From contig NZ_LT607753.1 in NCBI RefSeq assembly GCF_900090295.1, positions 1,922,001 to 1,986,000 on the forward strand: DNA of 64,000 bases, in the 5' to 3' direction. Position 1 is the stretch's first letter. Every line of letters begins with the position of its first letter. Shown here in pieces: positions 1 to 64,000 of this stretch. A program made the position numbers and the translations under genes. The stretch comes from Micromonospora coxensis (GTDB lineage Bacteria; Actinomycetota; Actinomycetes; Mycobacteriales; Micromonosporaceae). The notes under the pieces were generated by a model. It saw nothing but the letters and a program-made list of their open reading frames with translations. It was not told where the DNA came from and made no database searches.

Positions 1-20
1 GGCCCAGGTGTCCTGGTACG

Positions 21-1400
21 TCACGCGTACAGCTTCATGGGGGTGTACTTCTGCCTCGGGAAGATCTTGTCCACCTCGGCGTTGGTCAGGCCGAACCGTC
101 CCTGCGCCACGCTTCCGTAGACGTTGAACATGTTGTTGTACTCGGGTACGTCGCCGGAGTCCAGATCGTTCAATCCGTTCCAGGCGCCGAGCAGCGAGCC
201 GGCGAGCTTGCGGCCGGACAGGATGGTCACCACTCCGCCGTGGCCGTGGTCGGTGCCGCCGCCGTTGGAGGCGACCCGCCGGCCGAACTCGCTGGAGACC
301 ATGACCGTGACGTCGGCGGCCTGCTCACCGAGGTCGGTGAAGAACGCGGCCAGCGCTTTGGCCAGTTCGTTGAGCCGCCGGTGCAGCTGCCCGCCGGGAC
401 GGGTGCCCTGGTTCTCGTGGGTGTCGTAGCCGCCCATGCCGACCGTGGCCACCCGGACGTTCGCCCCGCCCTTGATGAGCTGGGCGAGCTGCTGGAACGC
501 GGAGCCGACGCCCTGGTACTCCACGCCCGCGGCCGGCTGGTACGGCCGGGCCGACAGCTTCTGCGCGGTGCTCAGCGCCGACATGCCGTCGAGCACCGCC
601 TCCTGGACCGGGTGGTTGATCCCGGTGAACAGGCCACGGATCGCCTTCTCGGTGGCCGCCCGGTACTTCTCGTCGCCGTTGAGCCGCAGCGAGCCGACGT
701 TGTTGATCGAGAGCGCGCCGTTGGTGCCGACCAGCGACCGGGGCAGCGTGCTGCCGATGCCGACGCTGCGGAACGCGGTGCCCTTGCCGAGCGCGTCGAC
801 CAGGCTGTCCAGCCAGCCCCGGCCACCGGTCTCGCCGGGCAGGCCGCCGAGGTTGCAGGCGTCGGCGGCCTGGAAGTGGCTGCGGGACAGCCGCTCGTCG
901 GAGACCGCCGGGACGAACCCGAGCTGCCCGGCCCGCAGCCACTTCTCCAGCGGCGCGAACGCGCTGGTCAGCTTGAAGCCGCGGCCCAGCGCCAGCGAGT
1001 CGTCGCCGAGCAGCAGGTCGGGGCGGGCCTTGGCCAGCACCGGGTCCTCGGCGGGGGCGACCAGGCTCAGCCCGTCCAGCCCGCCGTAGAGGAAGACGTG
1101 GATCAGGGTGCCGGTCTTCGTCGCGGCGAACGACGCGGAGGTGGTGACGAACTGGGCGGTGGCCAGCGCGGTGGCGGTGGCGGCGGCGCCGGCGACGAAG
1201 GTCCGCCGGGTCACCCCCCGCCCGTCCTGCTGGGCCTCCTCCAGGTCCTCCAGCCGGCGGTAGCGGTCCCGTTCGGCGGCGTTCTCGGCGGCGACGACGT
1301 CGGCCTCCGCGCGCAGCAGCGCCTCGGCCGGGTCGTCGGCCAGCCGCCGCACGTCGGGGCATTCGGGGTGCAGGGGGAACGAGTGCACAGTCTTCTCCAT
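21..1400 (-). CDS. DUF1501 family Tat-exported protein
   Basis: About 459 residues. A twin-arginine motif (TRRTFVAG, RR near residues 65-66) followed by an alanine-rich hydrophobic stretch shows Tat export, after an unusually long charged N-terminus. The body matches the DUF1501 family (sulfatase-like fold, related to alkaline phosphatase superfamily proteins); VFLYGGLDGLS and EFGRRVASNGGGTDHGHGG are typical segments. No function is established for the family. I chose ATG at 1400, preceded by GGTGAGG at a good distance; a GTG at 1412 would overlap the DUF1800 stop as GTGA. It lies directly downstream of DUF1800, its usual partner, so both are likely exported and act together at the envelope. 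Confidence 0.85.
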   Translation of the reverse strand: MEKTVHSFPLHPECPDVRRLADDPAEALLRAEADVVAAENAAERDRYRRLEDLEEAQQDGRGVTRRTFVAGAAATATALATAQFVTTSASFAATKTGTLIHVFLYGGLDGLSLVAPAEDPVLAKARPDLLLGDDSLALGRGFKLTSAFAPLEKWLRAGQLGFVPAVSDERLSRSHFQAADACNLGGLPGETGGRGWLDSLVDALGKGTAFRSVGIGSTLPRSLVGTNGALSINNVGSLRLNGDEKYRAATEKAIRGLFTGINHPVQEAVLDGMSALSTAQKLSARPYQPAAGVEYQGVGSAFQQLAQLIKGGANVRVATVGMGGYDTHENQGTRPGGQLHRRLNELAKALAAFFTDLGEQAADVTVMVSSEFGRRVASNGGGTDHGHGGVVTILSGRKLAGSLLGAWNGLNDLDSGDVPEYNNMFNVYGSVAQGRFGLTNAEVDKIFPRQKYTPMKLYA

Positions 1401-1408
1401 CGGGTGCC

Positions 1409-3409
1409 TCACCGGAGGTGGTGCTGGGGGGAAGCGAGGATCGCCCGCGCGACGGCGGTGACGGCCCCGTTGAACGTCGCGTCGACCTTCGCACCGGCCG
1501 GGACGCCGGCCACGCTCAGGATCAGCGCCTTCTCCTTGGCGCTCAGCTTCTGGTGCACCAGCCGCTGGGCGAGCGCGTCCACGTACGCCCCGGCGGTCGC
1601 CGGCGGCCGGGCCACCAGGTTTTCGGCCGGCGTGAACGTGAACTCGGTGCGGTAGCCGGCGAGCAGGTCCCCGGCCTCGTTCCAGCCGCTGACCATCGTT
1701 CCGGCGGAGGTCCAGGCGACGTAGACGTCGGGGTAGCCGTCCGGGGTGGGCTGGCCCATCGGGTACTGGCCGAGCTGGCGCAGCTTGTCGTGGATCTGCC
1801 GCAGGCCGCGGGCGAAGGCGGGCCGTCCGCCGTCCTGCTTGAAGGCCGGCGACGCCTCGGGCCGGACGTTGAGGGTGCGGTAGGTGGCGATCAGGTACTC
1901 CATCGGCCGGCGCACCTTCTGCCCGACCGCGGCCCAGAACTCCGAGGAGCTGAACAGCGTCATCAGCAGGGGCTTCACCATGCCCTTGTTGACCGTGTAC
2001 GTCTTGGCCAGCCGGTCCACCAGGGACTTCGGCGGGGTGTCCGAGACGAACCGGGTGGCCAGGCTGCGTGCCACGTACTGGGCGGTCGACGGGTGCAGGG
2101 CGATGTAGCGCAGGTAGGCGTCGATGGCCGCGTCGGCCTGCTTCGGGTCGTCGGAGGCGTTGGCGTGGGTGAAGCCGAGGATCTTCACCTTGCCCCGGTA
2201 GTGCTGGTTGGCGCGGAAGACGTACCTGCCGTCCTGGACGCCCCGCCCGGTCTGCAACAGGGCCGCCTGCCGCACGTCCTTCTCGGTGTATCCACCGTCG
2301 ACGCCGACCGAGTACAGCTCCAGGTTCTCCCGGGCCAGGTTCTCGTTGACCGCGTCGGCGCGCGAGTCGTTCTGGTTCAGGTAGAGCAGCAGCGCCGGGT
2401 GCCGGTTCGCGGCGACCAGCATGTCCGGGTAGCTGCCCAGGGCGTGGGCCCGTACGACGTCCCGGTCGAAGGAGTTGCGGTAGGCCTCACCGCCGTCGAA
2501 GTCGGCGGCGACGTGCAGGAAGTCGTTCCAGAAGTCGACCATCACCTCGAAGAGCTGGCGCTCGGACCAGATCTGGCGGGCCAGCGTGGCGTCCACCATC
2601 TCCTTCTCCGGCTGCACGCCCCGCTCGTTGAGCTGGTCGCGCTGCTCGCGCAGCTGCTGCGGGCTCAGCTTGAGGCTGGGCAGCTCGGCGAGCTTCAGCT
2701 CGGCCGGGCTCGGCGCGATCTTCTCCGGGTCGAGCTGCCAGCGGATCCAGCCGTCGATGCCCATCCGCCGGATGTCGGCGAGCACCTTGGGCGTGGCGCC
2801 GAAGGTGGCCCGGCTGGCCAGGTGCCGGATCGGGTCCTTGGCCAGGACGGTCTTCACCGTCACCGGGGTCTCGGCGGCGGCGGAGGCCGGGCCGGAGAAG
2901 AGCCGGCCGCCGGTGGGGCTGTTCTTCTTCAGCACCGCCCCGGCCCGGGAGCCCATGTAGCTCTCGTTCTGCTCGGTGTAGGTGCGCACCCGGCTCGGCT
3001 GCTGGCCGCTGGGGCGGGCGGCGGTGCCGTCGGTGACGGTGGTGCCGGTGGCGTCGCCGGCGACCGTGCCGTCGTCGAAGAACCCGCGCACCGTCGGGGC
3101 GAGGGCCGCGCCGCCGGCCACCACGGCGGCGACGCCGCCGATGGTCGCCAGGGCACGCCGCCGGCCGGTGCGGCGGCCCGGCTCGTCGTCATCGTCCAGG
3201 GTGGGCAGTCCGGTGCCGGCCGGCTGGTGGAAGCTCTGCCGGCCGAGCCCTTCCGGGCCGACCCACTGCGGACCCCGGGCCGGCGGTGCGGCCGGGTACC
3301 CGGGGGTCAGGTCCCCCGGTCCCTGGTACTGCGGGGCGTACGGGTGTCGTCCGGGGTTCCCACCGCGGTCGTCCCACGGTCCACGCGGTGGCACGTTCTG
3401 GTCGGCCAT
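1409..3409 (-). CDS. DUF1800 family membrane-anchored protein
   Basis: About 666 residues. The first 80 residues are proline/glycine-rich; then comes an arginine cluster and one hydrophobic segment (about 86-105), followed by a short linker and a long DUF1800 domain (RHLASRATFGATPKVLADI at its start, FWNDFLHVAADF and ARENLELYSVGVDGGYTE inside). The family is widespread in actinobacteria and planctomycetes, usually beside DUF1501, and its activity is unknown. The arginines before the helix could also be read as a weak Tat signal. ATG at 3409 was preferred to GTG at 3442, which has no ribosome site. The gene ends 9 bases before the DUF1501 start, so the two form an operon. Confidence 0.85.
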   Translation of the reverse strand: MADQNVPPRGPWDDRGGNPGRHPYAPQYQGPGDLTPGYPAAPPARGPQWVGPEGLGRQSFHQPAGTGLPTLDDDDEPGRRTGRRRALATIGGVAAVVAGGAALAPTVRGFFDDGTVAGDATGTTVTDGTAARPSGQQPSRVRTYTEQNESYMGSRAGAVLKKNSPTGGRLFSGPASAAAETPVTVKTVLAKDPIRHLASRATFGATPKVLADIRRMGIDGWIRWQLDPEKIAPSPAELKLAELPSLKLSPQQLREQRDQLNERGVQPEKEMVDATLARQIWSERQLFEVMVDFWNDFLHVAADFDGGEAYRNSFDRDVVRAHALGSYPDMLVAANRHPALLLYLNQNDSRADAVNENLARENLELYSVGVDGGYTEKDVRQAALLQTGRGVQDGRYVFRANQHYRGKVKILGFTHANASDDPKQADAAIDAYLRYIALHPSTAQYVARSLATRFVSDTPPKSLVDRLAKTYTVNKGMVKPLLMTLFSSSEFWAAVGQKVRRPMEYLIATYRTLNVRPEASPAFKQDGGRPAFARGLRQIHDKLRQLGQYPMGQPTPDGYPDVYVAWTSAGTMVSGWNEAGDLLAGYRTEFTFTPAENLVARPPATAGAYVDALAQRLVHQKLSAKEKALILSVAGVPAGAKVDATFNGAVTAVARAILASPQHHLR

Positions 3410-3501
3410 GCACCAATCCCGATTTCTTGAAGGCGCCGACACGCTGCGACCGGAGCGGGGCGGAGAGTGCGGCGACTGTTGCCTGAGGGGGTTGCTACGG
3501 G

Positions 3502-3530
3502 AAAGTAACCAAGCGGTTGACCGGCCTCAA
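3502..3530 (-). promoter_or_regulatory. Predicted sigma70-type promoter for the DUF1800-DUF1501 operon
   Basis: On the minus strand TTGAGG (3530-3525) is followed by 17 bases and TACTTT (3507-3502), a good housekeeping-type -35/-10 pair. The expected start would leave a leader of about 85 bases before the ATG at 3409. Prediction from sequence only. Confidence 0.45.
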
Positions 3531-3854
3531 GACGGTCGGGAGCGGCCCACGACGGCACTTAAGACACCCCTCAACAGCAGGGAAGGTGAGGCCTTTTCAC
3601 CCCGGCTGGGCAGGACCGCCCCGAGCAGGGCCGACACGCCCACGGACGACCTCGGCGTAACGTTTCCCGCGCACGTGGCGCTTGACGCGACGTTCACCGG
3701 CACAGTGAAACTTAAGGAAGGGATAAGCCTGTGCTGAACCGCCTCTGAGCAGGCCCCGAGCCGGTCGCGAAAGTAGCAGCGGCAGGAGTGCGTGAGCCGC
3801 CGCCGCAGCGGGTAAGCCGCCGAACCGCTGAAGCCGTGAGGGGAAGGCACCGCC
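3531..3854. other. Gene-free region upstream of DUF3040 gene
   Basis: No ORF here looks coding. A possible plus-strand -35 (TTGACG, 3682-3687) lies about 170 bases before the DUF3040 gene but its -10 partner is poor. The last 130 bases are purine-rich with several GCCG/CGGC complements and could form a structured leader. I could not match them to a riboswitch family. Confidence 0.3.
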
Positions 3855-4112
3855 ATGCTCAGCAAAGAGGATCAGCGCAGATTCGAACAGATCACCCGGC
3901 ACCTCCGGGAGAGCGACCCGAAGTTCTTCGCGAGACTCGACCATCGGGCGCGAGCCCGGCGCGGGCGCTGGCTGATGCTGCTCACGATCGTGCTCTGGGC
4001 GTCGCTGCCGGCGATGACCGTACTGGCCGGACGGCTGGCGGGGGCGATCTGTGCCGTGGTGTTGGCGGTCAACGCCGCGCTCATGTGGCGCTTCCGCCGC
4101 CGCTGGCTGTAA
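3855..4112 (+). CDS. DUF3040 small membrane protein
   Basis: 85 residues. A basic, charged N-terminus (MLSKEDQRRFEQITRHL) precedes two hydrophobic helices (about residues 40-58 and 60-76) and an arginine-rich end. This is the normal layout and length of the actinobacterial DUF3040 family, whose function is unknown. A purine-rich ribosome site (GAGGGGAAGG) sits 8-9 bases before the ATG. The gene stands alone, convergent with the SWIM gene. Confidence 0.8.
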   Translation: MLSKEDQRRFEQITRHLRESDPKFFARLDHRARARRGRWLMLLTIVLWASLPAMTVLAGRLAGAICAVVLAVNAALMWRFRRRWL

Positions 4113-4142
4113 CCGTGGCAGCCGGTACCCGCTCCATCCGGA

Positions 4143-4200
4143 CACCGAGATCTTGGACAGTTGGCGTCCGCTCGGGACGGTAACTGTCCAAGATCCGGTG
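4143..4200. repeat. Large imperfect inverted repeat between convergent genes
   Basis: GATCTTGGACAGTT (4149-4162) is exactly complementary to 4182-4195; outside it CACCG (4143-4147) pairs with CGGTG (4196-4200) around one bulged A, and inside it CGTCC (4165-4169) pairs with GGACG (4175-4179). The whole 58 bases fold on themselves. It sits between the ends of the DUF3040 and SWIM genes, so it may act as a two-way terminator, but no T-run follows it. It could also be a dispersed palindromic repeat. Confidence 0.7.
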
Positions 4201-4348
4201 CTCCGGGCAGCTGCGTGGTCGAGTCCGTGGCCCGGTCGGCCGAACAGGGGCACCGCCGTGGCGTGCCGCCCGGACGGGGGCACCGCCCTGGCGTGCGGCC
4301 CGGAAAGGGACACCGCCCTGGCGCGTGCGGACCGGCCGGGGCACCGCG

Positions 4349-5419
4349 TCACGCGCCGCCGAAGCTCCGGTACCCGCGTCGCAGCCGCTCCAGCAGCCCG
4401 GGACCGCCGATCGCAGGGGCGGGCGCGCCGAGTTGCCGCAGCAGCAGTTCCGGGCCGGTCGCCAGGGTGGGCGGGCGGTCCGGCAGCGGCACCGGCGGCA
4501 GCCAGAACCGGTCCACCGCCTCGTCGAGCGGGGTCGCGGGCAGACCCGCGAGCACCCGCGCCGCACCGGCGGCCGGAGCGGCCTCGTCCGTCGGACCGCC
4601 CCGGGTGCCCGTCCGCGCGGCGGCCACTGCCGCGTCCGCTCCGGACGGCGCGGCGGCCACTGCCACGTCCGCTCCGGACGGCGCGGCGGTCGCGTCCAGC
4701 CCGGCGGCTGCGGCGCGCAGCGTACGCAGCCGGTCGAGCAGTTCGTCCCGGCTGCGGCCCCGCCAGTGCAGCAACTGGAACGGGTCCGCGTCGAACGCCT
4801 CGGCGAGCAGGTAGAACGTCGCGGCGAGGTGCTTGCAGGGCACCGCGAAGTCGGGGCAGCTGCACCGCTGGGTCAACTCGTGGACCCCGGCCGGGAAGAG
4901 CGGCGCGCCCGCGTCGGCGAACACCTGCTCCAGTTCGGCCGGGAGGTCACCGGCGAGCAGCCGGGCGCTGAAGAACGCCTGCCCGGCGAGGTCCCGCTCG
5001 ACCGTGTCCCAGAGCGCCGCCGGGAACGGCGCCACCGCGATGGTGACCCGGTACGGCTCGGCCCGGGAGCCCTGCACGCTCGCCGTCACCCGGCCGGGCG
5101 TCACGTCGAGCCGGAGCACCTGGCCCCGCCGCGCGTACGAGCGGCCACGGGTGAGCCGGGTGCCGAGCGCGAACGACTCCAGCACCTCCAGGAAGCGCCG
5201 CGACCACCAGGACACGCCGATCGCGCCCCGGGTGCTGCGCGCCCTGAGCCCGCCGTCGACCCGGCGCGGACGGCCGAAGTCGGCGAACCGCCCCGCGCCC
5301 TCCGGGCCGCCACCGCCACCGGCCCCGGCACCGTCCGCGCGGGATCCGGTATCCGGGCCGGACGTGGAGTCCGGGCCGGACGTGGAGTCCGGGCCGGGCG
5401 TGGAGTCCGGGTGGTTCAC
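4349..5419 (-). CDS. SWIM zinc-finger protein paired with SNF2 helicase
   Basis: 356 residues. A SWIM zinc finger is visible (CSCPDFAVPCKH; C186, C188, C195, H197), in the usual C-x-C-x(n)-C-x-H order; SWIM domains bind DNA or protein. The N-terminus has a PDSTSG repeat encoded by an 18-bp tandem repeat (5364-5413), and a second low-complexity linker is encoded by a 33-bp repeat (4622-4687). The GTG start overlaps the helicase stop as GTGA, so translation is coupled. Actinobacteria often carry this SWIM/SNF2 pair; I infer that the SWIM protein targets the helicase to DNA or a partner. Confidence 0.85.
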   Translation of the reverse strand: MNHPDSTPGPDSTSGPDSTSGPDTGSRADGAGAGGGGGPEGAGRFADFGRPRRVDGGLRARSTRGAIGVSWWSRRFLEVLESFALGTRLTRGRSYARRGQVLRLDVTPGRVTASVQGSRAEPYRVTIAVAPFPAALWDTVERDLAGQAFFSARLLAGDLPAELEQVFADAGAPLFPAGVHELTQRCSCPDFAVPCKHLAATFYLLAEAFDADPFQLLHWRGRSRDELLDRLRTLRAAAAGLDATAAPSGADVAVAAAPSGADAAVAAARTGTRGGPTDEAAPAAGAARVLAGLPATPLDEAVDRFWLPPVPLPDRPPTLATGPELLLRQLGAPAPAIGGPGLLERLRRGYRSFGGA

Positions 5420-8400
5420 TCGACCACCGCCCCGGCCTCCAGGGTGAACAGTTCACGCAGTCGGTCGGTGGACAGCTCGGTGACCCACTGCTCGCCGCTG
5501 CCCACCACCGAGGCGGCCAGGCTGCGCTTGTCGGCGATCATCGCGGCCACCTTCTCCTCCACGGTGCCGGCGCAGACGAACTTGCGGACCTGCACCCGCC
5601 GGCGCTGGCCGATCCGGAACGCCCGGTCGGTGGCCTGGTCCTCCACCGCCGGGTTCCACCAGCGGTCCACGTGCACCACGTGGTTGGCGGCGGTGAGAGT
5701 GAGCCCGGTGCCACCGGCCTTGAGCGACAGCACGAAGACCGACGGGCCGTCCGGGGACTGGAAGCGGGTCACCATCGCGTCCCGGTCGGCCTTGCCGACC
5801 CCGCCGTGCAGGAAGAGCACCTCCCGGCCGAAGCGGGCCGACAGATGACCGCGCAGCATCCCGCCGAACTCGGCGTACTGGGTGAAGAGCAGGGCCTTCT
5901 CCCCGGCCGCGAGGACCTCGTCGAGGATCTCGTCCAGCCGTTCCAGCTTGCCCGAGCGCCCGGGCAGGGCGGAGCCGTCCCGCAGCAACTGGGCCGGGTG
6001 GTTGCAGACCTGCTTGAGCCGGGTCATGGTGGCCAGCACCAGACCCCGCCGCTCCATCCCGTCGCTGGACTCGATCTTCGCCAGCATGTCGTCGACGATC
6101 GCCCGGTAGAGCGACGCCTGCTCGGTGGTCAGGTTGCAGACCACCTCCATCTCCAGCTTCTCGGGCAGGTCGGAGATGATCGAGGAGTCGGTCTTGAGCC
6201 GGCGCAGCACGAAGGGACCGGTCATCCGGCGCAGCCGGGCGGCCGTCTCCGCGTCGCCGTGCCGTTCGATCGGCACCGCGTACGACTGCTTGAAGCTGGA
6301 CGCGGGACCGAGCAGCCCCGGGTTGGCGAACTGCATGATCGACCAGAGGTCGGCGAGGCGGTTCTCCACCGGCGTGCCGGTGACCGCGACCCGGTGCCGG
6401 GCCGGCAGCGACCGCACCGCCTCGGCCTGCCGGGTCGAGGCGTTCTTGATCGCCTGCGCCTCGTCCACGACGACCCGGTGCCAGGCCAGCGAGGCGAGCG
6501 CGACCGCGTCCCGGGCGGCCACCGAGTACGTGGTGAGCACGAGGTCGGCGGCGTGCACCGCCTCCTCGAACTGTGCGCCCCGGGCCCGGTCCGCGCCGTG
6601 GTGCACGTGCACCCGCAGCCCGGGAGTGAACTTCGCCGCCTCCCGCTGCCAGTTGCCGACCAGCGACATCGGACAGACCAGCAGGGTCGGCCCGGCGTCG
6701 GGCGGGTCCCCGGCGAGCAGGGCGAGCAGCTGCACCGTCTTGCCCAGCCCCATGTCGTCGGCGAGGATCCCGCCGAGACCGAGCGACTGCAGGAAGGTCA
6801 GCCAGGCCAGCCCGCGCCGCTGGTACGGCCGCAGGGTGCCCTTGAACGCGGGCGGCGGGTCGAGCGGGGTGAGCCGGCGCTCGGCCTCGCCGGCGAGCAG
6901 GTCGCCCAACGGGCCGTCGGCGCTCACCTCCAGCACCGGCAGCTCCTCGGGCCGGTCGCCCTCGGCGAGGCCGAGCCGGAGCAGGTCCGCGACGGTCAGC
7001 TCGCCGGCGGAGCGCAGCAGGCGCAGTCCGGCGGCGAGCCGCTTCGGGTCCAGCTCCACCCACCGGCCGCGCAGCCGGACCAGCGGCGTCTTCAGCGCGG
7101 CGAGCGCGGCCAACTCGTCGGCGTCGACCGTCTCGTCGCCGAGCGCCACCTCCCACCGGTAGTCGACCAGGGCGTCCAGGCCGAGCCCACCGGCGGCGTC
7201 GGCCACCGTGCCGGGGGCGGTCCGCCCGCGCGCCCGCAGCCGCGCGCCGAGCCGCGCCGACGGGCGCTGCCACCAGGAGGGCAGCAGCACCCCGAACCCG
7301 GCGGCGTGCAGCACCGGCGCGCCGTCGCGCAGGAACCGGTGGGCCCCCTCGGCGTCCAGCGCCAACTCCTCCGGCGTCGCGGTGCGCAGCGCCGCGTCCA
7401 GCTCCGGCCAGAGCCGGCCGGCCCGGCCCAGCTCGGCCAGGAGCGTCTCCTGCGGGCTGCCCAGCGGCCCGACCAGCGCGGGTACCGTCTCCGGCGCCCG
7501 CCACACCTGGCCGGCCCCGACGTGCAGGCCGGGCTCGTCGGCGGCCTGGAGACCGAACTCGACCCGCCACCGGCCGTCGCGGCGGACCACCGTGCCCGGG
7601 TCCGCCGGGACCACCACGAGCGGGTCGACGATCTCCTCGGCCTCCGGCTCGACCAGGCGGAAACTGGCCCGTACCGCGCCACCGGCCGCGTCGCGCTGCC
7701 AGGCGTCCAGTTCGGTACGCAGGGTGCGCAGCGCGTCGGGCTCGGCGGTGAACCCCCGGTCCGGGCCGGTCAGCGCCGTCAGCCAGCCGCCGACCACACC
7801 GTCGCGCCGGCCGCCCCGGGCCAGGTCGACGTCGGTGAGGGCGCGCCGGGCGGCGGCGTCGGTCAGGGCGTCCAGCGCGTCGGCGACCAGCGCCCCGGCG
7901 CCGTCGTCCCGGCCGGGGCGGGCACCGGTGCCCGCCGAGACGCCGGCGCCCGCCGAGACGCCGGTACCGGGCGGGAGCCCGACGGCGGCGGCGCGGGCGG
8001 CCGGGGGCAGGGCCAGCGCCAGCGACCGGGCCCAGCTCGCGTCGGCGCCGGTGAGCAGGGGTCGCCACACCGCCCACGCCGGCCGGTGACCGTCGGCCAC
8101 GCCGGGGAGCCGCCACCGCCCGGCCGCCGCGTCCGGGTCGCCGGAGGTGGGTACGGCGACGCCGGTGGCGTCCGCGTCACCGGCCGCACCCGGCGCGGCG
8201 GCGGTGTGCACGTCCGCGCCGCCGACTGCGGCGGGTGTGGGGGTGGTCGCGCCGACCAGGGTGGCCGGCGACATCGGCGGCCGGTCGGCGAGGCCGGGCA
8301 GCACCCGCCCCCGGGCGACCAGGTCGACCGCGAAGTCGGCCAGCTCGGCGAGGTGACGCAGGGTGGCGCCCGGCACGGCCGGGCAGCCGTCGAGGGTACG

Positions 8401-8742
8401 CAGCAGGGCCAGCGCGTCGTCCGGGTCGTACGCGAGCACGGGAGCGCGCCACCCGGCGAGGGCGACCGGACCGCGCACCGGCTCGACGACGGTGGTCCGG
8501 ACCAACTCGGGCGAGTCCAGCGGCGAGCCGGCGCGGGTGGGGAGGGTGAGCGGCAGGGACCCGGCCACCGCCGGGAGGTCGCCGAGCGCGGCGGCCAGCG
8601 TGGCGTGGTCGGCGGCGAACGGGTGCGGACGTTCGCGGGGCGCGCGGCCGGGCCGGCGCGGCGCGCGCGCCGGCAGTGCGCTGTCCTCGGCCCAGACGGC
8701 GAGACCGGCACCGACCAGCCACACCCCGTGGATGACCAGCAC
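5416..8742 (-). CDS. SNF2/HepA-type ATP-dependent helicase
   Basis: 1108 residues. The C-terminal half is a complete SNF2 motor: Walker A in DDMGLGKTVQ (about residue 665), DEAQ box in VVDEAQAIKN (about 760), helicase C domain ending in DRWWNPAVEDQATDRAFRIGQ-like sequence split over about 1020-1040. The first 550 residues are the proline/alanine-rich region and SNF2-associated domain seen in bacterial SNF2 proteins. Such enzymes translocate on duplex DNA or remodel RNA polymerase/protein-DNA complexes; the exact role is unknown. GTG start with GGGGGAAG just before it. First gene of a two-gene operon with the SWIM protein and divergent from the PfkB kinase. Confidence 0.9.
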   Translation of the reverse strand: MLVIHGVWLVGAGLAVWAEDSALPARAPRRPGRAPRERPHPFAADHATLAAALGDLPAVAGSLPLTLPTRAGSPLDSPELVRTTVVEPVRGPVALAGWRAPVLAYDPDDALALLRTLDGCPAVPGATLRHLAELADFAVDLVARGRVLPGLADRPPMSPATLVGATTPTPAAVGGADVHTAAAPGAAGDADATGVAVPTSGDPDAAAGRWRLPGVADGHRPAWAVWRPLLTGADASWARSLALALPPAARAAAVGLPPGTGVSAGAGVSAGTGARPGRDDGAGALVADALDALTDAAARRALTDVDLARGGRRDGVVGGWLTALTGPDRGFTAEPDALRTLRTELDAWQRDAAGGAVRASFRLVEPEAEEIVDPLVVVPADPGTVVRRDGRWRVEFGLQAADEPGLHVGAGQVWRAPETVPALVGPLGSPQETLLAELGRAGRLWPELDAALRTATPEELALDAEGAHRFLRDGAPVLHAAGFGVLLPSWWQRPSARLGARLRARGRTAPGTVADAAGGLGLDALVDYRWEVALGDETVDADELAALAALKTPLVRLRGRWVELDPKRLAAGLRLLRSAGELTVADLLRLGLAEGDRPEELPVLEVSADGPLGDLLAGEAERRLTPLDPPPAFKGTLRPYQRRGLAWLTFLQSLGLGGILADDMGLGKTVQLLALLAGDPPDAGPTLLVCPMSLVGNWQREAAKFTPGLRVHVHHGADRARGAQFEEAVHAADLVLTTYSVAARDAVALASLAWHRVVVDEAQAIKNASTRQAEAVRSLPARHRVAVTGTPVENRLADLWSIMQFANPGLLGPASSFKQSYAVPIERHGDAETAARLRRMTGPFVLRRLKTDSSIISDLPEKLEMEVVCNLTTEQASLYRAIVDDMLAKIESSDGMERRGLVLATMTRLKQVCNHPAQLLRDGSALPGRSGKLERLDEILDEVLAAGEKALLFTQYAEFGGMLRGHLSARFGREVLFLHGGVGKADRDAMVTRFQSPDGPSVFVLSLKAGGTGLTLTAANHVVHVDRWWNPAVEDQATDRAFRIGQRRRVQVRKFVCAGTVEEKVAAMIADKRSLAASVVGSGEQWVTELSTDRLRELFTLEAGAVVE

Positions 8743-8804
8743 ACTTCCCCCTCGTCGACGCCCGGGCCCAGGATAGGCGGCGCGGCCAGGCTACCGTCGG
8801 CGCC

Positions 8805-9680
8805 ATGTTCGACCTCCTTGTGATCGGTGGCCTGGGTGTGGACCTGCGGGTGCACGTGCCGGCCATCCCGCCGCCGGCCGCCGATTCGATGACCGTCCCG
8901 CCGATCCGGGCCCGGATCGGCAACACCGGCGCCGGGGTGGCGCTGGCCGCGCACGCCCTCGGGCTGCGGGTGGCCCTGGTCGACGTGCTCGGCGCCGACC
9001 CGGCCGGCGCGGTGGTCCGGGCGGCGCTGGCCCGGACCTCGGTGCACACCGTGCTCGGGGACAGCCCCGGCGGCACCCGGCAGTCGGTGAACCTGGTGGA
9101 CCCGGCGGGACGGCGGATGTCGCTGTACGACCCGGCCCCGTGGACGGGAGCGGACGCCCCGTTCGGCGACGACCGGCTCGCCGCGCTGGTCCGCGACGCC
9201 GCCCACGTGCACGTCTCGATCATGGACTGGGCGCGGGACCGGCTGCCGGTGCTGCGCGCGGCACTGCCCGACGGGGTGGCGCTCTCCACCGACCTGCACG
9301 ACTGGGACGGGCAGAACCCCTACCACCGCCCGTTCGCCGAGGCGGCGGACCTGGTCTTCGTCAGTGGCGTACGGCTGGGCGACGACGCGCCCGCGCTCGC
9401 CGCCGCGCTGGCGCCCCGTACGGTGCTGGTGACCCGGGGCGCGGACGGCGCCGACCTGTACCCGGGCGACGGCACCCGTCACCACGTGCCGGCCACCGTG
9501 CCGCCCGCCCCGGTGGTCGACAGCAACGGCGCCGGGGACGCCTTCGCCGCCGCGCTGATCGCCGGTCGGCTGGCCGGCGGCACGGTGCCCGACGCGGCCG
9601 CGCACGCCGCCCGGGTCGCCGCCGCGGCCTGCACCCACGACGGCATGGAGTACCCGCCCGGCCTGCTGCCGACCCGCTGA
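8805..9680 (+). CDS. PfkB-family sugar kinase
   Basis: 291 residues. The GNTGAGVALAAHALG segment (about 39-54) and the DSNGAGDAFAAAL motif (239-251, with D245 as expected catalytic base) define the ribokinase/PfkB fold, which phosphorylates sugars or nucleosides using ATP. The substrate cannot be told from sequence. No clear ribosome site; a CAGGCT -10-like box lies at 8787-8792, giving a very short leader. It is divergent from the SNF2 helicase with 62 bases between and convergent with the DinB gene. Confidence 0.85.
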   Translation: MFDLLVIGGLGVDLRVHVPAIPPPAADSMTVPPIRARIGNTGAGVALAAHALGLRVALVDVLGADPAGAVVRAALARTSVHTVLGDSPGGTRQSVNLVDPAGRRMSLYDPAPWTGADAPFGDDRLAALVRDAAHVHVSIMDWARDRLPVLRAALPDGVALSTDLHDWDGQNPYHRPFAEAADLVFVSGVRLGDDAPALAAALAPRTVLVTRGADGADLYPGDGTRHHVPATVPPAPVVDSNGAGDAFAAALIAGRLAGGTVPDAAAHAARVAAAACTHDGMEYPPGLLPTR

Positions 9681-9721
9681 CCCGCCGCTGCGTGCACCCG
9701 TCCGGCGCGGCCGGTACGGGC

Positions 9722-10243
9722 TCAGACCGCGCCGGTCTCGCCGTCGGTCAGTTCGCGCAGGATGTCGGCGTGCCCGGCGTGCCGGGCGGTCTCCTCGATC
9801 ATGTGGACCAGGATCCAGCGCACCGACACCTCGCCGAGCTGCGGCTGCCCGACGACGTGGTCCAGCGGGAACCGGGCGACCACCTCCCGGGAGCGGGCGC
9901 AGGCCGCCTCGTACGCCTCGACGAGGGACTCCAGGGTCTCCCCCTCGGCCAGGGCGAAACTCTCGGCCGCGTCCTCCTCGGTGGTCGGGAACCGCTCGCC
10001 GGGGGCGGGGGCGAGCAGGATCGGGAACCAGTTGCGTTCGATGATCGCGAGGTGCTTGACCAGGCCGGCGAGGGTGGTCGCGGAGGGCACCAGCCGGCGG
10101 GTGGCGGCGGCGTCGGTCAGCCCGCGCACCTTGCGCAGCACGACGGAGCGGTGGAAGTCGAGGAACGCCTCGAGGACGGCGCGCTCGTCGCCGGTGCGGG
10201 CCAGCACGGGCGCGAGAGTGGGGTCGATCGGGATCTCCGCCAT
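9722..10243 (-). CDS. DinB/DUF664 family protein
   Basis: 173 residues. A four-helix DinB-like protein: the TLAGLVKHLAIIERNWF segment and VRWILVHMIEETARHAGHADI are characteristic of DUF664, with histidines placed to bind a divalent metal. Related proteins include mycothiol- and bacillithiol-dependent transferases, so a thiol-transfer role is possible but unproven. There is no ribosome site; TAGGGT ends 6 bases before the ATG, suggesting a leaderless mRNA. Confidence 0.8.
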   Translation of the reverse strand: MAEIPIDPTLAPVLARTGDERAVLEAFLDFHRSVVLRKVRGLTDAAATRRLVPSATTLAGLVKHLAIIERNWFPILLAPAPGERFPTTEEDAAESFALAEGETLESLVEAYEAACARSREVVARFPLDHVVGQPQLGEVSVRWILVHMIEETARHAGHADILRELTDGETGAV

Positions 10244-10249
10244 CCCCGG

Positions 10250-10255
10250 ACCCTA
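10250..10255 (-). promoter_or_regulatory. Predicted -10 box for leaderless DinB mRNA
   Basis: TAGGGT on the minus strand fits TANNNT and is separated by 6 bases from the ATG at 10243, which would then be the transcript's 5' end. No ribosome site is visible. Confidence 0.5.
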
Positions 10256-10314
10256 GTCGGCGGGCGGTCGGGCCCGCTGCCCCGGCAAACCCTGCGGACC
10301 GGCGCTGCGCCGGG

Positions 10315-10320
10315 CAGGAT
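10315..10320 (+). promoter_or_regulatory. Predicted -10 box for leaderless small ORF
   Basis: CAGGAT lies 6 bases before the ATG at 10327, the same geometry as other boxes in this window. Confidence 0.4.
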
Positions 10321-10326
10321 GGGCCC

Positions 10327-10524
10327 ATGGCTTCAACGGTGAGGATTCCCCTGGTGGACGGCCCGGCCGACGGCGAGACGGTCGACGCCGAGTTGGACAG
10401 CAACGACCGTCCGCCGCTGACCCATCACCACCTGGGCGCGGAGGGGTTGGTCGACGCCCAGATCTACGAGCTGGAGTCGGTCGGCGAGCAGTGGTGCTAC
10501 CGCTGGCGCGGCCCGGCCGTCTGA
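10327..10524 (+). CDS. Small acidic conserved-type hypothetical protein
   Basis: 65 residues, acidic N-terminal half, no signal or membrane segment. It ends with ELESVGEQWCYRWRGPAV, an aromatic and arginine-rich tail. I do not recognise a family. Codon use matches neighbouring genes and the ATG follows a -10-like box by 6 bases, so it is probably real and leaderless. Confidence 0.6.
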   Translation: MASTVRIPLVDGPADGETVDAELDSNDRPPLTHHHLGAEGLVDAQIYELESVGEQWCYRWRGPAV

Positions 10525-10656
10525 CCCCGGCCGGCAGGGCGACGCGGGGCGGCCGGACCGGACGACGCGGGGCGATCGGGCCGGGAGGCGCGGGGCGGGC
10601 AACGCGAGCGGGCGGCGCGGGGCGGGCCGGTCACCCGGCCCGTCGGACGCGGGCGG

Positions 10657-11805
10657 TCAGGCGGCCATCCGGGCCAGGGTCCGGTTGCGCAGGCTCTCCA
10701 GCACCGCGCGGGTGACCTGGGAGGTGCCGCGGGCCTGCTCGCAGACGTCGGCGACGCGCCGGGCGGTCTCGTCCGCGCGGGACTCCCGTTCGTCCCAGAG
10801 CCGGTCGACCTCCGCGAGCAGCGGACCCTCCACCTCGCGTTCCACGCCGCGCAGCGCCGGCACCCCGAGCCGCTGGGCCAGGTCGAAGACCTTCCCGGCG
10901 TACGGCAGGGGCAGGAACGGGGTGCCCACCATGGCGGCGAAGATCAGGAAGTGCAGCCGCATCCCCACGGCCAGGTCGAAGTGCTTCATCAGGCCGAGCA
11001 CCTGCCGGGGTGAGTAGTCACCGTGCAGGATCCGGCCCCGCTCGGCGGCGACCATGTGCGACAGCACGCCGTGCGAGTGCCGGATGTCGTCGCGTTCCAT
11101 CGGCACGAAGAGCACGTACGCGTCGATCCGCTGCACCAGGAAGTCCCCGATCTGGGCGATCAGCCGGTGGTACCCGTCGACGTCGAGCCGTTCGGCGGCC
11201 CGGCCGGGCTCCCGGACGCTCAGCCCGACCAGGCGCCGGCCGGCCGGGACGCCCTCCTCGCGCAGCAGCCGGGCGGGGAACTCCTCCGGCTCCAGCAGGA
11301 ACGCCGGGTCGGCGGTGACGGTGATCGGGTTGAGCAGGCCGGCCTCCTCCAGCACCATCCGGGACTCCTGGTCCCGTACGGTCACCTCGGTCGCCCCGGC
11401 CAGCGTCTCCCGGACCATGCCGCTGTCCACCCCGTCGTTGAGCGGCCCGACGCCGACCGCGTACGTCAGCAGGGGCAGTCCGCGTTCCTGGGCGACCCGG
11501 ACGACCCGCAGGTAACGGCGGGCCTCCCTGTCGTAGAGGATGCCGCCGCCGCCCAGGATCAGCAGGTCGAGCTGGGCCAGCACCTCGGCGGAGTCGACCC
11601 GGCTGACGCCCTCCCAGGGCACCGCCTCCACGTCCGGGTGGGCGAGGGCGGTGTGGGCCGGGTTGCGGGAGAAGACGATGATCCGGGCGTTCGGCTCCTG
11701 CTGGCGCAGGTCGGCCAGGAGGCCGGTGAGGATCGCCTCGTCACCGAGGTTCCGGCCGCCGTACGAACCGAGCACACCGATGGTCAGTCCGGTGTCGTCC
11801 CTCAT
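10657..11805 (-). CDS. Polysaccharide pyruvyl transferase family protein
   Basis: 382 residues. The N-terminal IGVLGSYGGRNLGDEAILTG and LDLLILGGGGILYD segments and the C-terminal FDLAVGMRLHFLIFAAMVG segment are hallmarks of the CsaB/pyruvyltransferase superfamily, which adds ketal-linked pyruvate to cell-surface sugars. Some relatives have other roles, so the substrate is unknown. ATG with a strong GGGGAGGAG site. It stands alone downstream of a TetR gene on the same strand. Confidence 0.85.
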   Translation of the reverse strand: MRDDTGLTIGVLGSYGGRNLGDEAILTGLLADLRQQEPNARIIVFSRNPAHTALAHPDVEAVPWEGVSRVDSAEVLAQLDLLILGGGGILYDREARRYLRVVRVAQERGLPLLTYAVGVGPLNDGVDSGMVRETLAGATEVTVRDQESRMVLEEAGLLNPITVTADPAFLLEPEEFPARLLREEGVPAGRRLVGLSVREPGRAAERLDVDGYHRLIAQIGDFLVQRIDAYVLFVPMERDDIRHSHGVLSHMVAAERGRILHGDYSPRQVLGLMKHFDLAVGMRLHFLIFAAMVGTPFLPLPYAGKVFDLAQRLGVPALRGVEREVEGPLLAEVDRLWDERESRADETARRVADVCEQARGTSQVTRAVLESLRNRTLARMAA

Positions 11806-11863
11806 CCGTCACTCCTCCCCGGGTACGTCCGGGGCGGTTTCCCGCTGCGCGCCGGGCCATGCC

Positions 11864-12439
11864 TCAGCGGGCTGGGGCGAGCAGCCGGGACACCAGGGCC
11901 GACACCACCTCGTCCGGGTCGAATCCGGCGTCGATGGAGGTGCCGAGCAGGTCGAGCAGGAGCCCGTCCACCGCGTAGCGCAGCAGGGCCACCTCGAAGG
12001 CCCCGCCGGGCAGCCCGGCCGCGACGTGGAAGGCGACGTCGTCGCGGTACCCGCGGCGCAGCGTCTCCCCGAGGACGCGGGCCAGCCCGGGGCGGCGGAC
12101 GGCCTCCAGCCGCAGCTCGATCAGCGCGCGGGTCAGCTCGGGCTGGGCGGTGGTCCGCTCGACGATGTAGCGCACGTAGTCGGTGACCAGTTCCAGGGAG
12201 GGCTCGCGGGCTGCCAGTTCGGCGAGCCGGTGCTCGTCCGGGGCGAACCGTTCCATGATCCGCTCGCCGAGCGCGCCGAGCAGCGCGTCCCGGGAGCGGA
12301 AGTAGTTCGACGCGGTGCCGACCGGCACGCCGGCCTCGGCGTCGACGGCGCGGTGGGTCAGGCCCCGCGCCCCGGTCGCCGCCAGCACCCGCAACCCCGC
12401 GTCGGCCAACGCCGCCCGCCGCTCCACGTTCCTCGCCAC
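11864..12439 (-). CDS. TetR family regulator
   Basis: 191 residues. N-terminal helix-turn-helix (GLTHRAVDAEAGVPVGTASNYF, residues about 26-47) followed by an all-helical ligand domain. GTG start with no ribosome site; TAGGGT ends 6 bases upstream, so the mRNA is probably leaderless. It is divergent from the reductase gene at 12515, with 75 bases between that contain two perfect ACCACGACAG copies; it most likely represses that gene and itself. Confidence 0.85.
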   Translation of the reverse strand: MARNVERRAALADAGLRVLAATGARGLTHRAVDAEAGVPVGTASNYFRSRDALLGALGERIMERFAPDEHRLAELAAREPSLELVTDYVRYIVERTTAQPELTRALIELRLEAVRRPGLARVLGETLRRGYRDDVAFHVAAGLPGGAFEVALLRYAVDGLLLDLLGTSIDAGFDPDEVVSALVSRLLAPAR

Positions 12440-12445
12440 GACATC

Positions 12446-12451
12446 ACCCTA
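12446..12451 (-). promoter_or_regulatory. Predicted -10 box for leaderless tetR mRNA
   Basis: TAGGGT on the minus strand, 6 bases before the GTG start at 12439. Confidence 0.5.
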
Positions 12452-12456
12452 GCGCA

Positions 12457-12492
12457 ACCACGACAGATGTTGTAGTTTATCGACCACGACAG
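12457..12492. promoter_or_regulatory. Direct-repeat candidate operator between TetR and reductase genes
   Basis: ACCACGACAG occurs at 12457-12466 and again at 12483-12492, 26 bases apart, in the divergent promoter region. TetR proteins normally use palindromes, so this may be two half-site regions or a different regulator's site. Confidence 0.4.
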
Positions 12493-12514
12493 CAGTAGTG
12501 ATTGAGGAGTTCGG

Positions 12515-13084
12515 TTGCGCAAGCTCGTGTACTACATCGCCAGCACCCTCGACGGCTTCATCGCCGCCCCCGACGGGTCGTACGACGACCTCCCGCTCCA
12601 CGACGACGTCCGGGACCACCTGGTGGCGCACTGGCCCCAGACGTTCCCCACCTTCCTGCACGAGCACTTCGGCATCGACCGGCCCCAGGGCCGCTTCGAC
12701 GCCGTGGTGATGGGTCGGCACACCTACGACCCGGCGCTGAAGGTCGGCGTCACCAGCCCGTACGCCCACCTGGAGCAGTACGTCTTCTCCCGCTCCCTGG
12801 CCCCGGCCGACCACCCGGACGTGGAGATCGTGGCCGGCGACCCGGTCGCGTTCGTGCAGGAGCTGAAGCGGCAGCCCGGCGGGGACATCTGGCTCTGCGG
12901 CGGCGGCCGGCTCGCCGGGCAACTGCTCGGCGAGGTGGACGAACTGGTGGTCAAGCTCCACCCGGTCCTGCTCGGCAGCGGCATCCCGATCGTCGACCGG
13001 GAGTTCGACCCGCGCCGGTTCCGCCTGGTGGAGACCCGCCCCTTCGACAGCGGGCTGGTCGTCCTGCGCTACCTCGCCAGGTGA
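12515..13084 (+). CDS. Dihydrofolate reductase/RibD C-terminal-like oxidoreductase
   Basis: 189 residues. KLVYYIASTLDGFIAAPDGS at the start and GGDIWLCGGGRLAGQLL (about 125-141) match the RibD_C/DHFR-like family of NAD(P)H reductases; members are small soluble enzymes of mostly unknown substrate and are often controlled by an adjacent TetR. TTG start, supported by GAGGAG (12504-12509) 5 bases upstream. Divergent from the TetR gene. Confidence 0.85.
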   Translation: MRKLVYYIASTLDGFIAAPDGSYDDLPLHDDVRDHLVAHWPQTFPTFLHEHFGIDRPQGRFDAVVMGRHTYDPALKVGVTSPYAHLEQYVFSRSLAPADHPDVEIVAGDPVAFVQELKRQPGGDIWLCGGGRLAGQLLGEVDELVVKLHPVLLGSGIPIVDREFDPRRFRLVETRPFDSGLVVLRYLAR

Positions 13085-13132
13085 GCCGGTTATCCGGTTG
13101 TCGGGCACCGGCGGGTCCACCACGGTGGACGG

Positions 13133-14068
13133 ATGGGTGAGCCGACGAAGAGCCGGATCGGCTGGCGGGACCTGCCCGCCCACGTCCGGTCCGCCGTGCA
13201 GGAGATCCTCGGCGACCGGGTGGTCGACGCCGTCTCCCAGCCCGGCGGGTACTCCCCCGGCACCGCCGACCGGGTCCGCACCGCGCGGGGCGGGCGGGCG
13301 TTCGTCAAGGCGGTCTGTCCGACGTTGAACGCGCACAGCGTCACGCTGCACCGTGCCGAGGCGGCCGTCGCGGCCCGGCTGCCCGGGTCGGCCCCGACAC
13401 CCCGGCTGCTGGGCCGCCACGACGACGGCGAGTGGGTGGCGCTGGTCTTCACCGACGTGGACGGGCGCCACCCGCGGACCCCGTGGCGGGACGACGAACT
13501 GGCCGTGGTGCTCCGGACGGTGCAGGAGCTGGCGGTCGCCCTCACCCCCAACCCGGTCCCGCACGTCCCGCCCGCCGCCGAGCGGCTGGCGACGGACTTC
13601 ACCGGGTGGCACCGGATCGCCGCCGACCCACCCGCCGACCTCGACCCGTGGGCCCGGGCCCACCTGCCCGAGCTGTGCGCCGCCGCCGAACGGGGCCTGG
13701 CCGCACTCGACGGTGACACCCTCTGCCACGTCGACCTGCGGGCCGACAACCTGCTGCTCGACGCCGCCGGCACGGTCACCGTGGTCGACTGGCCGCACGC
13801 CTGCCGGGGCCCGGCCTGGCTCGACACCGCCCTGCTGCTGGTCAACGTCCTGCTGTACGGCGGGCACGACGTCGAGGCGCTGCTGCGCCGGCTGCCGCTC
13901 ACCGCCGCCGTCGACCCCGACGCCCTGACCGGGGTCCACGCCGGGCTGGCCGGGTTCTTCCTCGACGGCGCCCGGCGACCGCCGCCGCCCGGCATTTCGA
14001 CCGTCCGGGCGTTCCAGCGGGCCCAGGGCGACGCGCTGCTGCCCTGGGTACGCCGCCGGCTGCGCTGA
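13133..14068 (+). CDS. Aminoglycoside phosphotransferase-fold kinase
   Basis: 311 residues. The kinase core is visible: lysine in AFVKAV (K59), catalytic loop CHVDLRADNLLL (D201, N206) and the metal-binding DW in TVVDWPHA (D219). This is the APH/choline kinase fold; similarity does not prove antibiotic modification and most chromosomal copies have unknown substrates. Weak ribosome site; a CACGGT sequence lies 6 bases before the ATG. Confidence 0.8.
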   Translation: MGEPTKSRIGWRDLPAHVRSAVQEILGDRVVDAVSQPGGYSPGTADRVRTARGGRAFVKAVCPTLNAHSVTLHRAEAAVAARLPGSAPTPRLLGRHDDGEWVALVFTDVDGRHPRTPWRDDELAVVLRTVQELAVALTPNPVPHVPPAAERLATDFTGWHRIAADPPADLDPWARAHLPELCAAAERGLAALDGDTLCHVDLRADNLLLDAAGTVTVVDWPHACRGPAWLDTALLLVNVLLYGGHDVEALLRRLPLTAAVDPDALTGVHAGLAGFFLDGARRPPPPGISTVRAFQRAQGDALLPWVRRRLR

Positions 14069-14121
14069 ACCGGGGCGCTCCTGTGGCAGGCTGGGACCGT
14101 CCACACCCCGAGGAGCCACAG

Positions 14122-14331
14122 GTGACCGCGACGGACATCCCACCGACGGTCGGCGCGCCGGCCACCCGCGCGTTGACCGCCGCCGGCTGGACCCGGCTCG
14201 ACCAGCTCACCGGCGTCACCGAGCGGGAGCTGCGCGCCCTGCACGGCGTCGGACCGAAGGCGATCGGCGTGCTGCGGGAGGCGCTGCGGCAGCGCGGCCT
14301 GCGCCTCGCCGGGGAGGACGGCACCGCCTGA
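14122..14331 (+). CDS. Small helix-hairpin-helix protein
   Basis: 69 residues from a GTG start with GAGGAG (14110-14115) 6 bases upstream; a longer reading from 14083 has no ribosome site. The core ATRALTAAGWTRLDQLTGVT followed by ELRALHGVGPKAIGVLREAL is a helix-hairpin-helix unit like that of the RNA polymerase alpha C-terminal domain, and should bind DNA without sequence specificity. Function unknown. A CAGGCT -10-like box lies at 14087-14092. Confidence 0.7.
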   Translation: MTATDIPPTVGAPATRALTAAGWTRLDQLTGVTERELRALHGVGPKAIGVLREALRQRGLRLAGEDGTA

Positions 14332-14573
14332 CGGTCGCCCCGACCTGGACGTCGACCTGGCCGGCGTGGTCGCGCACCTCGCCGGCCGGGTCGCCGCTCC
14401 CGCCGGCGTCGCCCCGGCCCGGCCGGCGGGGTCGCCGATTCACGTCGGCCGGAGTCCGGCCCGCGCCGACCCGGGCGCAGGTTCGACCGGGGCGCACAGG
14501 GGCCCGGCGCATCTCGAACGAGGCGTCCGATGACCGCCAGCACCGCCGGCCGTCACCGACAAGGCTCGTTGCC

Positions 14574-15323
14574 ATGACGACGACGACACTTCTCGACGGC
14601 AAGGTGGCTCTGGTGACCGGCGGCAGCCGGGGCATCGGGGCGGCGACCGCGCTGCGGCTGGCCGCCGACGGCGCCGACGTGGCCGTGACCTGGCAGCAGG
14701 ACGCCGAACAGGCGGCGACGGTGGTGAAGCGGATCGAGGCGACCGGCCGCCGGGCGCTCGCCCTGCGGGCCGACAACGCCGACCCGACCGCCCTGCGGGA
14801 GGCGGTCGACCGGACGGCCGGCGAGCTGGGCCGGCTCGACATCCTGGTGAACAACGCGGCGGTGTTCCTGGTCGGCGCGGTCGACGAGTTCGACGCCGCC
14901 GACCTGGACCGCACCATCGCGGTCAACGTCCGGGCGCCCTTCGTCGCCGCGCAGGCCGCCACCCGGCACCTGGGCGCCGGCGGCCGGATCATCTCGATCG
15001 GCAGCAACGTCGCCGAGCGGACGGTCTTCCCCGGGCTGGCCGCGTACGCGATGAGCAAGAGCGCGCTGGTCGGCATGACCAAGGGGCTCGCCCGGGACCT
15101 CGGGCCGCGCGGCGTCACGGTCAACCTGGTCGTACCCGGGCCGACCGACACGGACGCCAACCCGGCCGACGGCCCGAACGCCGGGACGATCCGCGGCTTC
15201 ACCGCCCTCGGCCGGTACGCCTCCCCGGACGAGGTGGCCGCCACGGTCGCCCATCTCGCCGGCCCCGACGCCGGGTACGTCACCGGCGCGACGATCACCG
15301 TCGACGGTGGCTTCACCGTCTGA
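14574..15323 (+). CDS. Short-chain dehydrogenase/reductase (FabG-like)
   Basis: 249 residues, classical SDR. Cofactor motif TGGSRGIG (15-22), NNAA (93-96), catalytic S-Y-K with Y158 and K162 in YAMSK, and a C-terminal DGGF typical of FabG-like enzymes. It oxidises or reduces a carbonyl with NAD(P)H; the substrate is unknown. Position far from the fab cluster argues against being the housekeeping ketoacyl-ACP reductase. A 13-bp hairpin follows the stop. Confidence 0.85.
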   Translation: MTTTTLLDGKVALVTGGSRGIGAATALRLAADGADVAVTWQQDAEQAATVVKRIEATGRRALALRADNADPTALREAVDRTAGELGRLDILVNNAAVFLVGAVDEFDAADLDRTIAVNVRAPFVAAQAATRHLGAGGRIISIGSNVAERTVFPGLAAYAMSKSALVGMTKGLARDLGPRGVTVNLVVPGPTDTDANPADGPNAGTIRGFTALGRYASPDEVAATVAHLAGPDAGYVTGATITVDGGFTV

Positions 15324-15329
15324 CCCGCC

Positions 15330-15364
15330 GGGCGGGTGCGGAGGGACGTCTTCCGCACCCGCCC
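15330..15364 (+). terminator. Hairpin terminator after SDR gene
   Basis: GGGCGGGTGCGGA (15330-15342) pairs perfectly with 15352-15364 across a 9-base loop, just after the SDR stop. No T-run, as is common in high-GC actinobacteria. Confidence 0.6.
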
Positions 15365-15412
15365 CAACCATCCACGCCCGGACCCGCGTTTGATGACGGT
15401 GAGGGGGTGGAG

Positions 15413-15916
15413 ATGATCGAGTCGTTCCACGAGTTCGTGGTGCAGCGGTCCGCCGCCCTGTCCCGTACCGCGTACCTGCTGACCGGGGACCACCAGCACG
15501 CCGAGGACCTGCTCCAGAGCGCGCTGGCCCGCAGCTACCGGCACTGGCGGCGGATCCGCGACGGCGATCCCGAGGCGTACGTGCGGCGGGTCATGTACCA
15601 CCAGCAGGTCTCCTGGTGGCGGCGACGCCGGGTCACCGAACGGCTGGAGGCGGAACCGACCGAGCGCGCCCGGACCGACCACAGCGACGGCACCGCCCTG
15701 CGGCTGAGCGTGGCCGCCGCGCTGCGCCGGCTCACCCCGCGCCAGCGGGCCGTGGTGGTGCTGCGCTACTACGAGGACCTGACCGAGGCGCAGGTCGCCG
15801 AGGTGCTGGGCTGCTCGGTGGGCACGGTGAAACGGCACGGCCACGACGCCGTCGTCCGGCTGCGCGAGATCGCCCCGGACCTGGTCGAGGCCGTCCCGGA
15901 GAGGAGCGCCCGATGA
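15413..15916 (+). CDS. SigE-family ECF RNA polymerase sigma factor
   Basis: 167 residues. Region 2 (AAYLLTGD-like TAYLLTGDHQHAEDLLQSAL) and region 4 (LTPRQRAVVVLRYYEDLTEA then EVLGCSVGTVKRH) give the short SigE-type ECF sigma common in actinobacteria. Region 3 is absent. GTG at 15407 is an alternative start. The stop overlaps the next gene's ATG (ATGA at 15913), so the membrane protein that follows is translated with it and is the likely sensor or anti-sigma partner. Confidence 0.85.
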   Translation: MIESFHEFVVQRSAALSRTAYLLTGDHQHAEDLLQSALARSYRHWRRIRDGDPEAYVRRVMYHQQVSWWRRRRVTERLEAEPTERARTDHSDGTALRLSVAAALRRLTPRQRAVVVLRYYEDLTEAQVAEVLGCSVGTVKRHGHDAVVRLREIAPDLVEAVPERSAR

Positions 15917-17265
15917 GCGTACGACTGCGCGAGGCCCTGCACCGGGCGGCGGCGGACGTGCCGGCGTACCCGGTGCACGAACGGGCCCTGGCCACGGCCC
16001 GGCGGACCCGGCGGCGGGCCGCCCTGGCCGGGGTGGCGGCGGTGGTCGCGGTGCTGGCGCTCGGCCTGTCGGTGCCGGCCGCCGGGCCGGCCCGGCTCGA
16101 CCCGGCGGCCGGGGCGGAGGTGGCGCTGCCGGACCGGGTCGGCCTGCCGGTGCTCGGGTCGCTGCACGCCACCGACCGGCCCCGGCTCGGCCCGGCCGCC
16201 GTCATCTTCAGCGGCCAGGCACCCCGGCTGCACGGCTGGTGGGACGACATGCGCGTCGGTGTGGTCGCCGCGGGATCGGACAGGTATCGCGTGCTGACCA
16301 CCGGCACCGAGGCACCCGTCGGCGAGCAGGCCGTGCTCTCCCCCGACGGCCGGCGCATCGCCCACCCCGGAGGCAGCTCCGACGAGCCCGGCGTCGACGT
16401 GGTCGACCTCGTCGACGGCCGGACCCGTTTCCTGCCCACCCGGGTGGACCGCAGCGTGCTCACCGAACCGGTGGGTTGGTCCGTCGACGGGACCCGCCTC
16501 GTGCTCCGGGACACCGTGCCGGTGGCCGCCGACGGCGCCACCTACCGCTCCGTGCTGAGCATCGTTCCCGTCGACGGAAGCCGGTGGACCCACCTGGCCG
16601 ACGGCGCACAGGAGGCACAGTTCGGCCGAACCGTCGCCTTCACCCGGGACCGGGTCGCCTACCAGTTCGGCCGGACCGTCGCAGTCGCCGGACTCGACGG
16701 CCGGCGACTCTCCTCATTCCCGCTGCCCGCCGACACCTGGCTGGCCGGCAAGGGCGCATGGACGCCTGAAGGTTCCCTCACCGTCGTCACCCGGGCCGAG
16801 GGCACCGACCGGTGGAGCTTGCGCCGAGTCGATCCCGGGACCGGACGCGACCTCGGCCCCACTCCACTGCCTGCGGTGGACGGGGTGACCACGATCAGGT
16901 TGCTCGGCTGGGCGGCGGACGGGTCCGCCTGGGTGGTCGCGTACCGGCCGGAGCCCGCTGCGCCGGCCCGTTTCGACCAGCCGTTGGAGCTGGACCAGCG
17001 GACCGCGTACGGGCACGTCCGCAGCGTGCGGGTGCTGGCGCTGACCCCCGGGGCCGCCGTGCCGACCACCCTGCTCACCGCCCCCGACCAGGTACTGGCG
17101 CTCGACGTCGCCGACCACGTGGTGCGCGCCGGCCGGGTGCGCGCCGCCGACCCGCCGTCCGGGGTTGGCGGCCGGTTCTGGTGGTGGACCGGACTGGCCT
17201 CGGCGGTCGCGCTCGGCCTGCTCGGGCTCCGGTGGGCGCGGCGACGCCGGAGGCCCTCGGCCTGA
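15913..17265 (+). CDS. Membrane protein with beta-propeller-like domain, putative anti-sigma partner
   Basis: 450 residues. About 35 cytoplasmic residues, one helix (about 36-54), a long outer domain with TolB/WD40-like repeats (LSPDGRRIAHPGGS, WSVDGTRLVLRD, WTPEGSLTVVTRA), and a second helix near the C-terminus followed by RRRRR. GAGGAG at 15901-15906 and a 4-bp overlap with the sigma gene fix the start. The arrangement is typical of a transmembrane partner of a SigE-type sigma; the short N-terminus has no canonical zinc motif, so anti-sigma activity is inferred from context. Confidence 0.75.
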   Translation: MSVRLREALHRAAADVPAYPVHERALATARRTRRRAALAGVAAVVAVLALGLSVPAAGPARLDPAAGAEVALPDRVGLPVLGSLHATDRPRLGPAAVIFSGQAPRLHGWWDDMRVGVVAAGSDRYRVLTTGTEAPVGEQAVLSPDGRRIAHPGGSSDEPGVDVVDLVDGRTRFLPTRVDRSVLTEPVGWSVDGTRLVLRDTVPVAADGATYRSVLSIVPVDGSRWTHLADGAQEAQFGRTVAFTRDRVAYQFGRTVAVAGLDGRRLSSFPLPADTWLAGKGAWTPEGSLTVVTRAEGTDRWSLRRVDPGTGRDLGPTPLPAVDGVTTIRLLGWAADGSAWVVAYRPEPAAPARFDQPLELDQRTAYGHVRSVRVLALTPGAAVPTTLLTAPDQVLALDVADHVVRAGRVRAADPPSGVGGRFWWWTGLASAVALGLLGLRWARRRRRPSA

Positions 17266-17285
17266 CTGCCGGAGTCGGGGGGCGG

Positions 17286-18083
17286 TCACTGCGGGGCGCG
17301 GACCTGGTGGGTGAGGAAGGGCAGGACGGCGGCGGGCAGGGCCGGTGAGGCGACGACGTCGTAGTGGGTCAGGCCGGGCAGCACGGCCAGCCGGGAGGCG
17401 GGCCGGTCGGTGCCGTCCCAGCCGGCGTCCCGGTGCCCGCCACCGAGCAGGCCGAAGAAGTACGCCATGTGGGTCACCGGGATCGAGTCGGCGTCGGCGT
17501 AGACCAGCAGGGTGGGAGTGGTGAGCGCGGCCACCTCGGCCGACCAGTCGTACTCGCGGCGCAGCAGCTCACCGGTACGGGCCCACAGCCGTGGCCAGTC
17601 CTCGGGGCGGGGCGCGATCCGGGCGTACAGCTCGTGCGGGGGTGTGCCGCGCATCTGCTCGCCGACCCGCTCGTCCTGGGCGGCCATCGCGGCCAGCACC
17701 TGCGGGTACCAGCCCTGCCGGCGGCAGGGCGTGGAGACCAGCACCAGCCGGCGCACCAGCCCGGGATGCTGGATCGCGGTACGCAGCGCGACCCCGCCGC
17801 CGAGGGAGTAGCCGAGCACGTCGGCCTCGGGCAGGTCGAGGTGGCGCAGCAGCGCGGCGACGTCGTCGGCCATCGACTCGTACCGCAGTGGACGGTCGAC
17901 GTCGGCGGTGCGGCCGTGCCCCTGCAGGTCGACGGCGATCACCCGCCGCCGGGTGGCGAGGGCGGGCAGGACGGGGGCGAACATCTCCACCGCGCCGTAC
18001 CCGCCGTGCAGCAGCACCAGCGGGTGGCCGGCGCCGTGCACCTCGTACCAGAGGCGCAGGCCGTTCACGTCCGCGTAGCCCAC
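17286..18083 (-). CDS. Alpha/beta hydrolase
   Basis: 265 residues. Oxyanion-region LVLLHGGYG (about 23-31), nucleophile elbow GYSLGG (S near 102) and a late histidine in PGLTHYD complete the hydrolase triad pattern; the aspartate is likely in VYADADSIP. Substrate unknown. GTG start with GGGAGG 7 bases upstream. Convergent with the propeller gene. Confidence 0.85.
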   Translation of the reverse strand: MGYADVNGLRLWYEVHGAGHPLVLLHGGYGAVEMFAPVLPALATRRRVIAVDLQGHGRTADVDRPLRYESMADDVAALLRHLDLPEADVLGYSLGGGVALRTAIQHPGLVRRLVLVSTPCRRQGWYPQVLAAMAAQDERVGEQMRGTPPHELYARIAPRPEDWPRLWARTGELLRREYDWSAEVAALTTPTLLVYADADSIPVTHMAYFFGLLGGGHRDAGWDGTDRPASRLAVLPGLTHYDVVASPALPAAVLPFLTHQVRAPQ

Positions 18084-18204
18084 CCGCCGCCTCCCGTCGT
18101 CCCCCGTCAGGTGATTCTGGTACGCCTCGCCGGCCCCGCACCGGTGACGCGCGCGGGTTCCACCGCCGGGCGACGCGGGACCGGCCGAAACGGGCCGTCG
18201 GCGG

Positions 18205-19968
18205 CTATCCCGGCCGGACGCAGGGGTCGGTGACGGTGTAGGTGGGGCTCTGCGCGGTGCGACCGTCGGTGGCGGTCGCCCGTACCGACCAGGTCAGCGT
18301 CGACGCGCTCAGCGACCCGATGGTCGCCCGCGCGGCCGACCCGTCCACGGTCGTGGCCCGGACCGACGTCCTGCCCCCGGCGGGTGTCCAGCGCACCTCG
18401 GCGTCCCGGAGGGTGGCGCTGCCGGTGACCCGTACGGCGAGGCCGTACGTCTGCGCACCGCACCGCACCGCACCGGTGGCGGAGACCGTGAACGGCGCGG
18501 TGACCCGCGTGGGGCCGGTGGGCCGGGGCGCGGTCGGCACCGGGGCCGGTGCCACGGTCGAGGCCGGCGCGCCACCGCCCGGCGCGACATCGGGCGCGGC
18601 GGTCGCACCCGGGCGGTCCGCCTCGGTCGCGTCCACCGGGCCGGGCCTCGGGGCGATGCCGGACGGCGGTGGCGTGCCCGGGCTGCCGGCGGCCGTGGCC
18701 GCGCCGGGCGGCGGGGGTGCGGCGGCGGGTGCCGCCGGCTCGCCGGCCCGTGGCCCGAGCGCCCCGGACACCGGCCGGCCGGGGCCGTCCTGCGCGGCGG
18801 TCGGGCGGCCGGGCGCCAGCGCCCAGACGCCCAGCACGGCGAGCAGGACCAGCGGCGCCACCGTCGCGGCCACCCGGCGGCGCCTGCGGCGGCGTCGCGG
18901 CGGCGAGGTCACCCGGACGGGGTGCGCCGCACCCCGCCGCGCCCCCGCACGGTCCGCCGGGGCCCCCGACACCGCCACCGGGTCCCGCGCACCATCCGCG
19001 GACGCCGCCGCACCATCCGCGGACGCCGCCGCACCATCCGCGGACGCCGCCGCACCATCCGGGGACGCCGCCGACGTGGGTCCGTCCGCCGGTCCGTCCT
19101 CCGGTGACCCGCCGGGTTCGTCGGGCGCGGGCGGCAGGTCCGTCGTCGGCTCGGCCGTCACCGCGCCCGGCCCGGTCGCCGCATCGGCCGGGGTCGCGCC
19201 GACGAGGCGCGGCCACACCGTGTCGGCGACGACCAGGAAGGCCGGTGCCGTGTACGCCGAGAGCAGCGCCGCCGGGCTGAGTTGTTCGCGTCGCAGCGAT
19301 CCGCAGACCGCGCAGCCCTCGATGTGCCGCGAGACCCGCTTGCGCAGGGTCGGGGTGAGCCGGCCCTGCCAGCCGTCGACCAGGCCGGCGAGGGTGGGGC
19401 AGTCCCGTGCCCCGGTGCGGGCCACCAGCAGCGCCCCCAGCGCCCGTTCGAGCTGCGAGCGGGCGCGCGACAGGCGGGCGTGCGCGTGGTTGGTGGGCAC
19501 CCCGAGGGCCGCGCCGATGTCGGCGGACGACAGGTCGTGCCGGATGGCCAGGTGGACCACCTCACGGTCGCCCGGGTTCAGCGCGTCGGCGGCGGCGTGC
19601 ACCAGGTGGCGTACCTGCTCGGCGTTGACCCCGGTGGCCGGGTCGGCGAGGTCGGCCACCGGCTCGCCGGCCTCCTCCAGCGGCCGCGAGCGGGACCGTT
19701 CCCGCAGCTGCCGCAGGCACTCGGTACGCACGATCGCGTACAGCCAGGGACGCAGCCGGTCGGGTTCGCGGAGCTGGCCGATGCGCTGCCCGGCGACGAG
19801 GAACGCGTCGTGCACGGCGTCCGCGGCGGCCTCCGGCTCGCGCAGCACGGTCCGGGCGTACGTGTACAGCCGGTCGGCGTAGCGCCGGTAGATGCCCTCC
19901 AGGCCGGCGCGCTCGCCCCGGCGCACCGCCTCGACCAGGGCGGTGTCGTCCTGCGCCGCCGTGTCCAT
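18205..19968 (-). CDS. ECF sigma factor fused to zinc finger, membrane helix and extracellular domain
   Basis: 587 residues. Sigma regions 2 (about 10-80) and 4 (about 120-180) are followed by an anti-sigma-type zinc motif (H215-x3-C219-x2-C222 in RHIEGCAVCG). A low-complexity linker holds DGAAASA repeats encoded by four 21-bp tandem copies (18989-19072). An arginine run and one helix (about 366-385) lead to a proline-rich stalk and a C-terminal domain of about 95 residues with an Ig-like pattern and two cysteines. So sigma and anti-sigma sit in one membrane-anchored chain with an outer domain. Release probably needs proteolysis. ATG at 19968 has GGGGGA before it. Divergent from the secreted repeat protein. 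Confidence 0.8.
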   Translation of the reverse strand: MDTAAQDDTALVEAVRRGERAGLEGIYRRYADRLYTYARTVLREPEAAADAVHDAFLVAGQRIGQLREPDRLRPWLYAIVRTECLRQLRERSRSRPLEEAGEPVADLADPATGVNAEQVRHLVHAAADALNPGDREVVHLAIRHDLSSADIGAALGVPTNHAHARLSRARSQLERALGALLVARTGARDCPTLAGLVDGWQGRLTPTLRKRVSRHIEGCAVCGSLRREQLSPAALLSAYTAPAFLVVADTVWPRLVGATPADAATGPGAVTAEPTTDLPPAPDEPGGSPEDGPADGPTSAASPDGAAASADGAAASADGAAASADGARDPVAVSGAPADRAGARRGAAHPVRVTSPPRRRRRRRRVAATVAPLVLLAVLGVWALAPGRPTAAQDGPGRPVSGALGPRAGEPAAPAAAPPPPGAATAAGSPGTPPPSGIAPRPGPVDATEADRPGATAAPDVAPGGGAPASTVAPAPVPTAPRPTGPTRVTAPFTVSATGAVRCGAQTYGLAVRVTGSATLRDAEVRWTPAGGRTSVRATTVDGSAARATIGSLSASTLTWSVRATATDGRTAQSPTYTVTDPCVRPG

Positions 19969-20057
19969 CGTGTCCCCCGCTGCTCGTCGACCGGTCCAGT
20001 AGAACCCGCCGAATTTTTCTTCGGGACTTTCTGTTGGCATCCCGACCCCGGTTCGCT

Positions 20058-20082
20058 CCTACCGATGTCGCACATCCGTAGG
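20058..20082 (+). promoter_or_regulatory. Dyad/hairpin overlapping the ribosome site of the secreted repeat protein
   Basis: CCTAC-C-GATGT (20058-20068) pairs with ACATC-C-GTAGG (20072-20082), 10 of 11 pairs, across a 3-base loop. The right arm runs into the AGGAGAGG ribosome site (20080-20087) of the gene at 20097. It may be a protein-binding dyad or a translational switch. Confidence 0.45.
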
Positions 20083-20096
20083 AGAGGAAAGACGTC

Positions 20097-20969
20097 ATGC
20101 GAGAAGGATCGAACCGTACCCGGTGGACGCGTCGCACCCCCGCCGTCGTCGGGTCCGCGCTGGGCGCGCTCGTGCTCGGCCAACTGGCCCTCACCGGCCC
20201 GGTGGCCGCGGTGCCCGGCCTGAGCATCACGACGACGACCGGCCCCAGCAACAGCATCGCGAAGTCGCAGAACGCGACCTGCCCGGCCGGCACCGTGGTC
20301 ATCGGCGGTGGCGGGGCGATCACCGGCTCCGGGCTGGGGCAGGTCGGCATGGACATCATGAAGCCGCTGATCGGCGGAACGACGTTCTCGGTGACCGGCC
20401 GTGAGGACGAGAGCGGCGTCGCCGGCAACTGGGCGGTGACGGCGAGCGCGGTGTGCGCCCCGGCGCCCAAGGGCCTGGTGACCGTGTCCGGCAGTTCGGC
20501 GCCCAGCCTCGGCTCGTCCAACTGGTTCGAGAAGTCCTGCCCGCTCGGCAAGCACGCCATCGGGGTCGGCGGCGCGGTCGTCGGGGCGCCGAACAGCGAG
20601 GTCGTGCTGGAGGATCTGCGCATCCACCAGGGCAGCGTCGTGGTGGCCGGCGCCGAGGACGGCACCGGCTTCGACAAGTCGTGGTGGCTGGACGCCACCG
20701 CGATCTGCGCGGACCCGCTCCCCGGCGAGCAGCGGGTCACCGACGACAGTCTCTACAGCTCCGCCGCGACCCGGTCGGTGACGGCCACCTGCCCGCTGGG
20801 CACCCGGGTGCACGGGGTGGGCGGCGAGATCCTCGGCGGTGACGGCGAGGTCCGGCTGACCGAGATGCGGGCCCGGACCTCCACCACGGTCACGGTCGCC
20901 GCCGCCGAGGACGAGGACGGCTTCGGCAGCAACTGGAAGGTCCGGGCGTACGCCGTCTGCGCGAGCTGA
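20097..20969 (+). CDS. Secreted protein with three two-cysteine repeats
   Basis: 290 residues. A basic N-terminus and hydrophobic core (about 15-38) form a signal peptide. The mature part is three repeats of about 80 residues, each beginning with C-P-x-G (C62, C148, C232), then G-x-G-G, an acidic E-D-x-x-G segment, and ending in W-x-x-x-A-x-A-x-C-A (C120, C204, C288). Cysteines are 56-58 apart in each repeat, so one disulfide per repeat is likely. I do not recognise a named family. Excellent AGGAGAGG ribosome site. It is divergent from the sigma/anti-sigma fusion and may be its target. Confidence 0.75.
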   Translation: MREGSNRTRWTRRTPAVVGSALGALVLGQLALTGPVAAVPGLSITTTTGPSNSIAKSQNATCPAGTVVIGGGGAITGSGLGQVGMDIMKPLIGGTTFSVTGREDESGVAGNWAVTASAVCAPAPKGLVTVSGSSAPSLGSSNWFEKSCPLGKHAIGVGGAVVGAPNSEVVLEDLRIHQGSVVVAGAEDGTGFDKSWWLDATAICADPLPGEQRVTDDSLYSSAATRSVTATCPLGTRVHGVGGEILGGDGEVRLTEMRARTSTTVTVAAAEDEDGFGSNWKVRAYAVCAS

Positions 20970-20981
20970 CCCGTCGGTGGT

Positions 20982-21013
20982 GTGGTCCGTGCCGGCCGTC
21001 CGGCACGGACCAC
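20982..21013 (+). terminator. Strong hairpin after secreted repeat protein
   Basis: GTGGTCCGTGCCGG (20982-20995) pairs perfectly with 21000-21013 over a 4-base loop, 12 bases after the stop. Confidence 0.65.
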
Positions 21014-21120
21014 CACGCCCGGCCCGCCGCGCGGCTCGGGTGGTCGCGCCGGTCGACGCCGTCGACCCACCCCGTCCGGGCTCGCCGGCTCCGCCGCCGG
21101 GTACCCGGGCGGGACGCTGG

Positions 21121-22113
21121 TCAGGCGGTTGTCCGGACGAGGGCCGTGAAGCGCCACGGGGCGACGGTGGTCCGGCCGGCGTGGCGCAGCATCGCCCTGA
21201 CCACCAGTGGGTGCACCAGGCGTACGGCGGCGAGGTAGGCGCGGCCGGACCGGGACCGGCTCGCCGCCAGGGTGGCCACGGTGACCGTCGTGCCGTCGGC
21301 GTCCGGCTCGACCAGGACGCCGGCGCGGAAGTCCAGGTGGCCGGCATCGGTGCCGAGCAGCACCTCGCGGTCGGTACGGGTGATGGTGTCGAAGGCGGAG
21401 GCGTCGCCGCGTTCGATGCCGAACGGGGTGACCAGCCGGTTCCTCAGCCGCAGCAGCGCGACCACGACCCGGGGCGGGTTGCGGAAGACCGCGTCCGCCC
21501 AGTCCTGCGGGTCGGTCGTGGTGCCGGGTGGCACCCGCAGCGCGAAGGCGTCGGCCAGGTCGGGCCGGTGGACGGAGCCGGGCAGCAGGGTCGCGGCGGC
21601 GGGGATCGGCACGCCGCGTACCCGGGCGCTCTCCATGCCGACGGCGAGCCGGGCTCGCCACGGGTATCGGACGGGCTGCGCGACGGCGCCGGTGACGGCG
21701 CGTTCGGCGTTGTCCAGCAGGTGCTCGATGACGGTGTCGTGGCAGACCCGGACCAGGGTGGGCCAGAGCAGTCGCATCCGCCCGACCGGCCGGGCGCTCA
21801 ACCGGTGCCGCAGCACGCAGGCGTTCGGGCCGCGTTCCTCGACCTCCAGGGTGTGGGTGCCGATCAGGCCGGTGCGCGGATGGAAGGTCAGCTCGACCCG
21901 CCGGCCCGGCTCGTACCCGGTGACGTGGTACCGGATCGGGCCGTGCCCGCCGTCGGCGCCGACGGCGAGCGGCCGGTCGAACCGGACCGGCACCCAGGCG
22001 GGCACGGGCCAGAGCGGGTCGTCGGCGGCGCCGATCCGGTCCACCAGCCGGCCCACCACGGCGGCGGGAACAGGCAGCGCTCGTTCGTGGACGTTGTGCA
22101 CCGTGGCAGCCAT
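21121..22113 (-). CDS. SRPBCC and DUF2867 two-domain protein
   Basis: 330 residues. The first 150 resemble an SRPBCC lipid-binding fold (IRYHVTGYEPGRRVELTFHP); the remainder begins with PIPAAATLLPGSVHRPDLAD and matches DUF2867, including the FRNPPRVVVALLRLRNRL helix. Such fusions are common in actinobacteria, function unknown; binding or modification of a hydrophobic ligand is plausible. Divergent from a TetR gene with repeated CCGTACGCT motifs between them. Confidence 0.7.
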   Translation of the reverse strand: MAATVHNVHERALPVPAAVVGRLVDRIGAADDPLWPVPAWVPVRFDRPLAVGADGGHGPIRYHVTGYEPGRRVELTFHPRTGLIGTHTLEVEERGPNACVLRHRLSARPVGRMRLLWPTLVRVCHDTVIEHLLDNAERAVTGAVAQPVRYPWRARLAVGMESARVRGVPIPAAATLLPGSVHRPDLADAFALRVPPGTTTDPQDWADAVFRNPPRVVVALLRLRNRLVTPFGIERGDASAFDTITRTDREVLLGTDAGHLDFRAGVLVEPDADGTTVTVATLAASRSRSGRAYLAAVRLVHPLVVRAMLRHAGRTTVAPWRFTALVRTTA

Positions 22114-22122
22114 CGTTCGCCT

Positions 22123-22159
22123 CCGTACGCTCCCGTATGTTTTCCGTACGCTACCGTAC
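22123..22159. promoter_or_regulatory. Repeated operator-like motifs in divergent promoter
   Basis: CCGTACGCTCCCGTAT (22123-22138) and CCGTACGCTACCGTAC (22144-22159) are two near-identical 16-base units 21 bases apart, each with inverted CGTAC elements. The second overlaps the -10 box TACCGT (22152-22157) of the TetR gene, so binding should block it. Best read as the TetR operator. Confidence 0.6.
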
Positions 22160-22163
22160 AGTC

Positions 22164-22793
22164 ATGAGCGCGCGACGTGTCGAGCACGGTGACGGGAAGC
22201 GGACGACGTCCCGGCTGACGGCCGACGACTGGACCGCCGCGGCGCTGGACGCGATGGCCGGCGGCGGTCTCGCGGCGGTCGCCGTCGAACCCCTCGCCGC
22301 CCGGCTCGGCGCCACGAAGGGCAGCTTCTACTGGCACTTCGCCAACCGGGACGCCCTGATCGAGGCGGCCGTGCTGCGCTGGGAGCGGGAGCACACCGAG
22401 GCCGTCATCGGCCACGTCGACGCCCAACCCGACCCGCTGACCCGCCTCCGGCTGCTCCTCGGCCTCGTCCTGGAGTCCACCGTGCTCCAGGAGGACAATT
22501 CGGTCGAGCTGGCGATGCTGGCCACCGCCGACCATCCGCACGTCGCCCCGGTGCTCGCCCGGGTCACCGAGCGGCGGGTGGCGTACACCGCGGGGCTGTT
22601 CGCCGAACTCGGCTGGCCGGCCGACGAGGCCCGGCACCGCGCGCTGCTGGCGGTCACCGCCTACCTGGGCCACGCGCAGCTGGCACACGTCGCGCCGGGC
22701 ACCCTGCCGAGGAGCGCGGCGGACCGCCACCACTACGTCGAACAGATCTTCCGGCTGCTCACCGCCCCCGAGCCGCAGCACGGACAACCGTGA
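22164..22793 (+). CDS. TetR family regulator
   Basis: 209 residues from ATG 22164. Helix-turn-helix LAARLGATKGSFYWHFANRD (about 45-64) is typical. TACCGT ends 6 bases before the ATG and there is no ribosome site, so the mRNA is probably leaderless; a start at 22137 would lie inside the operator repeats. It is divergent from the SRPBCC-DUF2867 gene and likely represses it and itself. Confidence 0.85.
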   Translation: MSARRVEHGDGKRTTSRLTADDWTAAALDAMAGGGLAAVAVEPLAARLGATKGSFYWHFANRDALIEAAVLRWEREHTEAVIGHVDAQPDPLTRLRLLLGLVLESTVLQEDNSVELAMLATADHPHVAPVLARVTERRVAYTAGLFAELGWPADEARHRALLAVTAYLGHAQLAHVAPGTLPRSAADRHHYVEQIFRLLTAPEPQHGQP

Positions 22794-23096
22794 CGCCGTC
22801 CGCCGCCGGTCGTGTCGACGCCACCTCGCCCGCCCATCCCGCGCGGCGGACGGCCGACCCCGGCGGCACCCCGTAACTCGGCGCGTTCGAGCCGGTCGGC
22901 GCCGCACGGCCGGTAGCCCGTCCCGCGTGGAGGGCGTGACGCGGCGTACGCCTCGTCGTCGGCGACGACGGCCCGGTCGAGCGTCAGCGGCCGGCCGGCG
23001 CAGTCCGCGATCCGGACGAGACTCACGGTGCCACCGTCGTAGACGGCGGCGAACCGACACGGCAGGGACAACGGAGCCCGGCATCCCCGAACGAGG
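22794..23096. other. Region with no confident gene
   Basis: The minus strand has an open frame with coding-like composition from a TTG at 23071 (starting LPCRFAAVYDGGTVSLVRIA) that then degrades to glycine/arginine-rich sequence and runs into the TetR gene. There is no ribosome site and no family I recognise. It may be a gene remnant. Confidence 0.25.
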
Positions 23097-23492
23097 TCAG
23101 CGTGCGTCGAATCGGGCGCGGGCCTCGAAGACCCGATCCATGTGCGTCTCCGCCCAGTCCTTGATCGCGATCATGACCGGGAACAGTTCGTGGCCGAGCG
23201 GAGTGAGTTCGTAGTCGACGCGGACCGGCACCGAGGCCGTGACCGTGCGGGTGACCAGGCCGTCGCGCTCCAGCGTACGCAGGGTCTGGGTGAGCATCTT
23301 CTGGCTGACGCCAGCGATGCGGTTGGCGAGTTCGCTGTGCCGCTGCGGGCCGTCGGTGAGGGCGGGGATCACCAGTGCGACCCACTTGTCGGTGAGCCTG
23401 CTCAGCAGCTCACGGGTCGGGCACCGCTCCAGGAACGCGTCGTAGTCGCGTTTGGCCTGTTCACGGCGTTGCGCCGCGCTCATCGTCGCCAT
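23097..23492 (-). CDS. HxlR-type winged-helix regulator
   Basis: 131 residues. A cysteine in ERCPTRELLSRLTDKW (C24) followed by the HxlR core HSELANRIAGVSQKMLTQTL is diagnostic. Family members sense electrophiles or redox stress through this cysteine, and usually regulate an adjacent oxidoreductase. ATG at 23492 has GGAGG 5 bases upstream. Divergent from the quinone-oxidoreductase-like gene, its likely target. Confidence 0.85.
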   Translation of the reverse strand: MATMSAAQRREQAKRDYDAFLERCPTRELLSRLTDKWVALVIPALTDGPQRHSELANRIAGVSQKMLTQTLRTLERDGLVTRTVTASVPVRVDYELTPLGHELFPVMIAIKDWAETHMDRVFEARARFDAR

Positions 23493-23598
23493 CTTCGCCT
23501 CCACCGGTGCCCTAGGCACTTCGCGGTACCTACTTTCTCATGGTGCCCGCTGATCCGTACGGTCCTGATGATCACGAGAGTCCATCGAGGAGACAGCG

Positions 23599-24501
23599 AT
23601 GCGCGCAGTCAGCTATGCACAGTTCGGCGGGCCGGAGGTCCTGCACGTGGCCGACGTGCCGGTGCCCGAGCCGGGACCGGGGCAGGTACGGGTGAGGGTC
23701 GCCGCGTCCGTGGTCCACCCGGTCGACCTGATGATCCGCTCCGGCCGGTTCCCGGCCCCGCTGCCGACCGGTCTGCCGTACACGCCGGGCTGGGACGTGG
23801 CCGGCACCGTCGACGCGGTCGACCCGGCGGTCGAGCAGTTCACCATCGGCGACGAGGTCATCGGCTTCTCGCCGTGGCTGCGGACCACGGTCGGCGCCCA
23901 CGCGGAGTTCGTCGTGCTCGACGCGGCCTGGCTGACCTCCGCGCCCGCCGGCGTCCCCGCCACCGAGGCGGCGACCCTGCCGACCAACGTCCTCGCCGCC
24001 GCCCAGGCACTCGACCTGCTCGCGCTCCCGGCGGGCTCGAGGGTGCTCGTCACCGGCGCCGCCGGGCAGGTCGGCGGGTTCGTCCTGTCGCTGGCCCGAG
24101 CGGCCGGCCTGCTCGCCACGGGACTCGCCGGCCCCGACGACCGTGCGTTCGTGGAGTCGCTGGGCGCGGCATTCCTGTCGCGCTCCGACGACCTGAGCGG
24201 GACGTTCGACGCGGTCGTCGACCTGGCGGTGATCGGCCCCTCGCTGCTGGACCTCGTCCGCGACGGCGGCGGCTACGTGGCCGCGTCGCCACCGCTGCGC
24301 CCGGAACCGGTGCGGGGAATCCGGACCGTCGCGCTGGAGGTGCTGCCGGACGGAGCGCGGCTGGGCGAACTGGTCGACCTCGTCACCAGCGGCGACATCC
24401 CGCTTCGGGTCGCCGGCGTGTACCCCTTCGCCGAAGCCGCGGCCGCTCACGACCGGCTGGCTCGGGGCGGTGTCCGGGGCGGTGTGGTGATCGTCCCCTG
24501 A
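23599..24501 (+). CDS. Zinc-independent quinone oxidoreductase-like enzyme (MDR family)
   Basis: 300 residues. Typical quinone reductase start (MRAVSYAQFGGPEVLHV), VHPVDLMIRSG and nucleotide site VLVTGAAGQVGGFVLSLA (about 150-167); zinc-binding cysteines are absent. It should reduce quinones or reactive carbonyls with NADPH. GAGGAGA sits close before the ATG. Control by the divergent HxlR regulator is likely. Confidence 0.85.
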   Translation: MRAVSYAQFGGPEVLHVADVPVPEPGPGQVRVRVAASVVHPVDLMIRSGRFPAPLPTGLPYTPGWDVAGTVDAVDPAVEQFTIGDEVIGFSPWLRTTVGAHAEFVVLDAAWLTSAPAGVPATEAATLPTNVLAAAQALDLLALPAGSRVLVTGAAGQVGGFVLSLARAAGLLATGLAGPDDRAFVESLGAAFLSRSDDLSGTFDAVVDLAVIGPSLLDLVRDGGGYVAASPPLRPEPVRGIRTVALEVLPDGARLGELVDLVTSGDIPLRVAGVYPFAEAAAAHDRLARGGVRGGVVIVP

Positions 24502-24554
24502 TCCCCGGCCCGAACCACCGCCGCCACGACCGCACCCACTGAAGGGAACGCCGC

Positions 24555-25022
24555 ATGCTCAGCTTCGAGATCAGACCGATCGGTACGGTCCGCAACGACC
24601 GGACGGATGCCCAGCACACCGACAACTGGGGTGCCGTCCGCAGCACGATCACCGTCGACGAGCGCTTCGGCGAGGCGTGCCTGCAGGGCCTGGAGGAGTT
24701 CTCGCACGTCGAGGTTCTCTTCGTCTTCGACCGGTTCCCGGAGCACGACGACTACCGCGAACCCCGCCCGAACCGCGGCCGCGCCGACCTGCCGCCCGTC
24801 GGCGTCTTCGCCGGTCGCGGTCCCCGCCGACCGAACCGCATCGGGGTGACGTGCTGCGCGATCGAATCCGTACGCGGCCGCGAACTGACCGTGGTCGGCC
24901 TCGACGCGGTCTCGGGCACCCCCGTCATCGACCTGAAGCCGACGATGACCGAGTTCCTGCCGGTCGACGTCCGGCAGCCGGAATGGGTCAGCCACCTGAT
25001 GTCCGAGTACTTCCGGCCGTGA
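24555..25022 (+). CDS. trmO: TrmO/TsaA-type tRNA methyltransferase
   Basis: 155 residues, single beta-barrel TsaA domain: IRPIGTVRN at the start, RRPNRIGVT (about 90-98, the family's RPNPIG motif with R for P) and IDLKP (about 125). The E. coli enzyme methylates t6A37 of some tRNAs using SAM. Shorter than E. coli TrmO because it lacks the C-terminal domain. AAGGGAA ribosome site. A tRNA-Val gene lies 120 bases further on the other strand; that proximity may be chance. Confidence 0.75.
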   Translation: MLSFEIRPIGTVRNDRTDAQHTDNWGAVRSTITVDERFGEACLQGLEEFSHVEVLFVFDRFPEHDDYREPRPNRGRADLPPVGVFAGRGPRRPNRIGVTCCAIESVRGRELTVVGLDAVSGTPVIDLKPTMTEFLPVDVRQPEWVSHLMSEYFRP

Positions 25023-25140
25023 GGAACGTCCTCCCGCTCCGCGCGACGCGGGACGGCGGGAGTGCGAGCCGGCACCGATACGCGCGGAGTGCGGGCGCCG
25101 CCCCGGGAGGTGATCTCCTCGGGGTGCTGGTGGTGAAGGG

Positions 25141-25212
25141 TGGGCGCGGCAGGTTTCGAACCTGCGACCCCTCGCTTGTAAGGCGAGTGCTCTCCCACTG
25201 AGCTACGCGCCC
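25141..25212 (-). tRNA. tRNA-Val (anticodon TAC)
   Basis: On the minus strand the acceptor stem GGGCGCG pairs with CGCGCCC; the D arm contains TAGCTCAGTGGGAGAGCA, the anticodon stem CTCGC/GCGAG encloses CTTACAA (anticodon TAC, Val GTA), and the T loop is GGTTCGAAACC. The discriminator is A and CCA is not encoded. 72 bases. Confidence 0.97.
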
Positions 25213-25296
25213 GGAACGCCCCGTACGGCGGGCCGGAGGGTGGCAAGCTTACCTGCCGGCCTCCGGCCCGGTCGAACGGTGTGCCCGGTGGGGACG

Positions 25297-25764
25297 TCAG
25301 CCGGCGACGGCCTCGGCGAGGGCCTTGCGCCAGCCCTGCTGGTCGCGCGCCTCGCCCGGCATGTTCATCTCGGCGAACCGGACCACGCCGGCCTTGTCGA
25401 TCACGAACGTGCCCCGGTTGGCGATGCCCGCCACGTCGTTGAAGACGCCGTACGCCTGGGCGACCGCCCCGTGCGGCCAGAAGTCGGCCAGCAGCGGGAA
25501 CTGGTAGCCCTCCTTGTCGGCCCAGATCTTGTGGGCGTAGACCGAGTCCACGCTGACGGTGAGGACCTGGACGTCGTCGTTGACGTACTCGTTGAGGTTG
25601 TCCCGCACCTCGCAGAGCTCACCCTGGCAGATGCCGGTGAAGGCGAGCGGGTAGAAGACCAGCAGCACGGTGCGCCTGCCCCGGTAGTCCGAGAGCCGGA
25701 CCTCCTGGTTGTTCTGGTCCTTGAGCACGAAGTCGGGCGCCTCGGCGCCAACCTCGATCGGCAT
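25297..25764 (-). CDS. Peroxiredoxin (AhpE/BCP type)
   Basis: 155 residues. The peroxidatic motif YPLAFTGIC places the reactive cysteine at C46. The sequence resembles actinobacterial AhpE, but a second cysteine at C51 (CQGELC) has the spacing of the resolving cysteine in E. coli BCP. It should reduce hydroperoxides in the cytoplasm. ATG 25764 has AAGGAG 6 bases upstream, excluding the longer reading. Next to DUF3052, as in several actinobacteria. Confidence 0.9.
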   Translation of the reverse strand: MPIEVGAEAPDFVLKDQNNQEVRLSDYRGRRTVLLVFYPLAFTGICQGELCEVRDNLNEYVNDDVQVLTVSVDSVYAHKIWADKEGYQFPLLADFWPHGAVAQAYGVFNDVAGIANRGTFVIDKAGVVRFAEMNMPGEARDQQGWRKALAEAVAG

Positions 25765-25845
25765 GCGAGCTCCTTGGGTCGATTCTGGAGGTGGCATCAG
25801 CCTGCCACACCCGGCGGCGACCGCCGCCGGGCCACGGCGCTCGGG

Positions 25846-26283
25846 CTACTTCTTGCCCTTGGAGCCACGCCGCAGCACGAGGCGGGCGCCGCTCCAGTCC
25901 CGACCGGCGTTCACGGTGGAGGTCTGCTGGAGGCCGGCGGTCTGCGCCGACTCGGCGACCTCGCTCGGCTCGACGTGCCCGTCGCGGCCGGCCTTCGGGG
26001 TCAGCAGCCACACGACACCGGCGTCGGCCAGCGGGCCGAGGGCGTCGACGAGGAGTTCGAAGAGGTCACCGTCGCCGTCGCGGTACCACACCAGCACCGC
26101 GTCGACCACCTCGTCGGTGTCCTCGTCGACCAGATCTCCACAGCGGTCGGTAAGGGCGTCGCGGAGATCCTGGTCGACGTCGTCGTCGTACCCCATCTCC
26201 ATGACGACCATCCCCGGCTCGATCCCGAACCGGTCCGCCAGGCTGCGTACCCCGTCGGCGGCCTGACCAGCGGTCGCGCTCAC
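25846..26283 (-). CDS. DUF3052 family protein
   Basis: 145 residues. GMVVMEMGYDDDVDQDLRDA and DAGVVWLLTPKAGRDGHVEP are characteristic of DUF3052, a small acidic actinobacterial protein of unknown role, usually found near aceE. The GTG at 26283 is chosen because AGGAGG lies 9 bases before it and family members begin MSATA; the upstream ATG at 26301 would place that ribosome site inside the gene. Confidence 0.85.
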   Translation of the reverse strand: MSATAGQAADGVRSLADRFGIEPGMVVMEMGYDDDVDQDLRDALTDRCGDLVDEDTDEVVDAVLVWYRDGDGDLFELLVDALGPLADAGVVWLLTPKAGRDGHVEPSEVAESAQTAGLQQTSTVNAGRDWSGARLVLRRGSKGKK

Positions 26284-26394
26284 TGTCGCGTGCCTCCTCA
26301 TCTCATCCTCGCCCGACTGCGTCGTCGACGCCGTCGGGCCAAGTCCACACAGTTGCGGCTCCCCGCGCAAGTGGCGCACCGGGTGGAACGGAAT

Positions 26395-29142
26395 TTACCG
26401 TGCCAGCAGCGCGCGGGCACCCTGGGTAATGGCTTCCTCGGAGACGAGAACCTGACGCGCCGCCGGGCCTAATGGTACAAACGAGTCGATTGCAGCTACC
26501 CGCCGCGCGGCTCCGACATATCCGGCATCGACCAGGGCCGCGATGATCCCCTCGCCCACCCCGCCGGAGCGGCGTGTCTCGTCCACCACCAGCACCCGGC
26601 CGGTCGCCGACGCCTCCCGGATGATGTCCGCCACCGGCAGCGGGGCCAGCCAGCGCAGGTCCACCACCCGGGTGCCGATCCCCTCGTCGGCGAGGGTGGC
26701 CGCCGCGCGCAGCGACATCCGCACCCCGTTACCGAAGGTGAGGATCGTGACGTCCTCGGCCGAGCCGACGCCGTAGACCCGGGCCCGGCCGATCGGCACG
26801 TGCCCGGCCGCCCACGCCCCCGGTTCGGCGTACTGCCCGAGCCACTCGCCGTCACCCGGCTCGTACAGGTCACGGACGTGGTAGAGGGCGATGGGCTCCA
26901 GCAGGACGCTCACCGTGCCGTCCACCGCCGCGGCGGCCAGGCAGGTCCGCAGCAGGGGCGCGGCGTCGTCCGGCCGCGCCGGCACCGCGATCACCAGGCC
27001 GGGCACGTCCCGGAGTACGGCCACCGAGTTGTCGTTGTGGAAGTGCCCCCCGAAGCCCTCCTGGTACGCCAGCCCCGGCACCCGCACCACCATCGGGTTG
27101 CGGAACGCACCCTGGGAGAAGAACTGCATGGTGGCCGCCTCGCCGCGCAACTGGTCCTCGGCGTTGTGCAGGTACGCCAGGTACTGGATCTCCGGCACCG
27201 GCAGCATCCCGGCCAGCCCGGCGCCCAGACCGAGCCCGAGCACCGACGTCTCGTCGAGCAGCGTGTCGAAGACCCGGGCCGCGCCGAACTTCTCGCGCAG
27301 CCCCTTCGTCACCCCGTACACCCCACCCTTGGCGGCGACGTCCTCGCCGAAGACCGCCATGCCGGGGTGGGCCAGCATCGCGTCGGCGAGCGCCGCGTTG
27401 ACGCTCTGCGCGAGGGTGAGCGGGCCGGCCAGCTCCGGCGGCTTCCCGCCGAACACCTCGGCCCGGGCGGCGGCGCCCGGACCGGCGGCCCGGGCGGCCG
27501 ACTCGGCCACCGTGGCGGCGACCCGGGCCGGCCGGCGCGGCGCGAGCGGGGCCACCACCTCGGCGACGCTGCCCAGCTTCGGCTCGTCCAGCACCTCCTC
27601 GGCGATCCGGCGGACCTGCCAGCCGCGTTCGTCGTACCGGGTGAGCAGCTCCTCCCCGGTGGCCATGCCCGCCTCCACCAGCGTCCGGGCGGTGGCCAGC
27701 AGCGGGTCGCGCGCCTCGTCGGCGGTGATCTCGGCGGTGCTGCGGTACGCGGTCTCGGCGTCCGCGCCCGCGTGTCCCATCAGCCGTACCGTGCGCAGGT
27801 GCAGCACCGCCGGCCGCCGGTGCCGCCGTACCCAGGCCGCGGCCTCGGCCGCCACCGCGTACGTGCCGACCGGGTCCGCGCCGTCGGCGGCGAAGTACCG
27901 CACCCCGGGACGTGCCCGCAACGCCCGCTCGACCCAGCCCTCCGGCGAGCGGACGCTGATGCCGAGGCCGTTGTCCTCGCAGAGGAAGAGCACCGGGATG
28001 CGCAGTCCGGTGTGGTCGTACCAGCCGGCGGTGTTCAGCGCGGCGGTGGCGCTGGCGTGGTTGACCGAGGCGTCGCCGAAGGAGCAGACCACGATGGCGT
28101 CCCGGGGCCAGGGCGAGCGCAGCGGGCTGTCGCCGCCGCGCCGGCCGGCGGTCTCCACCCGGCGCAGCCGTTCCAGGGCGAGCCCGAGGCCGACCGCCCG
28201 GGGCAGGTGCGAGGCGATCGTCGAGGTGGTCGGCACGACGGCCAGGTCGGCCCGGCCGAAGACCTTGTGCCGGCCCCCGGCGATCGGCTCCCGCGCCGAG
28301 GCGACCATGCCGCGCAGCACGTCCCGGGCCGCGTCCGCGTACGCGTCGTCGTCGGGTCCGCCCGGTGCGCCCTCGGCGGCGGCCTCGCCCCGTCGTTCCG
28401 GTGCCGTGCCGGCGTCGGGGCGCGCCGCCGCCGCGTCGTCGGCGGACGGCGGATCGGCCGGCAGCTCCACGGTGACCGCCTCGGCGGTGCCGTCCGCCCC
28501 GACCCGGTAGCCCGCCGTCACGGTGCCGGTCAGCCCGCCGGCCTCGGCGACGGCAGGGGTGGCGGGGCCGGTACCGGCGGCGTGCTCCGGCGCGCCACCC
28601 GTCCGGTCCGCCGCGTCGTCGGGGTCGTGGGCGGCGGACTGGTCCGGTCCGTCCGCAGCCGTGGGACCGCCGGAGCCGGACACGCCGTCGTCGGGGCCGC
28701 CGGAGCCGGCCGTACCGCCGTCGTCGAAGTCGGCGGCAGCGACGGGGCCACCGGAGGTGGGCGTGCCGTCGGCGGGGCGCGGGGCGGGGAACTCGCCGGC
28801 GGCCTGGGCGGCGCGGGTGCAGTAGAACGCCCCCGAGCGGTAGTGCAGCAGCGCCGGGTCGGTGGGGCGCAGCGCGGCGGCGACCGCCGCGTTTGCCTCG
28901 TGGCCGGCCGAGCCGATGGTGTAGTAGCCCTCGTCGAAGCTGCGCAGCCAGCGCCCGGCCAGGTCGAGCTGGCGGCTGGTGACCTGGGCGTCGAAGAGGG
29001 CGAGCAGGTGCCGCCCGGTCAGCGCGGCGCCCGCGCGCACCGGTTCGGCCGGGTCACGCCGCCGCTCGGGCTCGGGCAGCGCGCCCAGCGTCTCCCGGAA
29101 CCGGTCGTCGAGATCTTGCGGGGTGGTCACGTCGATCAGCAT
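26395..29142 (-). CDS. Fused alpha/beta E1 component of a 2-oxoacid dehydrogenase, with disordered insertion
   Basis: 915 residues. The alpha part (about 40-545) contains the thiamine diphosphate segment [19 protein letters not shown] to EDN (356-391); the beta part starts near 575 ([38 protein letters not shown]) and ends with the transketolase C-terminal domain. This is the branched-chain or acetoin type E1, fused in one chain, which decarboxylates a 2-oxoacid and passes the acyl group to a lipoyl E2. Residues about 117-265 are a glycine/aspartate/proline-rich insertion absent from typical E1 alpha chains. No E2 or E3 is nearby. No clear ribosome site at the ATG. Confidence 0.85.
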
Positions 29143-29193
29143 TACCGACGGAGGCCAGGGTCGCCCACTCAGACACGATCCGCCCGGGCGGTC

Positions 29194-29658
29194 TCACACC
29201 TCACCCTCCGGGCAGCCACCGTCGGAGACCTTCCACACCAGCTCGCGCAGGGCGGCCAGTTCCCCGGTGCTGAGCGGGGCGAGCAGCCGGGAGTCGGACA
29301 CCACCCGGTGCACCCGCTCCCGCATCCGGCGGCCCGCCTCGGTGACCACCAGTGTCTTCTGCCGCCGGTCGGCGGGGTCGAGCCGGCGTTCCACCAGCCC
29401 GGCCTGCTCCAGCTTGTCGACCAGGGCGGTCACGTTGGACCGGTCGCAGCGCAGCTGCTCGGCGAGGTCCCGGGCGGGCGACGGACGGTCCGGGTCGAGC
29501 TGGTGCAGGGCGCGGGCGGCGGCCGGTGTCAGTCCCAGCCCGGCGATCTCCACGTCCTGGTGGTGCCGGATGGCGGCGGCGATGTGCATGATCCGCCGGA
29601 CCGCGTCCCCGGCCAGTTCGGCGCGGTCGCCCGGGTCGACCCCGACGCTGTCAGTCAT
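29194..29658 (-). CDS. MarR family regulator
   Basis: 154 residues. Winged helix with [20 protein letters not shown] and wing [19 protein letters not shown] 29658 is preceded at 7 bases by TACCAT and not by a ribosome site, suggesting a leaderless mRNA. Self-complementary GTACGTAC (29670-29677) adjoins the box and may be part of its operator. It lies 51 bases upstream of the fused E1 gene on the same strand and could control it. Confidence 0.85.
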
Positions 29659-29665
29659 GCCGACG

Positions 29666-29671
29666 ATGGTA
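29666..29671 (-). promoter_or_regulatory. Predicted -10 box for leaderless marR mRNA
   Basis: TACCAT on the minus strand ends 7 bases before the ATG at 29658 and overlaps GTACGTAC, a likely operator element. Confidence 0.45.
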
Positions 29672-29770
29672 CGTACGCGCAACAATTGACCCACTCCACT
29701 GTCGGGCGGGGTGACGCGACCAGCGTTCGCGGCGTGTCGCGGTACGACCGGTGCGGCGGCCGGGCCGGCG

Positions 29771-30175
29771 TCAGCCGGGGAGGAAGGAGAAGCGGACCTG
29801 CCGGCTCGGGTTGTCGCCGTTGGTGTCGACCAGGCAGATCGACTGCCAGGTGCCGAGCTGGAGCCGCCCGCCGAGCACCGGCAGCGTCGCGTACGGCGGG
29901 ACGAACGCGGGCAGCACGTGGTCGCGCCCGTGCCCGGGCGAGCCGTGCCGGTGCCGCCAGCGGTCGTCGGTGGGGAGCAGGTCGTCGAGGGCCCGCAGCA
30001 GGTCGTCGTCGGAGCCGGCGCCGGTCTCGATGATCGCCAGGCCGGCGGTGGCGTGCGGCACGAAGACGTGCAGCAGCCCGTCGCCCTGCCCGGAGACGAA
30101 CCGCTCGGCCTCGGCGGTGATGTCCAGGACGGTGGGCCGGGAGCCGGTCCGGACCGTGATCACCTCACTGCGCAT
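29771..30175 (-). CDS. yjbQ: YjbQ/UPF0047 family protein
   Basis: 134 residues, the family's normal length. [27 protein letters not shown] and [11 protein letters not shown] are diagnostic; conserved histidines form a metal-like site. E. coli YjbQ has weak thiamine phosphate synthase activity, but the true role is uncertain. The start ATG 30175 excludes the long in-frame extension upstream, which is antisense or out-of-gene sequence. Confidence 0.85.
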
Positions 30176-30198
30176 AGGGCGCATTCTGCCGCACCCGC

Positions 30199-30585
30199 TC
30201 AGCAGCTGCCGCCGCCACCGTCCGAGCCGCCCCCCGAGCCGCCACCGGAGTCGCCCCAGCTCCCGCCGCCGGAGTCCCCCCAGCCCCACCCGCCGCCGGA
30301 GCGCTCCGACCCGTCGTCGGAGCAGCGCGGGTCGGAGGACGCCGCGCCGGGGTCGGCGACGCCGTAGCCGGAGTAACCGCCCACGTCGTGGCGGGCCGGG
30401 CGGCGGCCACGGGCCCGGCGGGCGTCCCGCGCCAACCCGACGACCAGCAGCAGCGCGAAGACGCCCAGCACGAGGAAACCCACCATCTCCACCCTCCCCA
30501 GGGCCAGGCCGACCACTCCCAGGACGATCCCGGCGAGCCCGGCACCGGTCGTCACCAGCCCGAGGGACGCCACCTGCCATCGCAT
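30199..30585 (-). CDS. Small membrane protein with Gly/Trp-rich tail
   Basis: 128 residues. Two hydrophobic helices (about 5-28 and 32-52), a basic loop (RDARRARGRRPARH), then a tail very rich in glycine, serine and tryptophan ending in cysteine (SDGGGGSC). The tail resembles those of TPM-like or HHE-like cell surface proteins only in composition; I do not recognise a family. TACCCT lies 6 bases before the ATG, so it may be leaderless. Confidence 0.65.
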   Translation of the reverse strand: MRWQVASLGLVTTGAGLAGIVLGVVGLALGRVEMVGFLVLGVFALLLVVGLARDARRARGRRPARHDVGGYSGYGVADPGAASSDPRCSDDGSERSGGGWGWGDSGGGSWGDSGGGSGGGSDGGGGSC

Positions 30586-30591
30586 GCCCGG

Positions 30592-30597
30592 AGGGTA
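30592..30597 (-). promoter_or_regulatory. Predicted -10 box for leaderless membrane protein mRNA
   Basis: TACCCT on the minus strand, 6 bases before the ATG at 30585. Confidence 0.4.
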
Positions 30598-30698
30598 GGC
30601 GGCAGCGGCAAGCCGGCGGCCGGAGCGGCGGCCCGCCCGATCGCGCAAAGTTACTGGTGGGTACCTGTGTCGAGCGTCGCGTCTCCGGGCGGTGGGCG

Positions 30699-30727
30699 TG
30701 ACGACGAGTGCCAACAGGGGGCAGGAT
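30699..30727 (+). promoter_or_regulatory. Predicted aceE promoter
   Basis: TGACGA (30699-30704), 17 bases, CAGGAT (30722-30727); this leaves a leader of about 35 bases containing GAGGGA before the GTG. Confidence 0.4.
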
Positions 30728-30768
30728 GGCGCTAGAGACCTATCCCACACACAACCGAGGGAACGCCT

Positions 30769-33507
<2,739 letters not shown>

Positions 33508-33524
33508 TTCCCGCGTACCCGACA

Positions 33525-33553
33525 GGGGCCCGGCGCACCGCGCGCCGGGCCCC
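33525..33553 (+). terminator. aceE terminator
   Basis: GGGGCCCGGCGC (33525-33536) pairs perfectly with 33542-33553 over a 5-base loop, followed by TTCGCG. Confidence 0.7.
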
Positions 33554-33768
33554 TTCGCGTGCGCGGCGGTATGACGCAACCGGTATCCACCGCGCGCCTT
33601 GCCCCCACCGATCCTTTGCATCCACACTTCTCGATAAATGTCGGCGCCTCCGGGGCGTCGCGTGACGCCGCGTCGCCCCGGACCGGTCCGGTGGATGCTC
33701 CCGTCGCGCCCGTCCACCCGCCGCTCGGGACACCGACGCCACGCCGGGTGCGACGGTAGGGAGACGGC

Positions 33769-35058
33769 ATGAGAGTCGTCCGGATCGGAATGGCCCTGGC
33801 GGTCGGCGCCCTGGCGGTGTCGCTGCTCGGGCCGGGAGCGCCCACCGTGGCGCACTCGCCGGACACGCCCGCCGGGCGTGCCTCGGCCCAGGAGTTCATG
33901 GCGCAGCGCGAGCCGACCCAGCAGTTGGCCGCCGCCGCGGCCGCCACCTGCACCAACGGGCAGGCGGCCGGGTACCCCTGCCGCAACGTCGACCTGCTGT
34001 CGTTCATGCCGCTGAGCACCATCGGGGGCAGCCAGGCCAACGACATCTGGGGCTGGACGGACAGCCAGACCGGCAAGGAGTACGCGCTGGTCGGGCGGCG
34101 CAACGGCACCTCGTTCGTGGACGTGTCCAACCCGACCGCGCCGGTCTACCTGGGCAACCTGCCCGCGTACCAGAACCGGACGGCGATCTGGCGCGACATC
34201 AAGGTGTACAGGAACCACGCGTACGTGGTGGCCGACGTGTCGGGCCACGGGATGCAGGTCTTCGACCTGACCCGGCTGCGCGGCGTCACCACGCCGAAGA
34301 CCTGGACCTCGGACGCGCAGTACAACCGGTTCGGCAACTCGCACAACATCGCGATCAACGAGGAGACCGGCTACGCGTACGCGGTGGGGTCGAACACCTG
34401 CTCCGGCGGACTGCACATGGTCGACATCCGCAACCCGAAGTCGCCGGTGCAGGCCGGCTGCGTCAGCAACGACGGGTACACCCACGACACCCAGTGCGTC
34501 GTCTACCGCGGCCCGGACACCACCTACACCGGCCGGGAGATCTGCGTCAGCTCCAACGAGGACACCGTCACCGTGGCGGACGTGACCAGCAAGTCGTCGC
34601 CCCGCCAGCTGGCCCGGATCGGCTACACCGGCCGGGCGTACACCCACCAGGGCTGGTTCACCGCCGACCAGCGGTACTTCCTGCTCGACGACGAGCTGGA
34701 CGAGTCCCGGCGCGGGGTGAACACCCAGACGTACATCTGGGACCTGGCCGACCTGGACGCGCCCCGGCACATCGGCACCTACAGCGCGCCGGCCGGAGTG
34801 GCGGCCACCGACCACAACCAGTACGTCAAGGGCAACCACAGCTACCAGGCCAACTACCGGGCCGGGCTGCGCATCCTGGACCTGCGGGACGTGTCGGCCG
34901 GGCGCGCGACGGAGGCCGGGTACTTCGACGTCTACCCGTCGAGCAACAGCAGCTCGATGAACGGGGCGTGGAGCGTCTACCCGTACTTCCCCAGCGGGAC
35001 CGTGGTGGTCAGCGGCATCGAGCAGGGGCTCTTCGTCCTGCAGCCCCGGTTGTCGTGA
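33769..35058 (+). CDS. Secreted LVIVD-repeat (choice-of-anchor B) protein
   Basis: 429 residues. A signal peptide (about 1-28) is followed by a propeller-like repeat region: FVDVSNPTAPVYLGNLP, HMVDIRNPKSPVQAGC, VADVTSKSSPRQLARIG, with conserved histidines (SHNIAI, THDTQC, THQGWF, DHNQYV). This is the choice-of-anchor B family of secreted proteins, function unknown. AGGGAGA precedes the ATG. Its stop overlaps the GTG of the next gene (GTGA), so the two are translated together. Confidence 0.8.
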   Translation: MRVVRIGMALAVGALAVSLLGPGAPTVAHSPDTPAGRASAQEFMAQREPTQQLAAAAAATCTNGQAAGYPCRNVDLLSFMPLSTIGGSQANDIWGWTDSQTGKEYALVGRRNGTSFVDVSNPTAPVYLGNLPAYQNRTAIWRDIKVYRNHAYVVADVSGHGMQVFDLTRLRGVTTPKTWTSDAQYNRFGNSHNIAINEETGYAYAVGSNTCSGGLHMVDIRNPKSPVQAGCVSNDGYTHDTQCVVYRGPDTTYTGREICVSSNEDTVTVADVTSKSSPRQLARIGYTGRAYTHQGWFTADQRYFLLDDELDESRRGVNTQTYIWDLADLDAPRHIGTYSAPAGVAATDHNQYVKGNHSYQANYRAGLRILDLRDVSAGRATEAGYFDVYPSSNSSSMNGAWSVYPYFPSGTVVVSGIEQGLFVLQPRLS

Positions 35059-35969
35059 CCGCGACCAGTGACCGGCCGGTGCTGGCCGCCGACCGAGCCG
35101 AGGGGGCGCCCCCGTGGCGCCCCCGCCCGGCCGGCGGCCGGGCCCACCGGTACCTGGCCGCCGCCCTGGTCCTCGGGCTGACCCTGACGCTCGGCTTCGT
35201 GGCGGGACGGTTCGGCGCCGCGCCGGCGCCGGCCCGGTCCGCGACGACGGGTCCGGCCGCGCACGCCGACCACGGCCCGGCCGGGTTGCAGGTCTCGCGC
35301 GACGGCTGGACCCTCGTGCTGGACACCCCCGCGCTGACCGCCGGCCGTCCGGGCGAGCTGGCCTTCCGCATCACCGACGCGGCGGGCGCGCCGGTGACCC
35401 GGTTCCGGCTGAACCACGAGCGACTGATGCACCTGGTCCTGGTGGGGCGGGACCTGACCGGCTACCGGCACGTGCACCCGGAGATGGCCGCCGACGGGAC
35501 CTGGCGGGCCCTGGTCACCCCGGAGGCGCCCGGTCCGCTGCGGGCGATCGCCGACTTCTGGCCCGAGGGCGCCGACCGCCAGGTCACCCTGGGCGTCGAC
35601 GTGCCGGTCCCCGGCCGGTACGCGCCCCGCCCGCCGGCCGAGCCGCAGGAGACCATCCTGGTCGACGGCTACACGGTCACCCTGGACGGCGGGCTGCGAC
35701 CCGGCGAGTCGAACCAGGTGCTGGTCTGGCTCGGCCGCGACGGACGACCGGTCGCCGACCTGCAACCGCACCTGGGCGCGTACGGGCACCTGGTGGCGTT
35801 GCGCCACGGCGACCTCGCCTACCTGCACGTGCACCCGGCGGCGGCCAGCCGGCCGGAGTCGGTGGTGGCGTTCGGCGTGACGGTGCCGTCGGCGGGCACC
35901 TACCGGCTGTTCTTCGAGTTCCGCCACCGGGACGTCGTGCACGTCGCGGCGTTCACCGTCACCGCGTGA
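35055..35969 (+). CDS. Membrane-anchored histidine-rich protein, possible metal-binding
   Basis: 304 residues from a GTG in the GTGA overlap. One N-terminal helix (about 33-51), then two similar Ig-like modules. Each contains a His cluster: H121, H126, H139, H141 (RHVHPEM) and H239, H245, H251, H258, H260 (LHVHPAA); H70 and H73 lie just after the helix. The duplicated HxxxxxHLV...HVHP pattern suggests copper or other metal binding outside the membrane. I do not know a characterised homologue. Coupling to the LVIVD protein suggests one joint function. Confidence 0.7.
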   Translation: MTATSDRPVLAADRAEGAPPWRPRPAGGRAHRYLAAALVLGLTLTLGFVAGRFGAAPAPARSATTGPAAHADHGPAGLQVSRDGWTLVLDTPALTAGRPGELAFRITDAAGAPVTRFRLNHERLMHLVLVGRDLTGYRHVHPEMAADGTWRALVTPEAPGPLRAIADFWPEGADRQVTLGVDVPVPGRYAPRPPAEPQETILVDGYTVTLDGGLRPGESNQVLVWLGRDGRPVADLQPHLGAYGHLVALRHGDLAYLHVHPAAASRPESVVAFGVTVPSAGTYRLFFEFRHRDVVHVAAFTVTA

Positions 35970-36059
35970 CCCCGGACGCAAGCCGGCGGTGGTCCGGACG
36001 CCCCTGGCGGGGACGCCGGGCCACCGCCGTCGCGGGTGACGCCGGAGGACGTGGCCTGC

Positions 36060-36506
36060 TCAGCCGACGGCGGCCAGATCGGTGAGCCGGGCCAGCGAGT
36101 CCTCCAGGTCGGCGCCGACCCGACGCAGCCCGAGCCGGAGCAGGGCCGCCTTGACCGGTCCGGCCGGCCACCGTACGACGATGAGCCGCACGACCGTCCC
36201 GCCCTCCTCCTCGTCGGGAGTGAGCTGGACGTAGATCTCGGTGCGCGCCTCGGCCCGGGCGCCGGCGCCCTTGGCCCGCTCCCGCCAGCCGATCAGGGTC
36301 GGTTCCTGGTAGGCGATCACCTCGGCCTCGTGCGCCGCGCCGCGTCCGGCCTGGACCAGCTGTCGCCGACCGAAGCCCTCCCCCGAGAGGACCTCGGCCG
36401 CGCGGACACCCGCCAGCCAGGCCGGCAACTGCTCGGCCCGCTGCACGACGTCCCAGACCGCTTCCACCGGCGCCATCACGTGCGCACTGCGTTCCACGAG
36501 GATCAT
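36060..36506 (-). CDS. SRPBCC family protein
   Basis: 148 residues. The N-terminal SAHVMAPVEAVWDVVQRAEQ and the helix-rich C-terminus fit the START/SRPBCC (polyketide cyclase-like) fold, which binds hydrophobic ligands. Function unknown. A GGGGGAAG site lies 6-8 bases before the ATG. Confidence 0.75.
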   Translation of the reverse strand: MILVERSAHVMAPVEAVWDVVQRAEQLPAWLAGVRAAEVLSGEGFGRRQLVQAGRGAAHEAEVIAYQEPTLIGWRERAKGAGARAEARTEIYVQLTPDEEEGGTVVRLIVVRWPAGPVKAALLRLGLRRVGADLEDSLARLTDLAAVG

Positions 36507-36691
36507 TTCTGTCTTCCCCCACTGAGGACATCCGCGATATTCGGCACTCTATGCGCAAATTCGGACGTAAGCGGACGGGTTCGGTAAAGACACGCCGAAA
36601 ACCCTTGCGCCCGCATTGTCGAGGGCCTATGGCGCAACGGCGGCGCGACCCCTAAAGTCCCGAACACGATTCGCGTTTCCGGGAGGGGTCC

Positions 36692-38017
36692 ATGACGACC
36701 GCGCCGCTGCCCCCGTTCCCCGCCGGCTTCCGCTGGGGAGTCTCCACCTCGGCGTACCAGATCGAGGGCGGCGCCGACGCCGACGGGCGCGGGCCGTCCA
36801 TCTGGGACACCTTCGCGCACACCCCCGGGCGGATCGCCGACGGCAGCACCGGCGACGTGGCCTGCGACCACTACCACCGGCACGCCGAGGACGTCGCGCT
36901 GATGGCCGGGCTCGGTGTCTCGGCGTACCGGTTCTCGATCTCCTGGCCCCGGGTGCAGCCCGGCGGCGCCGGCCCGGCCAACCCCGCCGGGCTGGACTTC
37001 TACGAGCGCCTCGTCGACGACCTGCTCGCCGCCGGCATCGACCCGGTCGCCACCCTCTTCCACTGGGACCTGCCGCAGCCGCTGGAGGACGCCGGCGGCT
37101 GGCTGCACCGGGACACCGCCGCCCGCTTCGCCGAGTACGCCGACCTCGTCGCCGCCCGCCTCGGCGACCGGGTGAAGCTCTGGATCACCCTCAACGAACC
37201 GTTCATCCACATGAGCCTCGGACACGCCACCGGCGTACACGCCCCCGGCCGCTTCCTGCTCCTCGACGCCTTCCCGGTGGCCCACCACCAACTCCTCGCC
37301 CACGGGCTCGCGGTCGCCGCGCTGCGCGCCCGCAGCAGCAGCCCGGTGGCGATCGCCAACAACTACTCGCCGGTGGTGGCGCACGGCGACACCGACGCCG
37401 ACCGGGCGGCCGGGCTGGCGTACGACGCGCTGCACAACCGGCTCTTCACCGACCCGCTGCTCGGGCTCGGCTACCCGCCCGGGATCGAGCCGGCCGGGAT
37501 GCGCGACGGCGACCTCGACATCATCGCCGCCCCGCTCGACGTGCTCGGGGTGAACTACTACAACCCGACCGGCATCCGGGCCGCCGAGGAGGACTCGCCG
37601 CTCCCCTTCGAGCTGGTGTCCCTGGAGGGGTACCCGCGCACCGCCTTCGACTGGCCGGTCGTCCCCGACGGGCTGCGCGACCTGCTCACCGGGCTGAAGG
37701 GACGATACGGCGACGCCCTCCCGCCGATCCAGGTCACCGAGAGCGGCTGCGCGTACGACGACACGCCGGACGCCACGGGCCGGGTGCACGACCCGGAGCG
37801 CATCGCGTACCTCGACGGGCACCTGCGCGCCGTGCACCAGGCGATCGAGGCGGGCGTCGACGTCACCGGGTACTTCGTCTGGTCGCTGCTGGACAACTGG
37901 GAGTGGGCGGAGGGCTTCACCAAACGCTTCGGCCTGGTGCACGTCGACTTCGCCACCGGAGCCCGCACCCCGAAGTCCTCGTACGCCTGGTACCGCGACC
38001 TCGTCACCCGGCGATGA
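36692..38017 (+). CDS. GH1 beta-glucosidase
   Basis: 441 residues, standard for GH1. FPAGFRWGVSTSAYQIEGG start, acid/base E169 in TLNEP and nucleophile E350 in VTESGCAYDD (ESG in place of the usual ENG). No signal peptide, so it acts in the cytoplasm on imported beta-glucosides. GGGAGGGG precedes the ATG. Its stop overlaps the MFS gene's ATG, which suggests that the transporter imports its substrate. Confidence 0.9.
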   Translation: MTTAPLPPFPAGFRWGVSTSAYQIEGGADADGRGPSIWDTFAHTPGRIADGSTGDVACDHYHRHAEDVALMAGLGVSAYRFSISWPRVQPGGAGPANPAGLDFYERLVDDLLAAGIDPVATLFHWDLPQPLEDAGGWLHRDTAARFAEYADLVAARLGDRVKLWITLNEPFIHMSLGHATGVHAPGRFLLLDAFPVAHHQLLAHGLAVAALRARSSSPVAIANNYSPVVAHGDTDADRAAGLAYDALHNRLFTDPLLGLGYPPGIEPAGMRDGDLDIIAAPLDVLGVNYYNPTGIRAAEEDSPLPFELVSLEGYPRTAFDWPVVPDGLRDLLTGLKGRYGDALPPIQVTESGCAYDDTPDATGRVHDPERIAYLDGHLRAVHQAIEAGVDVTGYFVWSLLDNWEWAEGFTKRFGLVHVDFATGARTPKSSYAWYRDLVTRR

Positions 38018-39291
38018 CCACCGTCGACCCGACCCCGACGTCGCTGCCGGCGGCGCTCGCCGAGCCGGTCGTCCCGGTCCGGCGGAGCTGGATCGGCCTG
38101 ATCTTCGCCGCCAACCTGGGCGTCTGGATGGCGTTCTTCACCCCGATCCAGGTGCTGCTGCCGCAGCAGGTGGAACGGATCGCCCCGGCCGACAAGGAGG
38201 CCATGCTGGCCGTGGTGACCGGGCTCGGCGCGCTGGCGGCGGTGCTGGCCAACCCGCTCGCCGGGGCGCTGTCGGACCGTACCTGCCTGCGGGTGGCCGG
38301 GCGGGAGTTCGGCCGGCGACATGTCTGGACGGCCGGCGGGGCGCTGCTCGGCGCGCTCGCCCTGGTGCTGCTGGCCCGGCAGCAGACCATCGCCGGGGTG
38401 GCGCTCGGCTGGGTCGCCGCCCAGGTGTGCTTCAACGCGATGCTGGCCAGCCTGACCGCCGCGATCCCGGACCGGGTGCCGGTCGCCCAGCGGGGCGGCG
38501 TCTCCGGCTGGGTCGGCATCCCGCAGGCCCTCGGGCTGGTGGTCGGCGCGGTGCTGGTCACCGCCGTGGTCACCGGCAACGCCGCCGGGTACGCCGCGAT
38601 CGCCGTCGCGGTGCTGCTGCTGTCGCTGCCGTTCGCCCTGCTCACCCGGGACGACCCGCTGCCCCGTACGCACCGGCCGCCGCTGCGGCTGCGGGCGCTG
38701 GCCGCCTCGATGTGGATCAGCCCGCGCCGGCACCCGGACTTCGCCTGGGCCTGGATCACCCGGTTCCTGGTCCAGATCGGCAACGCCCTGGGCACCCTCT
38801 ACCTGCTCTACTTCCTCACCGACGGGGTGCGCCACCCCGACCCCGAGGGCGCCCTGCTGGTGCTGATCCTGCTCTACACGGCCGGGATGATGCTCACCGC
38901 CGTGGTCGCCGGCCGGCTCTCCGACCGGTCCGGGCGGCGCAAGGTCTTCGTCATCGCCTCCGGGGTGGTGATGGCGGTGGCCGCGCTGCTGCTCGCCGCC
39001 GCTCCGCGCTGGTCCACCGCCGTCGTCGCCGCGCTGCTGCTCGGCGCCGGCTACGGGGTCTACCTGTCGGTGGACGCGGCGCTGATCACCGAGGTGCTGC
39101 CGCGCGCCACCGACCGGGCCAAGGACCTCGGCGTGATCAACATCGCGAACTCCGCGCCGCAGGTGCTCGGCCCGGCGCTCTCCGCCCCGATCGTGGTGCA
39201 CCTGGGCGGCTACCCGACGCTCTACGCGGTCACCGCGGCGGTCACCCTGCTCGGCAGCGCCCTCGTCCTCAAGATCCGCACCGTCCGCTGA
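38014..39291 (+). CDS. MFS sugar transporter
   Basis: 425 residues and about 12 hydrophobic helices. The loop GALSDRTCLRVAGREFGRR after helix 2 and AGRLSDRSGRRK between helices 8 and 9 are major facilitator motif A copies. Related actinobacterial proteins sit beside GH1 or GH3 genes. Starts within the GH1 stop (ATGA), so the pair forms an operon for uptake and cleavage of a disaccharide or glucoside. Confidence 0.85.
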   Translation: MTTVDPTPTSLPAALAEPVVPVRRSWIGLIFAANLGVWMAFFTPIQVLLPQQVERIAPADKEAMLAVVTGLGALAAVLANPLAGALSDRTCLRVAGREFGRRHVWTAGGALLGALALVLLARQQTIAGVALGWVAAQVCFNAMLASLTAAIPDRVPVAQRGGVSGWVGIPQALGLVVGAVLVTAVVTGNAAGYAAIAVAVLLLSLPFALLTRDDPLPRTHRPPLRLRALAASMWISPRRHPDFAWAWITRFLVQIGNALGTLYLLYFLTDGVRHPDPEGALLVLILLYTAGMMLTAVVAGRLSDRSGRRKVFVIASGVVMAVAALLLAAAPRWSTAVVAALLLGAGYGVYLSVDAALITEVLPRATDRAKDLGVINIANSAPQVLGPALSAPIVVHLGGYPTLYAVTAAVTLLGSALVLKIRTVR

Positions 39292-39328
39292 CCCGCCCGC
39301 GCCCCGCCCCGCCCTCGCCGCTCGCAGC

Positions 39329-39390
39329 CGCACTTTCACGGAAAGAGTGGCTATTCGACGTCGAATAGCCACTCTTTCCGTGAAAGTGCG
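39329..39390. repeat. Perfect 62-bp palindrome
   Basis: Bases 39329-39359 are the exact reverse complement of 39360-39390 with no mismatch and no loop; the centre is CGAC/GTCG. Each arm carries CTTTCACGGAAAGAG, so shorter dyads (TTTC..GAAA) are nested in it. It is much more AT-rich than its surroundings and lies between the MFS stop and gltX. As RNA it would give a 30-bp hairpin able to stop transcription; as DNA it could extrude as a cruciform. It could be a member of a dispersed repeat family. Confidence 0.95.
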
Positions 39391-39457
39391 CGGATCCCCG
39401 GAGCGGGGCGCGGGGTGGTGGGTCGGCCCCCTGGGGGAATGCGGTCGCGCGCGGCCG

Positions 39458-39463
39458 TAGGCT
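39458..39463 (+). promoter_or_regulatory. Predicted -10 box close to gltX start
   Basis: TAGGCT lies 7 bases before the GTG. The spacer is GGAGGAC, so the start could be used either leaderless or, from a promoter further upstream, with a ribosome site. Confidence 0.4.
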
Positions 39464-39470
39464 GGAGGAC

Positions 39471-40880
39471 GTGACGGTACGTGTGCGCTTCGCCCCTTCC
39501 CCGACCGGTATGTTCCACGTCGGCGGCGCCCGCTCGGCGCTGCAGAACTGGATCTACGCCAAGCAGCAGGGCGGGGTCTTCGTCCTGCGCATCGAGGACA
39601 CCGACGCCGCGCGCAACAAGCCCGAGTGGACCGAGGGCATCCTGTCCGCGCTCGACTGGATCGGCATCGCGCGCGGCAGCTACGAGGGGCCGTACTTCCA
39701 GTCCTCGTACGCCGGCGAGCACCGCGCCGCCGCCCAGCGGCTGTTCGAGTCCGGCCGGGCCTACTACTGCGACTGCACCCGGGAGGCCGTGCAGGCCCGC
39801 ACCGGCTCGCAGTACCAGGGGTACGACGGCTTCTGCCGTGACCGGGGGCTGACGGCGGGCGAGGGGCGCGCGCTGCGCTTCCGTACCCCCGACACGGGTG
39901 AGACCGTGGTGGTCGACCTGATCCGTGGTGAGCCGACCTTCGAGAACAAGCTCATCGAGGACTTCGTCATCGCCCGTGGCGACGGCTCCCCGGTCTTCCT
40001 GCTGGCCAACGTCGTGGACGACATGACCATGGGGATCACCCACGTGATCCGGGCCGAGGAGCACCTGCCCAACACCCCGAAGCAGCAGCTGCTCTGGGAC
40101 GCCCTCGGGGTCAAGCCGCCGGTCTGGGCGCACGTGCCGGTGGTGGTCAACGAGAAGCGGCAGAAGCTCTCCAAGCGCCGCGACAAGGTCGCCCTGGAGG
40201 CGTACCGGGACGAGGGTTATCTCGCCGACGCGATGCGCAACTACCTGATGCTGCTCGGCTGGGCCCCCTCCGGGGACCGGGAGATCGTGCCGTGGTCGGT
40301 CATCGAGGAGGAGTTCCGGCTGGAGGAGGTCAACCCCTCCCCCGCCTTCTTCGACGAGAAGAAGCTGCGCGCGTTCAACGGCGAGTACATCCGTGCGCTG
40401 CCGGTGGACGAGTTCGTCGCCGCCTGCCAGCCGTGGCTGACCGGCACCGACACCATCGCCCCGCCGCCGTGGCAGCCGGCCGAGTTCGACGCGCAGGCGT
40501 TCGCGGCGGTCGCCCCGCTGGCGCAGACCCGGATCGCGGTGCTCAGCGAGATCGTGCCGAACGTCGACTTCCTCTTCGTGGCCGACCCACTGATCGACGA
40601 GGCGGCCTGGACCAAGGCGATGAAGGAGGGCGCCGCCGAGCTGCTCGACGCGGCGATCGCCGGCTACGTGGGGCTGGACTCGTGGGACGCCGACTCGCTG
40701 AAGTCGACGCTGGAGGCGGTCGGCGCGGAGCGCGGGCTCAAGCTGGGCAAGGCGCAGGCGCCGGTGCGGGTCGCGGTGACCGGACGCACCGTCGGGCTGC
40801 CGCTGTTCGAGTCGCTGGAGGTGCTCGGCCGGGAGCGCACGCTGGCCCGGTTGCGCGCCGCCCGGGCCCGCCTGGTCTGA
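39471..40880 (+). CDS. gltX: Glutamyl-tRNA synthetase
   Basis: 469 residues, class I aminoacyl-tRNA synthetase. The HIGH-type motif is [19 protein letters not shown] (about 9-27) and the KMSKS-type motif KLSKRRDKV (about 228-236). It charges tRNA-Glu and, in organisms without GlnRS, tRNA-Gln. GTG start. A perfect hairpin shared with the convergent CopC-like gene follows. Confidence 0.97.
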
Positions 40881-40893
40881 GAGAGGTACCCGA

Positions 40894-40926
40894 GCGAGGG
40901 CCCGCCGGTCTCCGGCGGGCCCTCGC
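40894..40926. terminator. Two-way terminator between gltX and CopC-like gene
   Basis: GCGAGGGCCCGCCGG (40894-40908) pairs perfectly with 40912-40926 over a 3-base loop, centred between two convergent stops (40880 and 40938). Confidence 0.75.
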
Positions 40927-40937
40927 GCCGTACCGGG

Positions 40938-41543
40938 TCAGGGGCGCGGGGCGCGGCGGCGCAGCAGCAGGGCGCCGCCCAGGGCGACGAGCACCCCGGC
41001 CCCGAGCAGCCACGGCCAGACCGGTGTCCCGCCGTCGTCGGTGTCCGACGCGGCGGTCGGGGCGGCGGTGGCCGGCCCGGTGGTGGCCGGGGCGGTGGTG
41101 GTGGGCGGCGGCGTGGACGCCGTCGGGGTCCCGCCCCCGCCCGGAGCGGTCGACGCGCCGGTGGTGAGGGTGAACCGCACCGTCCCCTTCACCGGGTGCC
41201 CGTCGCTGGAGGCGAGCTGGTAGCCGATGGTGTACTCGCCGGCCGGGCCGGCCGCGAAGGGGACGCTCACCCGGCTGCCGGTGAAGCTCGGCGCACCACC
41301 GGCGGCCGGCACGCTGCCCGGTCCGACCACTGTGATCTTCGTCGTAGCCGGGTCCGGCTTCGACAGGAACCGCAGCTCGATGCGGGCCGGCGCGTTCGCC
41401 ACCCGGGCCCCGTCGGCCGGATTGCTGCCGGTCAGCGAGTTGTGCGCGAGCGCCGGCACCGCCGGCAGCAGCAACGACACACCGAGCGCCACGCCCATGA
41501 CCACTGGCGCGGTGCGCGCCGCCCGTGGGACCCTGCCCCCCAT
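40938..41543 (-). CDS. CopC-domain copper-binding protein, membrane-anchored
   Basis: 201 residues. The signal peptide ends ALA|HNSLTGSNPADG, which makes His34 the mature N-terminus, the family's first copper ligand. D114 and H116 in SSDGHPVKG complete the Cu(II) site. A threonine/proline-rich linker leads to a C-terminal helix (about 175-195) and RRRAPRP. It probably holds copper at the outer membrane face; no CopD is adjacent. GGAGGGG ribosome site. Confidence 0.9.
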   Translation of the reverse strand: MGGRVPRAARTAPVVMGVALGVSLLLPAVPALAHNSLTGSNPADGARVANAPARIELRFLSKPDPATTKITVVGPGSVPAAGGAPSFTGSRVSVPFAAGPAGEYTIGYQLASSDGHPVKGTVRFTLTTGASTAPGGGGTPTASTPPPTTTAPATTGPATAAPTAASDTDDGGTPVWPWLLGAGVLVALGGALLLRRRAPRP

Positions 41544-41768
41544 GAACCCCTCCGCAAAGGTACGATCCGCCCGCTGATCAACGGCTGACCATTAGTCGGG
41601 TCCGGATCGCGATTAGTTCCACATACTGGTCCAGCAGCTGCAACCGAACGCCGATCTGCGGAGTCTTTGAAGGTGGGTACCCGGCCCCGGGGGCATGGTC
41701 ACCGCCGTCGACCACCCAACGCGTGACCTGCAGCACAGCCATCCATCGAACGGGGCGAGGAGGCGGCG

Positions 41769-42437
41769 ATGGTCGGACGGATGAGGCGGTTGCTCAGTAC
41801 GGTCGCGGCAGCGGCGCTGGCCGCGGCGCTCGGCCTGGCGGCGGTCGCACCGGCGCGGGCCGCCGGCCCCGCCCGGGTCGCGCCGAAGCCCCCACCCGCC
41901 GGGGTGGACATCACCGGTGACGGGCTCAGCGAGCCGCTGCGGCTGCGCTCGGAGACCGAGCCCGCCCTCGTGCTCGCGGTGATCGACCAGGTCAACTGGT
42001 TCGGCCGCACCGGCGCGGCCACCGGCCCCAAGGCCGCCAACCTCGGTCCGAAGTACACGATCGTGGTGCTCGCCGGGGAGACGCCGAAGCAGACCTACGA
42101 CCTCTACCCGCTGGCCAAGGGCGGACCGCGGGCGTACCGGCCGGCGAAGCAGCCCGACGCGCGCAAGACCAGCGCCGGCTGGTTCCTCGGCCGGCTCAAC
42201 ATGTCCGAGACCCTGCGCCACGCCGGGGTTCCGCTGGAGCGGCAGTTCGACACGCTCAGCGGCGGGATCGGCGGCGGCGAGCGGGTCATCCCGGAGGACG
42301 CCCTCAACCCGGCCAAGGACCTCGACACCGCGATCGGCGAACTGCAGCGCCTGCTGCTGCTCAACCTCGGCGTGGTGCTGGTGATCACCTCCGGGTTGGC
42401 CGGAATCGCCCTGCTGGTCCGTCGCCGCACCCGCTGA
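41769..42437 (+). CDS. Exported, C-terminally anchored protein of unknown function
   Basis: 222 residues. Signal peptide (about 1-31), an outer domain of about 160 residues (LRLRSETEPALVLAVIDQVN, YTIVVLAGETPKQTYDLYPL), and a C-terminal helix (about 195-214) followed by RRRTR. GAGGAGG precedes the ATG closely. I recognise no named domain; the clean codon bias and topology make it a real gene, probably lineage-specific. Confidence 0.75.
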   Translation: MVGRMRRLLSTVAAAALAAALGLAAVAPARAAGPARVAPKPPPAGVDITGDGLSEPLRLRSETEPALVLAVIDQVNWFGRTGAATGPKAANLGPKYTIVVLAGETPKQTYDLYPLAKGGPRAYRPAKQPDARKTSAGWFLGRLNMSETLRHAGVPLERQFDTLSGGIGGGERVIPEDALNPAKDLDTAIGELQRLLLLNLGVVLVITSGLAGIALLVRRRTR

Positions 42438-42526
42438 GCGCGGCCGACGGGCGGCCGGACCGTCCACTGCCGAGCCGGCGACCCGGCCGGGCTCCCCGGC
42501 CGGCCTCACCACGGCCCTGCCCGGCG

Positions 42527-42620
42527 AGCCACGGCCCTGCCCGGCAACGGAGCCAGGGACCTGGCCAGCCACGAGCCACGGACCTGCCCGACAACGGAGC
42601 CAGGGATCTAGCCAGCCACG
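42527..42620. repeat. 47-bp direct repeat, two copies
   Basis: The unit beginning AGCCACGG at 42527 recurs at 42574 with four or five differences; a partial copy precedes it. It shares the words GAGCCA and GGAAGCC or GGGACCT with the adjoining 23-bp array. Confidence 0.75.
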
Positions 42621-42632
42621 AGCCAGGAAGCC

Positions 42633-42757
42633 GTGCGGCGGCGAGCCAGGAAGCCGTGCGGCGGCGAGCCAGGAAGCCATCCGGCGGCGAGCCAGGAAGC
42701 CGTGCGGCGGCGAGCCAGGAAGCCATCCGGCGGCGAGCCAGGGAGCCGTGCGGCGGC
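42633..42757. repeat. 23-bp tandem repeat array
   Basis: Starts of successive units fall at 42633, 42656, 42679, 42702, 42725 and 42748. Units alternate between GTGCGG and ATCCGG at their start and share GCGGCGAGCCAGGAAGCC. A 23-bp period shifts the reading frame each copy, so the array is not a protein repeat. It lies in a gene-poor stretch (42438-42837) where I see nothing else. Confidence 0.9.
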
Positions 42758-42837
42758 CGACCGGAGCGGTCGGCACGTTCAGGTCCGGGGTGGACCGTTC
42801 GACACGGACGGAGCTGCGGACCGTCCCACCGTGGGGG

Positions 42838-43245
42838 TCAGCACCAGCGGTGCGGTGGCCGCTCCCGGCGGACCCGACGGCGGCTGGGGCGGACCGGCCC
42901 GTGCCGGTGCGCGCCCGCCCAGCCGGCCAGCTCGCTGCGGCAGCCGTGCGACACGCCCCGCTCGGGCTCGCCGGAGGCGGCCGGTTCGGCGGGACGCGGC
43001 CGGGGCGCCGGCTCGACGGCACGGGGACGTGCCGGCGTGGCCTCCGGCCCGGACGGCTCGGCCGCCCGCTGGCGCGGGACCGCCACCTCGTCGTCGACCC
43101 GCTCGGCCGTCCGACCGGCCTGCTCGGTGGGGCAGGGCAGCGCGGCCAGCCGACGGTGGGGTCGGCCCGGCCCCGGCTGGTCGTGGTGGCCCGGCCGGCA
43201 GGGCTCCCCCTGGGCGCAGCCGTGGTCGGCCTCCCCGTGCGCCAT
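42838..43245 (-). CDS. Possible small Cys/His-containing hypothetical protein
   Basis: 135 residues, alanine/proline/arginine-rich, with cysteines at residues 10, 16 and 38 near the start (GCAQGEPCRPGHH). GAGGAG lies 6 bases before the ATG, which is the main support. No family recognised, and the sequence is low-complexity, so it may not be a gene. A strong hairpin separates it from the membrane protein upstream. Confidence 0.3.
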   Translation of the reverse strand: MAHGEADHGCAQGEPCRPGHHDQPGPGRPHRRLAALPCPTEQAGRTAERVDDEVAVPRQRAAEPSGPEATPARPRAVEPAPRPRPAEPAASGEPERGVSHGCRSELAGWAGAHRHGPVRPSRRRVRRERPPHRWC

Positions 43246-43265
43246 CCCGGTCTCCTCACGCTCGC

Positions 43266-43302
43266 GGCACTGCCGCCGGGAGGTCGCCCCGGCGGCAGTG
43301 CC
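43266..43302 (-). terminator. Perfect 15-bp hairpin after membrane protein gene
   Basis: GGCACTGCCGCCGGG (43266-43280) pairs perfectly with 43288-43302 over 7 bases. It lies 46 bases past the stop of the gene at 43348. Confidence 0.65.
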
Positions 43303-43347
43303 ACCGTACTGTCCGGGGCCGACGGCCCGTGCAGCGCGTACCCGGTG

Positions 43348-43887
43348 TCAGGACTTCGGCCGGCGCGGGGAGATCGTCTCCCAGACCGGAAAGGCGACCA
43401 GCCAGATCACGATCACGAGGGTGAGCCCCTGGACCCAGTTCCCCAGCTCGCGGGTGCGCTCCGCGTCGTCGACGTAGAGGATCGCCGCGCCGAGCAGGGC
43501 GCAGGCGACGGCCCAGCCGAGCAGCCCCTTGCCCCACTCGCGCCACTCGTGCCGGGTCCGGGCCCAGCCGTACCGGGGCGGCTTCACCGGGGGCGGGCCG
43601 CCCGCGAACCGGTGGGCGAACCGCTGGTCCGCCCAGCGGATCATGGAGTGCCCGAAGGCCACCGAGAAGCCGAGGTAGGCGGCGGCGAGCCCGTGGCTGG
43701 CGGTCGCCGTCGCACCCCGGCGCAGGTCGAGCACGGTCGCCACGAGCAGCACGAGATCCACCAGCGGGACGCAGACCAGCAGCGCCGCGCCCAGCCGTGG
43801 CCGACGCAGCGGGTACCGGGCGACCAACCCGGCGGCGAGCACCACCCAGAACCCGATCTCACACGCGACGATGACCGCCAGCAACAT
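43348..43887 (-). CDS. Integral membrane protein, unknown function
   Basis: 179 residues from ATG 43887. Four or five hydrophobic helices (LLAVIVACEIGFWVVLAAGL, LGAALLVCVPLVDLVLLVAT, HGLAAAYLGFSVAFG and a C-terminal pair). The frame stays open further upstream, but that part is arginine-rich and lacks a start with a ribosome site. Close relatives are small actinobacterial membrane proteins of unknown role. Divergent from the histidine kinase. Confidence 0.7.
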   Translation of the reverse strand: MLLAVIVACEIGFWVVLAAGLVARYPLRRPRLGAALLVCVPLVDLVLLVATVLDLRRGATATASHGLAAAYLGFSVAFGHSMIRWADQRFAHRFAGGPPPVKPPRYGWARTRHEWREWGKGLLGWAVACALLGAAILYVDDAERTRELGNWVQGLTLVIVIWLVAFPVWETISPRRPKS

Positions 43888-43964
43888 TCCCCGAACCTCC
43901 CCGTCCGTCCGCCACCAGCCTCTCCGGTGGCGGACGGCGGCACCTCGACGGCGGGGACGAGATC

Positions 43965-44017
43965 GGCGTACCTCCTTCGGCGGACCCCCGGGTGGGCGTA
44001 CCTCCTTCGGCGGAGGT
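43965..44017. repeat. Repeated CTTCGG-loop hairpin motif
   Basis: GGCGTACCTCCTTCGGCGGA occurs at 43965-43984 and 43995-44014, 30 bases apart. The second copy forms a hairpin, ACCTCC/GGAGGT around TTCGGC (44000-44017). Located in the divergent promoter region. Confidence 0.6.
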
Positions 44018-44081
44018 CGTGCCCGGCGGCCTCCTCCGCCGGGCGGAGGGTGGCCGGCGCGGCGTGTGGTGGGATCGGGCC

Positions 44082-45251
44082 ATGCGGACACCGGCCTGGA
44101 TCGGCCCCGGCTCGCCGGCACGTGACCCGGCGCTGGCCGTGGTCTCGCTCGCGGGCGGGCTGGTCCTGTACGGCGTGGGGTTGCAGCCGCAGTTCCCCTG
44201 GAACCCGGACGTGCCGGAGCAGCTCTTCCTGGCGCCGCTGCTGCTGGCCTGCGTCGCCGTCGGGCTGCGCCGGGCGGCCACCCGGACCAGCCTGGCGCTC
44301 GGCACCACCGCCGTGCTGGCCGACACGGCGCTCGGCGTGTCGCTGGGTACGGCCCTGGTCTACACCCAGGTGCTCTACGACGCCTGCGTCTACGGACCGC
44401 CCCGGGTGCGGCGCTGGCTGCTGCGGGTCACGGTCTGGCTCAGCGTGGCCGGGGTGGTGGTCGGCAGCCTGCTCTGGGGCTGGCGCGGCGCGGCGGCCGG
44501 GGTGCCGTTCGTGCTGGGCGGGGTGCTGCCGGTGCTGACCGGGGTCAGCGTGCGCCAGTACCGCGACCAAGCGGCGGCCGAGCGGACCCGGGCCGAGCAG
44601 ACCGCCCGGCTGGCCGAGCTGGACCGCCGCCAGGCGGTGCTCGCCGAGCGCGCCCGGATGGCCCGGGAACTGCACGACGTGGTGGCCAACCACCTGAGCG
44701 CGGTGGCCCTGCACGCCACCGCCGTGCTCTCCGCGCCCGAGCTGGACCGGGCCCGCGTCGACACGGCGCTGCGGGTGATCCGGGAGAGCAGCGTGCAGGG
44801 CATGGCGGAGATGCGCCAGCTGATCGGCCTGCTCCGCGAGCCGGCCGACGGGGCCGACGAGCCGACCCGGGTACGCCTCGACGAGCTGGACCGGCTGGTC
44901 GACCGGGTGGGCGCGGCCGGGCTGGCGGTACGCGCCACGGTCACCGGGCAGCCCCGGCCGCTGCCGGTCGGGGTGGACCTGGCCGCGTACCGGATCGTGC
45001 AGGAGTCGCTGACCAACGCGCTGCGGCACGGCACCGGCACGGCCGAGCTGTGCGTCGCGTACGAGCCGACGGAGGTGGTGGTGACGGTGCAGAACCCGGT
45101 ACGCGAGGGTGGCGGACGGCTGACCGGGGCGGGCGCCGGGCTGATCGGCATGCGGGAACGGGCCGCGCTGCTGGACGGGCGGTTCTCCGCCGGCCCGGTG
45201 GACGGCCGGTGGCGGGTGCACGCGGCGCTGCCCACCGGGGTGGCCCGGTGA
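44082..45251 (+). CDS. NarL-type sensor histidine kinase
   Basis: 389 residues. Four or five helices (to about residue 155), a coiled stretch, HisKA_3 dimerisation region with the phosphorylated H198 in ARELHDVVANH, and the ATP-binding domain (RIVQESLTNALRHG, then GAGLIGMRERA). No separate outer sensing domain, so it may sense membrane stress. The stop overlaps the GTG of the response regulator gene, its partner. Confidence 0.9.
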   Translation: MRTPAWIGPGSPARDPALAVVSLAGGLVLYGVGLQPQFPWNPDVPEQLFLAPLLLACVAVGLRRAATRTSLALGTTAVLADTALGVSLGTALVYTQVLYDACVYGPPRVRRWLLRVTVWLSVAGVVVGSLLWGWRGAAAGVPFVLGGVLPVLTGVSVRQYRDQAAAERTRAEQTARLAELDRRQAVLAERARMARELHDVVANHLSAVALHATAVLSAPELDRARVDTALRVIRESSVQGMAEMRQLIGLLREPADGADEPTRVRLDELDRLVDRVGAAGLAVRATVTGQPRPLPVGVDLAAYRIVQESLTNALRHGTGTAELCVAYEPTEVVVTVQNPVREGGGRLTGAGAGLIGMRERAALLDGRFSAGPVDGRWRVHAALPTGVAR

Positions 45252-45916
45252 CCGCCCCGGTGCGGGTCGTCCTCGCCGACGACCAGGACGCCGTACGGGC
45301 CGGACTCGTCCTGATCCTCGCCGGCGACCCGGGCATCGAGGTGGTGGGTGAGGCCGGTGACGGCGAGGCGGCCGTGCGGCTCTGCCGGGAGCTGCGCCCG
45401 GACGTCGCCGTCCTGGACATCCGGATGCCCCGGCTCGACGGTGTCTCGGCCACCCGGGAGATCGTCGCCGACCGCCTGGCCGACGTGCTGGTGCTCACCA
45501 CCTTCGACCTCGACGAGTACGTCTTCGGCGCGCTGCGGGCCGGGGCGGCCGGGTTCCTGCTCAAGGACACCGACGCGGCGGGCCTGGTGGCGGCGGTGCG
45601 CACCGTCGCGCGCGGGGAGGGGTTCATCGCCCCGGCGGTGACCCGCCGGCTGATCAGCGCCTTCGCGGCGGCGCCGGCCGCCACCCCGGCGGCGACCCGG
45701 GCGGCGGTGGCGACGCTGACCCCCAGGGAACGCGACGTGCTGGCCTGCCTGGGCGCCGGCCTGTCCAACCAGCAGATCGGCGGGCGGCTGGCGATGGCGG
45801 AGAGCACCGCCAAGACCCACGTCAGCCGGATCCTGGCCAAGCTGGAGCTGCGCAGCCGGGTGCAGGCCGCCATCCTCGCCCAGGAGCTGGGCCTGACCGC
45901 GCCCCCGACACCGTGA
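45248..45916 (+). CDS. NarL/LuxR-type response regulator
   Basis: 222 residues from the GTG in a GTGA overlap. Receiver domain with D57 in VAVLDIRMPRLDG as the phosphorylation site, and a C-terminal LuxR helix-turn-helix (LTPRERDVLACLGAGLSNQQ, ESTAKTHVSRILAKL). Pairs with the kinase just upstream. The target may be the divergent membrane protein gene at 43887. Confidence 0.92.
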   Translation: MTAPVRVVLADDQDAVRAGLVLILAGDPGIEVVGEAGDGEAAVRLCRELRPDVAVLDIRMPRLDGVSATREIVADRLADVLVLTTFDLDEYVFGALRAGAAGFLLKDTDAAGLVAAVRTVARGEGFIAPAVTRRLISAFAAAPAATPAATRAAVATLTPRERDVLACLGAGLSNQQIGGRLAMAESTAKTHVSRILAKLELRSRVQAAILAQELGLTAPPTP

Positions 45917-46090
45917 CCCCCGCCGACCACGCTGCCGACGCCGTGACCGCGCCGGCCACGCCGTGACCCCGCCGACCGCGCCCGCCGGCCCCCGCCCGGG
46001 TCCCCGGACGCGGCGCCGCCCCCGCACCCGCCACCGGCCGGGCTGTCGGGCTCGCCGGAGGCCGGCGTGGTCGCCCTGGTCAGCACGTGT

Positions 46091-46096
46091 CAGGCT
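46091..46096 (+). promoter_or_regulatory. Predicted -10 box for leaderless fasR mRNA
   Basis: CAGGCT lies 6 bases before the GTG at 46103 and no ribosome site is present. Confidence 0.45.
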
Positions 46097-46102
46097 GGAC
46101 CG

Positions 46103-47359
46103 GTGAGCGAGCCGGGAGGTACCGAGCTGTCGGCCACCCTGCGCCGGATCGAACGGGCGGCGGGGGCGTTGGCCACCGCCAGCGTCTCCCGGATGGACGA
46201 GAGCCTGCCCTGGTTCCGCGAGCTGCCGGCCGACCAGCGCTCCTGGGTCATGCTGGTGGCGCAGGCCGGCGTCCGGTCCCTGGTGCAGTGGCTGCGCGGC
46301 GGCGGGGGCACGACGGACAGCACCCAGGAGGTCTCCGACGAGGTCTTCGCCACCGCCCCGCAGGCCCTGGCGCGCTCGATCACCCTCCAGCAGACCGTGG
46401 CGCTGATCAAGGTGACCATCGACGTGGTCGAGGAGCAGGTGTCGCACCTGGCCGTCAAGGGTGAGGAGCAGCAGCTCCGCGAGGCCGTGCTGCGCTTCTC
46501 CCGGGAGATCGCCTTCGCCGCCGCCCGGGTGTACGCCCGCGCCGCCGAGTCGCGCGGCTCCTGGGACGCCCGGTTGCAGGCGCTGCTGGTGGACGCGCTG
46601 CTGCGGGGCGACTCCCCCGACGTGCTGGCCAGCCGGGCGGCGGCGCTGGGCTGGGCGGACGCCCCGCCGGTCTCGGTGGCGGTGGGCCGCTCCCCCGGCG
46701 GCGAGGTGGCCGCCGTGCTGCACACCGTCTACCGGCAGGCCCGGCGGATCGGGGTGGAGGTGATCGGCGGCGTGCACGGCGACCGGCTGGTGATCGTCCT
46801 GGGCGGCGCCGCCGACCCGGTCGCCGCCACCGAGAAGCTGCTCCCCGCGTTCGGGGACGGACCGGTGGTGGTCGGGCCGGGCGTGCCGAGCCTGGACGAG
46901 GCGACGGAGTCGGCGCGCGCCGCGCTCGCCGGGTTCCGCGCGGCGCCGGCCTGGCCGACCGCGCCGCGCCCGGTCGCCGCGGCGGACCTGCTGCCCGAAC
47001 GGGCCCTGGCCGGCGACGCGGAGGCCCGCCGCCGGCTGCGCCACGACGTCTACGCGGCGCTGGTGCGCGCGGGCGGTGAGCTGCTGGAGACGCTGGACGC
47101 GTTCTTCGCCGCCGGCGGGACGCTGGAGAGCGCGGCCCGGTCCCTGTTCGTGCATCCGAACACGGTCCGCTACCGGCTGCGCCGGATCGCCGAGGTGACC
47201 GGCTTCTCGCCGCTGGCCGCGCGGGACGCGTTCGCCCTGCAGGTGGCGCTGACGGTGGGGCGGCTGGACCCGGTCGTCCCGGCGGTCACCAGCGTCCCGA
47301 CCCAGACAATGACCCCAGCCGTGAGGAAAACGTCACACACGGGTGATGATCGCCGTTGA
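46103..47359 (+). CDS. fasR: FasR-type regulator of fatty acid synthesis (PucR-like HTH)
   Basis: 418 residues. A long N-terminal effector region and a C-terminal PucR-type helix-turn-helix (ESAARSLFVHPNTVRYRLRR). In Streptomyces coelicolor FasR is a protein of this class placed directly before fabD and activates the fabD-fabH-acpP-fabF operon; the same order here makes orthology likely. GTG 46103 was chosen because -10-like CAGGCT precedes it by 6 bases; the frame is open further upstream. It ends 87 bases before fabD. Confidence 0.8.
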   Translation: MSEPGGTELSATLRRIERAAGALATASVSRMDESLPWFRELPADQRSWVMLVAQAGVRSLVQWLRGGGGTTDSTQEVSDEVFATAPQALARSITLQQTVALIKVTIDVVEEQVSHLAVKGEEQQLREAVLRFSREIAFAAARVYARAAESRGSWDARLQALLVDALLRGDSPDVLASRAAALGWADAPPVSVAVGRSPGGEVAAVLHTVYRQARRIGVEVIGGVHGDRLVIVLGGAADPVAATEKLLPAFGDGPVVVGPGVPSLDEATESARAALAGFRAAPAWPTAPRPVAAADLLPERALAGDAEARRRLRHDVYAALVRAGGELLETLDAFFAAGGTLESAARSLFVHPNTVRYRLRRIAEVTGFSPLAARDAFALQVALTVGRLDPVVPAVTSVPTQTMTPAVRKTSHTGDDRR

Positions 47360-47375
47360 TCTTTGTAGGATCCCT

Positions 47376-47398
47376 CCAAAGGTCCTAGTGCGGTTTGG
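47376..47398 (+). promoter_or_regulatory. Candidate FasR site upstream of fabD
   Basis: CCAAA (47376-47380) and TTTGG (47394-47398) form an inverted repeat with 13 bases between, in the 87-base gap before fabD. Position suits an activator; the match to any known FasR box could not be checked. Confidence 0.35.
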
Positions 47399-47446
47399 TT
47401 GGTGCCGACACAGCGCTACCCACGCGTATCCAGGAGAGTCATAGAC

Positions 47447-48616
47447 GTGCTCGCCGTACTCTCTCCCGGCCAGGGTTCCCAGAAACCCGGCTTCCTGACC
47501 CCCTGGCTCGATCTGTCCGGCGCCGAGGCACGGCTGCGCTGGTGGTCCGCGCTCGCCGGGGTCGACCTGCTGCACCTCGGCACGAAGGCCGACGCCGACG
47601 AGATCAAGGACACCGCCCGGACGCAGCCGCTGCTGGTGGCCGCCGCCCTGCTGGCCGCCGAGCACCTGCCGATGTACGACGTCTCGCTCACCGCCGGGCA
47701 CAGCGTCGGCGAGCTGAGCGCCGCCGCCCTGGCCGGGGTCCTCCCGGCCGAGGCCGCGATCACCCTCGCCGGGGTACGCGGACGCGAGATGGCCGCCGCC
47801 TGCGCGCTGGAGCCGACCGGGATGGCCGCCGTACTCGGCGGCGACACCGACGAGGTCCTCGCCGCGCTCGCCGCGCACGGGCTGCACCCGGCCAACCGCA
47901 ACGGCGCCGGCCAGATCGTCGCCGCCGGCAGCCTGGACGCGCTGGACAAGCTCGCCGCCGAGCCGCCCGCGAAGAGCCGGGTGATCCGGCTCAAGGTGGC
48001 CGGCGCGTTCCACACCCCGTACATGGCGCCGGCCGAGGCCGCGCTCGCCGCGGTGGCCGCCGGGATCACCACCGCCGACCCGCGCCGGATCCTGCTGTCG
48101 AACCTCGACGGCGCGGCCGTCAACCACGGCCGGGAGATGGTGCAGCGGCTGGTCCGCCAGGTCACCGCCCCGGTCCGCTGGGACCTGTGCATGCGCACCC
48201 TGGCCGACCTCGGCGTCACCGGCGTGATCGAACTGCCCCCGGCCGGCACCCTGGCCGGCCTGGTCAAGCGGGAGCTCAAGGACAGCGGCGTCCCCGAGAT
48301 CGTCTCCCTGAACACCCCCGACGACCTGCCCGCGGCCCGCGACCTGATCGCCCGGCACAGTGGCCTGCGCGGCCACGAGCCGGTGGTCCAGTTCCGGGTG
48401 GTCGTCTCGCCCGTCGCGGGCACCTTCGAACCGGACGCGGAGCTCGCCGAGGGCGCCGACCTCCGCACCGGCCAGGTGATCGGCCACATCGCCACCCGAC
48501 AGGGGCCGGTCGAGGTCACCGCGCACGACAGCGGGCTGCTCACCGAGTGGCTCGCCCACCACGACGACCCGGTCGCCCCGGGTCAGCCCCTCGCCCGCAT
48601 CGGAGGCCACGCATGA
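47447..48616 (+). CDS. fabD: Malonyl-CoA:ACP transacylase with extra C-terminal biotinyl/lipoyl-like domain
   Basis: 389 residues; ordinary FabD has about 310. It moves malonyl groups from CoA to ACP. Nucleophile S86 in GHSVGEL, H189 in GAFHTPYM and the N-terminal LSPGQGSQ are present. Residues 314-387 (VVVSPVAGTFEPDAEL to VAPGQPLARIG) have the pattern of a biotinyl/lipoyl barrel-sandwich domain, but the site of the modified lysine reads ATRQGP. GTG 47447 has AGGAGA 9 bases upstream. The stop overlaps the 24-codon ORF's ATG. Confidence 0.92.
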   Translation: MLAVLSPGQGSQKPGFLTPWLDLSGAEARLRWWSALAGVDLLHLGTKADADEIKDTARTQPLLVAAALLAAEHLPMYDVSLTAGHSVGELSAAALAGVLPAEAAITLAGVRGREMAAACALEPTGMAAVLGGDTDEVLAALAAHGLHPANRNGAGQIVAAGSLDALDKLAAEPPAKSRVIRLKVAGAFHTPYMAPAEAALAAVAAGITTADPRRILLSNLDGAAVNHGREMVQRLVRQVTAPVRWDLCMRTLADLGVTGVIELPPAGTLAGLVKRELKDSGVPEIVSLNTPDDLPAARDLIARHSGLRGHEPVVQFRVVVSPVAGTFEPDAELAEGADLRTGQVIGHIATRQGPVEVTAHDSGLLTEWLAHHDDPVAPGQPLARIGGHA

Positions 48617-48687
48617 GCGAGCCCAACAACAGGCACCGCGCCGGCACGGACCGGGCCGAGGCCGGCCGCACGGAGGCGACGGCATGA
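48613..48687 (+). CDS. 24-codon ORF coupled to fabD and fabH
   Basis: Its ATG overlaps the fabD stop (ATGA at 48613) and its TGA overlaps the fabH start (ATGA at 48684). CGGAGG and GGAGG sites lie 7 bases before both starts. It encodes MSEPNNRHRAGTDRAEAGRT plus four residues; hydrophilic, no family known. It may simply couple translation or give a small peptide. Confidence 0.5.
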   Translation: MSEPNNRHRAGTDRAEAGRTEATA

Positions 48688-49640
48688 GCAGGCCCGTCAC
48701 CGGCAGCCGGATCCTCGCGCTCGGCCACTACCAGCCCTCGCGGGTGGTGACCAACGACGACCTCGCCCAGCTCGTCGACACCAACGACGAGTGGATCCGG
48801 GACCGGGTCGGCATCGTCTCCCGGCGGATCGCCGACGGCGAGTCGGTGGCCGACATGGCGACCGCCGCCGCCGGCAAGGCCCTGGCCAACTCCGGCCTCA
48901 CCGCCGCCGACATCGACCTGGTCGTCGTCGCCACCTGCACCTCCATCGACCGCAGCCCGAACGTGGCCTGCCGGGTCGCCGCCAAGCTGGGCATCACCGC
49001 CCCCGGGGCGTACGACATCAACACGGCCTGCTCGGGCTTCGCGTACGCGCTCGGCACGGTGGACCACGCGATCCGGGCCGGAGCGGCGCGCAACGCGATC
49101 GTCATCGGCGCGGAGAAGCTCTCCGACTTCACCGACTGGACCGACCGCTCGACCTGCATCATCTTCGGCGACGGCGCCGGCGCGGCGGTGGTCACCGCCA
49201 CCGGCGACGGCGAGCCCGCCGGGGTCGGCCCGGTGGTCTGGGGATCGGTGCCGGAGAAGAGCGACGCGGTACGGATCGAGGGCTGGCGCCCGTACATCGC
49301 GCAGGAGGGGCAGGCGGTCTTCCGCTGGGCCACCACCGCGCTGGCGCCGCTGGCCCTGCAGGCCTGCGAGCGCGCCGGGGTCGCCCCGTCGGAGCTGGCC
49401 GCGTTCGTGCCGCACCAGGCCAACGGCCGGATCATCGACGGCATCGCCAAGCGGCTCGGCATCCCGCAGGCCATCATCGCCAAGGACATCGTCGAGTCCG
49501 GCAACACCTCGGCGGCGAGCGTGCCGCTGGCCCTGTCCAAGCTGGTCGAGCGGCGGGAGGTGCCCTCGGGCGCCCCGGTGCTGCTCTTCGGCTTCGGCGG
49601 TGGCCTGACCTACGCCGGTCAGGTCGTCCGCTGCCCCTGA
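48684..49640 (+). CDS. fabH: 3-oxoacyl-ACP synthase III (KAS III)
   Basis: 318 residues. Catalytic C116 (DINTACSGFAYAL), H244 (VPHQANGRI) and N274 (ESGNTSAAS). It starts fatty acid synthesis by condensing acyl-CoA primers with malonyl-ACP; in branched-chain-fatty-acid actinobacteria it accepts isobutyryl-type primers. Translation is coupled to the preceding small ORF. Confidence 0.96.
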   Translation: MSRPVTGSRILALGHYQPSRVVTNDDLAQLVDTNDEWIRDRVGIVSRRIADGESVADMATAAAGKALANSGLTAADIDLVVVATCTSIDRSPNVACRVAAKLGITAPGAYDINTACSGFAYALGTVDHAIRAGAARNAIVIGAEKLSDFTDWTDRSTCIIFGDGAGAAVVTATGDGEPAGVGPVVWGSVPEKSDAVRIEGWRPYIAQEGQAVFRWATTALAPLALQACERAGVAPSELAAFVPHQANGRIIDGIAKRLGIPQAIIAKDIVESGNTSAASVPLALSKLVERREVPSGAPVLLFGFGGGLTYAGQVVRCP

Positions 49641-49716
49641 GACCCGGCCGGTCCCACCGTGCCGCGCCGCCGTACGGCGGAGAACTACCCCCCTATGGAG
49701 AGGAAACCCAACCGCA

Positions 49717-49956
49717 ATGACCCGTGACGAGATCACCACCGGCCTCGCCGAGATCCTCGAAGAGGTTGCCGGGGTGAACCCGGACGACGTGGCCGAGGGG
49801 AAGTCCTTCACCGACGACCTCGACGTCGACTCGCTCTCCATGGTGGAGGTCGTGGTGGCGGCCGAGGAGAAGTTCGGCGTCAAGATCCCGGACAACGAGG
49901 TGCAGAACCTCAAGACCGTCGGCGACGCCGTCAGCTACATCGAGGCGCAGTCCTGA
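49717..49956 (+). CDS. acpP: Acyl carrier protein
   Basis: 79 residues. Phosphopantetheine attachment at S39 in DLDVDSLSMVE. The strong site GGAGAGGAAA and own gap of 76 bases fit higher expression. Carries the growing chain between FabH and FabF. Confidence 0.96.
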   Translation: MTRDEITTGLAEILEEVAGVNPDDVAEGKSFTDDLDVDSLSMVEVVVAAEEKFGVKIPDNEVQNLKTVGDAVSYIEAQS

Positions 49957-49957
49957 T

Positions 49958-51184
49958 ATGAGTCGTCCCGACGTCGTCGTCACCGGGCTCGGCGCGACCA
50001 CCCCGCTGGGCGGGGACGTCGCGTCGACCTGGGACGCCATGCTCGCCGGCCGCTCCGGGGTGGGTCCGCTCACCCAGGAGTGGGCCGCGCAGCTCCCCGT
50101 CCAGATCGCCGCCCAGCTCGCGGTCGATCCCGCCGAGGTGCTGGAGCGGGTCAAGCTTCGCCGGCTGGACCGCTCCGAGGCGATCGCCCTGATCGCCGCC
50201 CACCAGGCCTGGGCCGACGCCGGCCTCGCCGACTCCGGGCTGGACCCGGAGCGGCTCGCCGTCAGCGTCGGCTCCGGCATCGGCGGCGCCACCACCCTGC
50301 TCGCCCAGGACGACATCCTGGAGAAGTCCGGCCCGCGGCGGGTCTCCCCGCACACGGTGCCGATGCTGATGCCCAACGGCCCGGCCGCCTGGGTCGGGCT
50401 GGAGCTGGGCGCCAAGGCCGGCGTGCACTCGGTGGCCAGCGCCTGCGCCACCGGCGCCGAGGCCATCGCGCTCGGCCTGGACATCATCCGCGCCGGCCGG
50501 GCCGACGTGGTGGTGGCCGGCGGCACCGAGGCGGTCATCCACCCGCTGCCGATCGCCGGGTTCGCCTCGATGCGGGCCATGTCGACCCGCAACGACGAGC
50601 CCGAGCGGGCCTCCCGTCCGTGGGACAAGGGCCGCGACGGCTTCGTCCTCGGTGAGGGCGCCGGCATCGTGGTGCTGGAACGCGCCGACCACGCCGCCGC
50701 CCGCGGCGCCCGGGTGTACGCGCGCCTCGCCGGTGCCGGCATCACCTCCGACGCGTACGACATGGTGCAGCCGCACGCCGAGGGCGAGGGGGCCATCAGG
50801 GCAATCCGGAAGGCGATTGCGGACGCCGACGTCGCCAAAATGGACATCATGCACGTCAACGCGCACGCGACGTCGACGCCGGTGGGCGACATGTTGGAGA
50901 TCGGGGCGCTGCACCAGGCACTCGGGGACCACCCGGTGCTGGCGGCGACCAAGTCGATGACCGGTCACCTGCTCGGCGCGGCCGGGGCGTTGGAGTCGAT
51001 CGCCACCATCCTGGCGATCCGCGACGGTGTCGTACCTCCGACCATCAACCTGGACGACCCCGACGACGGCCTGACCATGGACGTGGCCGCACACGAGGCG
51101 CGCCACATGGAGATCCCCGCCGCGCTGAACAACGCGTTCGGCTTCGGCGGCCACAACGTGGCTCTCGTCTTCACGCGCGCCTGA
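49958..51184 (+). CDS. fabF: 3-oxoacyl-ACP synthase II (KAS II)
   Basis: 408 residues. Catalytic C163 (ASACATGAEA), H303 (NAHATSTPVGD) and H399 (FGFGGHN), with K332 nearby. Extends acyl-ACP by two carbons from malonyl-ACP. Its ATG is one base after the acpP stop. Confidence 0.96.
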   Translation: MSRPDVVVTGLGATTPLGGDVASTWDAMLAGRSGVGPLTQEWAAQLPVQIAAQLAVDPAEVLERVKLRRLDRSEAIALIAAHQAWADAGLADSGLDPERLAVSVGSGIGGATTLLAQDDILEKSGPRRVSPHTVPMLMPNGPAAWVGLELGAKAGVHSVASACATGAEAIALGLDIIRAGRADVVVAGGTEAVIHPLPIAGFASMRAMSTRNDEPERASRPWDKGRDGFVLGEGAGIVVLERADHAAARGARVYARLAGAGITSDAYDMVQPHAEGEGAIRAIRKAIADADVAKMDIMHVNAHATSTPVGDMLEIGALHQALGDHPVLAATKSMTGHLLGAAGALESIATILAIRDGVVPPTINLDDPDDGLTMDVAAHEARHMEIPAALNNAFGFGGHNVALVFTRA

Positions 51185-51206
51185 GACCACACCCTTGGAG
51201 GCTCAA

Positions 51207-52628
51207 GTGACCACCACCGCAATCAGCGCGGACACCTCGACAGCCGACCACCGCGATCCCGAGGTGCGGCTGCGGGCGTTGTTCGACGCGGGTTCGTTGC
51301 GTCTGTGTGTGTCGCGGGACGAGTCGGGGGTGGTGTGGGCGCGGGGTGAGGTGGAGGGCTCACCGGTGGTGGCGTACGCCACGGATGCCACCCGGATGGG
51401 TGGTGCGATGGGCACCGAGGGGTGTCGGCGGGTGGTGGACGCGATCGACACGGCGGTGCGTGAGCGGGTGCCGGTGGTGGGGTTGTGGCATTCGGGTGGG
51501 GCACGGCTGGCCGAGGGTGTGGTCGCGTTGGACGCCGTCGGTCAGGTGTTCGCGGCGATGGTGCGGGCCTCGGGGCGGGTGCCGCAGATCTCGGTGGTGT
51601 TGGGTCCGGCCGCGGGTGGGGCGGCGTACGGTCCGGCGTTGACCGACATCGTGGTGATGAGTGGGGCGGGTCGGATCTTCGTGACCGGTCCGGAGGTGGT
51701 GCGCTCGGTCACCGGTGAGCAGGTCGACATGGAGCGCCTCGGTGGGCCGGAGCCGCACGGCCGCCGCTCGGGGGTGGTGCACGTGACGTGCGCCGACGAC
51801 GAGACGGCGCTGGAGCGGGCGCGGACGTTGGCGGCGTTGTTGGGTCGTCAGGGCCGGCTGTCGCCGGATGACGTGCCGGTCGGGGACGAGTCGCACGATC
51901 TGGCGGCGAAGATGCCGACCGAGGCGAACCGGGCCTACGACGTCAAGCCGGTCGTCGCCGCGCTGCTCGACGGTCCGGGTGTGGAGTTGCACGCCAAGTG
52001 GGCGCCGAACGTGGTGACCACGCTGGGGCGTTTCGCCGGGCGCACGGTCGGGGTGATCGCGAACAACCCGTTGCGGCTGGGGGGTTGTCTGGACGCGTCC
52101 AGCGCGGAGAAGGCGGCCCGGTTCGTGCGCATGTGCGACAGCCTCGGAGTGCCGTTGATCGTGCTGGTCGACGTGCCCGGCTACCTGCCCGGCCTCGGTC
52201 AGGAATGGGACGGCGTGGTACGCCGCGGCGCGAAGCTGCTGCACGCCTTCGCCGAAGCCGTCGTGCCCCGGGTCACCCTGGTCACCCGCAAGGCCTACGG
52301 CGGCGCCTACATCGCCATGAACTCCCGTAGCCTCGGCGCGACCGCGGTGTTCGCCTGGCCGAACGCCGAAGTCGCCGTCATGGGCGCCAGCGCCGCGGTC
52401 AACATCCTGCACCGCAAGACCCTCGCCGCCGCCGCACCCGAAGACCGCGAAACCCTCCGCGCGCAGTTGATCGAGGAGCAGATCCGCACCGCCGGCGGCG
52501 TCAACCGCGCCTTGGAGATCGGCGTCGTCGACGACGTCATCAAACCCGACGAAACCCGACGCCGCATCGCCGAAGCCCTCGCCACCGCCCCCGCCGCCCG
52601 GGGCGCGCACGGCAACATCCCGCTGTAA
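51207..52628 (+). CDS. accD6: Acyl-CoA carboxylase carboxyltransferase (AccD6-like)
   Basis: 473 residues from the GTG preceded by TTGGAGG. Carboxyltransferase features: SGGARLAEGVVAL (acyl-CoA site side), GPAAGGAAYGPAL, then PGYLPGLGQEWDGVVRRGAK and RKAYGGAYIAMNSR in the C-terminal half. In Mycobacterium tuberculosis accD6 has the same place and length at the end of the fas-II operon, so malonyl-CoA supply is the likely role. The biotinylated alpha subunit is not in the window. Codon use switches within the gene: up to about 52130 it favours G- and T-ending codons, after that C-ending ones. Confidence 0.9.
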   Translation: MTTTAISADTSTADHRDPEVRLRALFDAGSLRLCVSRDESGVVWARGEVEGSPVVAYATDATRMGGAMGTEGCRRVVDAIDTAVRERVPVVGLWHSGGARLAEGVVALDAVGQVFAAMVRASGRVPQISVVLGPAAGGAAYGPALTDIVVMSGAGRIFVTGPEVVRSVTGEQVDMERLGGPEPHGRRSGVVHVTCADDETALERARTLAALLGRQGRLSPDDVPVGDESHDLAAKMPTEANRAYDVKPVVAALLDGPGVELHAKWAPNVVTTLGRFAGRTVGVIANNPLRLGGCLDASSAEKAARFVRMCDSLGVPLIVLVDVPGYLPGLGQEWDGVVRRGAKLLHAFAEAVVPRVTLVTRKAYGGAYIAMNSRSLGATAVFAWPNAEVAVMGASAAVNILHRKTLAAAAPEDRETLRAQLIEEQIRTAGGVNRALEIGVVDDVIKPDETRRRIAEALATAPAARGAHGNIPL

Positions 52629-52641
52629 CGGCGGACGTACC

Positions 52642-52676
52642 GGTGGGGGCCGCGCTCGTCGAGCGCGGCCCCCACC
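52642..52676. terminator. Two-way terminator after the fab operon
   Basis: A 16-bp perfect stem (52642-52657 with 52661-52676) around GTC, between the convergent stops at 52628 and 52683. Confidence 0.75.
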
Positions 52677-52682
52677 GTCGTC

Positions 52683-52904
52683 TCAGCCCCGGTTGCGGGG
52701 GTGCTGCCGGGCCGTCCGCTCGTTGCCCCGGCGGTAGTTGCCCGTCCAGCGGGCCATCACCAGTTGCGGATCCGCACCGACCTCGGCGAGGAACTCCGCC
52801 GCCCGGCCGCCCCGCAGCGTGCCGGCCGCCCGGCCGTGGTGCGTGATCACCACCGTGCCGTCCGCCCGTTCCACGTACGCGAAACCTCGCGCGTCCTGTC
52901 CCAT
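52683..52904 (-). CDS. Small basic hypothetical protein
   Basis: 73 residues. YVERADGTVVITHHGRAAGTL then FLAEVGADPQLVMARWTGNY and a basic tail (RRGNERTARQHPRNRG). I do not know a named family. The longer frame to 53114 overlaps the MerR gene and lacks a start signal. Coding bias and convergence with the fab terminator support a gene. Confidence 0.65.
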   Translation of the reverse strand: MGQDARGFAYVERADGTVVITHHGRAAGTLRGGRAAEFLAEVGADPQLVMARWTGNYRRGNERTARQHPRNRG

Positions 52905-52970
52905 GCCGGGCAGGCTGCCATCGCGGGGCCGGCGCCGCATCCGGATTTCCGCCGCCGAGGGCGCGTGGGC

Positions 52971-53001
52971 TTGAATCTCCAGTGGCTGGAGGGGGCAGGC
53001 T
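52971..53001 (+). promoter_or_regulatory. MerR-type promoter with 19-bp spacer and central dyad
   Basis: TTGAAT (52971-52976), a 19-bp spacer and CAGGCT (52996-53001). The spacer holds the perfect dyad CTCCAG-TGG-CTGGAG (52977-52991). This overlong spacer with a dyad is the standard MerR-activated promoter design. The GTG of the MerR gene begins 7 bases after the box, so the mRNA would be leaderless. Confidence 0.75.
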
Positions 53002-53007
53002 GGGGCC

Positions 53008-53928
53008 GTGGACGACCGCGATGCCCTGTTCACCATCGGCCAGCTCGCCCGCCGTACCGGCCTGACCGTACGCACGGTCCGGTTCTGGTCCGACGAGGGG
53101 CTGCTCCCACCCACCGGCCGCTCGTCCGGCGGGCACCGGCTCTACGACGCCGCCGCCGTGGCCCGCCTGGAGTTGGTACGCACCCTGCGGGAGCTGGGCA
53201 TCGGGCTGGAGCAGGCGCGGGCCGTCCTGGACCGTCAGCGCAGCGTCGCGGAGGTCGCCGCCGCGCACGTCCGCGCGTTGGACGCCGAGATCCGGACGCT
53301 ACGGCTGCACCGGGCGGTGCTGCGGTCGATCACACGACGTGGTGGCACGACCGAGGAGTTGAGACTCGTGACCGACCTGGCCCGCCTCACCGCCCGCGAG
53401 CGGCAACAGATCATCGACGACTTCGTGACGGAGGTCTTCGCCGGCCTACCCACCGACGCACCGGGTGCCGGGCTGGCCGCCGCGATGCGCGCGCTCCCCG
53501 CCGAGTTGCCCGACGAGCCCACCGACGCCGAGGTGGACGCCTGGCTGGAGCTGGCCGGGCTGGTGCGGGACCCGGGCTTCCGCCGTCGGGTACGCGAGAT
53601 GGCCGTGGCCGGTGCGGCCGACGACGCGCCGGCACCCGCGCCGCTGCCCGACGTCGAGCCGGCCCGGGAGGCGGTGGCCGCCGGTGTCGCCCCGGACTCC
53701 CCCGCCGCGCGGGAGATCGTCGAACGGATCGTCGGCCCCTCGCTGTCCGAGGTGGACCGCGTCGCCCTGGCCGACCGGCTGGCCACCTTCACCGACCGAC
53801 GGGTGGAGCGGTATTGGCAGCTCGTCGGGGTGCTCCGCCGGCAGCCGCCGTTCCCGCCGACGGTGCCGGCCGTGGAGTGGCTGATCGACGCCCTACGCGG
53901 ACAGCACGGGACGCCGCGCATCGGCTAA
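53008..53928 (+). CDS. MerR family regulator
   Basis: 306 residues. MerR winged helix (FTIGQLARRTGLTVRTVRFW, SSGGHRLYDAAAVARLELV), a coiled dimer helix (about 75-105), and a 190-residue C-terminal effector domain with no cysteine metal site, so a small-molecule or multidrug-type sensor is more likely. The dyad promoter just upstream implies self-control. No obvious target gene is divergent; the small minus-strand gene overlaps this promoter region. Confidence 0.85.
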   Translation: MDDRDALFTIGQLARRTGLTVRTVRFWSDEGLLPPTGRSSGGHRLYDAAAVARLELVRTLRELGIGLEQARAVLDRQRSVAEVAAAHVRALDAEIRTLRLHRAVLRSITRRGGTTEELRLVTDLARLTARERQQIIDDFVTEVFAGLPTDAPGAGLAAAMRALPAELPDEPTDAEVDAWLELAGLVRDPGFRRRVREMAVAGAADDAPAPAPLPDVEPAREAVAAGVAPDSPAAREIVERIVGPSLSEVDRVALADRLATFTDRRVERYWQLVGVLRRQPPFPPTVPAVEWLIDALRGQHGTPRIG

Positions 53929-53979
53929 TCTCCGTCGGCCGTTCGCTCGACGGCGGAAGTTTCGACGGGGACGTGACAC

Positions 53980-54612
53980 ATGAAGCGACAGGTGGCCGTG
54001 CTGGCCGCACTCACCCTGGCCGTGTCGGCCGGCTGCGCCGAGAAGACGGAGCAGCCGGCCGCCGCGCCCGCACCGTCGGCGTCGGCGAGCCCGACCGCCT
54101 CGCCGATCGCGTCCGGCCCACCCTGGCACGACGAGGTCGCCCCGGCCGCCGCCGGCGCCACGGTCGGCCCGAAGGGCAGCACCTGCCCCCTGCCGATCAC
54201 CTTCTCGGTGCCGGCGAAGTGGAAGGTCAAGGCGGTGACGTCCGGCGCGGACTTCAAGATCGGTCCTGCCGTGCCGATCTGCGAGATCGACGCGAAGCCG
54301 GCCGGGCACATCGGATTCCTGCGGGTCTGGCGGATCGAGGGGGCGGCGCCCCGGACGCCGCAGATCACCCTGGACGCGTTCATCGACGACTACGGCAAGG
54401 CGACCGAGCGGCAGTACCGCCGGACCAAGGCCGGACCGCTGGACTCGTTCGAGGCGAGCTGGGCCGGCGAGGACGGGCACAAGCGGGCGATCCTGGTGTC
54501 CAGCCTCTACGGCAAGATCCTCATCACCCTCGGCGGGATGGACGACGAGGAGTTCGAGGCGATGCTCCCGGCGTACCAGCTGGCCAAGTCGAGCGCGAAC
54601 CTGCCGAAGTGA
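53980..54612 (+). CDS. Lipoprotein, paralogue of the next gene
   Basis: 210 residues. Lipoprotein signal ending VSAGC (C19), a proline/serine linker, then PWHDEV and a domain with CPLPITFSVPAKW and CEID; these two cysteines are conserved in the gene at 54767, so a disulfide is likely. Function unknown. It follows the MerR gene by 51 bases. Confidence 0.75.
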   Translation: MKRQVAVLAALTLAVSAGCAEKTEQPAAAPAPSASASPTASPIASGPPWHDEVAPAAAGATVGPKGSTCPLPITFSVPAKWKVKAVTSGADFKIGPAVPICEIDAKPAGHIGFLRVWRIEGAAPRTPQITLDAFIDDYGKATERQYRRTKAGPLDSFEASWAGEDGHKRAILVSSLYGKILITLGGMDDEEFEAMLPAYQLAKSSANLPK

Positions 54613-54719
54613 GCGGTCAGCGGTCGTACCCGGGCGGGACGGACACCGGCCTCCGCCCGGTCACGCGGTCCACGCCGCACGGGGCCGCACGTCGTCCGGC
54701 CGGTCCAGTAGCATCCACC

Positions 54720-54740
54720 GGCCGTCCGGATCGGACGGCC
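54720..54740. promoter_or_regulatory. Short perfect hairpin between lipoprotein genes
   Basis: GGCCGTCCG (54720-54728) pairs with CGGACGGCC (54732-54740) over 3 bases, 26 bases before the second lipoprotein start. It may limit read-through or be a protein site. Confidence 0.4.
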
Positions 54741-54766
54741 GACCGATGACGACGGGAGTGGGCACC

Positions 54767-55423
54767 GTGCGACGACGTGCCGCTGTGCTGGTGCTGGCCG
54801 CGCTGACCGCCATCGTGGCGACCGGCTGCACCGGGGGCGACGGGACACCGGCCGGCGACGCCTCGCCGCCGGCCCCGACCTCCACCGGCGAGCCGTGGTA
54901 CGACGAGGTCAATCCCGCCCCGGCGGCCGGGAGCGTCGGTGGCCCGGGCAGCCCCTGCCCGCTGCCGGTCTCCTTCTCCCTGCCGGAGCAGTGGACGCCG
55001 AAGCCGATCCAGGTCCCCGAGGGGGAGCTGGCGGAGGTCCTCGGTGAGGCGTTCACCCGGCGGGGTGGGGCCACCGCCCGGTGCGAGGTCGACGGCCGGC
55101 GTGCCGGCGGCGGCTTCCTGCGGGTCTGGACGGCCGACGACCCGGCCGTCGAGGCGCGACCGGCGCTGGAGGCGTTCGTCGCCGGTGAGGAGAAGGTCAG
55201 CGGTCAGGAGTTCCGGTCGGTACGGGCCGGCGGCGTCGACGCGGTCGAGGCGACCTGGGTGTCCACCAGCGAGCTGACCGAGGACACCAACCGGTCCTGG
55301 GCGTTCGCGGTACGGGCCGGCGGGCGGACCGTGCTGGTCACGGTGAGCGAGAACCTCCTCGCCGAGGCCACGGACCTGCTGCCCGGGTACCGGCTGGCCG
55401 GGCGGAGCCTGACCGTCGGCTGA
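54767..55423 (+). CDS. Lipoprotein, paralogue of the previous gene
   Basis: 218 residues from GTG 54767, which has GGGAG 8 bases upstream and gives a clean lipoprotein signal ending VATGC; the ATG at 54746 only lengthens the N-terminus. The PWYDEV and CPLPVSFSLPEQW segments match the previous gene, as does a second cysteine (CEVDG). The pair arose by tandem duplication. Function unknown. Confidence 0.75.
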   Translation: MRRRAAVLVLAALTAIVATGCTGGDGTPAGDASPPAPTSTGEPWYDEVNPAPAAGSVGGPGSPCPLPVSFSLPEQWTPKPIQVPEGELAEVLGEAFTRRGGATARCEVDGRRAGGGFLRVWTADDPAVEARPALEAFVAGEEKVSGQEFRSVRAGGVDAVEATWVSTSELTEDTNRSWAFAVRAGGRTVLVTVSENLLAEATDLLPGYRLAGRSLTVG

Positions 55424-55459
55424 CGACGGCCACGGCCGACACGGGTGGTCGTGCCGTCG

Positions 55460-57190
55460 TCAGGCGCAGCTGGTGGCGGGCAGCCCCGGCACCGGCACCG
55501 GCGAGCGACCGCCCGGCTGCGCCTTGCCGGCGAGCACCCGGGCGAGCGCCGTCATCGAGGTGCGGCTGGAGGAGTAGGTGGCCAGCAGGGTCGGCGAGGT
55601 CGCCTTCTCCAGCACGTACGGGGTGTCCATCGCGACGGTCACCGCCGCGTCGGCGCTGAGGTCACCGGCGGAGTCGCCGTAGCCGACCAGGTGCACCCGG
55701 GTGCCGCCGCTCGGAACCACCTTCACCCCGGCGGCGGTCAGCGCCTCGGTCAGCATCGCGCGGGTGCGGTCCCGCCCGGCCGACGAGGTCACGGTCACCG
55801 GGCCGCGTACCGGCGCGCCGCAGGCGCCGCGCAGCATGGTGACCGCCGCGGCGGCCAGGTCGTCGGCTGCCCGGCGGTGCTCGGGGCTGTTCAGGGTGGA
55901 CATCGCCGGGGCGGGCCGGTCGGCGAGCTGGAACTTCATGGTCAGCACCCGGGTGGCCGCCTCGACCAGCCGGGCCCGGGGCAGCGACCCGTCGCGCAGC
56001 GCGGCGAGCAGCCCGTCGTACGCCTGGCCGACGTTCGGCGGCATCAGGATCAGGTCGTTGCCGGCCAGCAGCGCCTTCACCGCCGCCTCGCCCGGCGGGT
56101 ACCGCTTGGCCGGTGCCATGTTCATCCCGTCGGTGATCACCACGCCGGTGAAGCCGAGCTGACCGCGCAGCACGTCGGTGAGCAGCTTGCGGGAGAAGGT
56201 GGCCGGGGTGCCCGGGTCGACCGCCCTGACGTCCAGGTGGGCCGACATCACCGCCATCGCGCCGGCGCCGATGCCGCCGGTGAACGGCGGGAAGGCGGTG
56301 CGGTCCAGCTGGGCGCGGGTCTGGGCGATGACCGGCAGGTCCTTGTGCGAGTCGGCGGCGCTCAGGCCGTGCCCGGGGAAGTGCTTGACGCTGGCCGCGA
56401 CACCGGCGCTCTGCAGGCCGCGTACCGCGCCGGCGACCTGCGCCGAGGCACGCTTCGGGTCGGCGCCGAAGGAGCGGGAGCCGATCACCGTGCTGCGGGT
56501 GGCGAGCACGTCGGCCACCGGGGCGAAGTCCAGGTTGATGCCCATGGCGGCCAGTTCCTGGCCGGCGGCCCGCCAGGCGGCCTCGGTGAGCGCGGGGTCA
56601 CCGGCCGCCCCGGCGGCCAGGGCGCTGGGCAGGGTGGTCACCCCGTCGGTGATCCGGGTGACCACGCCGTACTCCTGGTCGGTGCCGATCAGGAAGGGCA
56701 CGCTGCCGGCGGGGAGCTTGGCGGCGGCCTCGCGCAGCCCGCCGGTGAGTTCCCGGACCTGCCGGGGGTTGTCGACGTTGGTGGTGGCCTGGTTGCCGGA
56801 GGTGGGGTCGTCGGCACTGAAGCCGACCAGGATCACCCCGCCGAGGCGGTACTTCGCCACCATCTCGGCGGGGGTGTCGACCCCGGCCAGGGTCCGGTTG
56901 CCGGCGGCCGAGGCGGGCGTGACCTTCGTCGCCGTGCTGCCGTACGCGTAGGGCATCAGCACCTGGCCGGCCAGGTCCTCGTCGGTGAGCGTGCCGACCA
57001 GCGCGGCGGCGCGGGCGGCCGGGTCACCGGCCGGGGTGGGGGCGGGGCTGGGCGCGGTGGTCGGGGCCGACGGGCTCGACGCGGGCCGCGGCGTGTCCGG
57101 CTCCGCCGAGCAGCCGGAGACGAGCAGCGCGGTCAGGGCGGCGAGGGCGACGCCGGCACGTCGCGGGGGAATCGGCACGCGCCCCATCAA
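55460..57190 (-). CDS. nagZ: NagZ-type GH3 beta-N-acetylhexosaminidase lipoprotein
   Basis: About 576 residues. Lipobox LLVSGC near residue 27, so it is anchored outside the membrane. The GH3 NagZ motif KHFPGHG with following SHKDLPVI (H and D of the NagZ acid/base loop) and the nucleophile region VVITDGMNM are present, plus a C-terminal GH3_C domain. It should release N-acetylglucosamine from muropeptides or chitin fragments. The exact start (ATG 57190, 57187 or GTG 57178) is open. Confidence 0.88.
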   Translation of the reverse strand: MMGRVPIPPRRAGVALAALTALLVSGCSAEPDTPRPASSPSAPTTAPSPAPTPAGDPAARAAALVGTLTDEDLAGQVLMPYAYGSTATKVTPASAAGNRTLAGVDTPAEMVAKYRLGGVILVGFSADDPTSGNQATTNVDNPRQVRELTGGLREAAAKLPAGSVPFLIGTDQEYGVVTRITDGVTTLPSALAAGAAGDPALTEAAWRAAGQELAAMGINLDFAPVADVLATRSTVIGSRSFGADPKRASAQVAGAVRGLQSAGVAASVKHFPGHGLSAADSHKDLPVIAQTRAQLDRTAFPPFTGGIGAGAMAVMSAHLDVRAVDPGTPATFSRKLLTDVLRGQLGFTGVVITDGMNMAPAKRYPPGEAAVKALLAGNDLILMPPNVGQAYDGLLAALRDGSLPRARLVEAATRVLTMKFQLADRPAPAMSTLNSPEHRRAADDLAAAAVTMLRGACGAPVRGPVTVTSSAGRDRTRAMLTEALTAAGVKVVPSGGTRVHLVGYGDSAGDLSADAAVTVAMDTPYVLEKATSPTLLATYSSSRTSMTALARVLAGKAQPGGRSPVPVPGLPATSCA

Positions 57191-57284
57191 ACCCGGCGTC
57201 GCGTCGCTGCGGCAACCCGACCGGCCGGACGTCCGCGCGGGGCGTGCCGGTCCGCACCCGGCTGTCCGGGTACGCCGTCCGGAC

Positions 57285-57776
57285 TCAGCCGACCCGGGTG
57301 AGCAGGGTCACCGGGGCGCCGTCACCGGCGTACCGGTAGGGCTCCAGCTCCGCGTCCCAGGCCGTGCCGAGCGCCTTGTCCAGGGCGTGCGCCAGCGCCT
57401 CCGGTGCGCGGGCGGCGGCCATGAGGCCGCGCAGGCGGTCCTCGCCGAGCTGGATGTCGCCGGCCGCGCCGACGGTCGCCCGGAACAGCCCCCGGCCGGG
57501 GACGTACATGAAGCGCTCACCGTCGACGCCCGGGCTGGGCTCCTCGGTCACCTCGAAACGGATCATGGGCCACTGCCGGAGGGCAGCAGCCAGTTCGGCG
57601 CCCGTCCCCGGACGACCGGTCCACCCGCACTCGGCCCGGCGGGCGCCGGGATCGACGGGTTGAGCCGTCCACTCGAGGTTGACCGGCGCGGCGAGGACGC
57701 GCGCGATCGCCCACTCGACGTGTGAGCACACGGCGAGCGGGGTCGAGTGGACGTATACGACGCCACGCGTTGGCAC
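57285..57776 (-). CDS. DUF3145 family protein
   Basis: 163 residues, matching DUF3145 (GVVYVHSTPLAVCSHVEWAI, ELEPYRYAGDGAPVTLL). The family is restricted to actinobacteria, function unknown, and is typically found near the fab operon, as here (4.7 kb away). GTG start with GGGAGG 5 bases upstream. Divergent from the small protein gene at 58096. Confidence 0.85.
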   Translation of the reverse strand: MPTRGVVYVHSTPLAVCSHVEWAIARVLAAPVNLEWTAQPVDPGARRAECGWTGRPGTGAELAAALRQWPMIRFEVTEEPSPGVDGERFMYVPGRGLFRATVGAAGDIQLGEDRLRGLMAAARAPEALAHALDKALGTAWDAELEPYRYAGDGAPVTLLTRVG

Positions 57777-58095
57777 GGTGACCTCCCGGAGAGCGAGGTG
57801 CGTCTTCCCCTACGACCTCGGCAACCGGGTGGCTTCTGCAACACATGATGACTGGTGGGACGCATGATGCGCCAGGGAATCGGAAAACTCGCCGGTCGGA
57901 ATACCCGGACCGGTGACCTGGGTTGTGCTCCCCGACAGGCGCGGTGGCCAGCCAGGCATCGTGGTCGTGTACAGTTCTCCGGGCGGTTCTGTGCCGCCGT
58001 ACATCTTCGCGGGCCGAGGCTCATCCCGGGCGTCACCCGCTACAGCCCCCGGACGTCTACCGCGTCCTCCCGTACGTCTTGCAAGGAGTACCTCC
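57777..58095. other. Long divergent control region
   Basis: 319 bases without a credible gene. It holds the DUF3145 ribosome site on one side and AAGGAG (58084-58089) on the other. CATGATG occurs twice (57844 and 57862). The bases before 58096 are less GC-rich than the genes. No known riboswitch recognised. Confidence 0.35.
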
Positions 58096-58425
58096 GTGGC
58101 GAGCAACACCTCTAAGACCGCGCGCGCGTCAGTCCGGGCCGGCCAGGCTGGCCAGGGTGGCGCCCTCAGCGTGCTGGGCGAGTTCAAGTACCTCATCCCG
58201 CTCAACGGCGGCAAGCACGCCTACGTGCGGAACCTGACCAACGGCAAGACCGCGCACCTGCGCACCGACTCCGAGGCCTTCGTCGAGGAGATCCGGGTGC
58301 TGGCCGCCGCCGGCCACGCCGCCAAGATCCGCGCCGAGATCAACAACCTCGCCGCTGCGCACCCGGGCGACGGCTGGGACAAGACCGAGAAGCGTCTCGT
58401 CGAGGCCGGCGTCTTCGAGGGCTGA
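58096..58425 (+). CDS. Small soluble protein of unknown function
   Basis: 109 residues from a GTG with AAGGAG 7 bases upstream. The sequence starts [20 protein letters not shown] (disordered), then [20 protein letters not shown] and a helical C-terminus ([20 protein letters not shown]). No signal, no helix in the membrane. I do not recognise a family. Strongly C-ending codons, a long upstream region and the best terminator in the window suggest high, regulated expression. Confidence 0.75.
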
Positions 58426-58445
58426 GCCCTCCCCCGAGCCACACC

Positions 58446-58488
58446 GGAACCGCCCGTCGGGTCACCCCGACGGGCGGTTCCGTCTTTT
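58446..58488 (+). terminator. Intrinsic terminator with T-run
   Basis: A 16-bp perfect stem (58446-58461 with 58466-58481) over a TCAC loop, followed by GTCTTTT. The most classical rho-independent terminator in the window. Confidence 0.88.
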
Positions 58489-58597
58489 CCCGGGTACCCA
58501 CCCGCCCCCCGTTCGCGGCGAGTCGCGGTGTCCGAGCGGGGGGATGCCGCCACACGCCGCAGCCGGCGCGGAGTTCGGCGGAGTGCGGGGCGTCGGA

Positions 58598-59212
58598 TCA
58601 GCGGCCGAGCAGGGTGACCTCGCCGGTGGCCAGGTCGTACAGGGCGCCGACGACGTCGACGTCGCCCGCCGCGACCGGCCCGGTCAGCAGGTCGTCGGCG
58701 CGCAGCGCGGCCACCGTGCGCAGCACGTGCCGGCGTACCGCCATCGGGTGCACGGCCGGGTCGTCCGGGCCCACCTCGGTCACCGCCGGGGCGATCTGGT
58801 CGACGACGTACGCCAGCGAGCCGCCCGGCGTCCGGCCGGTGCGCAGGGCCTGCACCGCCGAGGCGACCGCCCCGCACCGCTCGTGCCCGAGCACCATCAC
58901 CAGCGGCACCCCGAGCTGGCCCACCACGTACTCGATCGAGCCGCGCACCGCCCGGTCGAGCACGTGCGCGCCGGTGCGGATCACGCAGATCGACCCGAAC
59001 GTCTGGTCGAAGATCGCCTCCAGCGGCACCCGGGAGTCGATGCAGCCGAGCAGCACGGCGTACGGCTGCTGGTCGCCGGAGGCCACCGCCGCCGCGGCGG
59101 TGACGTCGTGCCCGTGCACCGGCCGGCCGCTGACGAACCGTCGGTTGCCGGCGAGCAGCGCGTCCAGCGCGGCCCGGGGTGTCCGGGCAGCTCCCGGGCG
59201 TGCAGGGGTCAT
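58598..59212 (-). CDS. Beta-carbonic anhydrase
   Basis: 204 residues. Zinc ligands C57 (GCIDSR, with D59 and R61), H110 and C113 (GHERCGAV) are all present, as in beta-class enzymes that interconvert CO2 and bicarbonate. It may supply bicarbonate to acyl-CoA carboxylases such as the one encoded at 51207. ATG 59212 lacks a ribosome site but follows CAGGCT by 7 bases. Confidence 0.92.
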
Positions 59213-59219
59213 ACGTCCC

Positions 59220-59225
59220 AGCCTG
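59220..59225 (-). promoter_or_regulatory. Predicted -10 box for leaderless carbonic anhydrase mRNA
   Basis: CAGGCT on the minus strand ends 7 bases before the ATG at 59212. Confidence 0.45.
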
Positions 59226-59360
59226 GCCACCGATCCGATCGTGCGGGGCCGGGTTGCGAATCTTCTCACCGGCACGGTTGGCGTGGTGTCATGTCGGGTA
59301 GCCGGTGTTACCACCGGGTTACGCCGGTGCTTCGGTCCCGGGCGGCCTGGGGAGGTGACG

Positions 59361-60299
59361 ATGCCGGAGAAACGGGAGGTACGACTCCCCGACGACGTAC
59401 GCCTGCACGTCGAGGTGACCGGGCCGGCGGACGCGGAGGTCACCGCGATCCTGCTGCACGGCTGGACGCTGGACGGGCGGGCCTGGCACCGGCAGGTCGC
59501 CGACCTGACCGAGCGCTTCGGTGCGCGGGTGCGCGTGGTCACCTACGACGCCCGTGGGCACGGCCGGTCGAGCTGCATGGCGCTGCGGACGGCGACCCTG
59601 GCCCAGCTCGGCGACGACCTGGCCGCCGTGGTGGACGAGGTCTCCCCCACCGGCCCGGTGGTGCTGGTCGGGCACTCGATGGGCGGGATGACCGTGATGG
59701 AGTACGCCCACCGCCACCCCGAGCACTTCGCCGCCCGGATCGCCGGGCTGGTCTTCGTCTCCACCACCGCCGAGGGACACACCCACACCGTCTACGGACT
59801 GTCGCCCCGGATCGCCCGGTTGATCCGGATCGCCGAGACCACCGGCGCCGGGGTGCTGGCCCGGTGCGGCTCCTGGCGTCCGCCGCGGGCGCTGCTGCGG
59901 GCGTTGCAGCCCAGCATCCGTTGGATGCTCTTCGGCGACCGCTGCGACCCGAGCGACATCCGCCTGGTCACCTCGGCGGCGGCCCGCGCCTCGCTGCGCT
60001 CGATCGGCGGGTTCCGCGCCTCGATCGGCGACCAGCACCGGCTGGAGACCCTGGCCGCGCTGGCCCACCTGCCGGCCGCCGCCCTGGTCGGCGACCGGGA
60101 CCGGCTGACCCCGCCGCCGTGCGCGGAGTCGATCGCGGCGGCGCTGCCGGTGACCGAGCTGACCGTCTGCCCGGGCGCGGGGCACATGCTGATGATGGAA
60201 CGTCCCGACGAGGTGAACGGCGCGGTGGCCGGGGTACTCCGGCGGGTGCTGACCGGCACGGCCGACCCGACGCCGGCCGGCCCGCCCGTTCCTGCCTGA
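59361..60299 (+). CDS. Alpha/beta hydrolase
   Basis: 312 residues. LLHGWTLDGRAWHRQ, YDARGHGRS, nucleophile in GHSMGG (S near 114), aspartate in VGDRDRLTP and histidine in GAGHMLMME give a full triad. Substrate unknown; no export signal. GGGGAGG lies 5-6 bases before the ATG. Divergent from the carbonic anhydrase; both start regions lie within 150 bases. Confidence 0.88.
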   Translation: MPEKREVRLPDDVRLHVEVTGPADAEVTAILLHGWTLDGRAWHRQVADLTERFGARVRVVTYDARGHGRSSCMALRTATLAQLGDDLAAVVDEVSPTGPVVLVGHSMGGMTVMEYAHRHPEHFAARIAGLVFVSTTAEGHTHTVYGLSPRIARLIRIAETTGAGVLARCGSWRPPRALLRALQPSIRWMLFGDRCDPSDIRLVTSAAARASLRSIGGFRASIGDQHRLETLAALAHLPAAALVGDRDRLTPPPCAESIAAALPVTELTVCPGAGHMLMMERPDEVNGAVAGVLRRVLTGTADPTPAGPPVPA

Positions 60300-60567
60300 C
60301 CCGGCCGGGCGGCCCGCATTACGTACCGCGTCGACCCACACCCGGGCAGGGGCGCGGCGTGGTGGCCGGACGTCCGCACACCGCCGCGCGGGGCGACCAC
60401 GACGGGTCGGCGTGCGGCGACCGGCGGGGCCCGCCCGGCCCGGCCGGAGGTGGCGGAGGTCGCGGCCGGCGGCATGGCCTCGACACGGCCCGGCCTCGGG
60501 CCCGTACCCTCATTCCGCCTGGCGTGCGCCCGCGTCCGGCGCCGCCGTCGCCACAGGAGCCCTCGCC

Positions 60568-62682
60568 TTGACCGACCACACCACCCTGGAGCGGGAGATC
60601 GCCGCCGAGCAGCGGCATCTCGACCGGGTGTACGCCCGTCTGGCCGAACTGCGCCGCTCGGCCGCGCAGGCCGAGAAGGAGGGTTACCGACTGGCCCGGG
60701 TCGGCAACTTCGGCGCGTTGGTCGAGCGGGACGCGATGGTCTTCCACGCCGCGCAGCGGCGGTACGTGCTGGACGCCGAGCACGAGGGGCTGGTCTTCGG
60801 CCGGCTCGACCTGCGTACCGGCCAGGTGCTGCACGTGGGGCGGCTCGGCGTGCGCGGCGAGCAGGCCGAGACGCTGGTGGTCGACTGGCGGGCCCCGGCC
60901 GCCGCCGCCTTCTACCAGGCCACGCCCGCCGAGCCGCTGGGCGTGGTGCGGCGGCGCACCATCCAGTCCTCGGGCGAGAAGGTGACCCGGATCGAGGACG
61001 ACCTGCTCGACCCGGAGGCGGCGCCGGCCGAGATGGCGGTGGTCGGCGACGGGGCGCTGCTGGCCACCCTGTCCCGGGCCACCGGCCGGGGGATGCGCGA
61101 CATCGTGGCGACCATCCAGCGGGAGCAGGACGAGGCGATCCGCTCCCCCGGCTCCGGGGTCACGATCGTCTCGGGCGGCCCGGGCACCGGCAAGACGGCG
61201 GTGGCCCTGCACCGGGCCGCGTACCTGCTCTACTCCGACCGCGCCCGGTACGCCGGCGGCGGCATCCTGGTGCTCGGCCCGTCGTCGGTCTTCGTCGAGT
61301 ACATCGCCTCGGTGCTCCCCTCGCTCGGCGAGGAGACCGCCACCCTGCACTCGCTCGGCTCGCTCTTCCCCGGCGTGTCGGCGACCCGTACCGATCCGCC
61401 GGAGGTGGCGGCGGTGAAGGGCTCGCTGCGGATGCGGCGGGTGCTGGAGCGGGCGGTGCGCGACGCGGTGCCGGACGGCCCCGACGAGCTGCGCCTGCTG
61501 TACCGGGGTCAGCTGCTGCGGCTGGAGCGGCGGGAGCTGGACGGCATCCGGGACCGGACGCTGTCGCGGGGCGCGCGCCGCAACGAGGTGCGCCGGGCCG
61601 CGTTCGACGCCGTCCTCGCCGCGCTGTACGCCCAGGCGCGCCGGCTGGCCGTGCCGCGCCTGCCGGAGCAGCCCGCCTTCGAGGACGAGATCATCGAGCG
61701 GCCGGACTTCCGGGAGTTCCTCAAGGCGTGGTGGCCCCGGCTGCACCCCCGGCACGTGCTGGACTGGCTGGCCCGGCCGGCGCGGCTGCGCCGGTACGCC
61801 GCCGGCGTCCTGTCCCGGGCCGAGACGACCCTGCTGTCGGGGGCGTACCGGACGGCGGGGTCGCCGGGGTTGACGGTGGCCGACGTCGCCCTGCTCGACG
61901 AGTTGGACGCGCTGCTCGGCCAGCCGGTGCGGCCGAAGCGGCCCAGGCGCGACCCGTTCCAGCTCACCGGCGGGGTACGCGAGCTGAGCACCTTCGCCGA
62001 CCGGCAGCGGGCCGCGCGGGCGGCGGCCCGGGAGCGCCCGGAGGACTACCGCGACTACGCGCACGTGGTGGTGGACGAGGCGCAGGACGTCTCGCCGATG
62101 CAGTGGCGGATGGTCGGCCGGCGCGGGCGGCTGGCGTCCTGGACGGTGGTGGGCGATCCGGCGCAGACCGCCTGGACGGGTGACCCGCAGGAGCTGGACC
62201 GGGCCCGGGACCAGGCGCTGGGTCGGCGTCGTCGGCACCGGTTCAACCTCACCACCAACTACCGCAACTCGGCGGAGATCTTCGCGGTGGCGGCGGAGGA
62301 GATCCGCCGGGTCCACCCCGACCTGGAGCTGCCGGTCGCGGTCCGGTCCACCGGCGTGGAGCCGGTGGCGCTGACCGTCCCGGCGGCGGAGCTGGCCGCC
62401 GCGACGGTGCGGGCCGCGCAGGCGCTGCTCGGCGAGGTGGAGGGCACCGTCGGCGTGATCACGCCGGTGCCGCGCCGGGACGAGGTGGCCGGCTGGCTGG
62501 AGGGGACCGCCAACTCCCGGCTCCAGGTGGTGACCAGCCTCCAGGCCAAGGGCATGGAGTACGACGGGGTGGTGCTGGTCCACCCGGGCGAGATCCGCGC
62601 CGAGCCCTCCGGCGTACGCACCCTCTACGTGGCCCTCTCCCGCGCCACCCAACGCCTCACCACCATCGAACCCACCCCCTGA
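60568..62682 (+). CDS. helD: HelD-type RNA polymerase-associated helicase
   Basis: 704 residues. An N-terminal coiled arm (LEREIAAEQRHLDRVYARLA), Walker A GGPGTGKT (about 204-211), Walker B VVDEAQD (about 500), and C-terminal UvrD-like motifs (TSLQAKGMEYDGVVLV, YVALSRATQRL). HelD proteins pull RNA polymerase off DNA using ATP; some actinobacterial ones (HelR) protect against rifamycins. TTG start, fixed by AGGAG 8 bases upstream. I see no rifamycin-associated element upstream, so a housekeeping HelD is more likely. Confidence 0.88.
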   Translation: MTDHTTLEREIAAEQRHLDRVYARLAELRRSAAQAEKEGYRLARVGNFGALVERDAMVFHAAQRRYVLDAEHEGLVFGRLDLRTGQVLHVGRLGVRGEQAETLVVDWRAPAAAAFYQATPAEPLGVVRRRTIQSSGEKVTRIEDDLLDPEAAPAEMAVVGDGALLATLSRATGRGMRDIVATIQREQDEAIRSPGSGVTIVSGGPGTGKTAVALHRAAYLLYSDRARYAGGGILVLGPSSVFVEYIASVLPSLGEETATLHSLGSLFPGVSATRTDPPEVAAVKGSLRMRRVLERAVRDAVPDGPDELRLLYRGQLLRLERRELDGIRDRTLSRGARRNEVRRAAFDAVLAALYAQARRLAVPRLPEQPAFEDEIIERPDFREFLKAWWPRLHPRHVLDWLARPARLRRYAAGVLSRAETTLLSGAYRTAGSPGLTVADVALLDELDALLGQPVRPKRPRRDPFQLTGGVRELSTFADRQRAARAAARERPEDYRDYAHVVVDEAQDVSPMQWRMVGRRGRLASWTVVGDPAQTAWTGDPQELDRARDQALGRRRRHRFNLTTNYRNSAEIFAVAAEEIRRVHPDLELPVAVRSTGVEPVALTVPAAELAAATVRAAQALLGEVEGTVGVITPVPRRDEVAGWLEGTANSRLQVVTSLQAKGMEYDGVVLVHPGEIRAEPSGVRTLYVALSRATQRLTTIEPTP

Positions 62683-62718
62683 CCCCGCCCCCGCACCGCT
62701 CCCCTCCCCACCCCCCGG

Positions 62719-62781
62719 TTGATCATGAAGTTATTGCCCCCGCGCACCGGCGTGTCGTGGCAATAACTTCATGACCATCAA
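62719..62781. repeat. Large hairpin after helD
   Basis: TCATGAAGTTATTGCC (62723-62738) pairs perfectly with 62759-62774; TTGA (62719-62722) pairs with TCAA (62778-62781) around three extra bases. The loop is 20 bases of GC-rich sequence, while the arms are AT-rich. It follows the helD stop by about 36 bases. Confidence 0.85.
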
Positions 62782-62796
62782 GGGAACGGAGTCACT

Positions 62797-62818
62797 TGCA
62801 CACATAGCTATGTGAGCA
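62797..62818. promoter_or_regulatory. Operator-like palindrome upstream of CDF transporter
   Basis: TGCACACATAG/CTATGTGAGCA is a 22-bp dyad with a single mismatched pair; its central CACATAGCTATGTG is perfect. It lies 43 bases before the transporter start and resembles sites of ArsR/SmtB-type metal sensors in size and AT content. No such regulator gene is in the window. Confidence 0.55.
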
Positions 62819-62860
62819 TAGGTTGGGTGTCGGGTTGGTCCGGCGGCGGAGGGTGTGGGC

Positions 62861-63775
62861 GTGGGCGCAGGTCATGACCACCACGGGTCGGTCGCGAACG
62901 CCGCGCACCGCCACCGGGGCCGGCTCTGGACGGCCTTCGCGCTGCTCGCCGCGCTGATGCTGGTCGAGGCGGTGACCGCCGTCGCCACCGGCTCGCTGGC
63001 CCTGCTCTCCGACGCCGGGCACATGTTCACCGACGTGCTCGGCATCGGGATGGCCCTGGCGGCGATCACCGCCACCCGGCGGGCCGACCGCGACCCGCAG
63101 CGCACCTTCGGCCTCTACCGACTGGAGGTGCTCGCCGCGCTCGCCAACGCGGTGCTGCTCAGCGGCGTCGCGGTCTACGTCCTCATCGAGGCGGTACGCC
63201 GCTTCGGCGACCCCCCGGAGGTGAGCACCGGGCCGATGCTGGCGGTGGCCGTGCTGGGGCTGCTCGCCAACGTCGTCGCCTTCGCCCTGCTCCGCGAGGG
63301 GGCGCGGGAGAGCATCAACCTGCGCGGGGCGTACCTGGAGGTGCTCGGCGACCTGCTCGGCTCACTCGGCGTCATCGGGGCCGCGCTGCTGATCGCCGGC
63401 ACCGGCTGGTGGTGGGCCGACCCGGCGGTGGCGGTGGCGATCGCCCTGTTCATCCTGCCCCGCACCTGGCGGCTCGGCCGGGCGGCCGTCCGGATCCTGG
63501 TGCAGGCCGCCCCGGAGCACCTCCAGGTGACCGCGGTGCACGACCGGCTGGTCGCCGTCCCCGGCGTGGCCGAGGTGCACGACCTGCACGTCTGGACGCT
63601 CACCTCCGGCATGGAGGTGGCCTCGGCGCACCTGACCATGCACCCCGGCGCCGAGGTGGGCGCCGTGCTGGCGGCCGCCCGCAGCGCGCTGCACGAGGAC
63701 TTCCACATCGAGCACGCCACCCTCCAGATCGAGCCGGGAGCGGCGCCGGGGGCCTGCGGCTCGGTCGAATGGTGA
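62861..63775 (+). CDS. Cation diffusion facilitator metal exporter
   Basis: 304 residues, six predicted helices. His-rich N-terminus (HDHHG), metal site in helix 2 D51-x2-H54-x3-D58 (DAGHMFTD), and in helix 5 E160-x3-D164 (EVLGD) in place of the HxxxD of E. coli ZitB. A C-terminal ferredoxin-like domain (VHDLHVWTLTSGMEVASAHL) follows. It exports zinc or another divalent metal against protons. GTG 62861 has GGAGG 8 bases upstream; the GTG at 62855 is too close to it. Confidence 0.88.
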   Translation: MGAGHDHHGSVANAAHRHRGRLWTAFALLAALMLVEAVTAVATGSLALLSDAGHMFTDVLGIGMALAAITATRRADRDPQRTFGLYRLEVLAALANAVLLSGVAVYVLIEAVRRFGDPPEVSTGPMLAVAVLGLLANVVAFALLREGARESINLRGAYLEVLGDLLGSLGVIGAALLIAGTGWWWADPAVAVAIALFILPRTWRLGRAAVRILVQAAPEHLQVTAVHDRLVAVPGVAEVHDLHVWTLTSGMEVASAHLTMHPGAEVGAVLAAARSALHEDFHIEHATLQIEPGAAPGACGSVEW

Positions 63776-64000
63776 TACAAATATCCGGCTATGCGCCTTT
63801 TATCAGGCTTCCCTCCCGTACCCTCAGTCACGAACCGGGCATCAGTCACACCAGTACCGGTAGTCTCGGTTCCGGCCTCCGCCAGGCGGCACCCGACGGT
63901 GCCGGCGGTGGCCGCCGCCTAAACGCCCGCCAGGGCGTGCCGGGGAACCAGGTACGTGGGGTGCATCCGCGCCAGCGGTAGGGATCTTCCGTCCCGAACC
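63776..64000. other. Window end without a supported gene
   Basis: A less GC-rich stretch (63776-63850) with TAGTCT at 63861-63866 that could be a -10 box for a gene beyond the window. No coding frame with a start signal is seen. Confidence 0.3.

Follow-up and report, generated by a model that had tools for sequence, protein, structure and literature searches.

The window, that is, the whole 64,000-nucleotide stretch of Micromonospora coxensis DNA analysed here, contains a fab operon with the gene order regulator, fabD, fabH, acpP, fabF, accD, all on the forward strand. The regulator gene (46067..47359), for which we assume the name FasR-like, keeps its position upstream of fabD in relatives. 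It is followed by fabD (47447..48616), which has a GTG start and a ribosome-binding sequence, AGGAG, at 47432-47436, and encodes a protein of 389 amino acids; by fabH (48684..49640) and fabF (49958..51184), both named from sequence and operon context, with acpP for a 79-residue acyl carrier protein (49717..49956) between them; and by accD (51195..52628), the gene for the 477-residue carboxyltransferase subunit of an acyl-CoA carboxylase (Carboxyl_trans, 2.3e-125), which is the last gene of the operon, as the initial annotation had it.

A profile search with the fabD product identifies Acyl_transf_1 at 1.2e-20. Among the NCBIfam models, the match to TIGR00128 (fabD; E 1.3e-49) reaches 169.2 bits, under the equivalog cut-off of 260.9, and the match to TIGR03131 (malonate decarboxylase epsilon) reaches 172 bits, likewise under its cut-off of 297.9. 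Given that neither cut-off is reached, the assignment is based on the fab operon context and on the match to the structure 1nm2 (6.4e-134). The motifs GHSVGE and AFHT are invariant in 63 FabD relatives, as are S86, R111 and H189, which presumably are catalytic. Judging from these comparisons, the product of 47447-48616 is FabD, malonyl-CoA:ACP transacylase. The usual transacylase corresponds to residues 1 to about 305, and the structures 1nm2 and 1mla, which we take to be FabD proteins of the S. coelicolor and E. coli type, end there, in line with the earlier statement that FabD of E. coli or Streptomyces stops short of the extra part. The remainder consists of a flexible linker (residues 305-313, 48359..48385; pLDDT below 50 at residues 308-312) and an additional domain (residues 314-387, 48386..48607).

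The initial annotation proposed that this tail has the fold of the swinging biotinyl/lipoyl domains but not their lysine, and suggested structure prediction and a profile search as checks; the fold without its lysine is borne out. The predicted structure of residues from about 314 to 387 is a barrel-sandwich, the fold of the biotinyl/lipoyl superfamily, and its nearest structural neighbors are biotin carriers (BCCP). The tail of the window protein itself scores 20.1 bits against PF00364, somewhat below the family cut-off of 22.1 bits, and the same profile matches the FabD tails of all 50 relatives compared at E<=0.01 (best match, 5.9e-12). Weak matches to HlyD_3, Biotin_lipoyl_2 and RND_mfp were obtained for 37, 48 and 41 of these 50 tails, respectively, and second place among the profile matches goes to a lipoyl E2. 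On the strength of the profiles and the structural model, the tail is homologous to biotinyl/lipoyl domains, with BCCP as the closest structure; as to ancestry, the modeled structure favors BCCP over a lipoyl domain. In the literature covered, which is without most subscription journals, no title or abstract describing this domain was found.

The MKM biotinylation motif is replaced by the hairpin tip T350-R351-Q352-G353 (48494..48505), and Q352 (48500-48502) is aligned with the modified lysine. In 63 named FabD tails, this column contains arginine in 55, glutamine in 8 and lysine in none; in 90 tails, mostly from the same genus, it contains glutamine in 83, arginine in 5, threonine and alanine in one each and, again, no lysine, the two sets being partly overlapping. 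ATRQGP is the form of the hairpin in Micromonosporaceae, and TLRDE or SRREE are found in other families. The lysine at the hairpin tip that defines a functional biotin or lipoate carrier is thus missing, so that the tail cannot be biotinylated or lipoylated, and the possibility that it is an active carrier is ruled out. E367, D374 and R384 are conserved across families, as are several of the glycines and prolines of the tail.

FabD proteins with the tail give full-length matches in many families of the class, including Geodermatophilaceae, Nocardioides, Kribbella, Jiangella, Propionibacteriaceae, Nanopelagicales and others; the nearest named record is M. mirobrigensis (88%). In a scan of 336 genomes across the phylum, a profile of the tail, which strongly divergent tails could escape, identified 25 genomes at E<=1e-10, including three below 1e-20, all in the same class. 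Wide conservation of the extension in actinobacteria is borne out, but its distribution is patchy within Micromonosporaceae, where 138 of the 300 genomes have the tail at E<=1e-12 (four more matches, from about 1e-13 to 1e-12, sit elsewhere in genomes already counted) and FabD itself is present in 298. Simple lineage-wide conservation is accordingly rejected. Two individual cases stand apart. A contig binned as Bifidobacterium breve (L097) encodes a FabD tail nearly identical to those of small-genome actinobacteria from other families (L039, L041, L042) and is probably mis-binned; a locus named Streptomyces sp. SCUT-3 (L095) has a FabD with the domain together with accD, in contrast to the FabD of Streptomyces type whose structure is known; something may be unusual about either the name or the gene.

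In Micromonospora, FabDs without the domain have a wide variety of short ends. Several of these, among them LIARIGGRS, LIARHGSAPGQPLARIGGHA and LIARHGTPGQPLAPIGGLS, still include the final residues of the domain. There are 41 different tails among the 65 domainless Micromonospora loci, and a tree of 70 fabD cores requires at least 11 changes of domain state. These losses are in-frame deletions. The LIARIGGRS scar, present in exactly this form in 22 of the 65 loci, corresponds to a 243-bp deletion between two copies of the direct repeat TCGCCCG, the 7-bp repeat being clearly seen in L175 and L197. The same repeats flank the domain in the window, the left copy (48348..48354) in the codons of I301-A302-R303 and the right copy (48591..48597) in those of L382-A383-R384, 243 bp apart and in frame. 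Most of the other junctions contain no clear repeat, and several (L229, L305, L253, L301) are poorly aligned; with a clear 7-bp repeat confined to the LIARIGGRS group, such repeats are rejected as the cause of all the deletions. Geodermatophilus TF02-6 (L123) carries a distinct scar of its own. In L253, L301 and related loci, the domainless FabD has acquired a new, unrelated tail of about 20-30 residues with a GEASS-like end.

The presence of the domain was compared with that of accD in 150 Micromonospora genomes, the operon included (the genome of the window and 149 others; one of 151, G596, was left out). Both are present in 52 of these (in one, L257, AccD is aligned over 294 residues only), the domain alone in 33, neither in 65, and accD with a domainless FabD in none. 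On a bootstrapped tree built from the codons of fabH, fabF and the fabD core, which is an operon tree rather than a species tree and was read assuming no regain, about 11 losses of the domain are mapped: none with accD present, three after the loss of accD and eight on the same branch as that loss, where either event may have come first. The rate of domain loss is close to 0 with accD and 10.3 without it, and a model with separate rates is better (2dlnL 19.25, p 1.1e-5), although exchange of whole operons could lower the number of independent events. In Micromonospora, loss of the domain is confined to lineages without accD, suggesting a joint function of the two proteins. The loss of accD is itself frequent: on the operon tree, the gene disappeared from its place downstream of fabF about 19 times (L175-L323), in 11 cases with the domain kept. 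Six accD-less loci were inspected; in three of them, fabF is directly adjoined by the gene located after accD in the window, indicating that accD alone is missing there. In a family scan, the best matches in accD-less Micromonospora genomes are near 1e-120, and in G095, G538 and G564 a 63-70% copy lies elsewhere.

Selection on the domain follows the same division. In comparisons of non-overlapping pairs, dN/dS of the domain is 0.27 where AccD is present (0.222-0.315; 26 pairs) and 0.585 where it is absent (0.485-0.706; 16 pairs that are not fully independent, since six come from one clade and five span two clades of accD loss). A rerun with controls gave 0.272 versus 0.561, a difference reached in 0 of 10000 permutations. 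In the same pairs, the values for FabH (0.148 with accD, 0.130 without; ratio 0.88) and FabF (0.173 and 0.147; ratio 0.85) do not rise, and that for the FabD core rises slightly, from 0.177 to 0.227 (1.28-fold, p 0.034). Selection on the domain is relaxed where accD is gone. Since FabH and FabF are not relaxed, the pathway as a whole shows no such trend, and the decay is specific to the domain. The TRQG tip is kept in all 52 Micromonospora loci with accD. Among the 33 that retain the domain without accD, T, R, Q and G are kept in 23, 24, 28 and 32, respectively, with most of the drift stemming from one group of eight loci; T326 and R340 drift more than the hairpin tip in these sequences.

Beyond the genus, the association has exceptions. 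Among named loci with enough sequence, a set that partly overlaps the genus set, the operon includes accD in 53 of the 58 that have the domain and in 3 of the 17 that do not; among the matches listed class-wide, it lies downstream of 77 of 97 long FabDs and of 20 of 50 short ones. The double loss recurs in two further families: Geodermatophilus L123 and Propionibacteriaceae L118 have neither the domain nor an operon accD, and the listed relatives with enough sequence have both. Conversely, accD accompanies a domainless FabD in Catellatospora L064, Pseudofrankia L111 and Williamsia L122, and the domain occurs without accD in L085 and L091. When 11 loci of other genera are added to the tree, three domain losses with accD present appear (Catellatospora-like L324-L329), and the dependence gives p 9.2e-5. 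The rule that the domain is lost or relaxed only in the absence of accD thus holds in Micromonospora and fails in the Catellatospora-like loci, Williamsia and Pseudofrankia, so that only among the sampled Micromonospora genomes is the dependence strict. The link from FabD to AccD that the initial annotation envisaged for the domain accordingly gains strong indirect support from the genome counts, the tree and the relaxed selection, but not as a universal rule. For its other suggestion, docking of ACP, the retention of acpP with or without the domain speaks neither way. The locus L083 from Fodinicola, in which the matches to fabD, fabF and accD are fragmentary or lack an intact frame, was dropped from the set of named loci; the broken matches probably represent assembly errors.

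The genome to which the window belongs also encodes, outside the window and unlinked to fabD (C1:6433187-6438991; L347:1188-6992), a single-chain, eukaryote-like acyl-CoA carboxylase of 1934 amino acids that combines biotin carboxylase, biotinyl, ACC_central and carboxyltransferase parts and coexists with the operon AccD. Of the Micromonospora genomes tried, 14 of 14 without accD and 4 of 5 with it contain the carboxyltransferase part of this protein (18 of 19 altogether), the exception, G512, being a fragmented assembly. In a study of Saccharopolyspora erythraea, the single-chain acyl-CoA carboxylase SACE_4237 is described as a source of malonyl-CoA for fatty acids, with orthologues reported in Micromonosporaceae (PMC6491548). 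A second acetyl-CoA carboxylase of this single-chain kind may account for the dispensability of accD. Elsewhere in the same genome (C1:6214215-6382637), a modular polyketide synthase cluster shows up as a long series of acyltransferase matches within open reading frames of very large size (up to 10195 amino acids).

Taken together, these observations make it probable, in our judgment, that a carrier-like domain that cannot be biotinylated lets FabD work with the carboxyltransferase of its operon, most likely by docking on AccD. Under the proposed mechanism, the tail, a biotinyl/lipoyl-type domain that has given up its lysine, would help FabD to cooperate with the acyl-CoA carboxylase to which the AccD from the operon end belongs. 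The tethered tail would make physical contact with AccD in a manner resembling that of BCCP, perhaps in or close to the docking site of the true biotin carrier, and docking would keep FabD beside the site of malonyl-CoA release, so that the transacylase could capture its substrate. A more specific version can be put forward tentatively, namely that FabD inserts a dead biotin-carrier hairpin into AccD, that the first committed enzyme of fatty acid synthesis and its successor are thereby joined in one physical unit that hands on malonyl-CoA, and that the pseudo-carrier is a docking key which disappears each time a second, single-chain carboxylase takes over and accD is given up. Whether acetyl-CoA carboxylase transfers malonyl-CoA directly to FabD has long been asked in the study of bacterial fatty acid synthesis. 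The genus Micromonospora amounts to a natural deletion experiment repeated many times, in which FabD gives up its domain only in the absence of accD, and the coupling names a candidate partner (AccD), a domain and a hairpin, along with strains with and without each.

The same comparative evidence, that is, the dependence on accD, the BCCP-like fold and the lysine-less tip, would fit a regulatory role, in which the dead mimic of the carrier, sitting on AccD, would slow down the carboxylase whenever FabD is free, providing feedback between the two steps; nothing in the data separates such regulation from tethering, and we regard it as rather unlikely. An action on FabD itself or on ACP, through folding, dimerisation or ACP capture, with an indirect link to accD in that the action would matter only when flux passes through the operon carboxylase, appears unlikely: the linker is flexible, dN/dS of the FabD core is slightly higher without accD, and acpP remains in the operon with or without the domain, as fabH and fabF do in domainless operons, so that these partners could be served either way, but the unrelaxed FabH and FabF indicate decay specific to the domain. 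It is quite improbable that common descent, or exchange of operons among strains that had lost both the domain and accD, has produced the association as an artefact. The eight domain losses that share a branch with accD loss and the use of an operon tree are compatible with such an origin, but the scars differ between clades, the 33 genomes that keep the domain without accD have a doubled dN/dS, and the pattern recurs in the Geodermatophilus and Propionibacteriaceae loci. Finally, a neutral, functionless relic, to which the many deletions within one genus might point, is rejected as scarcely credible given the dN/dS of 0.27 where accD is present and the residues conserved across families.

Several known systems come close to the window protein. 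Type II FabDs of known structure (1nm2, 1mla, 2qc3) have in common with it the core from residue 1 to about 305 and the catalytic motifs but stop ahead of the additional domain. The biotin carboxyl carrier domains of acetyl-CoA and related carboxylases (PF00364; 4hr7, 1bdo, 1o78) belong to the carboxylases themselves and possess the modifiable lysine, whereas the FabD domain is fused to the C-terminus of the transacylase and has arginine or glutamine in this position. The HlyD_3, Biotin_lipoyl_2 and RND_mfp domains of membrane fusion proteins and others share with the tail both the superfamily and the absence of that lysine; these, however, are found in periplasmic adaptors, and the tail in a soluble enzyme of fatty acid synthesis. 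In mycobacteria, the operon fabD-acp-kas-accD6 shows the same succession of fab genes and accD as the window, and Williamsia L122 (fabD, acp, fabF, accD) is similarly arranged, but the Williamsia FabD differs from that of the window in being devoid of the domain. The 1934-residue protein, in turn, resembles SACE_4237 of Saccharopolyspora erythraea (PMC6491548) in being a single-chain carboxylase, a likeness that does not imply orthology.
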